Below are positions 1-37,396 of a stretch of DNA of 37,396 bases, piece after piece. The notes under the pieces were generated by a model. That model was not told the DNA's origin and did not search any database. It worked only from the letters and a program-made list of their open reading frames with translations. This DNA comes from Nitrospirae bacterium GWC2_57_13 (GTDB lineage Bacteria; Nitrospirota; UBA9217), in NCBI GenBank assembly GCA_001805055.1, contig MHDZ01000098.1, forward strand, positions 1 to 37,396, in the 5' to 3' direction. Numbering within the stretch: position 1 is the first letter of the stretch; each line of letters begins with the position of its first letter. Position numbers and translations under genes: made by a program.

Positions 1-713
1 TACTTCACGTTCTCCTTTCCATGATCACGCCCCTGCCCTGGCTGGAACGCGTTCCCACTTACAAGGAAAAGATGGAACAGGTCCAGGACAAGGATTTGCA
101 CACCTACGGCTTCCTGGGCTATCCCGTGCTTCAGGCCGCAGACATCCTGATCTATAGGGCGGATTTCGTGCCCGTGGGAGTCGACCAGCTCCCTCACCTG
201 GAACTGACGCGCGAGATCGGCCGGCGGTTCAATGCCTTTTACGGCCAGGTGCTGTCAGAACCCCAGCCCCTCATGACGGAATATCCCAAGGTCCTCGGCA
301 CCGACGGCCGGAAGATGAGCAAGAGCTATAACAACTGCCTGTACCTCTCCGACACTGCCGAGGATATCACCAAAAAAGTGATGCAGATGGTGACCGATCC
401 GGCACGGCAGCGCAGACAGGACCCGGGAAATCCCGATATCTGTCCGCTCTTCGCGCTTAACCGGATCTTTTCGCCCAAAGAGTGGTGCGATCACGTGAAT
501 GTGGAATGCCGGCGCGCCGGCATCGGGTGCGTGGACGATAAGAAGGAGCTGCTGAAGCATCTCCTGGCCTACCTCAAACCGATCCAGGAGCGCAGGAAAG
601 AACTATCCGCTACACCACAGCGGATAACCGAAATCATCGAAGAAGGATCCCGCACGGCAGCGAAGATCGCCTCCGCCACCATGCAGGAAGTGCTTGCAGC
701 AATGAAGCTCTGA
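1..713 (+). CDS. trpS: Tryptophanyl-tRNA synthetase, 5'-truncated by window edge
   Basis: Class I aminoacyl-tRNA synthetase that charges tRNA-Trp in the cytoplasm. The reading frame is open from base 3, and the residues before the first ATG (position 21) already match the family (LHVLLSMITPLPWLERVPTY), so the true start lies left of the window. The second class I signature, KMSKS, is clear in GRKMSKSYNN (around position 310). The C-terminal helical region with the anticodon-recognition part follows and ends naturally at TGA 711-713. What is seen is the C-terminal two-thirds of a protein of about 330 residues. The HIGH-type motif and the Rossmann N-terminus are outside the window. Nothing downstream looks co-transcribed; the next gene has its own promoter. 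Confidence 0.95.
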   Translation, partial: LHVLLSMITPLPWLERVPTYKEKMEQVQDKDLHTYGFLGYPVLQAADILIYRADFVPVGVDQLPHLELTREIGRRFNAFYGQVLSEPQPLMTEYPKVLGTDGRKMSKSYNNCLYLSDTAEDITKKVMQMVTDPARQRRQDPGNPDICPLFALNRIFSPKEWCDHVNVECRRAGIGCVDDKKELLKHLLAYLKPIQERRKELSATPQRITEIIEEGSRTAAKIASATMQEVLAAMKL

Positions 714-1097
714 GGCCAATCAGCCTTGCGCAGCGAGTAAAAACGTCAATCGTCCGTCGGCAACGAGGCCCGTATCGTGGAACGTCTATCGGATGCGTCA
801 AAACACGAATGACGAGAAACATAACCGAAACGGGCATCGTAGCCGTAACCGCTCGACTCCGCCTTTCCCATCTTCCCAACGTCTCATCTTCCCAGCTTCC
901 CGCCTCCCACTCCCCACTCGTCTCTTGTCGCTCGTCGCTCGTCCTCAGGCCGGAGAAATACCTTGACTTTACAGGGTCTTCCTCCTATTATGCCACGTGA
1001 AAATGCTTCTTGACAGGGATCGTAACGTACGGATTTCCAAACAAATTTATCATTTTCTCCCGTCGATCCTGTCCCGCTCTCTCCCCGAGGCAGTACA
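714..1097. other. Intergenic region with pyrimidine-rich repeat and promoter
   Basis: There is no credible gene in these 384 bases. Positions 866-947 are a C/T-rich stretch of imperfect short repeats (CTTCCC and CTCGTCG-type units), of the kind also seen at 21901-21960. Weak open frames cross it on both strands but have no ribosome binding site and no protein-like composition. A sigma-70-type promoter follows at 963-991. Confidence 0.6.
963..991 (+). promoter_or_regulatory. Sigma-70-type promoter for the polyprenyl synthase operon
   Basis: TTGACT (963-968), a 17-base spacer, then TATTAT (986-991). The predicted transcription start is near 998, giving a 5' leader of about 100 bases before the ATG at 1098. 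This is read from sequence only. Confidence 0.65.
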
Positions 1098-2081
1098 ATG
1101 ATCACCACTCTCCAAGACGTCTGGAACGAGTACCAGCAGGATATGGAACTGCTGGAACGCCGTATCCATGAGAGCCTCAGCTCTCCCGTTGCCCTCATTC
1201 AGCAGGTAGGTGCATACATCCTGAACGCGGGCGGGAAACGGTTCCGTCCCATGCTGCTTGTATTGGCAGCGCGACTCTGCGGTTCACAGGGCAGGAATAC
1301 GGAATACCTCCTGGGCAGTGTCATTGAATTCATTCACACGGCATCCCTTCTTCATGACGATGTGGTGGACGAGGCCAAGCTCCGCCGGGGCAGGTCCTCT
1401 GCCAACTCGCTCTGGGGGAACCAGGCAAGCATCCTCGTCGGCGATTACCTCTACTCAAAGGCCCTCTATCTGGCAGTCCGGCTCCAGAACCAGCGCGTCA
1501 TGGACGTGCTCTCCGAAACAACGACCACCATGTCCGAAGGGGAAGTGCTCCAGCTCATGCAGATCCAGAACGCCGACATGACGGAGCAGGATTACTTCCG
1601 CCTCGTGGAGTGCAAGACCGGCGTGCTGATCGCCGCTGCCTGCCGTCTCGGCGCGATCATCAGCAGCGCGCCCGCCGCGCAGGAAGAGGCCATCGCGGTC
1701 TACGGAAGCAGGCTCGGCCTTGCCTTCCAGATCACCGACGACACGCTCGATTACACCGCCGATCAGGCGCAGCTCGGGAAAATGCTGGGCAAGGACCTGG
1801 AAGAAGGCAAGATTACGCTGCCGCTCATCTTCCTGCTGCGCAAGGCAACAACTGCTGAAAAAAGCGAACTGCAGCGCATCATCAATGCGGATTCTCTCAC
1901 CCCTGACGATCTGTCCTCCGTCTTCGAACTCATGAAAAAACACGGGTCTGTCGCCGAAGCGCTTCTCAGTGCCCGCGCCTTCGCCGATGAGGCCAGGGAA
2001 GCGCTTCAGGTATTTCCTGACTCCGCACCACGCCGTTCGCTCCTGGCGCTGGCGGACTTCGTTGTCCGCCGTGACATGTGA
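1098..2081 (+). CDS. Polyprenyl diphosphate synthase (octa/heptaprenyl type)
   Basis: Trans-prenyltransferase of 327 residues that elongates farnesyl or geranyl diphosphate with isopentenyl diphosphate, usually to make the quinone side chain. Both aspartate-rich motifs are visible: DDVVDE at residues 87-92 followed by RRGR, and DDTLD at 214-218 inside FQITDDTLDYT. The GKDLEEGKITLP motif is also present. These residues bind Mg-diphosphate. Length and motif order match IspB/HepT-type enzymes; chain length cannot be told from sequence by eye. It is the first gene of a tightly packed set: its TGA overlaps the next ATG by one base (TGATG at 2079-2083). A good promoter lies at 963-991. The start is the ATG at 1098, weakly preceded by GAGG. 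Confidence 0.93.
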   Translation: MITTLQDVWNEYQQDMELLERRIHESLSSPVALIQQVGAYILNAGGKRFRPMLLVLAARLCGSQGRNTEYLLGSVIEFIHTASLLHDDVVDEAKLRRGRSSANSLWGNQASILVGDYLYSKALYLAVRLQNQRVMDVLSETTTTMSEGEVLQLMQIQNADMTEQDYFRLVECKTGVLIAAACRLGAIISSAPAAQEEAIAVYGSRLGLAFQITDDTLDYTADQAQLGKMLGKDLEEGKITLPLIFLLRKATTAEKSELQRIINADSLTPDDLSSVFELMKKHGSVAEALLSARAFADEAREALQVFPDSAPRRSLLALADFVVRRDM

Positions 2082-2590
2082 TGCATCCGCTCGTCAAACT
2101 GGCCAAAGATGCCGTAGAGCTCTATGTGAGGACCGGGAAACGGCTGGATCTGCGCAACGACGCTTTGGAGCCGGAACTCCGCAGGCAGGCAGGCGTCTTC
2201 GTCTGTCTCAAGATCAAGGGCTCGCTCCGGGGCTGCATCGGCACGTTCCAGCCCACTGAGCCCTCGGTGGCCCATGAGACCATTCGCAACGCCGTCAGCG
2301 CCGCAACCTGCGACCCCCGGTTCGCCTGTCTGCGCGACGGCGAGCTTGACTCTGTAGAATACACCGTCGATGTGCTGACGCAGCCGGAGCCTGTTCACAA
2401 TCAGAACGAGCTCGATCCCCGGCGCTATGGCGTGATTGTCCAGTCCGGAGCGATGCGGGGCTTGCTGCTGCCCGATCTGGAGGGCGTGGACACGGCGGAA
2501 AAACAGATCAGCATCGCCAGGCAAAAAGCCGGTATGCCCCCTGATGGGCCCGTGGACATCTATCGATTCGAGGTACAGCGACTAACATGA
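2081..2590 (+). CDS. AMMECR1 domain protein
   Basis: A 169-residue protein that is entirely one AMMECR1 domain. Supporting segments are GVFVCLKIKGSLRGCIGT (the conserved LRGCIG signature), the ATCDPRF segment and the C-terminal MPPDGPVDIYRFEVQ. The family is conserved from archaea to human; its molecular role is unsettled, and it often occurs beside radical-SAM or MEMO genes, which are absent here. I chose the ATG at 2081, which overlaps the stop of the upstream synthase, rather than the GTG one codon earlier. The arrangement implies translational coupling. The stop overlaps the next start (ATGA at 2587-2590). Confidence 0.9.
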   Translation: MHPLVKLAKDAVELYVRTGKRLDLRNDALEPELRRQAGVFVCLKIKGSLRGCIGTFQPTEPSVAHETIRNAVSAATCDPRFACLRDGELDSVEYTVDVLTQPEPVHNQNELDPRRYGVIVQSGAMRGLLLPDLEGVDTAEKQISIARQKAGMPPDGPVDIYRFEVQRLT

Positions 2591-2970
2591 AGTACGATGA
2601 CAATGAACAGACTGAAGTTCGGGGCTCCAGACCCGGCAGGCGGGAACAGGGTAGAGACCCGGTCCTGAGGGCGAAGCTCATCTTTCTGGGCGTGGCCGCA
2701 GTGGTGCTGGTTATCCTGATCGGCAGCTTCGTGTACGCGTCAAAGGCCAGGTTGGAATTGAGCACCGCACTCAAGGAGATCGACGCTCTCCGCCATGACA
2801 ACAGCCGGCTGGCGCAACAGCTCGATGAGCGCATCCAGCAGGTGGGATCGCGCAAAAAACAGCTGCAGACCAAGCAGACGGCCCGGAAGCCGAAACCGCA
2901 GGAAAAAAAGAAGGTGACATCGAAAAAGACGGCGCCTTCCCGCAAAACAACCAAGACCCGCAGCCGCTAG
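2587..2970 (+). CDS. Small membrane-anchored coiled-coil protein with basic tail
   Basis: An unrecognised protein of 127 residues. Residues 1-28 are polar and charged. Residues 29-50 form one transmembrane segment (AKLIFLGVAAVVLVILIG). Residues 55-85 look like a coiled coil (LSTALKEIDALRHDNSRLAQQLDE). The last 40 residues are extremely rich in Lys, Arg and Thr. The topology suggests an N-terminal anchor with a periplasmic or cytoplasmic helical stalk and a polycationic tail that could bind nucleic acid or polyanionic envelope polymers; that is a guess. It is coupled to the AMMECR1 gene by a four-base ATGA overlap. The Lys/Arg-rich tail is likely a fast-evolving part of the gene. Confidence 0.7.
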   Translation: MKYDDNEQTEVRGSRPGRREQGRDPVLRAKLIFLGVAAVVLVILIGSFVYASKARLELSTALKEIDALRHDNSRLAQQLDERIQQVGSRKKQLQTKQTARKPKPQEKKKVTSKKTAPSRKTTKTRSR

Positions 2971-3000
2971 CGCCTCCATCACCGGAGAGGAGCTCTGATC

Positions 3001-3171
3001 ATGACCATCAAAGAACCCTCGGCCGAATACAAGAACGACTATCTTGCTGTCTCGCTCCGGCCTTTCGACGACAAAGGACGGACGCTTCTGTGCTGCTTCA
3101 GCGTCAATCTGCGGCGATTCGACTTGATCAGATTTTATCCGCGTCCAAATGCTCTTTCCAAAATAGCCTGA
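3001..3171 (+). CDS. Tiny ORF (56 aa) whose 3' end is a dispersed repeat
   Basis: ATG at 3001 is preceded by a strong ribosome binding site (GGAGAGGAG, about 2980-2990), so translation is plausible. The frame encodes MTIKEPSAEYKNDYLAVSLRP and onward for 56 residues to TGA 3169-3171. From base 3124 the coding sequence is a copy of the ATCCGCGTCC repeat that also occurs, noncoding, at 12311-12362 and 36534-36578. The last 15 or so residues (DLIRFYPRPNALSKIA) are therefore repeat-derived. It is either a real small gene whose end was replaced by the repeat, or a remnant of a longer gene. I do not recognise the first 40 residues. Confidence 0.35.
   Translation: MTIKEPSAEYKNDYLAVSLRPFDDKGRTLLCCFSVNLRRFDLIRFYPRPNALSKIA
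3124..3165 (+). repeat. ATCCGCGTCC dispersed repeat, copy A
   Basis: TTGATCAGATTTTATCCGCG, then TCCAAATGCTCTTTCCA. It aligns closely with 36534-36578 and more loosely with 12311-12362. It overlaps the end of the 56-residue ORF and precedes the deacetylase gene. Confidence 0.7.
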
Positions 3172-3213
3172 GCATTCTCTATCTACCTCTTCACTCCTTC
3201 AGGAGAGCAGCCT

Positions 3214-4260
3214 ATGTCAAGCGTATCTCTTATCCTGGATGACCGCTACCTGGAGCATGATCCCGGCGAGGACCATCCCGAGAGCGCAGACCGCCTGCGC
3301 GTCATCCATGCCCTTGTGGCGAGCGAGTTCGCCGATCTTCCGCGCATCGAACCGCGGCTGGCAACGGAAGATGAGCTTGCCCTGGTCCATGACCCGAACT
3401 ACATCATGACCGTGGCTGCCACGGCAGGCAAGCCCTTTTCCCGCCTCGACATGGATACAGGCCTCTCGGCAAGGTCCTATGAGATCGCCCGCCTCGCTGC
3501 TGGAGGATTGCTGAATGCCGTTGACTCGCTTCTCACTCCGAACTCTGAACCCCGAACTCTCCACTCAATTTTCGCCTTTGTCCGGCCTCCCGGCCACCAC
3601 GCAGAGCCTGCCCGGGGAATGGGCTTCTGTCTCTTCAACAATGTGGCTGTTGCCGCTGCATATGCCAAAGAAAAATGGGGACTCAAGAAGGTCCTGATCG
3701 TGGACTGGGACCTCCACCACGGAAACGGCACGCAGCGGGCCTTTTATTCCGATCCCTCTGTGCTCTTTTTCTCGTCGCACCAGTATCCTCACTACCCCGG
3801 CACAGGAAGCTTCGATGAGGTCGGGAGCGGCGAAGGCGCAGGCTTCACCGTGAACGCTCCCCTCCCCTCGGGCTTTGGCGACGCTGACTATATCGCCCTC
3901 TACGAAGGCGTGCTCAGGCCCATTGCGCTGGAATACCAGCCTGAGCTCATTCTCGTGTCTGCCGGGTTCGATCCCTTCATCAAGGACCCTCTGGGCGGCA
4001 TGCGCGTCACCGGAGCGGGATTCGGGGCTCTTGCCGCCATCGTACTGGACCTTGCCCGCCAGTGCTGCTCCGGCAGGGTCGTCATGACCCTCGAAGGAGG
4101 ATACAACCCCGAAGGACTGCGCGATGGCACCAGGGCCGTTTTGACCGCAATGCGGGATCAGGCCGTGCCTTCTTCCGGCAGACCTGTCTCGCCGGCTGCG
4201 GACCGGATCATAGAGCAGATCAGGTCCCGCCACGGAAAGTACTGGAAAAGCCTCGGCTGA
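3214..4260 (+). CDS. Histone-deacetylase-family (class II-like) deacetylase
   Basis: Zn-dependent amidohydrolase of the arginase/deacetylase fold, 348 residues, covering the whole family domain. Visible catalytic features: PPGHH with the His pair at 128-129, GFCLFNN, DWDLHHGNGTQ with the metal-ligand region at 164-169, SAGFDPF with Asp 251, and LEGGYN with the transition-state Tyr 295. Substrates in bacteria may be acetyl-lysine, acetoin-related compounds or acetylpolyamines; sequence alone does not choose. The start has AGGAGA about 9 bases upstream. The odd part is residues 107-119 (around LTPNSEPRTLHS), just before the FAFVRPPGHH strand, where relatives usually have a short loop. This stretch is encoded by a copy of the CTCACTCCGAACTC repeat, so a repeat appears to have inserted in frame. 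Confidence 0.93.
   Translation: MSSVSLILDDRYLEHDPGEDHPESADRLRVIHALVASEFADLPRIEPRLATEDELALVHDPNYIMTVAATAGKPFSRLDMDTGLSARSYEIARLAAGGLLNAVDSLLTPNSEPRTLHSIFAFVRPPGHHAEPARGMGFCLFNNVAVAAAYAKEKWGLKKVLIVDWDLHHGNGTQRAFYSDPSVLFFSSHQYPHYPGTGSFDEVGSGEGAGFTVNAPLPSGFGDADYIALYEGVLRPIALEYQPELILVSAGFDPFIKDPLGGMRVTGAGFGALAAIVLDLARQCCSGRVVMTLEGGYNPEGLRDGTRAVLTAMRDQAVPSSGRPVSPAADRIIEQIRSRHGKYWKSLG
3532..3570 (+). repeat. CTCACTCCGAACTC repeat inside the deacetylase gene
   Basis: CTCACTCCGAACTC at 3532-3545 is identical to 21901-21914, which is intergenic. It continues with further CGAACTC and CCACTC units to about 3570. The insertion keeps the reading frame. Confidence 0.6.
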
Positions 4261-4297
4261 TCCTCCCCCGGAACCCCTTTATTTCTCAAGAGATTCA

Positions 4298-4327
4298 TTG
4301 ACTTACCACGCAACTCTTTGGTATTAT
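4298..4327 (+). promoter_or_regulatory. Promoter for gspF, predicting a leaderless transcript
   Basis: TTGACT (4298-4303), 18 bases, TATTAT (4322-4327). The ATG of gspF is at 4335, seven bases after the -10 box, so transcription should start at or within two bases of the start codon. No Shine-Dalgarno sequence precedes the ATG. Confidence 0.6.
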
Positions 4328-4334
4328 CGTGCAT

Positions 4335-5525
4335 ATGCCGCAGTTCTTATATAAAGCTGTCCGCGAGGACGGCTCATCGTCCACTGGCGAAAGCACTGCC
4401 GCTAACGCTATTGAACTCAGGCGCGATCTCGAAGCGCGCGGTTATCTCGTCCTTGATATCAAACTGAAACGAGAGGGTTTGCAGCGGAGCGGGATCAGCT
4501 CAAAAGACTTCCTCCTCTTCAACCAGGAATTCATGACGCTCATTAAAGCAGGCCTCCCCATCCTGCAGACACTGGAAATCGTTCGCAAACGCTCCGTGAA
4601 TATAACTTTTAAGACTATCATTGATAGCCTTATCCGCGAGATCAAAGGCGGCACGGCCCTCTCCGACGCCATGGCCATGCACCCGGATTTTTTCACCTCC
4701 CTCTATACCGCAACGGTGCGGGCCGGTGAAAAAAGCGGAGCTTTGGCGGAAGTCCTTAGTCGCCATACCGCATACCTGAAACGTACGCTAGCACTGCGGC
4801 GAAAGCTCGTCACAGCGTTGATCTATCCCTCGCTGGTCGTTGTATTTGTTCTTGCCGTGTTAATACTATTCATATTTGTCATTGTGCCCGGCTTCATGCA
4901 AACGCAAAACGATCAAGCTCAATCCCTTCCGGCGATTACCGCCTTTGTTTTTTCATTATCGCAAGGATTACTGCAATATGCGCCCTATTGGTCAACATTC
5001 TTAGTGGCCCTGCTTGTCGGTCTTTATTACTGGGTAAAAAGCGCTGCAGGCAAGACAGTACTTGACAAGCTTAAACTTAAACTTCCCGTCCTTGGCGTTC
5101 TCATCACACAATATCTTATGGCTCAGATGACACGCACGCTTGCGACGGTCCTGCGGGGAGGAGTTCCGCTAGTGCAAGCACTTGACACTACAGCCGATGC
5201 AATAAATAATTCTATCATCACAGCACGATTGCGGAAAGCTCGCACAATGGTCACCGAAGGAGTCAGCCTCGCAGACTCCTTTGATCGCGCACAGGTTGCA
5301 CCTGATATTACGATATCCATGGTGGAGGTCGGCGAATCATCCGGCGATCTTCCGCAAATGCTTGAGAACGTGGCAGATTTTTATGAGGATAGCGCTGACA
5401 GTAAAATCCCCATTCTGACCACTCTCATTGAAGTCGCTATAATTTCCTTTCTGGGTCTTTTGGTCGCATTCATAGTGATTTCGCTCTATCTCCCGATCTT
5501 CGAAATGGGGGCACGAATGGGATGA
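4335..5525 (+). CDS. gspF: Type II secretion / type IV pilus inner-membrane platform protein (GspF/PilC family)
   Basis: Inner-membrane platform protein of 396 residues that couples the assembly ATPase to pseudopilus growth. The N-terminus MPQFLYKAVREDG is the classic family opening, so I start at ATG 4335 rather than the GTG at 4329. Two T2SSF domains are present (about 60-185 and 260-390), with membrane segments near 160-185 (LIYPSLVVVFVLAVLILFIFV), 210-235 and 365-390. SVEVGESSGDLPQML-type motifs (here ISMVEVGESSGDLPQML) are intact. The stop overlaps the gspE start (ATGA, 5522-5525). The gene is visibly richer in A/T than gspE and uses codons such as TTA, ATA and AAT more often, unlike the rest of the operon. 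Translation probably begins on a leaderless mRNA. Confidence 0.93.
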   Translation: MPQFLYKAVREDGSSSTGESTAANAIELRRDLEARGYLVLDIKLKREGLQRSGISSKDFLLFNQEFMTLIKAGLPILQTLEIVRKRSVNITFKTIIDSLIREIKGGTALSDAMAMHPDFFTSLYTATVRAGEKSGALAEVLSRHTAYLKRTLALRRKLVTALIYPSLVVVFVLAVLILFIFVIVPGFMQTQNDQAQSLPAITAFVFSLSQGLLQYAPYWSTFLVALLVGLYYWVKSAAGKTVLDKLKLKLPVLGVLITQYLMAQMTRTLATVLRGGVPLVQALDTTADAINNSIITARLRKARTMVTEGVSLADSFDRAQVAPDITISMVEVGESSGDLPQMLENVADFYEDSADSKIPILTTLIEVAIISFLGLLVAFIVISLYLPIFEMGARMG

Positions 5526-7246
5526 CACTTGCATACCGGAGAAAACGGCTCGGGGACATCCTCGTGGCCAAGGGGGTCGTGACGCAGGAGCAGATCAATG
5601 ACCTTCTGTCCCGCACGGACGGCCGCGGCAAACGGATCGGCGAACTGCTGCTCGACGAAGGCATGCTGACCGAGGAGGCCCTTGCCCGGGCCGTTGCCGA
5701 CCAGCGCGACCTGGCCTATCATGATCTATCGGACTTCATGATCGCGCGGCGCTTCTTCGAGAAGATCCCCGTGGAGCTCATGGAGCGCTATCAGTTCATT
5801 CCTGTCGAGGACTCGGGCGACGCACTCGTTATCGCCATGGCAGACCCCAACAACATCGTGGCCATCGACGAACTGGAAATGATCATCAACCGCCCCCTCG
5901 ATATCCGCGTCAGCGCCCTCTCGGCGATCCGAGCTTCCCTGAAACGAAGCGGTTCATCGGAACGGGTAATGCACACCGTGTCGGAGGATTTCAAGCTCCA
6001 TATCGTGAAGGAGCAGGAAGAGGGCGTGGAAGAAATCCTCTCCCTTGAAAGTATCGACAAGGACGGCAGCCCCATCATCAAGCTGATGCACACCACGATT
6101 TTCGACGCCATCCAGCGGCGCGCCAGCGACATCCACATCGAGACCACGGACCGGAACGTCGTGATCAAGTACCGCATCGACGGCGTGCTCTATAACGCTA
6201 CGGACCCCATTGATGTGAAGTTCCACAGTGCCATTGTCTCGCGCATCAAGGTCATGAGCGAGCTCGACATTGCCGAGCGCCGCGTGCCCCAGGACGGCCG
6301 CTTCAAGCTGCGCACAGGGACCAAGACCATCGATTTCCGCGTTTCCATCATGCCCAGCGCCTTCGGCGAAGATGTGGTGATCCGCATCCTCGACAAGGAA
6401 TCGATCACCCACGGCGTGAACGTCCTGAAACTCGACAGCCTGGGCTTCGATGAAACGGACCTCCGGAAGTTCCGGCGCAATATCCGCGAGCCCTACGGCA
6501 TGGTACTGGTCACGGGCCCCACGGGAAGCGGCAAGACCACTACGCTCTACGCGGCGATCAGCGAGGTAAACAGCGGCGAGGACAAGATCATCACCATTGA
6601 AGACCCCGTGGAGTACCAGCTCCGGGGCGTTGTGCAGATACCGGTGAACGAGAAGAAGGGCCTCACCTTCGCCCGGGGCCTGCGCTCCATCCTGCGGCAC
6701 GACCCGGACAAGATCATGGTGGGCGAGATCCGCGACGCCGAGACAGCGCATATCGCCGTGCAGTCCGCCCTCACGGGCCACCTTGTGTTCACCACCGTCC
6801 ACGCCAACAATGCCTTCGACGTGCTCGGCCGGTTCCTGAACATGGGCATCGAGCCCTACAACTTCGTTTCGTCCCTGAACTGCATCCTGGCCCAGCGGCT
6901 TGTCAGGATCCTCTGCCCCCGCTGCAAGCGGAAAGCAACGCTTACCCGCCAGGAACTGGAAGACTCTGCAATGGACTATGGGAAATACGGCGCCCATGTC
7001 TTTTACGAAGCCACAGGCTGCAACGAGTGCAATGACACGGGATACCGCGGCAGGCACGCCACTACCGAATTTCTTGACCTGTCGGACCGCGTCAGGGAGC
7101 TGATTATCGAGAAACGGCCTTCCTCGGAGATCCGAAAGGCCGCCCTGAGCGAGGGTATGACCACGCTGCGCCAGTCTGCCGTGGCCAAAGTGCTGGCCGG
7201 CGAGACAACGCTGAAGGAGATAAACAGGGTCACGTTTATCGAGTAG
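5522..7246 (+). CDS. gspE: Type II secretion / type IV pilus assembly ATPase (GspE/PilB family)
   Basis: Hexameric cytoplasmic ATPase of 574 residues that powers pseudopilus or pilus extension. Domains in order: an N-terminal MshEN/GspE-N domain (about 1-150; KRLGDILVAKGVVTQEQ), a linker, and the catalytic core. Walker A is GPTGSGKTTT around residue 332. The Asp box, Walker B (IMVGEIRDAET near 398) and the His box (HLVFTTVHAN) are all present. A tetracysteine zinc site follows: CPRC near 464 and CNEC near 500. All catalytic elements are intact. The gene is coupled to gspF by a four-base overlap and followed after 66 bases by the large exported protein. Order F-E rather than the usual E-F. Confidence 0.95.
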   Translation: MTLAYRRKRLGDILVAKGVVTQEQINDLLSRTDGRGKRIGELLLDEGMLTEEALARAVADQRDLAYHDLSDFMIARRFFEKIPVELMERYQFIPVEDSGDALVIAMADPNNIVAIDELEMIINRPLDIRVSALSAIRASLKRSGSSERVMHTVSEDFKLHIVKEQEEGVEEILSLESIDKDGSPIIKLMHTTIFDAIQRRASDIHIETTDRNVVIKYRIDGVLYNATDPIDVKFHSAIVSRIKVMSELDIAERRVPQDGRFKLRTGTKTIDFRVSIMPSAFGEDVVIRILDKESITHGVNVLKLDSLGFDETDLRKFRRNIREPYGMVLVTGPTGSGKTTTLYAAISEVNSGEDKIITIEDPVEYQLRGVVQIPVNEKKGLTFARGLRSILRHDPDKIMVGEIRDAETAHIAVQSALTGHLVFTTVHANNAFDVLGRFLNMGIEPYNFVSSLNCILAQRLVRILCPRCKRKATLTRQELEDSAMDYGKYGAHVFYEATGCNECNDTGYRGRHATTEFLDLSDRVRELIIEKRPSSEIRKAALSEGMTTLRQSAVAKVLAGETTLKEINRVTFIE

Positions 7247-7301
7247 CCCCGGAGCAACGGGGCAACCGCATCACGCTGAGAACGGAACTCAGAGCATTAA
7301 A

Positions 7302-7326
7302 CTCTATGCACTATGCGCCATGCCCT
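7302..7326 (+). repeat. ATGC-type heptamer repeat at the start of the CARDB gene
   Basis: CTCTATGCACTATGCGCCATG resembles the degenerate heptamer clusters (CTATGCG, CCATGCT) at 13566-13639, 21951-21990 and 31381-31409. It supplies the start codon region of the following gene. Confidence 0.5.
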
Positions 7327-10300
7327 CTGCCGCTTCATATTCTCGTCCTGCAGCCTCGCTCTCCTTCCCCTGCTCTTCCCTGCCCTGGCGCAGAGCAGCG
7401 GCAGCAACGGCATTGCTTTCTCCGTCGCAGACCTGCCGGGAGGGCCTGCTTCAGGGATCGTCCAGGGGCCTCGACAGCTCCCAGTGCCCGACGCTGCTGC
7501 CGTGGCACGAACAGGCGCCAAAAAAGGCATCCTGGGCTCTTCCCTTGCCGCCGAGGTCAAGGCAAGTCCTGACGCGGCAGTGCTGAATGCCGGACTGGCG
7601 CAGGAATGGCGGCTTCTGCTCGCGGACCTGGGTGAGCCCTCCACCCTCGTCGGCCCTGACGAGCTCGCTGCAGCCGGCAGGACCAAGCCGTTCCTGATCA
7701 TACCCTCAGGCGCCTTGGCAGCCTACGGAGGATCGGCCTTCTTCCGGGCAGGTCTTGCTGAATTCGTTCGCTCCGGCGGAATTATCCTTTGCTTCTCCCA
7801 GCAGAGAGGCATTGATCTTTCTGCACTGCCCCTCGACAAAGGAGCGAAGATCGAGGCAGCAGGCTGGTCCGAAGATGCAGGTCCGCTCTTCCGGGCATCA
7901 GCGATCCAGCAGCAGCATCCCTTTCTGTCGGGCGAGACCACTGCTCTGCCCGGCATTGAAACGGACGGATACTTCACCTCGTACCCTGAGAATGCCGCTG
8001 TCCTGCTCGCCCGCCACGACGGATTTCCCACGCTCATCATATATCCCTTCGGCTCCGGATGGGTTGTTGCATCCACGCTGTTCTCCGAGCGGCTCCATGC
8101 CCTGGGGCATCTTGGCGCCGAGGAACGGTCCCTGCTGCGCGATATGGTTTCCTGGGCGAAAGCAGGCGGCAAGGTCCGAACAAGCGCTGCCAACAGGCGA
8201 GTTGATCTCGAACTCGAACTGATCGGGCTGCGCGACATCGACGCAGCCGCTGTAAAGCTCTTGATGATCGGCCCTGATCGCAGCGTAACAGCAACAGAGA
8301 AGACGTTGCAGCGACCCGTCCCTCGCAGGGCAAAGCTCACCGTGCCTGTCTCCTTCTCTTTTCACAGTGATGCACCGCAGGGAATCCATCATGTGGAATA
8401 CGTTCTGCTCGACAGCAGGGGCAGGTCCCTCACAACAGCGCGGGAAAGCGTGGGTGGATGGGTAAGCCTTGGCAACGCGTCGAAGACGGGAACGATCACC
8501 CGCGCCGCAAAACCTCTTGCCGCGCCGCAGCTCCTGATCAGCGATGCAACGGCCCTGATCACGAGTGTCGGCAGCACTGTCCGGATGGACCTGAACATCA
8601 CCACAGGTCCGGGCGCTGAACTGCCGCAGCCAATTCTGGTGCGTGCGGGAGGCCGGGAACGTATCGTACAGCTCACAAAGGAACGGACGTCAATTTCGCT
8701 TGATCTGCCCACGGGAAGCACGCAAGACTCCATCCCCTTCACCCTGTCCCTCTCCGGAAATGGCAGGGTCCTCTTCCGGGGAAGCGCAGAGCCCCCGAGC
8801 AAAGCAAAGGGAAGCATCTTTCTGGAACGCGCCTCCTTTGCTTCCGGTGAGCCGGTCCGCATCGGGACCAAAGGCCTCGGCAGCGGTGAACTGACGTTCT
8901 ACGGGCTGGGCTCCATCCAGGACAGCATGATCAGCGGCAGCAAAAGTGTGGAATTCACCGCAGCGTCCGACCTTCCTGACGGCGACTATCCGCTCCGCTG
9001 GGAATTCCGCAGCATGGACGACAGCATCCTGAAAGGGATCCTGACACTGCCGCACCAGGGATACCGTGTACGGTTCCAGTCCTTGTCTGTGAAGGAGAAG
9101 AGCTCCTGGTGGCGCAGCCGGATCGAAGCTGGGCTCGGCATAACCGCCACGGCGCCGGTGGCAGGCCGCCTGCGTCTGCAGCTCCGCGGCCCTGCGGGAA
9201 CAGAGGGACCGGCACTGGAGAAGGAAATAAAGCTCATGCCAGGCCTGAACGATCTGACCCTTGCCCTGCCCTTCAAACCCTCCCAGGCCGGCATCTGGGA
9301 GCTGCAAAGCAGCTTCCTCGTGACCCTGCCTGACGGCGCCGGCCTGCTTCACAAGCCCGTCATCATCGCGTCGGCAATAAAGGCCTTTGATGCAGGAAAG
9401 GCCGCCGTTCTCGGCATCAGCACGGAACGGCCCTTGTACGAAGACCCTTCCGGACCGGTCCAGGCGACCGTCAGCATCTTCGGCAGCGGCGCTGCGTTCA
9501 TGACGGTCTCCCTCGATGGAAATAAAATGAAATCAGAGAAGCTGGAGCTTTCCGGCCATAACAGCATAAACATAAAGATCGACACACTGAAGGAGGGAGC
9601 GCACACGCTCAGCGCAGACCTTCGGCTGGCCGGTCTTTCGAGCTACCAAAAGCTGGCGTTCCCTTACGGTACGAACCTTCCTGATCTTGCACTGGAACTC
9701 TCGATCCCTGAACCTGCCGGAGCCTCACTGCCCATTACCCTGCTGGTCCGCAATCAGGGCAGAACATCGTCAGCCTCCTCCCGCGCGGCGCTGCTCGAAG
9801 GCCTGCCTTCAGACCGGGGACAGGTCGTCGGCTCGATCACCGTTCCTGCCCTGAAGTCCGGTGAAACCTACTCAACAGTTCTCGAATGGCCGCTCCTGAA
9901 CAAGGCAGGATCACAGACCCTCCATGCCGTCGCCGATGTTGAGGGAATGGTGACCGAAGCGGACAAGGAGAACAATAGTAATGCAGTCTTCATAAACATA
10001 CCGGAGACCGTATTCTCCCTTGCCCCGCAGAAGAACACCATTTTTTCCGATGAGGAGATGGAGTTCCATGCTGCGATGGTGAATCTCACCTCCCGCAGCC
10101 TCGAAGGCCTGAACGTGCAATTCCAGCTTTTCGGACCACGAGGCGCCCTTATGACCTCGGAGCAAAGCTCTGTCCCCCTGCTCGGACCCGGCGCGGCTCA
10201 ACGCATCACCCGCTCCTTTCGCCTTCCCTCTGCATCCTTCGGCGTTTACCGCGCTGCGGCTGTGCTCACGAAAGACCGCGTGATCGCCGAGGCAGATGCA

Positions 10301-11593
10301 AGCCTGACCCTGCTGCCCACTCCGCTGCTCCAGGGCACGCTCGTGGGCACGCCTGCCGCAACAGGCTCCTGCAGGCCCTTCACGATCACGTACGATGCGC
10401 GAAGTGCCGGTAATGTTCCTGTTACCGAAGGCACGGTACAGGCCCGGATCGCTCCTGCTGCCTCGGGACAACAGTCCATAACGAAAGAAGCGCCCTTCAG
10501 CCAGGGAGCAGGATCGTTCAGGATCGGAAAGCTTGACCTTCCATCTGGTAACTATACGGTACAACTCACGGGAAGCGCAACGAACCGCAACCATAAGGTG
10601 ACAAGGGAAACGGTGATGGCCGAGCAGCCGCTCTCGGTGACAGCGCCTGTCTCCGTGCGCCAGAACAGCTCGCCGGTACCCCGGGTGCTGGTGCTGCGCA
10701 GCGCGCTGGAACAGGGGGCAAAAAAGGTCGTGACCAGAAAGCTGCTCGATGATGCCTTTGATCGGGAGGGCATATTCCATACGGTCGTGGACAAACCAGC
10801 GGATTTCATCGGCCGCGCCGGCTCAGGCCTGTACAATACCTTTGTACTCTTCGAGCCTGACGAGATGCTCGATGAGATCGAGGACCTCAAACAGCGCGTG
10901 CAGGATGGCGATGGATTGATCATCGTCGGGGAAGGAAGGATCAGCATGACCATCGCTGAATCCTTCGGCTTCACATTCGCTCCTGCCCTTCCCGACGATA
11001 CACGCCTGCTCGACGTGGGAGGCGAGCTTCGCTCCGCGCTCACCGGAACGCTGCCTGTCTGCGGACCGCTCCTGCCGCCGGCCCGAAAGGGCGCGCGTTC
11101 CCTGGCGCAGCTCAGCGGCAGCGGGCAGCCGGCCATGCTGATCGGCTCCCACGGGAAGGGAAAGGTCCTGGTCATGCCCTTCTCCCTGACGCGATCTGCC
11201 GCTGAAACAGGCTCCATCCCCCTGTACGGCCTGCTCCTGTGCACGGCACTGCCCTCAGTGCAGCCGGAGCAGGATTCGCCGGGAGGCATCATTGCGCGGG
11301 AGCTCACGGTCACCGCAGCAGAAGGCAGCGCCAGAACAAGGATCATCGACAGGCTGCCTGAAGGGGCCCAGGTCATGCAGAGTGGTGATGCTGTGGTGAA
11401 GAACGGCGCAATAGTCTACGACGTAACAGCAGAGGCAAAGCCGAAGAGGCTCTTGTATCTCTATCGTTTGCCGACAGGCAGCATCGGACCAGTCAGCCGG
11501 GAAGTGCAGTATGAATGCGGCGGGAACTTCATTTCAGAAGGGCCTGTACCCTTGAAAGAGGGGGACTGGCCCGGTTCCTTGAGAGGCAGATAA
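7313..11593 (+). CDS. Large exported CARDB-domain protein in the secretion operon
   Basis: A 1426-residue protein of unknown function. Residues 1-26 are a signal peptide ending ALA before QSSG. Residues 126-286 resemble a class I glutamine-amidotransferase-like (ThuA/BatA-type) fold: FLIIPSG, FVRSGGIILCF, PFGSGWVVASTLFSER. Several beta-rich Ig-like segments follow. Residues 785-900 form a good CARDB domain (LLVRNQGRTSSAS, VPALKSGETYS, EADKENNSNAVF). Residues 1122-1305 are a second amidotransferase-like region (VLVLRSALEQGAKKV, DGDGLIIVGEGR), and the end resembles a DUF11-like strand set. It sits between gspE and the pseudopilin, so it may be the exported cargo or a surface component. The start is uncertain: the only ATG lies in a repeat and has no ribosome binding site. 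The last residues (VPLKEGDWPGSLRGR) come from a palindromic repeat. Confidence 0.8.
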   Translation: MRHALCRFIFSSCSLALLPLLFPALAQSSGSNGIAFSVADLPGGPASGIVQGPRQLPVPDAAAVARTGAKKGILGSSLAAEVKASPDAAVLNAGLAQEWRLLLADLGEPSTLVGPDELAAAGRTKPFLIIPSGALAAYGGSAFFRAGLAEFVRSGGIILCFSQQRGIDLSALPLDKGAKIEAAGWSEDAGPLFRASAIQQQHPFLSGETTALPGIETDGYFTSYPENAAVLLARHDGFPTLIIYPFGSGWVVASTLFSERLHALGHLGAEERSLLRDMVSWAKAGGKVRTSAANRRVDLELELIGLRDIDAAAVKLLMIGPDRSVTATEKTLQRPVPRRAKLTVPVSFSFHSDAPQGIHHVEYVLLDSRGRSLTTARESVGGWVSLGNASKTGTITRAAKPLAAPQLLISDATALITSVGSTVRMDLNITTGPGAELPQPILVRAGGRERIVQLTKERTSISLDLPTGSTQDSIPFTLSLSGNGRVLFRGSAEPPSKAKGSIFLERASFASGEPVRIGTKGLGSGELTFYGLGSIQDSMISGSKSVEFTAASDLPDGDYPLRWEFRSMDDSILKGILTLPHQGYRVRFQSLSVKEKSSWWRSRIEAGLGITATAPVAGRLRLQLRGPAGTEGPALEKEIKLMPGLNDLTLALPFKPSQAGIWELQSSFLVTLPDGAGLLHKPVIIASAIKAFDAGKAAVLGISTERPLYEDPSGPVQATVSIFGSGAAFMTVSLDGNKMKSEKLELSGHNSINIKIDTLKEGAHTLSADLRLAGLSSYQKLAFPYGTNLPDLALELSIPEPAGASLPITLLVRNQGRTSSASSRAALLEGLPSDRGQVVGSITVPALKSGETYSTVLEWPLLNKAGSQTLHAVADVEGMVTEADKENNSNAVFINIPETVFSLAPQKNTIFSDEEMEFHAAMVNLTSRSLEGLNVQFQLFGPRGALMTSEQSSVPLLGPGAAQRITRSFRLPSASFGVYRAAAVLTKDRVIAEADASLTLLPTPLLQGTLVGTPAATGSCRPFTITYDARSAGNVPVTEGTVQARIAPAASGQQSITKEAPFSQGAGSFRIGKLDLPSGNYTVQLTGSATNRNHKVTRETVMAEQPLSVTAPVSVRQNSSPVPRVLVLRSALEQGAKKVVTRKLLDDAFDREGIFHTVVDKPADFIGRAGSGLYNTFVLFEPDEMLDEIEDLKQRVQDGDGLIIVGEGRISMTIAESFGFTFAPALPDDTRLLDVGGELRSALTGTLPVCGPLLPPARKGARSLAQLSGSGQPAMLIGSHGKGKVLVMPFSLTRSAAETGSIPLYGLLLCTALPSVQPEQDSPGGIIARELTVTAAEGSARTRIIDRLPEGAQVMQSGDAVVKNGAIVYDVTAEAKPKRLLYLYRLPTGSIGPVSREVQYECGGNFISEGPVPLKEGDWPGSLRGR

Positions 11594-11700
11594 AGAAAAT
11601 GAGGCCCTACTCTTTAAATCGCGGAGAAAACAGGGACAGTCCCCTTAACAGAGGGGAAAACAGGGACAGTCCCCTTGAAAGAGGGGGACTGTCCCTGTTC
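11549..11700 (+). repeat. GGGGACTGTCCC palindromic repeat cluster in coding sequence
   Basis: CCCTTGAAAGAGGGGGACTG occurs exactly at 11549-11568 and 11672-11691. The core unit AACAGGGACAGTCCCC is present at 11629-11644 and 11659-11674, with its inverse GGGGACTGTCCCTGTT at 11684-11699, so the cluster can form a hairpin. Related copies lie at 26826-26896 and 28172-28214. Units cover the last codons of the CARDB gene and the leader of the pseudopilin gene. Confidence 0.8.
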
Positions 11701-12204
11701 ACAGCTGACGGCTTCACCTACATTGCCCTGCTTGCCGCCATCGTGATCCTCGGCATCATGCTCGGCGCTGCAGGCAAGTACTGGAGCCATGTGATGCTGC
11801 GGGAGAAGGAAGCAGAGCTTCTGTTCCGGGGGGACCAGTACGTGCGCGCCATTGACAGCTATTACCGGACGATCAAACCGGGGATGCAGCCCATGCTGCC
11901 GCCGACCATTGATGAACTGCTGAAAGACAGCCGCTCCACGGTGAAACGGCATCTGCGGAAGAAGTATAAGGACCCCATCACGGGCGAAGATTTTGCGGTG
12001 ATCCAGGACCCTGTTACCAAGCGTATGATCGGCGTGAAAAGTACAAGCGACAAGGAGCCGCTTAAGAAGGGGAATTTCCCGAAAGGATATGAGACGTTCC
12101 AGGGAAAAACGAAGTACAGCGAGTGGGAGTTTAAGTTCACGCCGCAGGCGCCCGTGCCGGTTCCAACGACACCACCCGTAACACCGCCGCATGGTGGCGG
12201 ATAA
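11599..12204 (+). CDS. gspG: Type II secretion pseudopilin-like protein (GspG-like)
   Basis: A pilin-like protein of 201 residues. The prepilin signal is GFTYIALLAAIVILGIM, with cleavage expected after Gly 38, followed by a hydrophobic helix and a globular domain with YRGDQYVRAIDSYYR-like text (here LFRGDQYVRAIDSYYRTIKPG). The end is rich in Pro and Thr (PVPVPTTPPVTPP). The usual Glu at position +5 of mature pseudopilins is replaced by Ala (FTYIA), which is atypical for a major pseudopilin. I chose ATG 11599, six bases after the CARDB stop; an ATG at 11515 in the same frame overlaps that gene. The 38-residue leader is long, and most of it (ENRDSPLNRGENRDSPLERGG) is encoded by the GGGGACTGTCCC repeat. 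Function is inferred from the gspF/gspE context. Confidence 0.8.
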   Translation: MRPYSLNRGENRDSPLNRGENRDSPLERGGLSLFTADGFTYIALLAAIVILGIMLGAAGKYWSHVMLREKEAELLFRGDQYVRAIDSYYRTIKPGMQPMLPPTIDELLKDSRSTVKRHLRKKYKDPITGEDFAVIQDPVTKRMIGVKSTSDKEPLKKGNFPKGYETFQGKTKYSEWEFKFTPQAPVPVPTTPPVTPPHGGG

Positions 12205-12310
12205 TAGCGCGGTTCGTTTCAGCTTGCGATGCAATGATAGAGCCGGCGTCCCGTGAAAAAAGGACGCGCCCGGGAGTCTTTATTAGAACTCACCGTCCTT
12301 TTCTCCTGGC

Positions 12311-12362
12311 TTTATCAGATGTGATCAGATTAGATCCGCGTCCAACAGCTGTTTCAGAATCA
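12311..12362 (+). repeat. ATCCGCGTCC dispersed repeat, copy C
   Basis: GATCAGATTAGATCCGCGTC at 12323-12342, followed by CAACAGCTGTTTCAGAATC. It matches the copies at 3124 and 36534 and lies in the convergent gap between the pseudopilin and pncB genes. A weak hairpin (GCGTCC/GGACGC, 12246-12267) upstream might terminate the secretion operon. Confidence 0.6.
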
Positions 12363-12390
12363 TCCGCCGTGTCCCTATGCCTCTTCCGGA

Positions 12391-13557
12391 TCAAACCGTC
12401 AACTCCAGCCCTTCCACCTGTGCCCGCGTAAAAGCCCGGACCGTTGCCGGCGGCTCTGCTTCGATCAGCCGCTTTCCATTATCCAGCACCGGAACCATCA
12501 GGTCAGTCATCTCACCGCCGCAGGAACAGGCGGACTCGGTGCTATTCTCCAATGGAACGATCCTGCGCTCCCGGCAGCGCGAACAGGCGAGCACCCGCTT
12601 GCTGCCTGACCATTTGCCGCGCTTTGCCAGCGGCGTGCCGTCGATCTCCACGATATCCATCGCATAATCGATTACCGGCGCATTGCTGATCGACGTACCA
12701 ATGCCATACCCATCCACGACCTCGTTCAGTCCCGAAATATCATTCTCCTTGATCCCTCCGCTCACATAGAGCTTGACGTGCTGATGGCCCCGAAGATCAA
12801 GCTCCCAACGGGCCTCCTGCAGGATGCGGAAGAAGTTCCCGCGCCGGGATCCCGGAGTGTCGAACCGCACTGCAAAAAGCCGCTCACCCAGCGCCTCGGC
12901 CACGTTCAAGCACTCAAACTTCTCGTCCAGGAACGTATCAATGAGCGCCACACGTTTGAACTTCGGTTCCAGGACCTCGTCATAGGCCTTCACAGCCGCC
13001 ACCGTGGAACCCATGCACAAGATAAGGGCATGCGGCATGGTGCCCATGGGGTCTTCGCCGATCAGCTCACCGGATTTGACCACCGACACGCCGTCGCATC
13101 CACCGATGTAGGCGTTCCGTTCGATCATGGGCGCCAGGATCGGGTGCATCCTGCGCGCGCCAAAGCTCATCACCGGCCGTTCTCCCGCGAGCTTCTTGAG
13201 CCGCGATGCCTTGGTAGCAACACCCGAGGCCTGGCACAAAAGGCCCAGAATTGCCGTCTCGTAGACGCAGAAGTCCTGATACCTGCCCTCGATCTCCATT
13301 ACCGGCTCATAGGGGTAAAAGACCGTCCCTTCCTTCATGGCCCTGACCCTGATGTTCAAATGTTTCATGAGCGGGATCGCTTCATCGATGCCCGTGAACA
13401 GGGCCCAGGGCCATTCTTCCGGAAGGCTCTTGGCAATGAACTCCGCCTTTACCAGGGGATTCACCCCCTTGGCCTTCAGTATCCGAAGCGCCCGCTCGAA
13501 ATAGACGTCTGTGATCTTGCCGTCTATGATATCCTTCGGGTCTGCGGTGAAAAACAT
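12391..13557 (-). CDS. pncB: Nicotinate phosphoribosyltransferase
   Basis: Converts nicotinate and PRPP to nicotinate mononucleotide in the Preiss-Handler NAD salvage route. The 388-residue protein has the family segments FFTADPKDIIDG, LFTGIDEAIPLM, SFGARRMHP and a glycine-rich phosphate-binding region (YVSGGIKENDI). A C-terminal cysteine cluster (CSRC, then CSC about 22 residues later) looks like a zinc knuckle, as known for archaeal-type nicotinate phosphoribosyltransferases. The start has a near-perfect Shine-Dalgarno (GAGGAGGTGG) about 6 bases upstream. It lies downstream of the pncA-like gene on the same strand, separated by 81 bases of heptamer repeat, so the two probably form one salvage operon. 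Confidence 0.92.
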   Translation of the reverse strand: MFFTADPKDIIDGKITDVYFERALRILKAKGVNPLVKAEFIAKSLPEEWPWALFTGIDEAIPLMKHLNIRVRAMKEGTVFYPYEPVMEIEGRYQDFCVYETAILGLLCQASGVATKASRLKKLAGERPVMSFGARRMHPILAPMIERNAYIGGCDGVSVVKSGELIGEDPMGTMPHALILCMGSTVAAVKAYDEVLEPKFKRVALIDTFLDEKFECLNVAEALGERLFAVRFDTPGSRRGNFFRILQEARWELDLRGHQHVKLYVSGGIKENDISGLNEVVDGYGIGTSISNAPVIDYAMDIVEIDGTPLAKRGKWSGSKRVLACSRCRERRIVPLENSTESACSCGGEMTDLMVPVLDNGKRLIEAEPPATVRAFTRAQVEGLELTV

Positions 13558-13565
13558 GTGACCAC

Positions 13566-13639
13566 CTCCTCAATGCGCATAGAGCATAGGGCAGAGTGCA
13601 GAGCGTCAACCCATGCTCCATGCTCCATGCTCCATGCGT
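13566..13639 (-). repeat. Heptamer tandem repeat between pncA-like and pncB
   Basis: On the plus strand CATGCTC is repeated three times exactly (13612-13632) and then varies (CATGCGT, 13633-13639), with degenerate GCATAGA/GCAGAGT units to the left. The last unit abuts the stop codon of the pncA-like gene. Confidence 0.75.
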
Positions 13640-14163
13640 CACTCGACCCTGACTCCCATAACGCTCTTCATGATGCGCAGCGCCGCGTCGTGGTCTTCCT
13701 TCGCGATGCCGGCCACGCCGTTCTCGACGACCGTAACGTCATAGCCGCGCAGGACCGCGTCCGAAGCAGTGAACATGATGCAGATGTGCGTCACATCGCC
13801 TGTCAGCCTGAGCGACCCCACGCCAAGCTGTTTCAGCGTCTTGTCGAGATCCGTGTTGTAAAAACCCGAATAGGTCGTCTTTCTGATGACCAGATCGTTC
13901 TTTGACGGTTTGAGATCATCAACTACGTCAGCCCCTTTGGTCCCGTGTACAGCATGTGGCGGCCAGCCAAAGCGCGAAAATTCAGGATCATCAGGCGCGT
14001 GGCTGTCGCACACATACATGACCGGCGACCCTTTCGCATGGGCCTCGTCGATCTCTTCCCTGATCACGGGAATGACCTTTCGCGTGTCAGGCACCTCGAG
14101 CGGCGCGCCGGGCAGCACGAAGTCGTTCAGCATATCAATGACCAGCAAAGCTTCCTTTTTCAT
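13639..14163 (-). CDS. pncA: Isochorismatase-family cysteine hydrolase, probable nicotinamidase
   Basis: A 174-residue protein of the isochorismatase/nicotinamidase family. The catalytic triad is Asp 10 (LLVIDMLNDF), Lys 95 (VIRKTTYSGF) and Cys 128 (GDVTHICIMFTASDA). Probable metal ligands are Asp 53 and His 55 (CDSHAPDDPEF) with His 70 or His 73. Nicotinamide to nicotinate is the likely reaction, because the next gene on the strand is nicotinate phosphoribosyltransferase. Other members of the family have other amide substrates, so the symbol is provisional. The start has a strong ribosome binding site (GGGAGGTGAT). A promoter reading leftward (TTGCAA-17-TACTAT) overlaps the one driving adenine deaminase. 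Confidence 0.8.
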   Translation of the reverse strand: MKKEALLVIDMLNDFVLPGAPLEVPDTRKVIPVIREEIDEAHAKGSPVMYVCDSHAPDDPEFSRFGWPPHAVHGTKGADVVDDLKPSKNDLVIRKTTYSGFYNTDLDKTLKQLGVGSLRLTGDVTHICIMFTASDAVLRGYDVTVVENGVAGIAKEDHDAALRIMKSVMGVRVE

Positions 14164-14262
14164 AACTCATCACCTCCCTGCAAAAGAACAGAGGCCGGGA
14201 AGTCCGTCTTTTTCACGCTCTTGCAAGCTTTTCATCGCTGTTTTTGCCTCTTACTGTTCTTC

Positions 14263-14299
14263 TTTACAATAGTAACAATATATTGTATCTTTTGCAAGT
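14263..14299. promoter_or_regulatory. Divergent promoters around a perfect palindrome (candidate operator)
   Basis: ACAATATATTGT (14275-14286) is a perfect 12-base palindrome. Rightward: TTTACA (14263-14268), 17 bases, TATCTT (14286-14291), reading toward ade. Leftward on the minus strand: TTGCAA (14299-14294), 17 bases, TACTAT (14276-14271), reading toward the pncA-like gene. The palindrome fills the spacer of both, so one bound protein could control both salvage routes. An outer inverted pair TACAAT/ATTGTA (14265-14270 and 14282-14287) adds symmetry. Confidence 0.45.
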
Positions 14300-14352
14300 G
14301 GAGCCCCTCCGACAGTCGAGCGGCGCACGTGACAGTGCTCCACCTCCTCTCC

Positions 14353-16059
14353 ATGACAAAATTACTTGCTGACAGGATAGCCGTTGCACGGGGCACCAAG
14401 AAGGCCGACCTTGTACTCCGGGGCGGAACAATGGTGAACGTCGTGACCGGCGAGCAGTATCAGTCCGACGTGGCTGTCCATCATGGAACGATCGCCGGCA
14501 TCGGGAGCTACGACGGGAAAAAGGTCTTTGACGTCTCGTCAAAATACGTTCTTCCCGGTTTCATCGACAGCCACGTACACCTCGAAAGCACGATGCTCAC
14601 GCCTGCGGAGTTCGCCAAGGCAGCGCTGCTCCACGGCACCACAGCGGTAGTGGCAGACCCCCATGAGATAGCGAACGTCCTGGGTCGAAAAGGGATCGAG
14701 TATCTCCTGAAGGCAAGCGAAGGACTGTTGCTCGACTTCTATTTCATGCTTCCCTCCTGCGTTCCTGCAACGGATAGGGAAACCTCGGGCGCCCGGCTCG
14801 AGGCCGCTGATCTCAAGCCTTTCCTGAAGCATCCCCGCGTATTGGGCCTTGCCGAAATGATGAATTATCAGGGTCTCCTGTCCGCTGATCGCAGCGTCCT
14901 GAAAAAGCTTAAGGCCTTTCAATATGAGGTTATTGACGGCCATGCTCCGGGGCTGTCGGGCAAGGACCTGTCCGCCTATATCAGCGCCGGCGTCTCGTCG
15001 GACCATGAGTGCACTACTGCCGAGGAGGCCCGGGAAAAGGTGCGCCTCGGCATGACCGTATTTATCCGCGAAGGTTCGTCGGCAAAGAACCTCGAAGCCC
15101 TGCTGCCGGCGGTAACGCCGCTGAATGCCCATGCCTTCGCCTTTGCCACTGACGATCTCGTGCCCGATGATCTGGCCATCGGCGGCATCAACCTGCTGGT
15201 CCGCAAGGCAGTCCGGCTGGGCCTTGACCCTGTCAGCGCCATCCGGATGGCCACCATCAATCCTGCCAGGCATTTCAACCTGAAAGGCAAGGGCGCGGTC
15301 CTGCCCGGATACGACGCGGACATCGTGGTGGTCGATGACCTTAAGAACTGCGCCGTCGAACTTGTTATCAAGAGCGGTATTCCCGTTACAGGCCGGAGCA
15401 TCACAGGTGCGATCACGTCGCCCAGAAAAACTGCAACGCGGAACTCTGTCCATATCAAACGTCTCAATCTGAATGATCTTCGAATAAAGGCCCGATCTGC
15501 CCGCGCAAGGGTCATTGAACTGGTCCCGGGCCAGATCGAAACGAAAGAGGTCCTGCTTCCGGTCCTGGCGAAGGATGGCCTGATCATTTCCGATACCGTG
15601 CAAGACGTGCTGAAGCTCCTTGTCGTCGAACGCCACCGCGCCTCGGGCAACATCGGCAAAGGATTGGTGAAAGGGCTGGGACTCAGCTCAGGCGCCATCG
15701 CGTCCACGGTGGCCCACGACTCCCATAACCTGATCGCTGCCGGTGTGAGAGACGAAGACATCCTGATGGCCCTTGAGACGGTAAGAAAGATGCATGGCGG
15801 CCTTGCTGTGGTGGACCAGGGGAAGGTCCTGGCCTCGCTTCCTCTTCCCATCGCCGGACTGATCTCTGATCGTCCTCTGGATTTCGTGGTTACGAGACTT
15901 GAGCAGATCCAGGAAGCCTGCCGACGGCTTGGCTCGGCCGTTGATCACCCTTTCGGCATTCTCTCGTTCCTGGCGCTGCCGGTGATACCGGAGCTGAAAC
16001 TGACGGACAAGGGACTGGTGGACGTGAGGAGCGGGGCTTTCGTAGATCTTTTCATCTGA
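14353..16059 (+). CDS. ade: Adenine deaminase
   Basis: Hydrolyses adenine to hypoxanthine and ammonia; amidohydrolase superfamily, 568 residues. Motifs: KADLVLRGGTMVNVVTGE at the N-terminus, the metal motif DSHVHLESTML, DPHEIANVLG, HAPGLSGKDLSAY and SSDHECTTAEEAREK. The C-terminal adenine-deaminase domain ends in the L-x-D-x-G-L-V-D region typical of the family. The frame is open upstream to 13945, antisense to the pncA-like gene, but that part is not family sequence. ATG 14353 gives the usual MTKLLADRIAVARG start, though without a clear Shine-Dalgarno. The product, hypoxanthine, is the substrate of the next gene, hpt. Confidence 0.93.
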   Translation: MTKLLADRIAVARGTKKADLVLRGGTMVNVVTGEQYQSDVAVHHGTIAGIGSYDGKKVFDVSSKYVLPGFIDSHVHLESTMLTPAEFAKAALLHGTTAVVADPHEIANVLGRKGIEYLLKASEGLLLDFYFMLPSCVPATDRETSGARLEAADLKPFLKHPRVLGLAEMMNYQGLLSADRSVLKKLKAFQYEVIDGHAPGLSGKDLSAYISAGVSSDHECTTAEEAREKVRLGMTVFIREGSSAKNLEALLPAVTPLNAHAFAFATDDLVPDDLAIGGINLLVRKAVRLGLDPVSAIRMATINPARHFNLKGKGAVLPGYDADIVVVDDLKNCAVELVIKSGIPVTGRSITGAITSPRKTATRNSVHIKRLNLNDLRIKARSARARVIELVPGQIETKEVLLPVLAKDGLIISDTVQDVLKLLVVERHRASGNIGKGLVKGLGLSSGAIASTVAHDSHNLIAAGVRDEDILMALETVRKMHGGLAVVDQGKVLASLPLPIAGLISDRPLDFVVTRLEQIQEACRRLGSAVDHPFGILSFLALPVIPELKLTDKGLVDVRSGAFVDLFI

Positions 16060-16064
16060 AATGC

Positions 16065-16110
16065 GGGCGACCATGGTCGCCCCTTCACGTAGGGGCGGGC
16101 TTGCCCGCCC
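16065..16110. repeat. REP-like double palindrome after ade
   Basis: GGGCGACCATGGTCGCCC (16065-16082) is a perfect 18-base palindrome. It is followed by GGGCGGGC-TT-GCCCGCCC (16093-16110), an 8-base-pair stem with a two-base loop, and a T-run at 16121-16125. It belongs to the REP type common in GC-rich genomes and may also act as a terminator for ade. Confidence 0.65.
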
Positions 16111-16183
16111 GGCTTTCATCTTTTTGTGACGTAACTTGAGAAGTTATACAGATTGAAAATACTCAGGTAGAAAAACTAATCGT

Positions 16184-16257
16184 CTCACGCAAAGACGCAA
16201 AGAGCGGAAAAAAACAAGCTCTCAGTCTTCTCTTTTCTTTCTTTGCGCCTTTGCGAG
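16184..16257. repeat. ACGCAAAG-type inverted repeat
   Basis: CTCACGCAAAGACGCAAAGA (16184-16203) faces TCTTTGCGCCTTTGCGAG (16240-16257), nearly complementary. A single related arm occurs at 18561-18580. It is a dispersed noncoding element in the ade-hpt gap. Confidence 0.65.
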
Positions 16258-16348
16258 AAAATAAGGTTACCTTTGGTTTTTTATAATCCTTTACAAAAGC
16301 ACCTGAGGAGTTACCGCAGATTTTGACATTCAACATTTCGGAGCCACT

Positions 16349-16870
16349 ATGAACGACATTCAGGAAGTCCTACTGGACGAGCAGTCTATCGCATCAAAAG
16401 TCCGCGAGCTTGGAGAGCGCATCTCGCATGACTATGCGGGCAGGGACCTGATGCTGGTCTGCATCCTGAAGGGCGCCATCACCTTTACCGCGGACCTGAT
16501 GCGGAAGATCGAGATACCCGCGACCCTCGACTTCATCCAGCCTTCAAGCTACGGAAATGCCGCGGTTTCATCGCGCAAGATCACGCTTAAGAAGGACATC
16601 GAAGCTGACGTGGCAGGACGCCACGTGCTGTTGGTGGACTGCATCATCGATACCGGCGAGACCATGGACTTTCTGATGAAGCGGCTGCGGGACCGGGGGC
16701 CTGCAAGCATGGAGGGCGCCGTCCTGCTGGACAAGAGATCAAGAAGGGTTGTTGATGTGCCGGTAAAGTATATCGGCTTTGAGATACCTGACCGGTTCGT
16801 GGTGGGCTATGGGCTGGATTATGCCCAGAAGTACCGGACGCTTCCCTATGTGGCGGTGGTCAGGACCTGA
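16349..16870 (+). CDS. hpt: Hypoxanthine phosphoribosyltransferase
   Basis: Converts hypoxanthine (or guanine) and PRPP to IMP (or GMP). The 173-residue protein matches the usual length. The PRPP-binding loop is VLLVDCIIDTGETMDFL; most relatives have two acidic residues before IIDTG (EDIIDTG), and here it reads DCIIDTG, a Cys in place of the second acid. The substrate-end motif is VKYIGFEIPDRFVVGYGLDYAQKYR. GGAG about 7 bases before the ATG serves as ribosome binding site. With ade upstream it completes adenine to IMP salvage, though 289 bases of repeats separate the two, so separate transcription is possible (a TATAAT lies at 16282-16287 without a good -35). Confidence 0.92.
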   Translation: MNDIQEVLLDEQSIASKVRELGERISHDYAGRDLMLVCILKGAITFTADLMRKIEIPATLDFIQPSSYGNAAVSSRKITLKKDIEADVAGRHVLLVDCIIDTGETMDFLMKRLRDRGPASMEGAVLLDKRSRRVVDVPVKYIGFEIPDRFVVGYGLDYAQKYRTLPYVAVVRT

Positions 16871-16937
16871 TTTACAAACTGATATACAGTTTTCCCTTTA
16901 GCTGTCGCGAGAAGCTGCTGTGCAACAATCCTGAAAC

Positions 16938-18497
16938 TCATGCCTTTCTTCGTGTCAGCATATCCCCCGCAGCCTGCTGTATCTCATCCATCCTGTCGTA
17001 GGCTGCTATGCGGACATCAGCCTCGCGGAAATGGTCAAGGATATAGGGGCTGTCAAAGGAAATGACCACCGTCCGGCTGCCTGCGGCCTGCGCTGCCTTC
17101 AGCACCGATCGGCCCGCCTCTTCAAGGTCCGCAGAGATCCCTGACCGTCCCTTGGAAGCTGAGATCTTCGAAAAGATCGCAACGATGACCGATCCTGATG
17201 AGCCGATGCCTTTGGCAATCTCGGCCTGAGACAGGACTGTTCCCGGAGCCAGGACAACACTCGACAGTTTCCTGAACTTCCTTCCCAGCCGCTCCAGAAG
17301 CGCCTTTCCCATTCCCTGAGCATCATCGTCCAGCACGAAGCAGGCCGCTCCTCCCGAAGGCTTCAGGGGGAGCATCGTTTTGCCGGCTGCGATCACTTCA
17401 GGCGCTTTTGCAGCTATCTCGCGGGCAATGCGGCGGTGCCGGGCCCAGGCAATGCGGGGAGTGCGGGCCTTCTCATCAAAGAGACCTAGCCGCGTTTTCG
17501 CAGCCAGGACCCTGCCTGCAGACTCGCGCACCCGTTGGGCTGTAAGCCTCCCCTCTTCCACAGCGGAAAGAACAGCCTTGATCGTGCGCCGCGCGTCCAC
17601 GGGATGCAGCAGGATATCAATGCCTGCTTCCAGGGCCCGGACAGCGATCTCCTCCTGCGAATAGTCGTTCGCCAAGGCTCCCATATCGAGGGCGTCCGAC
17701 ACGATAAGGCCCTCGAAGCCCATGCCCTCGCGCAGCAGCGCGGTGATGATCTTCTTCGAAAAGGTCGTTGGCTTGGAGGGCTCCAGGGCCGGCACCATGA
17801 GGTGCGCCACCATCACCGTTCCCACGCCGTCCTTGACCGCCTCCCGGAAGGGCGGCAGTTCCACGCGGTTCAGCCGCGCCTTCTCGGCCCTGATCACCGG
17901 CAGCACCGAGTGGGAATCCTGGTCCGTATCTCCGTGGCCGGGAAAGTGCTTGGCACAGGCCAGCAGCTCAAAAGTGCCGTTCCGCAGCGGCTTCTGCAGC
18001 CGCCGGATGTATCTCGCACCGAACCACTCGACCGTCTCGGGATCCTCGCCAAAGGCCCGGGTGCAGATAATGGGATTGTGCGGATTATTGTTCACGTCCA
18101 CAACGGGAGAAAAGACGATATGTATGCCTGCGGCGCGCGATTCAGTTCGCACCGCATCGAGCATGGCCGCAAGCAGGGCCTCGTCGCTCCGGGACTGCCT
18201 GCGGCAGGCCGATGCTATGGCCCGCTGGCCCGGGAACCGGGTGCCGCCGGCAAGCTGCTGGCCCAGCCCCCGCTCCACGTCCGAGGAGATCAGCAGCGGC
18301 GTTGTTGCGAGGGATTGCAGGTCCCTGATGCGCTGCGGTGTGCGCTTCACGTCTCCGCCAAAAAGAATGAACCCTCCGATCCCCTCACGCACGAGCGACT
18401 CTATTTCCGCACGGTATGCGTGATCTTCCAGGTCTGCGCCGTTGATCCTCGGCATGACGATCTGTGCTGCTTCACCTCTGACACTTGCATTTTGCAT
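16938..18497 (-). CDS. nagZ: Glycoside hydrolase family 3, beta-N-acetylhexosaminidase
   Basis: Cytoplasmic GH3 enzyme of 519 residues from my chosen start. It is expected to remove N-acetylglucosamine from muropeptides during cell-wall recycling. The NagZ signature KHFPGHGDTDQDSH is present, as is the nucleophile region GLIVSDALDMGALAN. A C-terminal extension of about 170 residues follows the TIM barrel, longer than Escherichia coli NagZ and like the two-domain Gram-positive form. The frame is open 39 codons further upstream, but that extension contains the CTCACACAAAG repeat. Starting at 18497 places the ATG exactly 6 bases after a -10 box. No Shine-Dalgarno is seen, consistent with a leaderless mRNA. 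Confidence 0.88.
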   Translation of the reverse strand: MQNASVRGEAAQIVMPRINGADLEDHAYRAEIESLVREGIGGFILFGGDVKRTPQRIRDLQSLATTPLLISSDVERGLGQQLAGGTRFPGQRAIASACRRQSRSDEALLAAMLDAVRTESRAAGIHIVFSPVVDVNNNPHNPIICTRAFGEDPETVEWFGARYIRRLQKPLRNGTFELLACAKHFPGHGDTDQDSHSVLPVIRAEKARLNRVELPPFREAVKDGVGTVMVAHLMVPALEPSKPTTFSKKIITALLREGMGFEGLIVSDALDMGALANDYSQEEIAVRALEAGIDILLHPVDARRTIKAVLSAVEEGRLTAQRVRESAGRVLAAKTRLGLFDEKARTPRIAWARHRRIAREIAAKAPEVIAAGKTMLPLKPSGGAACFVLDDDAQGMGKALLERLGRKFRKLSSVVLAPGTVLSQAEIAKGIGSSGSVIVAIFSKISASKGRSGISADLEEAGRSVLKAAQAAGSRTVVISFDSPYILDHFREADVRIAAYDRMDEIQQAAGDMLTRRKA

Positions 18498-18503
18498 GGC
18501 GCT

Positions 18504-18532
18504 ATTCTCGCTTTTTCCGGAGTCTATTTCAA
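18504..18532 (-). promoter_or_regulatory. Probable promoter for nagZ, leaderless type
   Basis: Minus strand: TTGAAA (18532-18527), 17 bases, GAGAAT (18509-18504), then six bases and ATG. The -10 is weak (4 of 6), but the spacing repeats the arrangement at gspF, the HD gene and fabF. Confidence 0.35.
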
Positions 18533-18560
18533 GTCTTTTTTGGTAACTACTCAGGCCTGT

Positions 18561-18580
18561 CTCACACAAAGACACAAAGA
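18561..18580. repeat. CTCACACAAAG repeat in the nagZ-GGDEF gap
   Basis: CTCACACAAAGACACAAAGA is related to the element at 16184-16257. The divergent gap 18498-18806 otherwise holds the two promoters and a small hairpin (AGGTAC, seven T, GTACCT; about 18675-18693), and no gene. Confidence 0.55.
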
Positions 18581-18714
18581 AAGGCTTATTAATCCGGATT
18601 ACAACCGAAAACATATTCCTCGTTCGTCCTTACTTCGTGCCGACCTGAGAGAAAAAGGTTCTACGGTACTGAGCAGGTACTTTTTTTGTACCTATGTGTG
18701 CTGCGTCTTTTGCG

Positions 18715-18743
18715 TTGACCGGGAAAGGCTGGTAGGCTATACT
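18715..18743 (+). promoter_or_regulatory. Sigma-70-type promoter for the GGDEF/EAL gene
   Basis: TTGACC (18715-18720), 17 bases, TATACT (18738-18743). The predicted start near 18750 leaves a leader of about 57 bases before ATG 18807. Confidence 0.65.
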
Positions 18744-18806
18744 TTTCTTGGTTGCCCGTGGAATCCGGTTCCTGCCCTGAAGCCACTGGAAAGGCGCTCT
18801 TATCTC

Positions 18807-20639
18807 ATGCTGGATTTCCTGAACATCTTCACGAAGCAGCGTCGTATGCGCAGGGCCATGGAGTTCCAGGCCCGGTTGCTCAATGGACTTGAACTAACCT
18901 CTGATCTGACTCGGAACTGGACCGATCAGATCAAAAGGGTCGTCAGGGAAGCCTCGGACATCTGCGACATCCCCTTCATCTTCGTTCTCCTGCCCCTTGA
19001 CACGGATCGGTACTCTCTTGAATTATTCTGGCTCCACGCCCCGAACGCTGTCCTCAGGGAAAAGGCGGACGCTCGTATCCGGCAGGCGCTGATCCGCGAT
19101 CCACAGGTGCTGCAGCAGGAGAAAGTGGCGAAAGTGCCGGGGGTCCACACGTCGGCATTATCCACCCCGGGACCGGCCGGCCCCGACAGCATAAAAGATA
19201 TCCTGACGAGAAGCTTCCATCTCGAGACGCCCCCGCTCACCGGCATGGTCGGCGCGGCACTGGGAATGAAAAAAACAAAAAACTCCCTCGACGACCTTAT
19301 CCTGAACAGCATCCTCACAACGGTGATAAATGTCGTCAAATCAGTGTCGGCCATAAACGCCTATACGCGCGAGATCGAGCGCTTTGCCACGCGTGACCCT
19401 CTGACCGGTTTGTATAACCAGGTTGCCTTCTGGGACCTTCTGGAATACGAAACACAGCGTTCGAAGCGACAGAACTACTCCTTCTCGCTCCTGCTGGTCG
19501 ATGTTGACAACTTTAAAACGCTGAACGATACTTATGGCCATGATGTGGGAGATACGTTCCTCCGGGAATTCTCAAAGATCCTGAAAGTCTCGGTCAGAAA
19601 GGGGGACATCCCTGCCCGTTACGGCGGCGATAACTTCACGGCCATCCTGCCTGTATGCGATGAGGAACAGGCCTATGCCGTCTCAAAACGCATCATCGAC
19701 AGCGCCAGGGAGATCGTTGTCACGCTCCCTGACGGCACGGAGGTTCGGGAGACCGTCTCCATAGGTCTTGCAGTCTTCCCCTCTCACGCGCAGGATGCCC
19801 GCGACCTGTTCCTGATCGCCGACAACATGGTCCACCAGGCGAAAACCACGGGCAAGGACCGCATGAGCTTCCCGAGCGACTCAGACGACGTGGCAGTGCT
19901 GCGCAGCATAGGCGAGAAGAACATCATTATTATGGAGGCTTTTTCGCAGAAACGGATCCATCCTTATTTTCAACCCATCGCGAACGTGAAGGACATGCGA
20001 TACGAGGCCCACGAAGTGCTCACGCGGATCATAACCAATGACCGGGTGATCCCGGCAGCCGAATTCATTGAAACCGCCGAAGGCATGGGCATGATCGGCA
20101 AGATCGACTACCAGCTTTTCGAACGGGCCTTCGCCATTGCCAGGGACCAGCAATACCAGGGCAAGCTCTTCCTGAACCTCTCGCCTAAGGCGCTCATTAT
20201 GAGCGATTTCATGCCCACGGTCAGGAAGATCATGCGCGACTATTCCATTGAATCCTCGCAGATCGTCTTCGAGATCACCGAGCGGGACACGGTGAAGAAC
20301 ATGGGCCTTGTAGAGCGGTTCATCCAGGACCTCAAACAGGACGGGTTCCGGTTCGCCATTGACGACTTCGGAGCGGGATATTCCTCCTTCCAGTACATCA
20401 AGACCTTCAGCATTGATTATCTGAAGGTGGACGGGGAATTCATCCGCAACATGCTCCAAAAGGGAAAGATGGAAAAGGCGATCGTTTCGAGCATCGCGGC
20501 CCTGGCAGCCACCCTGGGCATCAAGACCATCGCCGAATACGTGGAATCCGCCGAGATCCTGGACGAAGTGACGACAATGGGCATTGATTACGCCCAGGGC
20601 TACTACATCCAAAAGCCAGCGCCCACGTTGACGATGTAA
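18807..20639 (+). CDS. GGDEF/EAL protein, probable c-di-GMP phosphodiesterase
   Basis: A 610-residue protein. Residues 1-190 are an unrecognised helical or GAF-like sensor region. A GGDEF domain follows (DPLTGLYNQVAFWD, DVDNFKTLNDTYGHD) whose signature reads GGDNF at 273-277, so the catalytic Glu is Asn. The EAL domain (from about 380) has its motif as EVL at 403-405. The other key residues look present: NLSPKAL, FEITERD, AIDDFGAGYSS, LKVDGEFI, TIAEYVE and the final YAQGYYIQKP. Expected activity is c-di-GMP hydrolysis to pGpG, with the GGDEF domain as a possible GTP-binding regulator. No membrane segment is seen. The frame is open far upstream, antisense to nagZ, but the promoter and GGAAAGG support ATG 18807. 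Confidence 0.88.
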   Translation: MLDFLNIFTKQRRMRRAMEFQARLLNGLELTSDLTRNWTDQIKRVVREASDICDIPFIFVLLPLDTDRYSLELFWLHAPNAVLREKADARIRQALIRDPQVLQQEKVAKVPGVHTSALSTPGPAGPDSIKDILTRSFHLETPPLTGMVGAALGMKKTKNSLDDLILNSILTTVINVVKSVSAINAYTREIERFATRDPLTGLYNQVAFWDLLEYETQRSKRQNYSFSLLLVDVDNFKTLNDTYGHDVGDTFLREFSKILKVSVRKGDIPARYGGDNFTAILPVCDEEQAYAVSKRIIDSAREIVVTLPDGTEVRETVSIGLAVFPSHAQDARDLFLIADNMVHQAKTTGKDRMSFPSDSDDVAVLRSIGEKNIIIMEAFSQKRIHPYFQPIANVKDMRYEAHEVLTRIITNDRVIPAAEFIETAEGMGMIGKIDYQLFERAFAIARDQQYQGKLFLNLSPKALIMSDFMPTVRKIMRDYSIESSQIVFEITERDTVKNMGLVERFIQDLKQDGFRFAIDDFGAGYSSFQYIKTFSIDYLKVDGEFIRNMLQKGKMEKAIVSSIAALAATLGIKTIAEYVESAEILDEVTTMGIDYAQGYYIQKPAPTLTM

Positions 20640-20665
20640 GCTTGTCCGGGAGAGGTTGAAAGAAA

Positions 20666-20707
20666 AACCGGGCGGCAGACGTCTTAAGAGACGGCTCCCG
20701 CCCGGTT
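20666..20707. terminator. Hairpin after the GGDEF/EAL gene
   Basis: AACCGGGCGG (20666-20675) pairs perfectly with CCGCCCGGTT (20698-20707). An inner GTCT/AGAC pair is also present, and a T-run follows at about 20717-20721. It lies 27 bases after the stop. Confidence 0.65.
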
Positions 20708-20780
20708 ACACCGCACTTTTTCAATTTCCAATTTTCAGCTTACTAAGATGGTCATTAGTAGAGCCTCATAGAAAATAATC

Positions 20781-20853
20781 CGTCATTCCGGGCTTGACCC
20801 GGAATCCAGAGTTTTGGCATTGTTTCTGGATTCCTGCTTTCGCGGGAATGACG
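20781..20853. repeat. CGTCATTCC palindromic repeat element
   Basis: CGTCATTCCGGG...GGAATGACG with internal GAATCCAG/CTGGATTC arms. This is the widespread CGTCATTCC...GGAATGACG type of dispersed noncoding palindrome. It lies in the convergent gap between the GGDEF/EAL and FKBP genes. A second small hairpin, GCGGCC-AAA-GGCCGC (20902-20916), abuts the FKBP stop codon. Confidence 0.75.
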
Positions 20854-20917
20854 AACTATGTGGCATTACTACCGCATGTCTTAGTACAATTTGCACTGGC
20901 TGCGGCCAAAGGCCGCG

Positions 20918-21634
20918 CTAGGGATGTCCGGCACCCGTGCCCGGAGCTCCGATAGAAATTAGCTCGACCTCGAAGATCAGCACCGCGTTCGGACCGATCA
21001 CGGCGCCTGCGCCACGCTCACCATAGGCAAGTTCGGCAGGAATGAAGAGCTGATATTTTGACCCTTCTTTCATCAGCTGGAGCGCCTCGGTCCAGCCGGG
21101 GATAACACCATTAACGGCAAAGGTTGCCGGCTGGCCGCGCTTGTGGGAGCTGTCGAACTCGTTCCCGTCGATCAGCGTGCCACGATAGTGGACCGTGACC
21201 GTGCTGTCGGCCGCAGGCTTGGCGCCCTTACCCTCGGAAAGCACCTTGTACTGCAATCCGCTCTTGGTGGTCTTCACGCCCTTGGCTTTCTTGTTCTTGG
21301 CAAGGAACGCCTCGCCTTCCTTCTTGTTCTTCTCACCCTTTTCTTTTGCCTGGGCCTGCTGTTTTGTCATAAGATCCTTCTGGAGCGATGTCAGGGCGTC
21401 CTTCAGCTCCTGCTCCGTCAGCAGCGGCTGCGCGCCGGCGAGCGCATCCTTGAGGCCGCGTGCGATCAGGTCCGCATCGAGCTCTATCGGCTGCTGCTTG
21501 AGGCTGTTTCCGATGTCAATGCCGATGACGTAGCTGTTCCTGTCCTTGTCCGTTTTGAGCTGAACCTTGTCCGCCGCACCTGCCTGCACCGCGATCAGGA
21601 CCATACATAAAGCCAGTAAAAAACGCATCTTCAT
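20918..21634 (-). CDS. Exported FKBP-type peptidyl-prolyl isomerase (Mip/FkpA-like)
   Basis: Periplasmic prolyl isomerase and chaperone of 238 residues. A signal peptide (MRFLLALCMVLIAVQAGAA) precedes an N-terminal dimerisation domain (about 25-115: YVIGIDIGNSLKQQ, LTEQELKDALTSLQ) with a long Lys/Glu helix. A C-terminal FKBP domain follows (about 125-230: SGLQYKVLSEGKG, VHYRGTLIDGNEFDSS, GVIPGWTEALQLMKEG, IPAELAYGERGAG). AAGGAG lies 6-7 bases before the ATG. Upstream, GAGGCA-A-TGCCTC (21670-21682) is a small palindrome beside a TATAGT and could be an operator. It is monocistronic as far as can be seen. Confidence 0.93.
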   Translation of the reverse strand: MKMRFLLALCMVLIAVQAGAADKVQLKTDKDRNSYVIGIDIGNSLKQQPIELDADLIARGLKDALAGAQPLLTEQELKDALTSLQKDLMTKQQAQAKEKGEKNKKEGEAFLAKNKKAKGVKTTKSGLQYKVLSEGKGAKPAADSTVTVHYRGTLIDGNEFDSSHKRGQPATFAVNGVIPGWTEALQLMKEGSKYQLFIPAELAYGERGAGAVIGPNAVLIFEVELISIGAPGTGAGHP

Positions 21635-21999
21635 TCCATTCTCCTTTCAGGGTAGTGTCAAACTATAACGAGGCAATGCCTCAGACCGATGAAACATAAA
21701 ATCTACAATAAAACCAACTGCCGCCACAAAGGCTCTAAGATGCTAAGAAAGTCATAAAGTTCATACGTCAAGCAGACCGCCATGCTCTTTTGTATTTCTT
21801 CGTGCCTTCCCCGACCCGTGTCCTATTTTATATGAGACAGGGGCGGGGCGCGCCGACCTGGCATATTTGGCTTCAGTTTGTCAGGGTCTGGTCCTATGCT
21901 CTCACTCCGAACTCCGCACTCATAACTCAGAACTTGTCACTCGTCCCTCTGCTCTCTGCCCTATGCTCTTTGCGCCATGCGCTATGCTGCTTTCGTCCC
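21635..21999. other. Intergenic region with repeat clusters
   Basis: These 365 bases hold no supported gene. They contain the GAGGCA/TGCCTC palindrome near the FKBP start, a partial ACAAAGG-type repeat (21728-21750), the CTCACTCCGAACTC repeat (21901-21945, identical over 14 bases to sequence inside the deacetylase gene) and an ATGC heptamer cluster (21951-21990). A short open frame across them encodes only repeat-derived sequence. Confidence 0.6.
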
Positions 22000-23409
22000 T
22001 CACACATTCGTCTTGATGCTGTCTTCCTCGATTCCCAGGACGCTCTCGACTACGTCTGCGATCAGATGGTCGTGGTCGTGGTTCAGCGTGAAGACCCGGC
22101 ACTGCACGACCCGCGCGGGGATATAGTCGAAGAAGTCCTTCAGGGGCTCCTTGTCCACCTTTCGCGTTGAGGGGTTGAAAACGTAGATCTGGCGATCGCC
22201 CATCATCAGCGGGTTGACGGGGCGCGGGTCCTGGCTGGCCATGTCCACGCAGAAGGCCAGGTCCTTCAGCTTCTGGGGAAGGGCCTTCCGGATGCGCTTC
22301 ACCAGCTCTCCCGCTTCGATCAGCGACTTGCCCTTTTCAAAGGCCCTCATCGAGAGCGTCACGTCATAGGCCATCTTCCATTTCACGTCCCGGGACAGGA
22401 TGAGCGCCCACTCGCGCCCAAGCCCGGCAAGCGGACCGTCACCGACATTCACCCATTTTCTCACACCCTCGAGCAGCGACCAGTCGGTCAGATCAAGATA
22501 GCGTGAGAGGTCCTCAACAGGATTGAAGGGAAAGAGGGCCGCCATTGTGTCCTTGAACAGTTCCTTGAGATGCTGGTCAATGGCCCGTGTGGTGCGATGG
22601 TAATAGACGTTCGTGTACATGTACAACCGGGCGTTCAGGAACATGTTCAGCGCGCTCAGGCCATATTTGTGCAGCGTCAGACCCTTTTCGGTAAAAAAGG
22701 TGTAGTACATGAGCCGGTCCATGTCCACGGGCCCCACGGACACGCCGCACATGTAGGCGTCGCGCAGCACGTAGTCGAGGTTGTCCACCGTATAGATGCC
22801 TGAAAGAAGGGGCTGGAGGAAGAGAAGCCATTTCGGCTGCTTCGACGGCTGCGAAGGCCCCTTGCCGATCAGGAAGGCGAGCTGCTCGGGATCGAGCTGC
22901 TCCTTTCGCTGGAACTCGCCCCAGGGACTGCGGCGGATCTGCCGGATGACTTCGGCAAACTGCGTTTTGATGATATGCTGGCCCACTTTCTCGTGGGTCA
23001 GGCTATAGTGTTCGAGATAATTGTCATCAAAAAAATGACCAAAGGGGCCGTGGCCCACGTCATGGACCAGGGCGGTGACGCGAAGCAGCTCTTCAATGAA
23101 GTGCTGGGAGGGGCAGTCGGGCACAGCGGCCCTGAGGGAAGGATAGAGGTGCTGGGCGAAGCGTCCGGCAATGTGCATGGCGCCGAGCGAGTGCTGGAAC
23201 CTGCTGTGCTCCGCCGAGGGATAGACCCACCGGGCGCTCTGGAGCTGGTAGATCTGGCGCAAACGCTGCATCCAAGGCGTGTCGATGAGGTCCTTTTCGG
23301 TCTTCTCACCGGGAGCGCGCGGCGTGGTGAAGGAGATATATCCGTGCACCGGATCGCCCAGCAGCGCCGTGCCGTCGTAGAATTCCTCCCCCCGAGTCAG
23401 TTCGCGCAT
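22000..23409 (-). CDS. HD-domain phosphohydrolase (dNTPase/SAMHD1-like)
   Basis: A cytoplasmic protein of 469 residues. The N-terminal half is an HD domain: DPVHGYISF, WMQRLRQIYQL, then FQHSLGAMHIAG with the first His, LVHDVGHGPFGHFFD with the His-Asp pair, and LTHEKVGQHII. A later Asp in VDNLDYVLRDAYMCGVS completes the metal site. This order is that of the YdhJ/SAMHD1-type HD proteins, so nucleotide triphosphate hydrolysis is likely but unproven. ATG 23409 is placed exactly six bases after a consensus -10 box, with no Shine-Dalgarno, which predicts a leaderless mRNA. The gene is transcribed alone. Confidence 0.9.
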   Translation of the reverse strand: MRELTRGEEFYDGTALLGDPVHGYISFTTPRAPGEKTEKDLIDTPWMQRLRQIYQLQSARWVYPSAEHSRFQHSLGAMHIAGRFAQHLYPSLRAAVPDCPSQHFIEELLRVTALVHDVGHGPFGHFFDDNYLEHYSLTHEKVGQHIIKTQFAEVIRQIRRSPWGEFQRKEQLDPEQLAFLIGKGPSQPSKQPKWLLFLQPLLSGIYTVDNLDYVLRDAYMCGVSVGPVDMDRLMYYTFFTEKGLTLHKYGLSALNMFLNARLYMYTNVYYHRTTRAIDQHLKELFKDTMAALFPFNPVEDLSRYLDLTDWSLLEGVRKWVNVGDGPLAGLGREWALILSRDVKWKMAYDVTLSMRAFEKGKSLIEAGELVKRIRKALPQKLKDLAFCVDMASQDPRPVNPLMMGDRQIYVFNPSTRKVDKEPLKDFFDYIPARVVQCRVFTLNHDHDHLIADVVESVLGIEEDSIKTNV

Positions 23410-23415
23410 TCGGCT

Positions 23416-23443
23416 ATTATACCGAGAAAAAAGGGCGAGTCAA
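23416..23443 (-). promoter_or_regulatory. Consensus promoter for the HD gene, leaderless type
   Basis: Minus strand: TTGACT (23443-23438), 16 bases, TATAAT (23421-23416), then six bases and the ATG at 23409. The expected start site is the A of the ATG itself. Confidence 0.7.
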
Positions 23444-23456
23444 TCGCAAAAACAAA

Positions 23457-23486
23457 AAGGGGCATCCCGAAAGCAGGATGCCCCTT
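23457..23486 (-). terminator. Intrinsic terminator of the PhnD-like operon
   Basis: AAGGGGCATCC (23457-23467) and GGATGCCCCTT (23476-23486) form an 11-base-pair stem. On the minus strand it runs into a T-rich tract (complement of 23451-23458). It ends the operon coming from the right, just before the HD promoter. Confidence 0.8.
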
Positions 23487-23535
23487 ATACCTGTCATGCC
23501 GATCGAGCAGGCCTGAATCTGCTCAACTCAGCGTA

Positions 23536-24390
23536 TCAAAGCGCCCCGGCCAGCTTGGCGGCCTGGCGGAGCTGTTCATACTCCTTGTCGCTCACGTCCA
23601 CGAAACCGGTAAGATTGGCCTTGTTCAGCACCTCTCCCCCTTCAGCGCTACCGGGCTTCAATTTCAAGAGCGCGGCCTTCACCTTGGAGGCAACGTCCTT
23701 GCCCAGCTTCGGTGTGCTGTAGATCGGCCAGTTGGGGAAGTAATCGGTATGAGCGATGATCTTGACCTGCTCAAGGTCTACCTTGTCCTTCATCTTCGCG
23801 AGATCATCTTCACGGAGGCCGCCGGCATCGGCCGTCTTGTTGAAGACCGACATCACCACATTGTCATGCTTCTTGGCGAAGATCGTGACAAAATCATTCT
23901 TCACGTCAAAACCAGCCTTGTTCAGCAGCATTACCTGGAAAATATACCCAGCGGCAGAGTCCTTGTCCACAAAGGCGATCCGTTTCCCCTTCAGGTCAGC
24001 AAGCTGCTCAATGCCGCTCGCTTTATTGGCGATGATGATGCCCCGGAACTTTGCGCCTCCCTTCGGCTCCACTGCCAGGGCCAGGGGCGAAATAGTGACG
24101 TCTTTCCTGAGCTGCACGTAGATAAGCGGATTGGAAAAGGCCATATCCACTTCACCGGCCCGCACGATCTTCTTAAACTCCTCAAAATCCCTGGGGATGA
24201 CCAGAACGACCTTTTGTCCCGTCGCTCTTTCCAAATGCTTTGCCAGGGGATGGAACATGGAGATCATTTCGTCCTTGCTCAAACGAGGCAAGATGCCGAT
24301 CTTTATCTCCGCCGACGCAGATGCAGCCAGACTGAACATCATGCCGATCACTGCAAGAAACCCGAGCACTGCTGATGTGACTTTTTTCAT
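23536..24390 (-). CDS. PhnD-like periplasmic phosphate/phosphonate-type binding protein
   Basis: A 284-residue substrate-binding protein. A signal peptide (1-27, ending ASASA) is followed by a PhnD-family periplasmic-binding fold: IGILPRLSKDEMISMFHPLAKHLE, GEVDMAFSNPLIYV, FVDKDSAAGYIFQ and VSDKEYEQLRQAAKLAG. No permease or ATPase gene adjoins it, so it may serve a distant ABC transporter or act as a sensor-type binding protein. The start has a perfect GGAGG (AAGGAGGTCAGCC before ATG). It is the last gene after the TIGR03546 and TIGR03545 genes (42-base gap) and is followed by a strong terminator. Confidence 0.88.
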   Translation of the reverse strand: MKKVTSAVLGFLAVIGMMFSLAASASAEIKIGILPRLSKDEMISMFHPLAKHLERATGQKVVLVIPRDFEEFKKIVRAGEVDMAFSNPLIYVQLRKDVTISPLALAVEPKGGAKFRGIIIANKASGIEQLADLKGKRIAFVDKDSAAGYIFQVMLLNKAGFDVKNDFVTIFAKKHDNVVMSVFNKTADAGGLREDDLAKMKDKVDLEQVKIIAHTDYFPNWPIYSTPKLGKDVASKVKAALLKLKPGSAEGGEVLNKANLTGFVDVSDKEYEQLRQAAKLAGAL

Positions 24391-24432
24391 GGCTGACCTC
24401 CTTGAGTGGTTGACCCCAGTGGAACGATAAGG

Positions 24433-26190
24433 TTAGAACGGCAGCTTAATGCGCCCGGACCCACCGGACTGGCCTGCCTCCTTCGATACATCGCTGAACT
24501 GACCATCCTTGGAGCTCAGCCGGTCCCCGATGCCGCCCATGCCGCTGAAACTCTCCTTCAGTTCCTTCAACGGTCCTCCGGCTTTTTCGAACACCGCCAC
24601 CTTCAGCTTCTGCTCCAGCTTGTCCGTATGTTCCTTCACCACCGCGCCGGCAGCATCCTTCAATACGCGGTCCAGATCAGACGAGATTCGCACTTTGTAG
24701 TCCTCCGGCGTTCCCTGCACATCCGCCGTGAGTGTGAAGTCCGAGACCTTCATGAGGGTCGAGGACACGGCCTGCGTGAACCGGTTCGACGAACCGCCGG
24801 TGCCGGCAGACATCTTTGCAGAGCTTACCCTGGCCGTCAGCGTAGCGGTAATGTTGTTCTTGCGATAGGCCCCGTTCATCGTGAGGTCCACCAGGCCCTG
24901 TTCGAGGGTAACCGGCAGATCAGAGCTTCTCGAAAGCGCAAGGCCCTTCACGCGGTAATCCTGAACGCGGAGGCTCATCCTGTCGTCCGACCCGGCGGGA
25001 TCTACGTGATCGAAAACACCTTCGAAGGTGACAGGCCCCACATCCTTCATGTTCGAACCGGAAAAAGCAAAGGTCATGGGCGCTTTCAGCACGTCCTGGT
25101 CAGGCGTGATGTTCCTGATGTTGCCGGTGAACGTGCCGGTTTCGGGCTGGACAGAGGTATTGATCTTTTTGATCAGGAAGTTCGGCAGGGGCTGATATTC
25201 CTTGAAGCGCACATCCACGCCGCTGCCGCGCGCAGGCTTCACGACCTGCACGCCGTCTTTCTTCTCTTTCGACCGCTCCAGAACAGGCTTCAGCCGATCG
25301 TACCAGTAGACACCCTTACCGATCCAGCCGCTGATCTGGCCCCCGAAGAGCAGCTGCGTCATGTTCTGGAGCCCCTGCGGCGAGATGCCGTACTTGTCGC
25401 GGATGCGGCGTACGTCATCCATCGGCGCCTTTTCCGCCGCGTCCACGCGCTTCCGAAGAGACGTCAGATCGTTCGAAAAGGCCTGGCGCGCCTCGCGTAT
25501 CTTCCGCAGGTCCCGGTCGATATCGTCCTTGATGTCACTTGCCACCTTGAGCTGCGCCTGAATATCCTTGATACCGCGCCCCTTGTCCTTCCGGATTTCC
25601 TTGATGCGCTTCCGGTATTCCTCCGTGCTCGCCTTGTCGGGAAGCTCGTCAGTACGCTTCTTCCACTCTTCCTTGGCTTTCTTGATGTCCGCCTTGAGGG
25701 CATCGATCTCGGCGAGGGAGCGCAACTCCTCTTCTTGCAGGACCTTCTTCATGTCAGGCATGTCAAAAGAAGGAAGGGCGAAAGGGGAATCCTCAGCAGC
25801 TTCTTTCTTCTTTTTCGGCTCCTTTGTTACGGCGCCCGAGGTCTTGCGCAGAGTGCCGAATCGTACGCCTTCCACGGCCATCTCATCGATGATCACCTTG
25901 CGTCGGAAGAGGTTCAGGCCATCGAGCGAAAAAGCGATGCGGGATATCTCCACGGCATTCGTCATCGGCTCGTCCTTGTCCGTCACCTGCAGGCCCTTCA
26001 GAGTAACTCCCAGGGGAAAGAGCTTCACGTCGGCGCCCCGGAGGTCCACTTTGGCGCCGGCCATCCAGGTACCGGCCTTTTCCACGGTGCGCTCCACACA
26101 CCCGTCGACCACGAGCAACATGAAGGCCGTGATGCCGCCGAATACGAACAGAAATGAGATGAGCCCCTGCCAGCGGATCCACTTTTTCAT
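24433..26190 (-). CDS. TIGR03545-family envelope protein
   Basis: A 585-residue protein of unknown function matching the TIGR03545 family by layout. One N-terminal membrane segment (about 8-28: ISFLFVFGGITAFMLLVV) is followed by an AsmA-like beta region (VDLRGADVKLFPLGVTLKGLQV). A long charged coiled coil spans about 150-270 (DALKADIKKAKEEWKKR, DIKDDIDRDLRKIREARQ). A C-terminal AsmA-like region has repeated beta-strand text. Such architecture suggests an inner-membrane-anchored periplasmic protein, perhaps involved in lipid traffic or envelope maintenance; this is inference. I start at ATG 26190, preceded by GGGGAGGT. A 30-codon upstream extension overlaps the neighbour. Its usual partner, TIGR03546, ends two bases upstream. 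Confidence 0.85.
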   Translation of the reverse strand: MKKWIRWQGLISFLFVFGGITAFMLLVVDGCVERTVEKAGTWMAGAKVDLRGADVKLFPLGVTLKGLQVTDKDEPMTNAVEISRIAFSLDGLNLFRRKVIIDEMAVEGVRFGTLRKTSGAVTKEPKKKKEAAEDSPFALPSFDMPDMKKVLQEEELRSLAEIDALKADIKKAKEEWKKRTDELPDKASTEEYRKRIKEIRKDKGRGIKDIQAQLKVASDIKDDIDRDLRKIREARQAFSNDLTSLRKRVDAAEKAPMDDVRRIRDKYGISPQGLQNMTQLLFGGQISGWIGKGVYWYDRLKPVLERSKEKKDGVQVVKPARGSGVDVRFKEYQPLPNFLIKKINTSVQPETGTFTGNIRNITPDQDVLKAPMTFAFSGSNMKDVGPVTFEGVFDHVDPAGSDDRMSLRVQDYRVKGLALSRSSDLPVTLEQGLVDLTMNGAYRKNNITATLTARVSSAKMSAGTGGSSNRFTQAVSSTLMKVSDFTLTADVQGTPEDYKVRISSDLDRVLKDAAGAVVKEHTDKLEQKLKVAVFEKAGGPLKELKESFSGMGGIGDRLSSKDGQFSDVSKEAGQSGGSGRIKLPF

Positions 26191-26192
26191 GA

Positions 26193-26708
26193 TCAGACCT
26201 CCCCGCCTGACAGCGTAGTGTAGATGCCGTAGATCTTGCTGGCCTTGACCATCTGGGCGAGTTTCGTCTTCCTTATCCACGCAAGGATTGTATCGCGGTA
26301 ACGGCGAATGGCCAGGTTCAGCAGCAGCACGAGGGGCATGAAAAATAGCAGCGAGACAGCGAAGCCGCCCATGACGATCGAATTATTGAATTTCTGGAGG
26401 CGCCAGATCGTCATATTGTACATCGACGTCCAGATCTCCTGCAGCGCGCCGATGGACAGGATGGCGAGCCCCACCGGATGAAAGAGCGTATCAAGCAGAT
26501 AGGCCGCGCCGGAAAAGAGGGCCGTGCCGAGGAAAAAGGCCGTCATATTTACCCGCAGCAGAAAGACGATCAAAAAAATGACGATCGTAGCGGGACTGAA
26601 GAAGGGAAGGAACCCCGCCACCATCGAGAACCCCACTGCCAGGCTGATCTGGCCAGGTTCTGATTCGGAATTGAGCACCTTAATCAGCTTTGCGATCGCT
26701 TTGATCAC
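26193..26708 (-). CDS. TIGR03546-family membrane protein (DUF2062-like)
   Basis: A 171-residue integral membrane protein. Several hydrophobic segments are present (GFSMVAGFLPFFSPATIVIF, FLLRVNMTAFFLGTALF, MGGFAVSLLFFMPLVLLL). The pattern of a Gly/Pro-containing helix followed by the N-M-T-A-F motif is that of the TIGR03546/DUF2062-type proteins. The start codon is GTG 26708, preceded by CAGGAGGTGG. It is the first gene of a three-gene operon with TIGR03545 and the PhnD-like protein. The function is unknown; constant pairing with TIGR03545 in other genomes suggests a joint envelope role. Confidence 0.85.
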   Translation of the reverse strand: MIKAIAKLIKVLNSESEPGQISLAVGFSMVAGFLPFFSPATIVIFLIVFLLRVNMTAFFLGTALFSGAAYLLDTLFHPVGLAILSIGALQEIWTSMYNMTIWRLQKFNNSIVMGGFAVSLLFFMPLVLLLNLAIRRYRDTILAWIRKTKLAQMVKASKIYGIYTTLSGGEV

Positions 26709-26762
26709 GCGCCACCTCCTGAGCCGGACAAACCCCGATACTCGGGACAGGCCGGAATTGGA

Positions 26763-26780
26763 AATTTACAATTGTAAATT
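26763..26780. repeat. 18-base AT-rich palindrome upstream of the TIGR03546 gene
   Basis: AATTTACAATTGTAAATT is a perfect palindrome 55 bases before the GTG start. It could be an operator, but it sits in AATTTACAA/ATTGAAAATT-type low-complexity sequence that may itself be a dispersed repeat. Confidence 0.4.
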
Positions 26781-26825
26781 GCACATTGAAAATTTGAAAC
26801 TGGGAATTAAAAAGACCAAAATTAT

Positions 26826-26896
26826 AACAGGGACCGTCCCCCTGGAATCAAAGGGGAAAGGGACAGTCCCCCTAGAATCAAAGGGGACTGTCCCTA
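26826..26896. repeat. GGGGACTGTCCC palindromic repeat cluster
   Basis: Two direct units (AACAGGGACCGTCCCCC and AAAGGGACAGTCCCCC, each followed by an AATCAAAGGGG tail) and a final inverted GGGGACTGTCCCT. Arms 26859-26871 and 26883-26895 are complementary. Same family as 11549-11700 and 28172-28214. Confidence 0.8.
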
Positions 26897-26994
26897 TATT
26901 AAGAGATAAGATAGCACACCTTTAAGAAAAAACAAGTGCGCGCTGAAGCGGTATGCGCAGCAGGATCAGGAATAACAGCGCCGCAGGCACGGCC

Positions 26995-27519
26995 TTACTG
27001 AATAATATAGGCCGGTGAGCCTTCCTCGACGGCATAGAAGACGGCATTCAGGTCCTTGCTGTTCAGATAAAAACGGGTCATATGGGCGGCCTTGATCGGT
27101 ACGCGGCTTTTTCTGGTCTGGAGGATAAGGATATCGCCGTATATCAGCGCATGTCGGCTGCCCCTGCCGTCCACCTTGTCGGCAAGAGACAAAGCACCGG
27201 CGCCAAGTGGCTTCACCAACCGCTTTGATGACGAGGAAAATTTGAATGATCTGAGCACCCGGTTTTTGTATTTGAGCTGCCCCTTCCCTGATGCCGGATA
27301 CAGGATCAGGTAGCGCGAGTCCGCGTCATACATGGCCTTCTGGAAAAGCAGAAAATCCTGCTCCGCCGTGAGAAGGTCGATCCGCTCTTCGAGCTTCTCG
27401 CTCTGCTTCAGCAGAAGGGTGCGCTCGTCAGGCTCGTTCCTGTCTCCTCCTGCGCCCAGAAGGAACAGCGCCAGAAAGCAACAAAGCGACGTTATGATGC
27501 GGCTTCGGGTCCGTTCCAT
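26995..27519 (-). CDS. Degenerate L,D-transpeptidase-like exported protein
   Basis: A 174-residue protein beginning at ATG 27519, with GAGGAG just upstream. A hydrophobic export signal (about 8-24) is followed by a short coiled coil (LLLKQSEKLEERIDLLTAEQ) and a beta-rich domain. That domain resembles the upstream L,D-transpeptidase: YLILYPASGKGQLKYKNRVLRSFKFSSSSKRLV here against YIVVDTENNRLSLRK, RVLRTAVCSSGSRELV there. The catalytic His and the HGC motif are absent, and the protein ends before that region. It may be a regulatory or binding paralogue produced by tandem duplication. It starts nine bases after the stop of the transpeptidase and is almost certainly co-transcribed. Confidence 0.7.
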   Translation of the reverse strand: MERTRSRIITSLCCFLALFLLGAGGDRNEPDERTLLLKQSEKLEERIDLLTAEQDFLLFQKAMYDADSRYLILYPASGKGQLKYKNRVLRSFKFSSSSKRLVKPLGAGALSLADKVDGRGSRHALIYGDILILQTRKSRVPIKAAHMTRFYLNSKDLNAVFYAVEEGSPAYIIQ

Positions 27520-27527
27520 TCTTCTCC

Positions 27528-28154
27528 TCAATAGAGATATACCCGGGTCCCGACCTTCGATGCCTTGTACGCCGCCTCAAGGTCCGTGTCGCCCATGGAG
27601 ATGCAGCCGTGAGTGAAATGGGTGCCCAGAAGGTCCTTGAAGGTGGTCCCATGGAGCTTATACCCGTTCCCGAGTACCAGGGCGTATTTGCCGAGCACAT
27701 CGCGCACGATGCGGTCCGGATCGTTCAGCGCAGGCACCGGCATGTTCTCCTCCACGTAGGACCAGTCGGGCCTGATCCATACGGGATTCCGTTCCTTGGC
27801 GAGCACCCGGAAGGCGCCGTTGGGCGTCTCGAAAAACCAGGTCCTGCCGTACTCGTCCTCGACAAGCTCCCTGCTGCCGCTGGAACAGACCGCTGTCCGC
27901 AGAACGCGATCCCCCTTCCGGAGGGATAGCCGGTTGTTCTCCGTGTCCACGACGATGTATATCTCACCATCCTCGCGGGCTCGCAGTATCCGCTTCAGCC
28001 CTTCGTTCTCCTCTTCCAGGACCGCTGTGCGCTGCTCGAGAGCCTGCACCTGCTGCCGCAGTTCATCGAGGGAGGGCTGCTTCTGCGCTTCCTGGGCTGT
28101 CGCAACCGCAGCAAGGGACAGGAACAGCATGATGTGGGTACATGTTCTTATCAT
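27528..28154 (-). CDS. L,D-transpeptidase (YkuD family)
   Basis: Periplasmic peptidoglycan cross-linking or lipoprotein-attaching enzyme of 208 residues. A signal peptide (1-20, AVATA before QEAQ) is followed by a coiled coil (30-58, LDELRQQVQALEQRTAVLEEEN) and the YkuD domain. The active site is intact: His 168 in YKLHGT and THGCIS with the catalytic Cys 184. Many family members have HGCIR; here Ser follows. The start is weakly supported (AAGGAACG 12 bases upstream). It lies downstream of glcD, separated by a palindromic repeat that may terminate transcription. Confidence 0.92.
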   Translation of the reverse strand: MIRTCTHIMLFLSLAAVATAQEAQKQPSLDELRQQVQALEQRTAVLEEENEGLKRILRAREDGEIYIVVDTENNRLSLRKGDRVLRTAVCSSGSRELVEDEYGRTWFFETPNGAFRVLAKERNPVWIRPDWSYVEENMPVPALNDPDRIVRDVLGKYALVLGNGYKLHGTTFKDLLGTHFTHGCISMGDTDLEAAYKASKVGTRVYLY

Positions 28155-28171
28155 AGTACTCAGCGTTCCTT

Positions 28172-28214
28172 AAAAGGGACAGTCCCCTCGAAACCAAAGG
28201 GGACTGTCCCTTTT
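28172..28214 (-). terminator. GGGGACTGTCCC repeat acting as likely terminator after glcD
   Basis: AAAAGGGACAGTCCCC (28172-28187) and GGGGACTGTCCCTTTT (28199-28214) are perfectly complementary over 16 bases. On the minus strand the second arm of the hairpin ends in TTTT. One arm overlaps the glcD stop codon. It is the simplest copy of the repeat family seen at 11549 and 26826. Confidence 0.6.
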
Positions 28215-29578
28215 TAAAATATCTTCCCCGGGTTCAGTATGCCCCTCGGGTCCAGGGCCGCCTTGATCCGCTTCATCGCTGCCAGCGCTTCGGGCCCAAC
28301 TTCCATCGGGAGATAGGCGGCCTTTGAGAGTCCGATGCCGTGCTCGCCGCTGATGCTGCCGCCCATGCGCAGCACAGCCGTGAAGATCTCCTTCACCGCT
28401 GCCTCGACCTTGGCACTGTCCTGATCGTCAAACAGGATGTTCGTATGAATATTGCCGTCGCCTGCATGGCCGAAATTCACGATCAGGAGATCGTGCTTTT
28501 GAGCTATGCCCCTGATCTCGCCCAGAATGCCGGGTATGCGGCTCCGGGGCACCGCAATGTCCTCGCTCACCTTCCGTGCCCTGACCCCTGCGAGTGACGG
28601 CGAGATCGATTTCCTCGCCTTCCAGAGCCGCTCCCGCGCTTCCTCGTCCTTTGCCTGCTCGACCCGGATCGCTCCGGCTTCGCGCAGGATAGTGGCGATC
28701 AGGCCGATCTCCTGTTCCGCTGATTGCGTTGTGCCGTCCACCTCGACCAGCAGCATGGCTGCCGCGCCTGACGAGATGTCCTGCTTCAGGTAGCGCTCAA
28801 CGGCCCGGAGCGCCTCGCCGTCCACAAACTCCAGGGTCCGCGGCATGATGCGCGCCTTCAGGATGCGCGAGACCGCTCCTGCGGCGTCTTCCATGTCGCG
28901 ATAGAACGCCGCTGCGGTCCGCACCGCCTCGGGCAGAGGCAGCAGCCGAAGCAGGATCTCCGTAACCACGCCCAGGGTCCCCTCGGAACCGACCATCAGC
29001 CTCGTGAGGTCATAACCTGCCACGCTCTTGAGCGCCCTGCTGCCGGTCCTGATGATGGCGCCTGTGGGCAGCACCACCTCAAGGCCGAGCACATAATCCT
29101 TCGTAACGCCGTACTTGACGGCCCGCAAACCGCCGGCGTTCTCCGCCACGTTCCCGCCGATGGTGCAGAACTGACTGCTCGCCGGGTCGGGCGGATAGAA
29201 GAGCCCCCGGGCTTCGACCTCCCGATGCAGGTCGCCGGTCACGACGCCCGGCTGGACCACGGCAAGAAGGTTCTCCTCATCGATCTCGACGATCCGATCC
29301 ATCCGCTCCAGGGACAGGGCGACCCCGCCCTGGACCGGCACCGAGCCGCCAGACATGCCGGTACCCGCGCCCCGGGGAACCACGGGAAAACCGTCCCGGT
29401 TCGCAAGCTGCAGGATGGCAGCGACCTCAACAGCACTCGCCGGCCGCGCCACGGCCCAGGGAAGCGACTCTGCACGCGTGGCGTCGTAGGAATAGGCAAC
29501 CAGCTCCTCGGGAGCCGTAAACAGGTTCCCGGCGCCCACGATGCGCCTCAGTTCTCTGACCGGAAGGGTCTCAGGCAT
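28214..29578 (-). CDS. glcD: FAD-linked oxidase, glycolate/D-lactate oxidase subunit GlcD type
   Basis: FAD-dependent 2-hydroxyacid dehydrogenase of 454 residues. The PCMH FAD domain is clear: VPRGAGTGMSGGSVPVQGG, SSQFCTIGGNVAENAGGLRAVKYG, GSEGTLGVVTEILLRLLP. The C-terminal cap domain ends GHAGDGNIHTNIL, SGEHGIGLSK and LDPRGILNPGKIF, all family hallmarks. Substrate could be glycolate or D-lactate; no iron-sulfur GlcF partner is next to it. I start at ATG 29578, overlapping the GH57 stop by 8 bases; an in-frame ATG at 29608 would add ten residues. Neither start has a clear Shine-Dalgarno, so translation may be coupled to GH57. Confidence 0.9.
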   Translation of the reverse strand: MPETLPVRELRRIVGAGNLFTAPEELVAYSYDATRAESLPWAVARPASAVEVAAILQLANRDGFPVVPRGAGTGMSGGSVPVQGGVALSLERMDRIVEIDEENLLAVVQPGVVTGDLHREVEARGLFYPPDPASSQFCTIGGNVAENAGGLRAVKYGVTKDYVLGLEVVLPTGAIIRTGSRALKSVAGYDLTRLMVGSEGTLGVVTEILLRLLPLPEAVRTAAAFYRDMEDAAGAVSRILKARIMPRTLEFVDGEALRAVERYLKQDISSGAAAMLLVEVDGTTQSAEQEIGLIATILREAGAIRVEQAKDEEARERLWKARKSISPSLAGVRARKVSEDIAVPRSRIPGILGEIRGIAQKHDLLIVNFGHAGDGNIHTNILFDDQDSAKVEAAVKEIFTAVLRMGGSISGEHGIGLSKAAYLPMEVGPEALAAMKRIKAALDPRGILNPGKIF

Positions 29579-31151
29579 AGACGCTGTAGTCGACGTCAGG
29601 GAAGACATTATGCCGGTATTCTATATCGCCGAGCCACCCTTCGTCAATACGATTCCCCTTGATATCGTCGTAGAGCCGGGTGAAGTCCAGAATATACTCC
29701 TTCGTCATCCGCACGGCATATTCCACGTGGCTGCCGGTTTTCATAATGAAGGCCCAGTCCGAGCTCTGGGCGAGCAGAAGTTCCCGGGCCGCCTGGTTCA
29801 GGGCCCTACGAAGCAGCCCCGAAGCTCCGGGGAAGGAGCGGGCCAGCTCGATCATGCGGTCCGCCGCCTTGTGCAGGTGGCGGTAGATCCAGTCGTTGGG
29901 CTGGTCGAGCCAGACCTCGGCATGGCCTTTATATCCCCAGCTCGACATGGAGGGCGTCGAGACCTGACAGCGCGGGTTTTCGTGCAGGTATTCCAAAGGC
30001 GTCACGAGCCGCACCGTCTTCTGATCCAGGGCCGTCTTGCGGATCAGGAAATTCAGCCACTCGGGCCCCTCGAACCACCAATGGCCGAGAAGCTCGGCGT
30101 CGTACGGCGCCACAATGATCGGTTTGCGGTCTTTGAAGAGATCAAAGAGCCACTCGGCCTGTTTCTCCCGATTAAACAGGAAATTGCCCGCATGCTCCGC
30201 CGCCTTTTCGAGCGCCCACTGCCGGATGTAGGGGTCCTTGTGGTCCGTGTCTCCCGTGATCTTGTGGTACTTGATGCCGATGTTGACGCGCTTGCCGTCG
30301 GCGCGAAGATAAGGCCTGATATAATCATAATCCACGTCGAACCCCACGTCGCGATAGAAATCGCGATAGTTTGCGTCGCCGGGATATCCCTCGATGGAGC
30401 TCCAGACCTGCTTCGACGACTCGAGATCCCTGCCAAAGGCGGCCACACCCGTCTTGCTGTAGATGGGTGCGTACACACCGTACTTGGGCCGGGGCGAGGC
30501 ATGGAATATGCCGTGGGAGTCCGTGAAGTAGTAGCGAATGCCCGCCTCTTTCAGTATCTCGTCGAGCCCGTCATAGTAGCCGCACTCGGGCAGCCAGATC
30601 CCCCTGGGCGGCCTGCCCAGGTGCTTTTCGTGATGGCGCACAGCGGTCATGATCTGGGCCCGCACTGCGTTCCGGTTCTGCATGAGCGGCAGGAACCCAT
30701 GGGTGCCCGCGCAGGTGATGATCTCAAGCTTACCCAGTTCAAGGAACTTCCGGAAGGCGCCCACGAGGTTGCGTCCGTACTTCTCCTCGAACACATACCG
30801 GGCGTTCTTGAACATGTCCCGGTACATATGGGCCAGGGGGTTGAAGTCAGGCTGGTCCCTGGTCCGATGGATCTCCTTCTCGGCAAGCTCGATGAGCCGC
30901 GAAATGCGCCGCAGATACCGCTCCTGGAGCAGCGGGTCCGTCAGCATGGAGATGAGCGTGGGCGTAAGGCTCATGGTGATGCGGAAGTCCACGCCGTCCT
31001 GCACCAGCCCGTCAAAGACATTGATGAGCGGGATGTAGGTCTCGGTGATGGCCTCGTAGAGCCAGTCCTCTTCGAGGAACTCTTCGTGCTCAGGGTGCCG
31101 CACATAGGGCAGATGGCTGTGCAGCACCAGCGCGAGATATCCTTTTTCCAT
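29571..31151 (-). CDS. Glycoside hydrolase family 57, probable 1,4-alpha-glucan branching enzyme
   Basis: A 526-residue GH57 enzyme expected to form alpha-1,6 branches in glycogen-like glucan. Motifs: HSHLPYVRHPEHEEFLEE (11-28), THGFLP (150-155), GIWLPECGYYDGL with the nucleophile Glu 189, and PYDAELLGHWWFEG with the acid Asp 351. The C-terminal DUF1957-type helical domain (SSWGYKGHAEVWLDQPNDW) marks branching enzymes rather than amylases. The start has GAGGAGGAAGC before ATG. Its stop overlaps glcD, and the DUF4912 gene lies upstream on the same strand across a terminator and a repeat region. Confidence 0.92.
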   Translation of the reverse strand: MEKGYLALVLHSHLPYVRHPEHEEFLEEDWLYEAITETYIPLINVFDGLVQDGVDFRITMSLTPTLISMLTDPLLQERYLRRISRLIELAEKEIHRTRDQPDFNPLAHMYRDMFKNARYVFEEKYGRNLVGAFRKFLELGKLEIITCAGTHGFLPLMQNRNAVRAQIMTAVRHHEKHLGRPPRGIWLPECGYYDGLDEILKEAGIRYYFTDSHGIFHASPRPKYGVYAPIYSKTGVAAFGRDLESSKQVWSSIEGYPGDANYRDFYRDVGFDVDYDYIRPYLRADGKRVNIGIKYHKITGDTDHKDPYIRQWALEKAAEHAGNFLFNREKQAEWLFDLFKDRKPIIVAPYDAELLGHWWFEGPEWLNFLIRKTALDQKTVRLVTPLEYLHENPRCQVSTPSMSSWGYKGHAEVWLDQPNDWIYRHLHKAADRMIELARSFPGASGLLRRALNQAARELLLAQSSDWAFIMKTGSHVEYAVRMTKEYILDFTRLYDDIKGNRIDEGWLGDIEYRHNVFPDVDYSVYA

Positions 31152-31309
31152 GCTTCCTCCTCATGTAAGGCTGAGTACTGTGGAGCTCCAGCAGTCACGC
31201 CGTGGCGTGATTGAACAAGGCAACATCCCGCAGTCCCGCGAGGCGCGGGACGTCCGCGGGGACAAAACCTTCACCACTGAGGATGCGGAGAACCTTGAAA
31301 AAAACCTTT

Positions 31310-31431
31310 AACCACGGATGAACACGGATATAATGCGGTGCCGCAAAGGGCATGGTGCATGGAGCAATGGGTTTTAGACCCTATGCGCCTTGCTCTATGC
31401 GCTATGCTTCTACTCGTGTTCATCAGTGGTT
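31310..31431. repeat. 122-base element with 17-base terminal inverted repeats
   Basis: AACCACGGATGAACACG (31310-31326) faces CGTGTTCATCAGTGGTT (31415-31431), 16 of 17 complementary. Inside are ATGC heptamers in both orientations (31350-31369 and 31381-31409). It looks like a MITE-like or composite palindromic element. Confidence 0.6.
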
Positions 31432-31470
31432 ATAGTTGCCGCTCAAGACTTTGCCGGATCTGGCTCAAAA

Positions 31471-31497
31471 AAAAGTCCATCCCGAGGATGGACTTTT
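31471..31497 (-). terminator. Intrinsic terminator after the DUF4912 gene
   Basis: AAAAGTCCATCC (31471-31482), loop CGA, GGATGGACTTTT (31486-31497): a perfect 12-base-pair stem. It is followed on the minus strand by a T-tract (complement of 31467-31474). Confidence 0.85.
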
Positions 31498-31542
31498 CAG
31501 TTACTGAATTGCATGACCCGGAGGACCTCCGGGCAGGACATA

Positions 31543-32463
31543 TTATTTCCGTTTCTGTTTCGACGGCGAGGACATGCCCGGCGACGTGATACCGTGCATG
31601 CGCATCATCATTCTGCGCCACATCTCCCGCTCCATGGGCGATGAACCCGAAGGGAACCCGTAAAGCTTCCAGAACTCCTCGTCGATCAGCATCCATTCCT
31701 CATCGATCACGTCCGAAACCGTATCGCGCGGCATGATGATCGAATTCGACCGCGCCAGGGTCAGGAACTTGCCGTCCGGTGCGAGCAGGCCGATATCAGC
31801 GCAGAAGGAATGGGCGGGCCTTCCCAGGTCGAAGTACCATTCCCCGGTCCGGTCGAAGACCTCCTGGTCATAGTAGCCGACGGCGTTCCGTCCGTCGAAC
31901 TGCACGCCCGAAATATCGTAGATGCGCACGGCCAGCTTGCTGTCCCAGCCGAACCATGCCTTCTCCCGCTCTATCCGCTCCGGCGTGGCCTCCCAGTAGG
32001 AAAAGGCCCAGTGGGGATCCCGCGCCATCAGTGCGATCTTGTCCTCGCCGTAGCCCTGGGGCAGTTCCTGATAGGATGGTGCATGCTTCCGTTCCTCCGG
32101 CCCAGTATAGTACTTGGCGTCCGATACCCGTTCCTGGGCCATAAGCGGCTCTTCGGCGCCTGCCGGCATCTTCCAGTCTCTTGCCGGCTTTTTCTCCGAA
32201 GCAGAAGGCACAGACTTTGGAACAGGCTTCCGTTCCGGTGTCGAGACCGCGGCGGGCTTCTTTGCCACAGGCTTCTCTTCCGCCCTCTGCGGGCGCGCCG
32301 CCGGCTGCTTGCTCGCTCCCTTGGCAGCAGGAGCAGGAACGCCGGGAGACAGCGCGGCGATAATGTCCGCCTTCTTCGCTCCCGCAGACAGCGTGATCTT
32401 CATTTTCTTTGCCAGGGCTTTGAGCTCAGCTACCGTCTTTGATGAAAGGTCGTTCTTTTCCAT
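31543..32463 (-). CDS. DUF4912 protein with N-terminal Rho_N/SAP-like domain
   Basis: A 306-residue protein of unknown function. Residues 1-42 form a small helical Rho_N/SAP-like module (SSKTVAELKALAKKMKITLS, KKADIIAALSP). Residues 43-110 are a Lys/Pro/Ala-rich linker. The DUF4912 domain covers about 140-270 (LMARDPHWAFSYWEATPERIERE, GRPAHSFCADIGLLAPDGKFLTLARSN). DUF4912 proteins often sit next to, or are fused with, GH57 branching enzymes, and GH57 is the next gene on this strand. A role in glucan metabolism is therefore inferred. I start at ATG 32463 (AAGGGGGG upstream) rather than the in-frame codon at 32541, which would overlap the promoter. It has its own promoter and terminator. Confidence 0.88.
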   Translation of the reverse strand: MEKNDLSSKTVAELKALAKKMKITLSAGAKKADIIAALSPGVPAPAAKGASKQPAARPQRAEEKPVAKKPAAVSTPERKPVPKSVPSASEKKPARDWKMPAGAEEPLMAQERVSDAKYYTGPEERKHAPSYQELPQGYGEDKIALMARDPHWAFSYWEATPERIEREKAWFGWDSKLAVRIYDISGVQFDGRNAVGYYDQEVFDRTGEWYFDLGRPAHSFCADIGLLAPDGKFLTLARSNSIIMPRDTVSDVIDEEWMLIDEEFWKLYGFPSGSSPMEREMWRRMMMRMHGITSPGMSSPSKQKRK

Positions 32464-32511
32464 CTCAAACCCCCCTTCCGCTGCATAGTTGCGATTTGTA
32501 TGAACGTGCTT

Positions 32512-32541
32512 ACTATAGCACAGGATTGTCGGGCCTGTCAA
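32512..32541 (-). promoter_or_regulatory. Promoter for the DUF4912 gene
   Basis: Minus strand: TTGACA (32541-32536), 18 bases, TATAGT (32517-32512). Start expected near 32505, giving a leader of about 42 bases with a Shine-Dalgarno. It is back-to-back with the fabF promoter. Confidence 0.7.
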
Positions 32542-32576
32542 ACCGATTTAAAAAACCGCACGTAATTTCAATGCCT

Positions 32577-32605
32577 TTGACAAAAAGTAACGAACTGCGT
32601 ATACT
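32577..32605 (+). promoter_or_regulatory. Consensus promoter for fabF, leaderless type
   Basis: TTGACA (32577-32582), 17 bases, TATACT (32600-32605), then six bases and the GTG start codon at 32612. The predicted start site coincides with the first base of the codon; no Shine-Dalgarno exists. Confidence 0.75.
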
Positions 32606-32611
32606 GCGGCC

Positions 32612-33850
32612 GTGAAGATCAGGATCGCCATAACCGGTATGGGAGCTGTCACGCCGCTCGGGAACACGCTGACATCGACCTGGAACGCTCTGCTTGCAGG
32701 CAGGACCGGCATCAGCCAAATCACCAGGTTCGACGCTGCCGCCTTTCCCTGCCGCATTGCCGGCGAAGTCAAGGGGTTCGACCCCCTCGCTTATATGCCG
32801 CCAAAGGACGCTGGCAGGACCGATCCCTTTATCCAGTACGCTTTTGCTGCGGCCCTCATGGCCGTCGAGGACGCGGGTCTGAAGGACAAGGGATGGAACG
32901 CCGAACGCACCGGTGTTCTCGTGGGATCAGGCCGGGGAGGCATCACCACAGCGGAACGGAACATGAAGGCCCTGCTGACCAAAGGGCCGAAAGCCGTATC
33001 CCCCTTCTATACCCCCATGTCGCTCGTGAACATGGCGTCGGGTTATGTTTCGATGAAACTCGGCGCCCGCGGGCCCTGCCTCGACGTATCCACAGCCTGC
33101 GCCACAGGCACCCACGCCCTTGGCGAGGCCATGAAGATCATCCAGCGCGGCGATGCCGACGTCATGATCGCCGGCGGGGCCGAGGCCTGCGTTACGCCCC
33201 TGCTGCTCGCCGGCTTCTGCCAGGCCCGGGCCCTGTCTCTGCGAAACAGCGAACCGGCAAGGGCCAGCAGGCCCTTTGACCGGGACCGCGACGGGTTTGT
33301 GCTTGCCGAGGGCGCCGGCGTGCTGGTGCTGGAAGACCTGGAGCGGGCCAGAAAGCGCGGCGCCCACGTCTATGCCGAACTGGCGGGATACGGCCTTTCC
33401 TCCGACGCCTTCCATTACACCCGGCCCGACCCTGACGGCAACGGCCCTGCACGGGCAATGGTTCTGGCCCTGGGAGACGCCGGACTCAGGCCCGATGAGA
33501 TCGACCATATCAATGCCCACGGCACCTCGACCAAGACGAACGACCTGATCGAGACGAAGGCAGTGAAGAATGTCTTCGGAGAGCAGGCCTATCGGATCGC
33601 AGTGAGCTCGTCAAAATCCATGCTCGGCCATATGCTCGGCGCTGCCGGCGCTGTCGAAGCAGCCATCACCGCCCTTGCCATCCAGCAGGGCGTCATCCCG
33701 CCCACCATCAATCAGGAGCACCCTGACCCTGAGTGCGATCTGGACCATGTGCCGAACAAGGCGCGGAAACAGGCGGTCCGTTCGGCCCTCTCGAACTCCC
33801 TCGGCTTCGGCGGCATCAATGCTTCGCTGGTGATGAAAAAAGCCGATTAA
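32612..33850 (+). CDS. fabF: Beta-ketoacyl-ACP synthase II
   Basis: Condensing enzyme of fatty-acid elongation, 412 residues, the usual FabF length. The Cys-His-His triad is visible: Cys 163 in STACATGTHALGEA, His 303 in NAHGTSTKTND and His 340 in SKSMLGHMLGAAGAVEA. The N-terminus MKIRIAITGMGAVTPLGN fits a start at GTG 32612 exactly. It stands alone rather than in a fab cluster, so it could be a second condensing enzyme for a special product. The promoter geometry predicts a leaderless mRNA with a GTG start, which is unusual. Confidence 0.93.
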   Translation: MKIRIAITGMGAVTPLGNTLTSTWNALLAGRTGISQITRFDAAAFPCRIAGEVKGFDPLAYMPPKDAGRTDPFIQYAFAAALMAVEDAGLKDKGWNAERTGVLVGSGRGGITTAERNMKALLTKGPKAVSPFYTPMSLVNMASGYVSMKLGARGPCLDVSTACATGTHALGEAMKIIQRGDADVMIAGGAEACVTPLLLAGFCQARALSLRNSEPARASRPFDRDRDGFVLAEGAGVLVLEDLERARKRGAHVYAELAGYGLSSDAFHYTRPDPDGNGPARAMVLALGDAGLRPDEIDHINAHGTSTKTNDLIETKAVKNVFGEQAYRIAVSSSKSMLGHMLGAAGAVEAAITALAIQQGVIPPTINQEHPDPECDLDHVPNKARKQAVRSALSNSLGFGGINASLVMKKAD

Positions 33851-33947
33851 GCCGGTGGCATGACAGCATCACGCGGCCTGCCTGGTTTCGAATATCCGCA
33901 CTTCCGCAGTCCTAATAAAAACGATACCTCCTATAGGCAAAACGTAT

Positions 33948-34004
33948 TTGACATCTCAAGCTGTAAATAATACATTGACTGATAATTAACTTTCACAGTA
34001 TCAT
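33948..34004 (+). promoter_or_regulatory. Two overlapping promoter candidates for the cytochrome gene
   Basis: TTGACA (33948-33953)-17-TACATT (33971-33976), and TTGACT (33975-33980)-18-TATCAT (33999-34004). The second would start near 34011, leaving about 86 bases of leader. The region 33851-34096 is AT-rich and otherwise empty. Confidence 0.5.
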
Positions 34005-34096
34005 CCAACGTACTTTCTCACCTGATTGCAATAGGCGCCCTAACTTTCAAATCTGACATTCAATATATCCGCACTTCATGAAAGGAGGTCAGCATA

Positions 34097-35386
34097 ATGA
34101 AACGAATCAGCAAGTTTATTGCAGTATTCGCCCTCATCGCGCTGCCGCTCCTGCTTACGGCCGGAAGCCGTGACGCAGGCGCCGCGGAAACGAAAAAGGC
34201 GAAGACCATCGACGAACTCGCAGCAATGTATGACTCAAGCTCCTGCAAGCAGTGCCATGAAGAGATCTACAACGACTGGAACAAATCGCTCCATGCCCGG
34301 TCCATCTTCGGCACGGGCCGCACCGCCGCCACCATCAAGACCACGGTGGAAGTGGGACTCAAAGGCTGGAAATACTCGGGGGTAAAAAAAGCCGAGGACG
34401 TGGAGCTGCGGCACCTCATGATCTGCGCCAAGTGCCACCTTCCCCAGCTCGCCGACGCCACAGATGCCGTGGCAAAGGAGATCGTGAAGGCCGCCTACAC
34501 CTACGCAGATCCGAAAACGAGCGACTCGGAGCGCGAGAAGGCCATTGCCAAACTGGAGAAGGTGAACATCAACTGCCTCATCTGCCACCAGCGCAATGCT
34601 ATCACCCACAAGTGGGTCGACGGCACACCGGACCGCAAGACCGTGTACGGCTCAAAGAACGGCGACCATCCCGCGCCAGGCCATCCGAAAATGAAGACGA
34701 GCCCCATCATGAGCGAATCCATTCTTTGCGGACAGTGCCACGGCCAGGGGCCGAATTTCGAGCTCGAGAACCCCTCCCAGTGCGCCACGCTCTACGGCAG
34801 CTACCTCTTCTCCTACCGTCATGATGGCGGCCAGGAGTCCTGCCAGGAATGCCACATGAAGAAGAGCAAGCTCGGCCACAACATGCAGAGCTACCGCTCC
34901 AAGGCGCTTACCGACGCGGCCCTTGACTTTCACGTGGACATGCTGCCGCACCAGTGGCGCGACGGCTCCAAGATGGTCCCTGAGACACGCGTGCAGGTGG
35001 AAATGGTCAACCGGGCCGGCCATGCCATCCCCGATGGCTGACCAACGCCGAATAGACTGGTCCTGGAAGTGACCAGCAAAGACAGCAAAGGCAAGGAAGT
35101 GTTCAGGGAAATCAAGACCTACATGCCCATACCGCATCAGCTCGGCCGCGGGGACAAGATGGGCCGCGGGCCCTATGACAAAAGCGGCATTCTGCGCGAA
35201 ACCAGCCTTGCGCCCGGCAAGCAGACGCGCGAGACGTTCATGATCCCCTTCCCCTCCGGGGAGACCGACATGACCGTGACCGTGGAGCTGTGGTACCTGC
35301 CCTTCGGCACCAAGTCCGACCCGGACAACGCGTTCCTGTGGCGGAAAGAGACGAAGAAGGTGAGCCTGGAAAAGGGCGGAGTGTAG
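34097..35386 (+). CDS. Pentaheme cytochrome c with in-frame UGA, probable selenoprotein
   Basis: An exported multiheme cytochrome c. A signal peptide (about 1-30) is followed by five CXXCH heme sites: CKQCH, CAKCH, CLICH, CGQCH and CQECH. The start has a perfect AAAGGAGGT. The frame meets TGA at 35039-35041 (codon 315) and then continues, same frame, for 114 more codons to TAG 35384-35386. The join reads AGHAIPDG-UGA-PTPNRLVLEV, in the middle of a beta-rich domain, so both sides belong to one protein of 429 residues. A hairpin begins 15 bases after the UGA, and the terminator lies after the second part. UGA as selenocysteine is the best reading. I recall selenocysteine in ExtKL-type multiheme cytochromes of Geobacter relatives, but could not check it. 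A nonsense mutation or sequence error is the alternative. Confidence 0.85.
35057..35076 (+). promoter_or_regulatory. SECIS-like hairpin after the UGA codon
   Basis: CTGGTC (35057-35062) and GACCAG (35071-35076) form a six-base-pair stem over an eight-base loop CTGGAAGT. With two more pairs (C63-G69, T64-A68) the apical loop becomes GGA and T35070 bulges. Bacterial SECIS elements lie just downstream of the UGA with G at the loop start and a bulged U; here the bulge is on the 3' side, unlike Escherichia coli fdhF. Confidence 0.55.
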
Positions 35387-35420
35387 CAGCAACTATTGAC
35401 GTGTAACAATAGCAGGACAC

Positions 35421-35456
35421 AAGGCCGGTGGAAGGAGACAATCTTCCACCGGCCTT
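35421..35456 (+). terminator. Intrinsic terminator of the cytochrome gene
   Basis: AAGGCCGGTGGAAG (35421-35434), loop GAGACAAT, CTTCCACCGGCCTT (35443-35456): a perfect 14-base-pair stem followed by TCGTTTC. It lies 34 bases after the distal stop codon, so the whole read-through frame is in one transcript. Confidence 0.85.
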
Positions 35457-35572
35457 TCGTTTCATAGGCTGTCACTTGATATTACGCCCGCTATCGCAAC
35501 CTGCGCATCATGCAGACATACAGCATCCTGCGAGCCAGAGAGGCCATGGAGGCAGTATTGGCGCCGCGCTTA

Positions 35573-35617
35573 TTGACATTATCATTGTCCATCATATATA
35601 CTCTTGATATACATCAA
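35573..35617 (+). promoter_or_regulatory. Promoter and inverted-repeat operator of the toxin-antitoxin-like pair
   Basis: TTGACA (35573-35578), 18 bases, TATACT (35597-35602). TTGAT-ATAC-ATCAA (35604-35617) lies on the expected start site (about 35609), a typical position for autorepression. Confidence 0.55.
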
Positions 35618-35645
35618 CAGCATCATTAAAGAAAGCAGGCCTTGC

Positions 35646-35846
35646 ATGCGCTCAAGAATTATCGAACAATTACGGGAAGAGCAACGACGATCCTTTACCC
35701 GGCTTGATCCGGTGGACAGGATATTACGAATGGAACAGGTACTGCACGAAATGCTCGCCATCAAGGCGGAGGCGGAAGGAGTTGCCATCGGTGAAATCTA
35801 TCGTCGATACCTTGAGATTGATAAGCGACGCCGTCACACAGTTTGA
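35646..35846 (+). CDS. Small charged helical protein, possible antitoxin partner
   Basis: A 66-residue protein rich in Arg and Glu, almost wholly helical (RSRIIEQLREEQRRSFTRLDPVDRILRMEQVLHEMLAIKAEAEGV). No DNA-binding motif is certain. ATG 35646 is chosen over an in-frame TTG at 35604 that lies inside the operator. The next gene starts inside its last 56 bases in another frame, a strong sign of a joint unit. Its position in front of a nucleotidyltransferase-fold gene, with an operator at the promoter, suggests an antitoxin or regulatory role; that is inference. Confidence 0.65.
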   Translation: MRSRIIEQLREEQRRSFTRLDPVDRILRMEQVLHEMLAIKAEAEGVAIGEIYRRYLEIDKRRRHTV

Positions 35847-36405
35847 ACAAGAGACGAACCAAGCCGCCCTGATCGCACTCATCGGCGGCTATGCAGCGCT
35901 CTACTACGGCTCCGAGCGCACTACCTTCGATGTTGACACCTGTTTTTACGTCTCGAATGATGCGCCGGGCAGATCTTTTTATGTGTGGCTGAAAAAATAC
36001 CTTCCAAGCCATTTTGAACTCCGTTTCATGGAAGCCAGTAAAGATCCAACCGATCCGTTCAAGCACGACCTTATTACCATAACGGATGCACAGGAAGAGT
36101 ACCCTCGGATAGACATTATGATTGTCCGATACAAGTGGGAACTGGAAGGGCTGGAGCAGGCGGAAACGGTCCCCCGGCTCAATTTCCCGGTCATTCCGCC
36201 GCCGTATCTTGTCGCCATGAAGCTCGTAGCAGGCGGAAGAAAGGATGAGTTGGACATCCTCGCTATGGTGAAGGAAATGACCGAAGAAACCCTGAACAAA
36301 TCAAAAGAGCTCGCCAAGCGCGTTCACCGGGACAAAAAGCTTACCCGACTGCTGAACCCGCCGCCGGAAGAGGAAGTCAGGGAAACACCGGAAGAGTATC
36401 TGTAA
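35791..36405 (+). CDS. Minimal nucleotidyltransferase-fold protein (DUF6036/AbiEii-like), possible toxin
   Basis: A 204-residue protein from GTG 35791, which has GGAAGGAG about 10 bases upstream. The nucleotidyltransferase signature is visible: IGGYAALYYGSERTTFDVDTCF gives the GG and paired Asp residues, and YPRIDIMIVRY supplies the third acidic position. PPYLVAMKLVAGGRKDELDILAM is the helix seen at the end of the AbiEii and DUF6036 family domains (Lys and Asp conserved). The C-terminus is charged (RVHRDKKLTRLLNPPPEEEV). Related proteins act as toxins that modify tRNA or as parts of defence modules; activity here is unproven. It overlaps the upstream small gene by 56 bases. Most of this and the preceding gap is less GC-rich than the core genes. 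Confidence 0.72.
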   Translation: MKSIVDTLRLISDAVTQFEQETNQAALIALIGGYAALYYGSERTTFDVDTCFYVSNDAPGRSFYVWLKKYLPSHFELRFMEASKDPTDPFKHDLITITDAQEEYPRIDIMIVRYKWELEGLEQAETVPRLNFPVIPPPYLVAMKLVAGGRKDELDILAMVKEMTEETLNKSKELAKRVHRDKKLTRLLNPPPEEEVRETPEEYL

Positions 36406-36421
36406 TCCTAAAACCGGTAAT

Positions 36422-36578
36422 GGGACGCTGATTTTCGCGGATGAACGCGGATAGAACAGAACTTTTTATTAAAAGACGATTAACCATCAGGGGGAATATT
36501 TTTCGAGATAATTTTTTTTATCAGCCTTGATCCGATTTTATCAGATTTGATCCGCGTCCCAATGCTTTTTCCAGGATA
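36422..36578. repeat. Element with inverted ends, including ATCCGCGTCC repeat copy B
   Basis: GGGACGCTGATT (36422-36433) faces GATCCGCGTCCC (36549-36560), 10 of 12 complementary, enclosing an AT-rich centre. The right end, TTTATCAGATTTGATCCGCG and on to GCTTTTTCCAGGATA, is copy B of the repeat at 3124 and 12311. It lies directly after the nucleotidyltransferase gene. Confidence 0.6.
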
Positions 36579-36597
36579 ATGGAATCCCGCGAAACTC

Positions 36598-36717
36598 TCA
36601 GAAGTCCAGCGGGCTCTTCGCCTCTTTGACCGTCCTGCCGGGCACAAAGTGGGTGTATGTCCCGTTAGAGATGATGCGCGAGAAGATCAATTCACCACCC
36701 TCGAATATAAGCAGCCA
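36598..36717 (-). pseudogene. Orphan 39-codon C-terminal fragment, possibly from a tyrosine recombinase
   Basis: Minus-strand frame with no start codon, preceded by a stop. It reads protein-like text ending NGTYTHFVPGRTVKEAKSP then LDF and stop. IntI-type integrases end with YTHV, about ten residues, then SPLD, and the Tyr is the catalytic one. The match is short, the sequence before Tyr (SRIISNG) does not fit, and the rest of a recombinase is absent. It is either a remnant or coincidence. Confidence 0.25.
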
Positions 36718-36790
36718 TCAAGCAGAAATGAATAACCCGACTCCGCTATCCATCCCCGAAAATAGCCCTCTTCTTCGCGACGACACCCTC

Positions 36791-36819
36791 TTGCCCAAAA
36801 GCCTCGTTTCCTGTATAGT
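36791..36819 (+). promoter_or_regulatory. Promoter candidate in front of the 54-codon ORF
   Basis: TTGCCC (36791-36796), 17 bases ending in TG, TATAGT (36814-36819), then five bases and ATG 36825. This is again the leaderless spacing. Confidence 0.4.
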
Positions 36820-36824
36820 TGTTT

Positions 36825-36989
36825 ATGAAAGGGGCTTGCGGAGCAGTCCGGAATCGTCGCTTTTCAATCGAATCGGCCTCACGCCCCTGCCAATGCCGTC
36901 TCTGCGCACTTCGCTTTAAACTGACAAATCATTTGAAATCCCATAGCGTCGTGGCGCGCAACGGCTTAGTCCAACCAGCTTCTATCTGA
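36825..36989 (+). CDS. Possible leaderless 54-residue protein with Cys/His cluster
   Basis: The frame runs from ATG 36825 to TGA 36987-36989. It begins MKGACGAVRNRR and contains CQCRLC followed by HLKSHS, a possible metal-binding arrangement. There is no ribosome binding site, but a promoter places the transcription start at the ATG. The stop lies inside the 13-base-pair hairpin below. A competing frame, 36626-36919, crosses the same bases without any start signal. I do not recognise the protein, and it may be noncoding. Confidence 0.25.
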   Translation: MKGACGAVRNRRFSIESASRPCQCRLCALRFKLTNHLKSHSVVARNGLVQPASI

Positions 36990-37030
36990 GTAAGACGCTC
37001 AGATAGAAGCCTAAACATTAGGCTATGGGA
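36939..37030. other. Nested inverted repeats (92 bases) before the last gene
   Basis: Outer arms TCCCATAGC (36939-36947) and GCTATGGGA (37022-37030) enclose GCTTCTATCTGAG-N7-CTCAGATAGAAGC (36978-37010), a perfect 13-base-pair stem. AGCCTAA-ACA-TTAGGCT (37008-37024) overlaps it. The GCCTAA/TTAGGC text resembles integron core sites (GCCTAAC/GTTAGGC), but the spacing does not. It could be a structured RNA, a recombination site or a terminator. The gap 36406-37035 otherwise contains the repeat, fragment and tiny ORF listed separately. Confidence 0.45.
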
Positions 37031-37035
37031 AAATT

Positions 37036-37356
37036 ATGAAAAAGGTTTCATTAAATGGGTGGCAGCGCTTATGGGTTGTATTGACCGTCTTATGTCTACT
37101 GCTTATTGTCGTAGCAGTATGGTTTAGGTGGCCGACCTTTGAGAACTCTAGGAACTATTCGCTGTACTACGACAGCCTATCTGCGGCCGTACGGAGTGAG
37201 CTCATCCGGCCTGGAACGACGGAAGACAAGGACGAGTTCATCGAATTTTACGGCGAGATGCCCAATGGCGACCGACTCCGCTTCAAGAAGGGTATCAAGT
37301 GGGAACATTGGGGACGTTGTGTCCTGAGTGTCAATAAGCTTGACAAGGCTGACTAA
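37036..37356 (+). CDS. Small single-span membrane protein, LNGWQRLWVV family
   Basis: A 106-residue protein. It begins MKKVSLNGWQRLWVVLTVLC; the SLNGWQRLWVV opening followed by one transmembrane segment (about 12-30) is a recurring start of small membrane proteins of unknown function, often in accessory DNA. Residues 31-106 are a soluble domain rich in acidic and aromatic residues (FIEFYGEMPNGDRLRFKKGIKWEHWGRCVLSVNKLD). The ribosome binding site is weak (GGGA, 6-9 bases upstream). It follows directly on the nested inverted repeats, so it may have moved with them. The final 40 bases of the window show no feature. Confidence 0.7.
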   Translation: MKKVSLNGWQRLWVVLTVLCLLLIVVAVWFRWPTFENSRNYSLYYDSLSAAVRSELIRPGTTEDKDEFIEFYGEMPNGDRLRFKKGIKWEHWGRCVLSVNKLDKAD

Positions 37357-37396
37357 TTGCCGTACACTCGCTCCATGCCACGCCGAGCCCGATTGG

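Follow-up and report, generated by a model that had tools for sequence, protein, structure and literature searches.

How a dispersed palindromic repeat could come to form both the end of one gene and the beginning of the next, apparently in frame in both, is the question raised by a gene junction in Nitrospirae bacterium GWC2_57_13 (the source genome, G000). The window, i.e. the whole stretch of DNA analysed, comprises 37,396 nucleotides of contig MHDZ01000098.1, and the genes of the ATPase/CARDB/pseudopilin cluster and the palindromic repeat copies described in it lie on the forward strand. The junction joins a CARDB protein gene (7313-11593; open reading frame of 1426 residues, PF07705 E 1.2e-12) to a pseudopilin gene (11599-12204; ATG at 11599, 201 residues). 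Upstream of this pair, in the same cluster, is a gene for a T2SSE-type secretion/pilus ATPase with an MshEN domain (5522-7246; PF00437 E 3.7e-133 and PF05157 E 1.9e-16), and 5' of the ATPase gene a histone-deacetylase-like protein is encoded (3214-4260, PF00850 E 8.5e-94).

The repeat at the gene junction

The window pseudopilin has no Pfam match at E 0.01, and the PF07963 HMM gives only E 0.17. It nevertheless has a leader of the type IV prepilin/pseudopilin kind: 38 codons (11599-11712) with a predicted cut between G38 and F39, where the sequence G^FTYIALLAAIVILGIMLG aligns in 13 sequences as a leader ending in G, followed by F and a hydrophobic helix. An earlier sequence-only reading of this DNA had called the gene gspG. 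The name does not fit, as the true GspG of the source genome was located on contig C105, and the window protein is a divergent pseudopilin, not GspG.

A complete palindromic element with perfect 16-bp arms (11659-11674 and 11684-11699) and a 9-nt loop occupies positions 11659-11699 of the leader. It overlaps the second copy (11653-11682) of a 30-nt direct repeat, the first copy of which (11623-11652, 90 % identity) consists of half an element and an A-rich flank. In total the repeat makes up 71 of the 114 nt of the leader (11629-11699), in agreement with the earlier statement that it supplies more than half of the 38 residues. The exact 20-base duplication (11549-11568 and 11672-11691) noticed in the same reading is present as well, inside two 39-nt stretches (11539-11577 and 11662-11700) that are 87 % identical. 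The reading had further derived the last codons of the CARDB protein from a repeat unit. There is indeed a repeat in frame at that place, but it is a degenerate copy of the whole element (11539-11577), not just a unit, that closes the CARDB reading frame. The window CARDB protein has 16 residues after the motif SEG, compared to 3 at the corresponding place in relatives. As had been suggested, the local pair likely arose by local duplication rather than by two separate arrivals, because the loop TTGAAAGAG is found only in the two local copies, and none of the remaining 37 full hairpins that were read has it.

When one mismatch at most was allowed, the arm sequence GGGGACTGTCCC had 9 matches in the window compared to 0.23 expected, and 9 was reached in none of 100 shuffles. 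Four of these arms are at the CARDB/pseudopilin junction and five at 26.8 and 28.2 kb, where a second cluster of the family (26829-26895) and a third copy with A-rich and T-rich flanks (28172-28214) are both intergenic. A search of positions 11400-11900 against Rfam gave six matches up to E 1, all far under the gathering scores. Tandem heptamer arrays, a different kind of repeat, were also seen in non-coding DNA of the window (892-943, 13577-13637 and 21904-21987).

The palindrome family and its possible mobilisation

The whole source genome (3.32 Mb in 105 contigs) contains 141 exact copies of GGGGACTGTCCC, 68 forward and 73 reverse, while the control, the same 12-mer read backwards, has 0 and 0 copies. 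The family is lineage-specific: it was absent from 13/13 genomes of the same family searched, and 14/47 further genomes of the phylum had one or two copies. We examined 57 clusters, from the window and the surroundings of 100 listed of the 141 places, and a simple codon-score gene finder called 55 of them non-coding and 2 inside genes. The window junction was miscalled non-coding, the start having been placed beyond the repeat; after adjustment 54/57 clusters are outside genes and 3/57 inside, so that the count proposed in the sequence-only reading shows a mostly intergenic repeat. The two in-frame inserts besides the window are in a kinase/nucleotidyltransferase fusion (L077) and in a tRNA nucleotidyltransferase (L092), both named from Pfam. 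The genes on the two sides of the clusters are co-directional in 39 cases, divergent in 8 and convergent in 5, with 5 clusters at edges. A general role as intrinsic terminator, to which the A and T flanks of the 28172 copy might point, was rejected, as convergent gene ends show no enrichment of the 57 clusters.

In 32 of the 38 full hairpins read the loop is 11 nt long and typically resembles CTGGAACCAAA or its complement. The trinucleotide preceding the counted stem is ACA in 18 hairpins and AAA in 10. The family is a high-copy, short and mostly intergenic palindrome, as REPs are, without the unpaired GTAG or CGTC tag that REPs carry at one end: inspection by eye of the 38 full hairpins with 10-nt flanks revealed no consistent tag of this kind. 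The sequence features taken together indicate that a REP-like hairpin, mostly intergenic elsewhere, came to lie on the CARDB/pseudopilin junction and lengthened the CARDB protein, apparently in frame on both sides.

Similar repeats of some genomes had been associated with REP-associated Y1 transposases (RAYT) in the earlier reading, and four Y1_Tnp matches do exist in the source genome. It is doubtful that one of these RAYT/TIRYT-type enzymes mobilises the GGGGACTGTCCC family. No GGGGACTGTCCC was found at any of the four loci within 1.5 kb or to the contig end, which some of the fetched surroundings reach, and of the four genes one has a broken frame and another is cut by a contig end. At L031 the Y1_Tnp gene sits between inverted GGGGACAGGCTAC ends. 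These begin with GGGGACAG, which is similar to GGGGACTG and compatible with GGGGWSAS, the motif fitted by the ends of TIRYT transposases as described in part of PMC3733652. However, the L031 ends differ from GGGGACTGTCCC, and the GGGGACTGTCCC-family arm, which reads GGGGACTG, does not fit GGGGWSAS. The exact end motif GGGGACAGGCTAC has only two copies in the genome, and GGGGACAGGCNNC only 9. A transposase located elsewhere, or since lost, could have spread GGGGACTGTCCC. Mobilisation by a Y1 enzyme is a question of how the repeat spreads, and is therefore compatible with an explanation of the leader by tolerance.

Two of the Y1 loci are of interest in themselves. The gene at L031 1170-1920 (G000:C61) is intact, and its inverted GGGGACAGGCTACTTTT ends of the GGGGWSAS type are nearly single-copy. 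At L033 1465-2263 (G000:C99) the transposase is split across two frames and the gene is flanked by inverted GGGTCAAGTCTTTC-like ends.

Leaders of orthologues and of GspH, GspI and GspJ

The window pseudopilin is present in 26 of the 61 genomes searched, its own included, and the orthologous proteins align well downstream of the cleavage site. Thirteen genomes of the same family have an orthologue, and 11 of these were read to the leader; one locus (L037, G004) was unmatched by the motif and one (L047, G011) was incomplete. The comparison of orthologues proposed in the sequence-only reading showed that relatives carry both genes without the GGGGACTGTCCC repeat, which is an insertion relative to them. 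In G001, G002, G005, G008 and G009 the CARDB protein ends in SQ(G/R)K(V/I/M)E, and the overlap of the CARDB stop codon with the pseudopilin start reads ATGA; this junction has been replaced by the repeat in the source genome. The situation which that reading had named as speaking against it, the same leader in orthologues whose genomes have no such repeat family, was not encountered, and the orthologue leaders differ in sequence.

In the relatives the leader ends in G before F, the G usually being preceded by K or R, and upstream of it other repeats are common. Tandemly arranged 7-bp units, CCGCACT and ATTTGCA among them, were present in 6/11 orthologue leaders and in 0/11 stretches of equal length after the cleavage site, when a period-7 score of at least 12 was taken as an array. 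Among the 11, two leaders have no repeat (G006 and G008) and two only a weak one (G007 and G012). In G015, which belongs to another family, the orthologue leader holds the palindrome CCCTCTCCCTTGATGGGAGAGGG. The repeats are themselves dispersed: CCGCAYTCCGCA has 101 copies in G002, 102 in G001 and 75 in G005 (controls 2, 4 and 4), ATTTRCAATTTRCA has 19 in G009 (control 0), and CCCTCTCCCN5GGGAGAGGG occurs at 123 places in G015 (control 0). The orthologue leaders of G001, G002, G005 and G010 may share one array. A single shared ancestral array behind all leaders was rejected, since there are several units and these differ between genomes. The orthologous leader of Deltaproteobacterium RIFCSPHIGHO2_02_FULL_43_33 (L228), MIYDLRFTIYDF..., looks heptamer-coded, and judging by it the pattern may extend beyond Nitrospirota.

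A survey of prepilins with PF07963 in 7 genomes (85 prepilins read) revealed the same kind of leader in type II secretion operons, where the GspG leader is short and the leaders of GspH, GspI and GspJ are mostly long and repeat-built. In GspJ of G009, for example, the start codon lies within the end of GspI and is followed by four GGATTGC-type units, a loop, the inverted array and KG^FTLLEV. The set was widened to the best 30 GspG loci of the 178 genomes with a match, among 245 genomes of the phylum. These loci came from 12 genomes of the family and 18 of other families, two of which (L261 and L275) had no readable downstream leader. Start codons were predicted from the overlap with the upstream gene and the ribosome-binding site. 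In the 12 family genomes 19/33 GspH/I/J leaders contain arrays (median leader length 31 residues), compared to 0/40 (median 10 residues) in the 16 genomes of other families (Fisher p 5e-9, the relatives not being independent of each other). GspG has a leader of 6 residues in 11 of the 12 family genomes and of 9 in G004. None of 177 own control gene starts had an array. The leader counts include non-independent events, as the GspI leaders of G005 and G009 clearly share an array.

Whether the leaders are filled follows the load of CCGCANTCCGCA in the genome. With at least 42 hits (seven family genomes) 15/19 leaders were filled, with 8-32 hits (five family genomes) 4/14, and with 0-5 hits, in other families, 0/40; inside the family the relation has p 0.006. 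In an own sample of 186 kb all 16 arrays were in non-coding DNA and none in the 152 kb of coding DNA. The 33 leaders of the 12 genomes contain 6.2 arrays per kb, compared to 0.47 per kb in the own-sample non-coding DNA. In the source genome, long perfect CTCTCTG(C) heptamer arrays were observed in intergenic DNA at L077 2925-3039 and L098 3603-3662 (scores 87 and 50.5), and it is likely that these change length fast. In GspH of G015 (L166 / L270) the frame 5' of the cleavage site crosses another inverted repeat, CVIPCLTRNP...SCFRRNDK, and translation may really begin only at the later MKQPSSG.

The reading properties of heptamers are relevant here. Since 7 and 3 have no common factor, the three frames of a stop-free 7-bp array all give an identical seven-residue cycle, and arrays of GGATTGC, TGCGGAG, TGCGGAA and ATTTGCA are open in six of six frames. 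The share of all 7-mers that are open in six frames is 0.50, and as about half of them are open, the openness of heptamers is permissive, not special.

In-frame repeats are also found inside enzymes. From VGGSVRD to DIDLV the tRNA nucleotidyltransferase of L092 has 29 residues in the source genome compared to 21 in 8/8 relatives read (12 loci of other genomes were scanned, 4 of them without a motif match, and a PDB alignment was used too), and it thus contains an in-frame palindromic insert absent from orthologues, as in genes with Rickettsia palindromic elements (RPE). In G002, 49 heptamer-array clusters were examined in 40 stretches; 37 were non-coding and 12 scored coding, of which one (L313) is really 5' of its gene and another (L315) forms a C-terminus. 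The remaining ones are in frame within open reading frames, which include those of HisF, ThiL, two sensor kinases and apparent cobalamin genes; the names were read off the sequence, and those of HisF and ThiL were confirmed by PDB matches. Residues 124-160 of HisF are unmatched in the best solved relative, whose alignment covers either side of them with a 3-residue gap, and the PDB match indicates a smaller insert in ThiL. The enzyme loops of the tRNA nucleotidyltransferase and HisF thus seem to show a tolerance similar to that of the leaders, and in L077 and L092 the GGGGACTGTCCC family appears to behave like the heptamer arrays. A frame in G002 that looks CbiD-like from its sequence (L291 1180-1560) has three apparent heptamer-type inserts, MRNSECGMRNA, VQSSKFK and VQSSEFGVQSAV.

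Probable tolerance of repeats in cleaved leaders

We consider it probable that most of the pattern is explained by open repeats being passively tolerated in a leader that is cleaved off. A mostly intergenic REP-like hairpin would have entered the CARDB/pseudopilin junction, and a local duplication would have followed. The hairpin would persist since the prepilin leader is a segment with almost no sequence demands, presumably needing only a conserved start codon, an open frame, a small residue before F and removal by the prepilin peptidase. Where starts and stops overlap, as in tight pseudopilin operons, the leader would be left as the sole slack DNA and stand in for the intergenic spacer. It would fill with any dispersed repeat at hand, such as the palindrome in the source genome and 7-bp arrays or other palindromes in its relatives. 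The idea that a cleaved leader makes an insertion tolerable was already part of the sequence-only reading, and it gains support from the repeat-filled leaders of relatives and of GspH, GspI and GspJ. In the family leaders the start codon and the cleavage site are constant while the filling between them varies, and mainly for this reason we regard the repeats as probably translated; the leaders are likewise presumed to be cleaved and the filling to be neutral. The density of the leader arrays is higher than tolerance needs, and this excess over non-coding DNA hints at their retention.

Translation of the repeats would be questioned if the pseudopilins started downstream, the repeats being intergenic elements open by chance. 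With the codon-score gene finder the start of the window pseudopilin falls at 11743, beyond both the repeat and the cleavage site, and many of the N-terminal REPs known elsewhere have been judged non-coding, according to part of PMC3733652. A start at 11743 would, however, delete the cleavage site, and most GspH/I/J leaders have no ATG or GTG between the repeat and the cleavage site. In addition, a start that overlaps the stop of the preceding gene is conserved throughout the family as well as in f3; GspJ starts and GspI stops overlap by 8 nt in 9/10 family genomes read and in 4/4 f3 genomes. A downstream start thus appears very improbable. A role of the repeats in the mRNA deserves somewhat more consideration, though we regard it as unlikely. 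The repeats would here be kept as RNA hairpins behind the GspH/I/J starts, lowering translation or setting decay. The leader of the window pseudopilin folds with z -5.2 compared to dinucleotide shuffles, and for GspH/I/J, where 31 of 33 segments were long enough, z was below -2 in 16/31 leader segments and in 4/31 mature segments of equal length. The stem often begins right behind the start codon and ends right ahead of the cleavage codon, GspG has no hairpin leader, and in the source genome other palindromes fill the GspH and GspJ leaders (z -6.6 and -3.3). The greater density of arrays in leaders than in non-coding DNA would also agree with such a role. On the other hand, z stays above this limit in 15/31 segments, the three long leaders of G006 have no hairpin, G011 and G013 have mostly short leaders, and other families manage without; inverted arrays, moreover, fold by construction. 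Among the orthologues of the window pseudopilin (FTYI) only 3/11 leaders were below -2, compared to 1/11 mature segments. Leader hairpins are thus common but not required, and with 15/31 GspH/I/J segments and 8/11 orthologue leaders failing, the hairpin was rejected as a universal requirement.

Passive tolerance with possible local use is accordingly the reading we favour as probable, a general RNA role being held to have little likelihood. Were the hairpins to matter, minor pseudopilins might be made sparsely relative to GspG, and the sequence might turn over while the hairpin remains; we give this little credence. Similarly speculative is the thought that this Nitrospirota family has recruited dispersed inverted heptamer arrays, placed between start codon and cleavage site, as self-erasing tuners of minor pseudopilin expression. 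If that were true, an mRNA hairpin would set the amount of minor pseudopilin relative to GspG, the array would be readable in any frame, the cut leader would leave no trace, and repeat families could be swapped with the mature pilus unchanged.

Tolerance of dispersed repeats in proteins has precedents. Rickettsia palindromic elements and intragenic REPs are dispersed palindromes translated as part of the reading frame of unrelated genes, where they are tolerated, and are otherwise mostly intergenic, as described in parts of PMC3733652 and PMC2229807. Compared to these accounts, the preferred coding target here is one class of functional segment, the prepilin leader; the likeness of the GGGGACTGTCCC family to RPE is one of behaviour alone. 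The Yersinia YPAL/RU-2 MITE forms part of the signal peptide of YPO1552 (part of PMC2229807) and is, like the leader repeats, in an N-terminal export segment. That case, as described there, concerns a single gene, while here differing repeats are found in many genes, both orthologous and paralogous, of 12 genomes. The TAACTGA repeats of Beggiatoaceae (PMC4679880) and the four-fold heptanucleotide elements of Geobacter metallireducens (PMC2700814) are, in the parts of these papers that describe them, many mostly intergenic 7-bp tandem copies, as here, with some of the copies inside genes. The TAACTGA arrays contain stops and precede start codons according to the same part of PMC4679880, whereas the Nitrospirota leader arrays follow the start codon, contain no stop in the direction of reading and often come as inverted pairs. 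Long prepilin leaders of varied length, cleaved after Gly or Ala as here, occur in T4bP and in Streptococcus sanguinis (part of PMC10191384), and in that part of the account leader length is not tied to dispersed repeats. In the open-licence literature searched we recognised no paper on dispersed repeats in prepilin leaders. In-frame palindromes, the MITE-built signal peptide of Yersinia and heptanucleotide elements are thus already in print, and a class of cleaved leaders built from dispersed repeats appears to be new.

Gene finders easily trim such leaders, as the codon-score finder did here, and annotations should be read with this in mind. A whole class of cleaved leaders, repeatedly made from unrelated repeats in paralogues and throughout a family, amounts to a natural experiment: in aligned sets the leader is scrambled, and the start, the cleavage site and the mature protein are constant. 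It would show that a prepilin leader needs to encode very little, and that non-coding repeats can turn into protein harmlessly. In this little-known family of Nitrospirota, repeats that normally lie between genes have repeatedly reached the leaders of pilin-like proteins, the window junction being one example, and are probably read there as protein and then cut off.

Follow-up and report, generated by a model that had tools for sequence, protein, structure and literature searches.

The 37,396-nucleotide stretch analyzed here (the window; contig MHDZ01000098.1 from Nitrospirae bacterium GWC2_57_13) contains, towards its 3' end, a gene for a multiheme cytochrome c whose reading frame is interrupted by a single in-frame TGA. 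The gene and its signals, with the evidence for each, are as follows.

34081-34088, + strand: Shine-Dalgarno-like sequence AAAGGAGG ahead of the ATG at 34097 (direct reading)
34097-35386, + strand: extKL gene, encoding a selenoprotein of 429 residues, a pentaheme cytochrome c, with read-through of an internal UGA (NF040886 and PDB MccSep matches)
34244-34258, + strand: heme-binding motif 1, CKQCH, residues 50-54 (translation, alignment A1)
34424-34438, + strand: heme-binding motif 2, CAKCH, residues 110-114 (translation, alignment A1)
34574-34588, + strand: heme-binding motif 3, CLICH, residues 160-164 (translation, alignment A1)
34727-34741, + strand: heme-binding motif 4, CGQCH, residues 211-215 (translation, alignment A1)
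34841-34855, + strand: heme-binding motif 5, CQECH, residues 249-253 (translation, alignment A1)
35018-35038, + strand: GHAIPDG motif directly before the selenocysteine (alignment; His309 invariant)
35039-35041, + strand: UGA read as selenocysteine (Sec) 315 (family codon counts, alignment with MccSep residue 325)
35057-35076, + strand: bacterial SECIS hairpin, a 6-bp stem and loop starting 15 nt downstream of the UGA (synonymous constraint, stem-pair counts)
35421-35456, + strand: probable terminator, a 14-bp perfect inverted repeat with a TCGTTT tail (direct reading)

All five CXXCH sites named in the original prediction were found in the translation, and their Cys and His residues varied little or not at all across alignment A1; the N terminus of the product, judged by eye, is hydrophobic and resembles an export signal. 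Direct reading also placed the TGA at codon 315, with the frame open for the predicted 114 further codons up to a TAG at 35384-35386. Such an open extension alone carries little weight, since the window is GC-rich and, of its 46 long frames that end in TGA, 7 continue for at least 114 further open codons. None of the in-frame starts after the TGA (GTG at 35069, GTG at 35099, ATG at 35123, and ATG at 35159) was preceded by a convincing Shine-Dalgarno sequence, in agreement with the claim that a second start has no ribosome binding site. The inverted repeat that lies 3' of the distal stop, with arms at 35421-35434 and 35443-35456 followed by TCGTTT, is the probable terminator of extKL. A strong terminator had been claimed here; the perfect 14-bp repeat was indeed seen, but the consensus terminator scan did not include it among its listings.

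In a profile search, the read-through protein matched NCBIfam NF040886, entitled "multiheme c-type cytochrome (seleno)protein ExtKL", over residues 9-425 with 594 bits (curated cut-off, 250 bits), and the link to ExtKL made in the original prediction was thus right. Residues 23-426 matched the PDB MccSep entries 9WT8, 9WT9, 9WTA, 9WTB, and 9WTC at 1e-158, the two proteins being alignable nearly from end to end. Entries 9WT8 and 9WT9 are entitled "Multiheme cytochrome c selenoprotein, MccSep", and the set includes a U325A mutant (9WT9); codon 315 of the window gene aligned with MccSep residue 325, the U325A site, at which the wild-type chain has an X. ExtKL of Geobacter sulfurreducens (GSU2937-GSU2936) shares with the window gene the five CXXCH motifs and the single internal UGA read as Sec. 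The profile match bears out the proposed membership of the ExtKL group, which has already been named, listed in a selenoproteome review (PMC13188914), and solved structurally; what the gene brings is a corrected annotation rather than a discovery. Automatic gene calling that takes the TGA as a stop would end the protein at residue 314, losing most of the beta domain together with the Sec.

The nearest extKL relatives of the window's genome (3.3 Mb, 105 contigs) were Nitrospirota, and the distinct TGA-type genes of the family came mostly from Nitrospirota and Desulfobacterota. MccSep is nearer to the Geobacteraceae-type members L040, L046, L047, and L067 (78-84%) than to the Nitrospirota group of the window gene (about 65%).

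Because the family profile and the homologues cross the TGA unbroken, we consider the interrupted frame to be one gene. The TGA could instead be a true stop, the distal 114 codons then being either a separate gene or what is left of a decayed one; equal open extensions do arise by chance in the window, as counted above, a GTG-started ORF of 105 aa is present at 35069-35386, and ExtK and ExtL were at first annotated as separate proteins in Geobacter. We nevertheless regard a true stop as very improbable, and in practice it is refuted by the solved homologue, which is one chain across the site. Homologues do not end at residue 314 and three of them encode Cys at this codon, the downstream starts lack a convincing Shine-Dalgarno sequence, and termination here would cut the beta domain in two.

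Both of the residues that the original prediction proposed to look for at position 315, U and Cys, were found in the family: the codon was TGA in 61 distinct sequences and TGT or TGC in three (the Cys forms L075, L076, and L083), and the window gene shares the GHxxPDG-U context in which the in-frame UGA or Cys occurs. In Desulfobulbus elongatus the two forms occur together, Sec in L044 and Cys in L075. The Cys forms sit in two separate, well-supported parts of a tree that has some long branches and some placements marked as unsure by the tool, so that Sec would have changed to Cys at least twice if Sec is ancestral. A sequencing error or a recent nonsense mutation that made the TGA from a sense codon is exceedingly improbable and excluded in practice, since TGA stands at this codon in 60 further distinct genes and in a paralogue on contig C78 of the same genome.

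Bacterial selenocysteine requires a hairpin just downstream of the UGA. One had been predicted at 35057-35076, and the letters CTGGTC-CTGGAAGT-GACCAG were read at exactly this position. Synonymous codon identity at codons 320-326, which cover the hairpin, was 0.45 above expectation (7-codon windows across the gene: mean -0.01, sd 0.07), and this was the sole stretch of the gene under strong synonymous constraint. The six stem pairs were kept in 91% of cells, compared with 24-59% when the pairing was slid, and pair counting revealed three stem pairs that had changed on both sides. The three Cys homologues lack the hairpin motif, while in Geobacter-type members the hairpin is differently placed. 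RNAalifold predicted no consensus pairs from a short, 45-column alignment, so the case for the hairpin rests on the synonymous constraint and the pair counts. A third copy of the hairpin motif, at C15:51584, has no TGA upstream and was set aside as a chance match. On the other side of the UGA, the adjacent Gly codon (35036-35038) was GGC in 51 of the 61 genes, well above synonymous expectation, a hint that the sequence before the UGA is constrained too.

The genome was also found to contain selA, selB, selC, and selD, all four of the genes by which the original prediction had proposed to check Sec decoding. Contig C33 carries selA (identified by reading the ORF adjoining selB), selB, and a tRNA-Sec gene (selC) with the anticodon tca, and selD lies on C76 (G000:C76:25022-25939, L109); scores of 367 bits for selB, 364 bits for selD, and 66 bits for tRNA-Sec each exceeded the cut-off. 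The selD gene has an in-frame TGA of its own (GLSRTCG-U-AAKIGPTDL), so selenophosphate synthetase is likely to be a selenoprotein itself. Of the 15 relatives that carry a TGA-type extKL gene, 14 had a tRNA-Sec match above the cut-off and 12 a selB match, a further two selB matches being cut by contig ends; in genome G002, tRNA-Sec was present and no selB scored above the cut-off. For the relatives without an extKL gene, selB was above the cut-off in two of nine. Decoding of the UGA by stop-codon suppression or by a reassigned code (TGA as Trp) is hardly credible when the sense replacement in the family is Cys and never Trp, tRNA-Sec with the anticodon tca is present along with selA and selB, the hairpin is conserved, and TGA seems to serve as the stop codon of the C78 paralogue itself.

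Taken together, these results leave us highly confident that the window gene is a genuine selenoprotein gene of the ExtKL/MccSep family, in its Sec decoding as in its membership. We infer decoding in the source organism from the presence of the parts and from the solved homologue: at UGA 315 the ribosome would insert selenocysteine, with SelB and Sec-tRNA recruited by the hairpin 15 nt downstream, and the product would be a single exported pentaheme cytochrome c whose N-terminal two thirds hold the five hemes.

An AlphaFold2 model obtained with 43 family sequences as input (pLDDT 88, pTM 0.84) has a beta domain that runs continuously across the UGA, consistent with the earlier claim that the codon splits a continuous beta-rich segment, and places the Sec in a loop between two strands of this C-terminal domain. 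The best Foldseek match was the pentaheme cytochrome c552 of Thermochromatium tepidum (PDB 5ZE8; E 2e-14, TM about 0.6), and the match list held no MccSep entry. This cytochrome and the PHC family of cable bacteria resemble the window protein in fold, at 18% identity, but are not described as selenoproteins in the PDB title or in the text of the paper. A relation between PHC and ExtKL has been argued in PMC11976967, whose cable-bacteria authors count proteins resembling ExtKL among the cytochromes that have a five-coordinate heme and are potentially catalytic.

Outside the heme motifs, His66, Cys229, His261, and His309 were invariant in the 43 aligned proteins and His191 was present in 39 of the 43; His309 is likely to be a heme ligand. 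Both the alignment and the predicted structure put the Sec six residues after His309, in the GHxIPDG-U motif, and it is this position, together with the near-total retention of Sec, that points to a redox centre at the side of a heme. We hypothesize that the Sec would lie by a heme as a catalytic or substrate-binding redox centre and that electrons would pass between this centre and the chain of hemes, either in the periplasm or at the outer membrane; whether the Sec next to a heme is catalytic we judge to be about evenly balanced. Work in Geobacter, where ExtKL is a putative Sec cytochrome with a preliminary link to selenite reduction (PMC5877670), suggests that the substrate might be selenite or another oxyanion.

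Alternatively, the protein could be a selenoprotein whose Sec has a structural or regulatory role, for example in a selenenylsulfide with Cys229 or as a permanent heme ligand. We take this as a real possibility that falls short of probable: it is in keeping with the invariance of His309 beside the Sec and of Cys229, a residue outside CXXCH that all 43 aligned proteins share, whereas replacement of a purely structural Sec by Cys would be expected more often than in the three forms seen. The 61 Sec forms, the three Cys forms, and the very strong synonymous signature make up a clean natural set for asking why selenium is needed in a multiheme cytochrome, and solved homologue structures already exist for testing its role.

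What is added here to the known family is a second Sec-ExtKL gene on C78, the repeated change from Sec to Cys if Sec is ancestral, and the location beside fabF. The second, divergent Sec-type gene (G000:C78:37227-38396; L105:3228-4397, including the probable stop) shows 33% identity and scores 392 bits against NF040886; it is flanked by an aconitase gene on one side and Mla transport genes on the other, belongs to a separate clade, and has the motif GHRIPDG-U-LWSAK. Geobacter ExtKL sits in the extHIJKLMNOPQS cluster (PMC5877670), whereas the window gene adjoins fabF in a Nitrospirota-like host, its other neighbours in the window being genes without a Pfam match. No extH, extI, or other ext gene was recognized within the window, and to that extent the gene stands outside a cluster of the extH-extI-extJ type, which is typical of Geobacter and not part of the profile's definition. 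It is possible, though rather doubtful, that Nitrospirota Sec-ExtKL is independent of the ExtHI porin conduit, a selenium-centred heme reductase free in the periplasm, and that the two divergent Sec paralogues of one cell serve different reactions.

Several minor observations concern the neighbourhoods of extKL and of the window. A Tll0287-like gene of the histidine kinase type (HAMP, HisKA; L069:3530-5284) represents a cluster that accompanies extKL at about 15 loci, and no neighbour of this type was seen in the window; a DUF3373 gene (L055:660-2585) represents a cluster beside extKL in five loci. The commonest "neighbour" in the synteny clusters overlaps extKL on the opposite strand at the locus examined and was taken as an antisense shadow ORF. 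Elsewhere in the window, a long GGDEF-EAL ORF on the + strand (17535-20639; 1034 aa from a TTG) overlaps an opposite-strand glycosyl hydrolase family 3 gene over its first 1.1 kb, and its true start probably lies further in than 17535. Finally, a near-perfect sigma-70 promoter match (TTGACA-18-TATACT; 35573-35602, + strand) precedes a 233-aa ORF at 35704-36405 that has no Pfam match.
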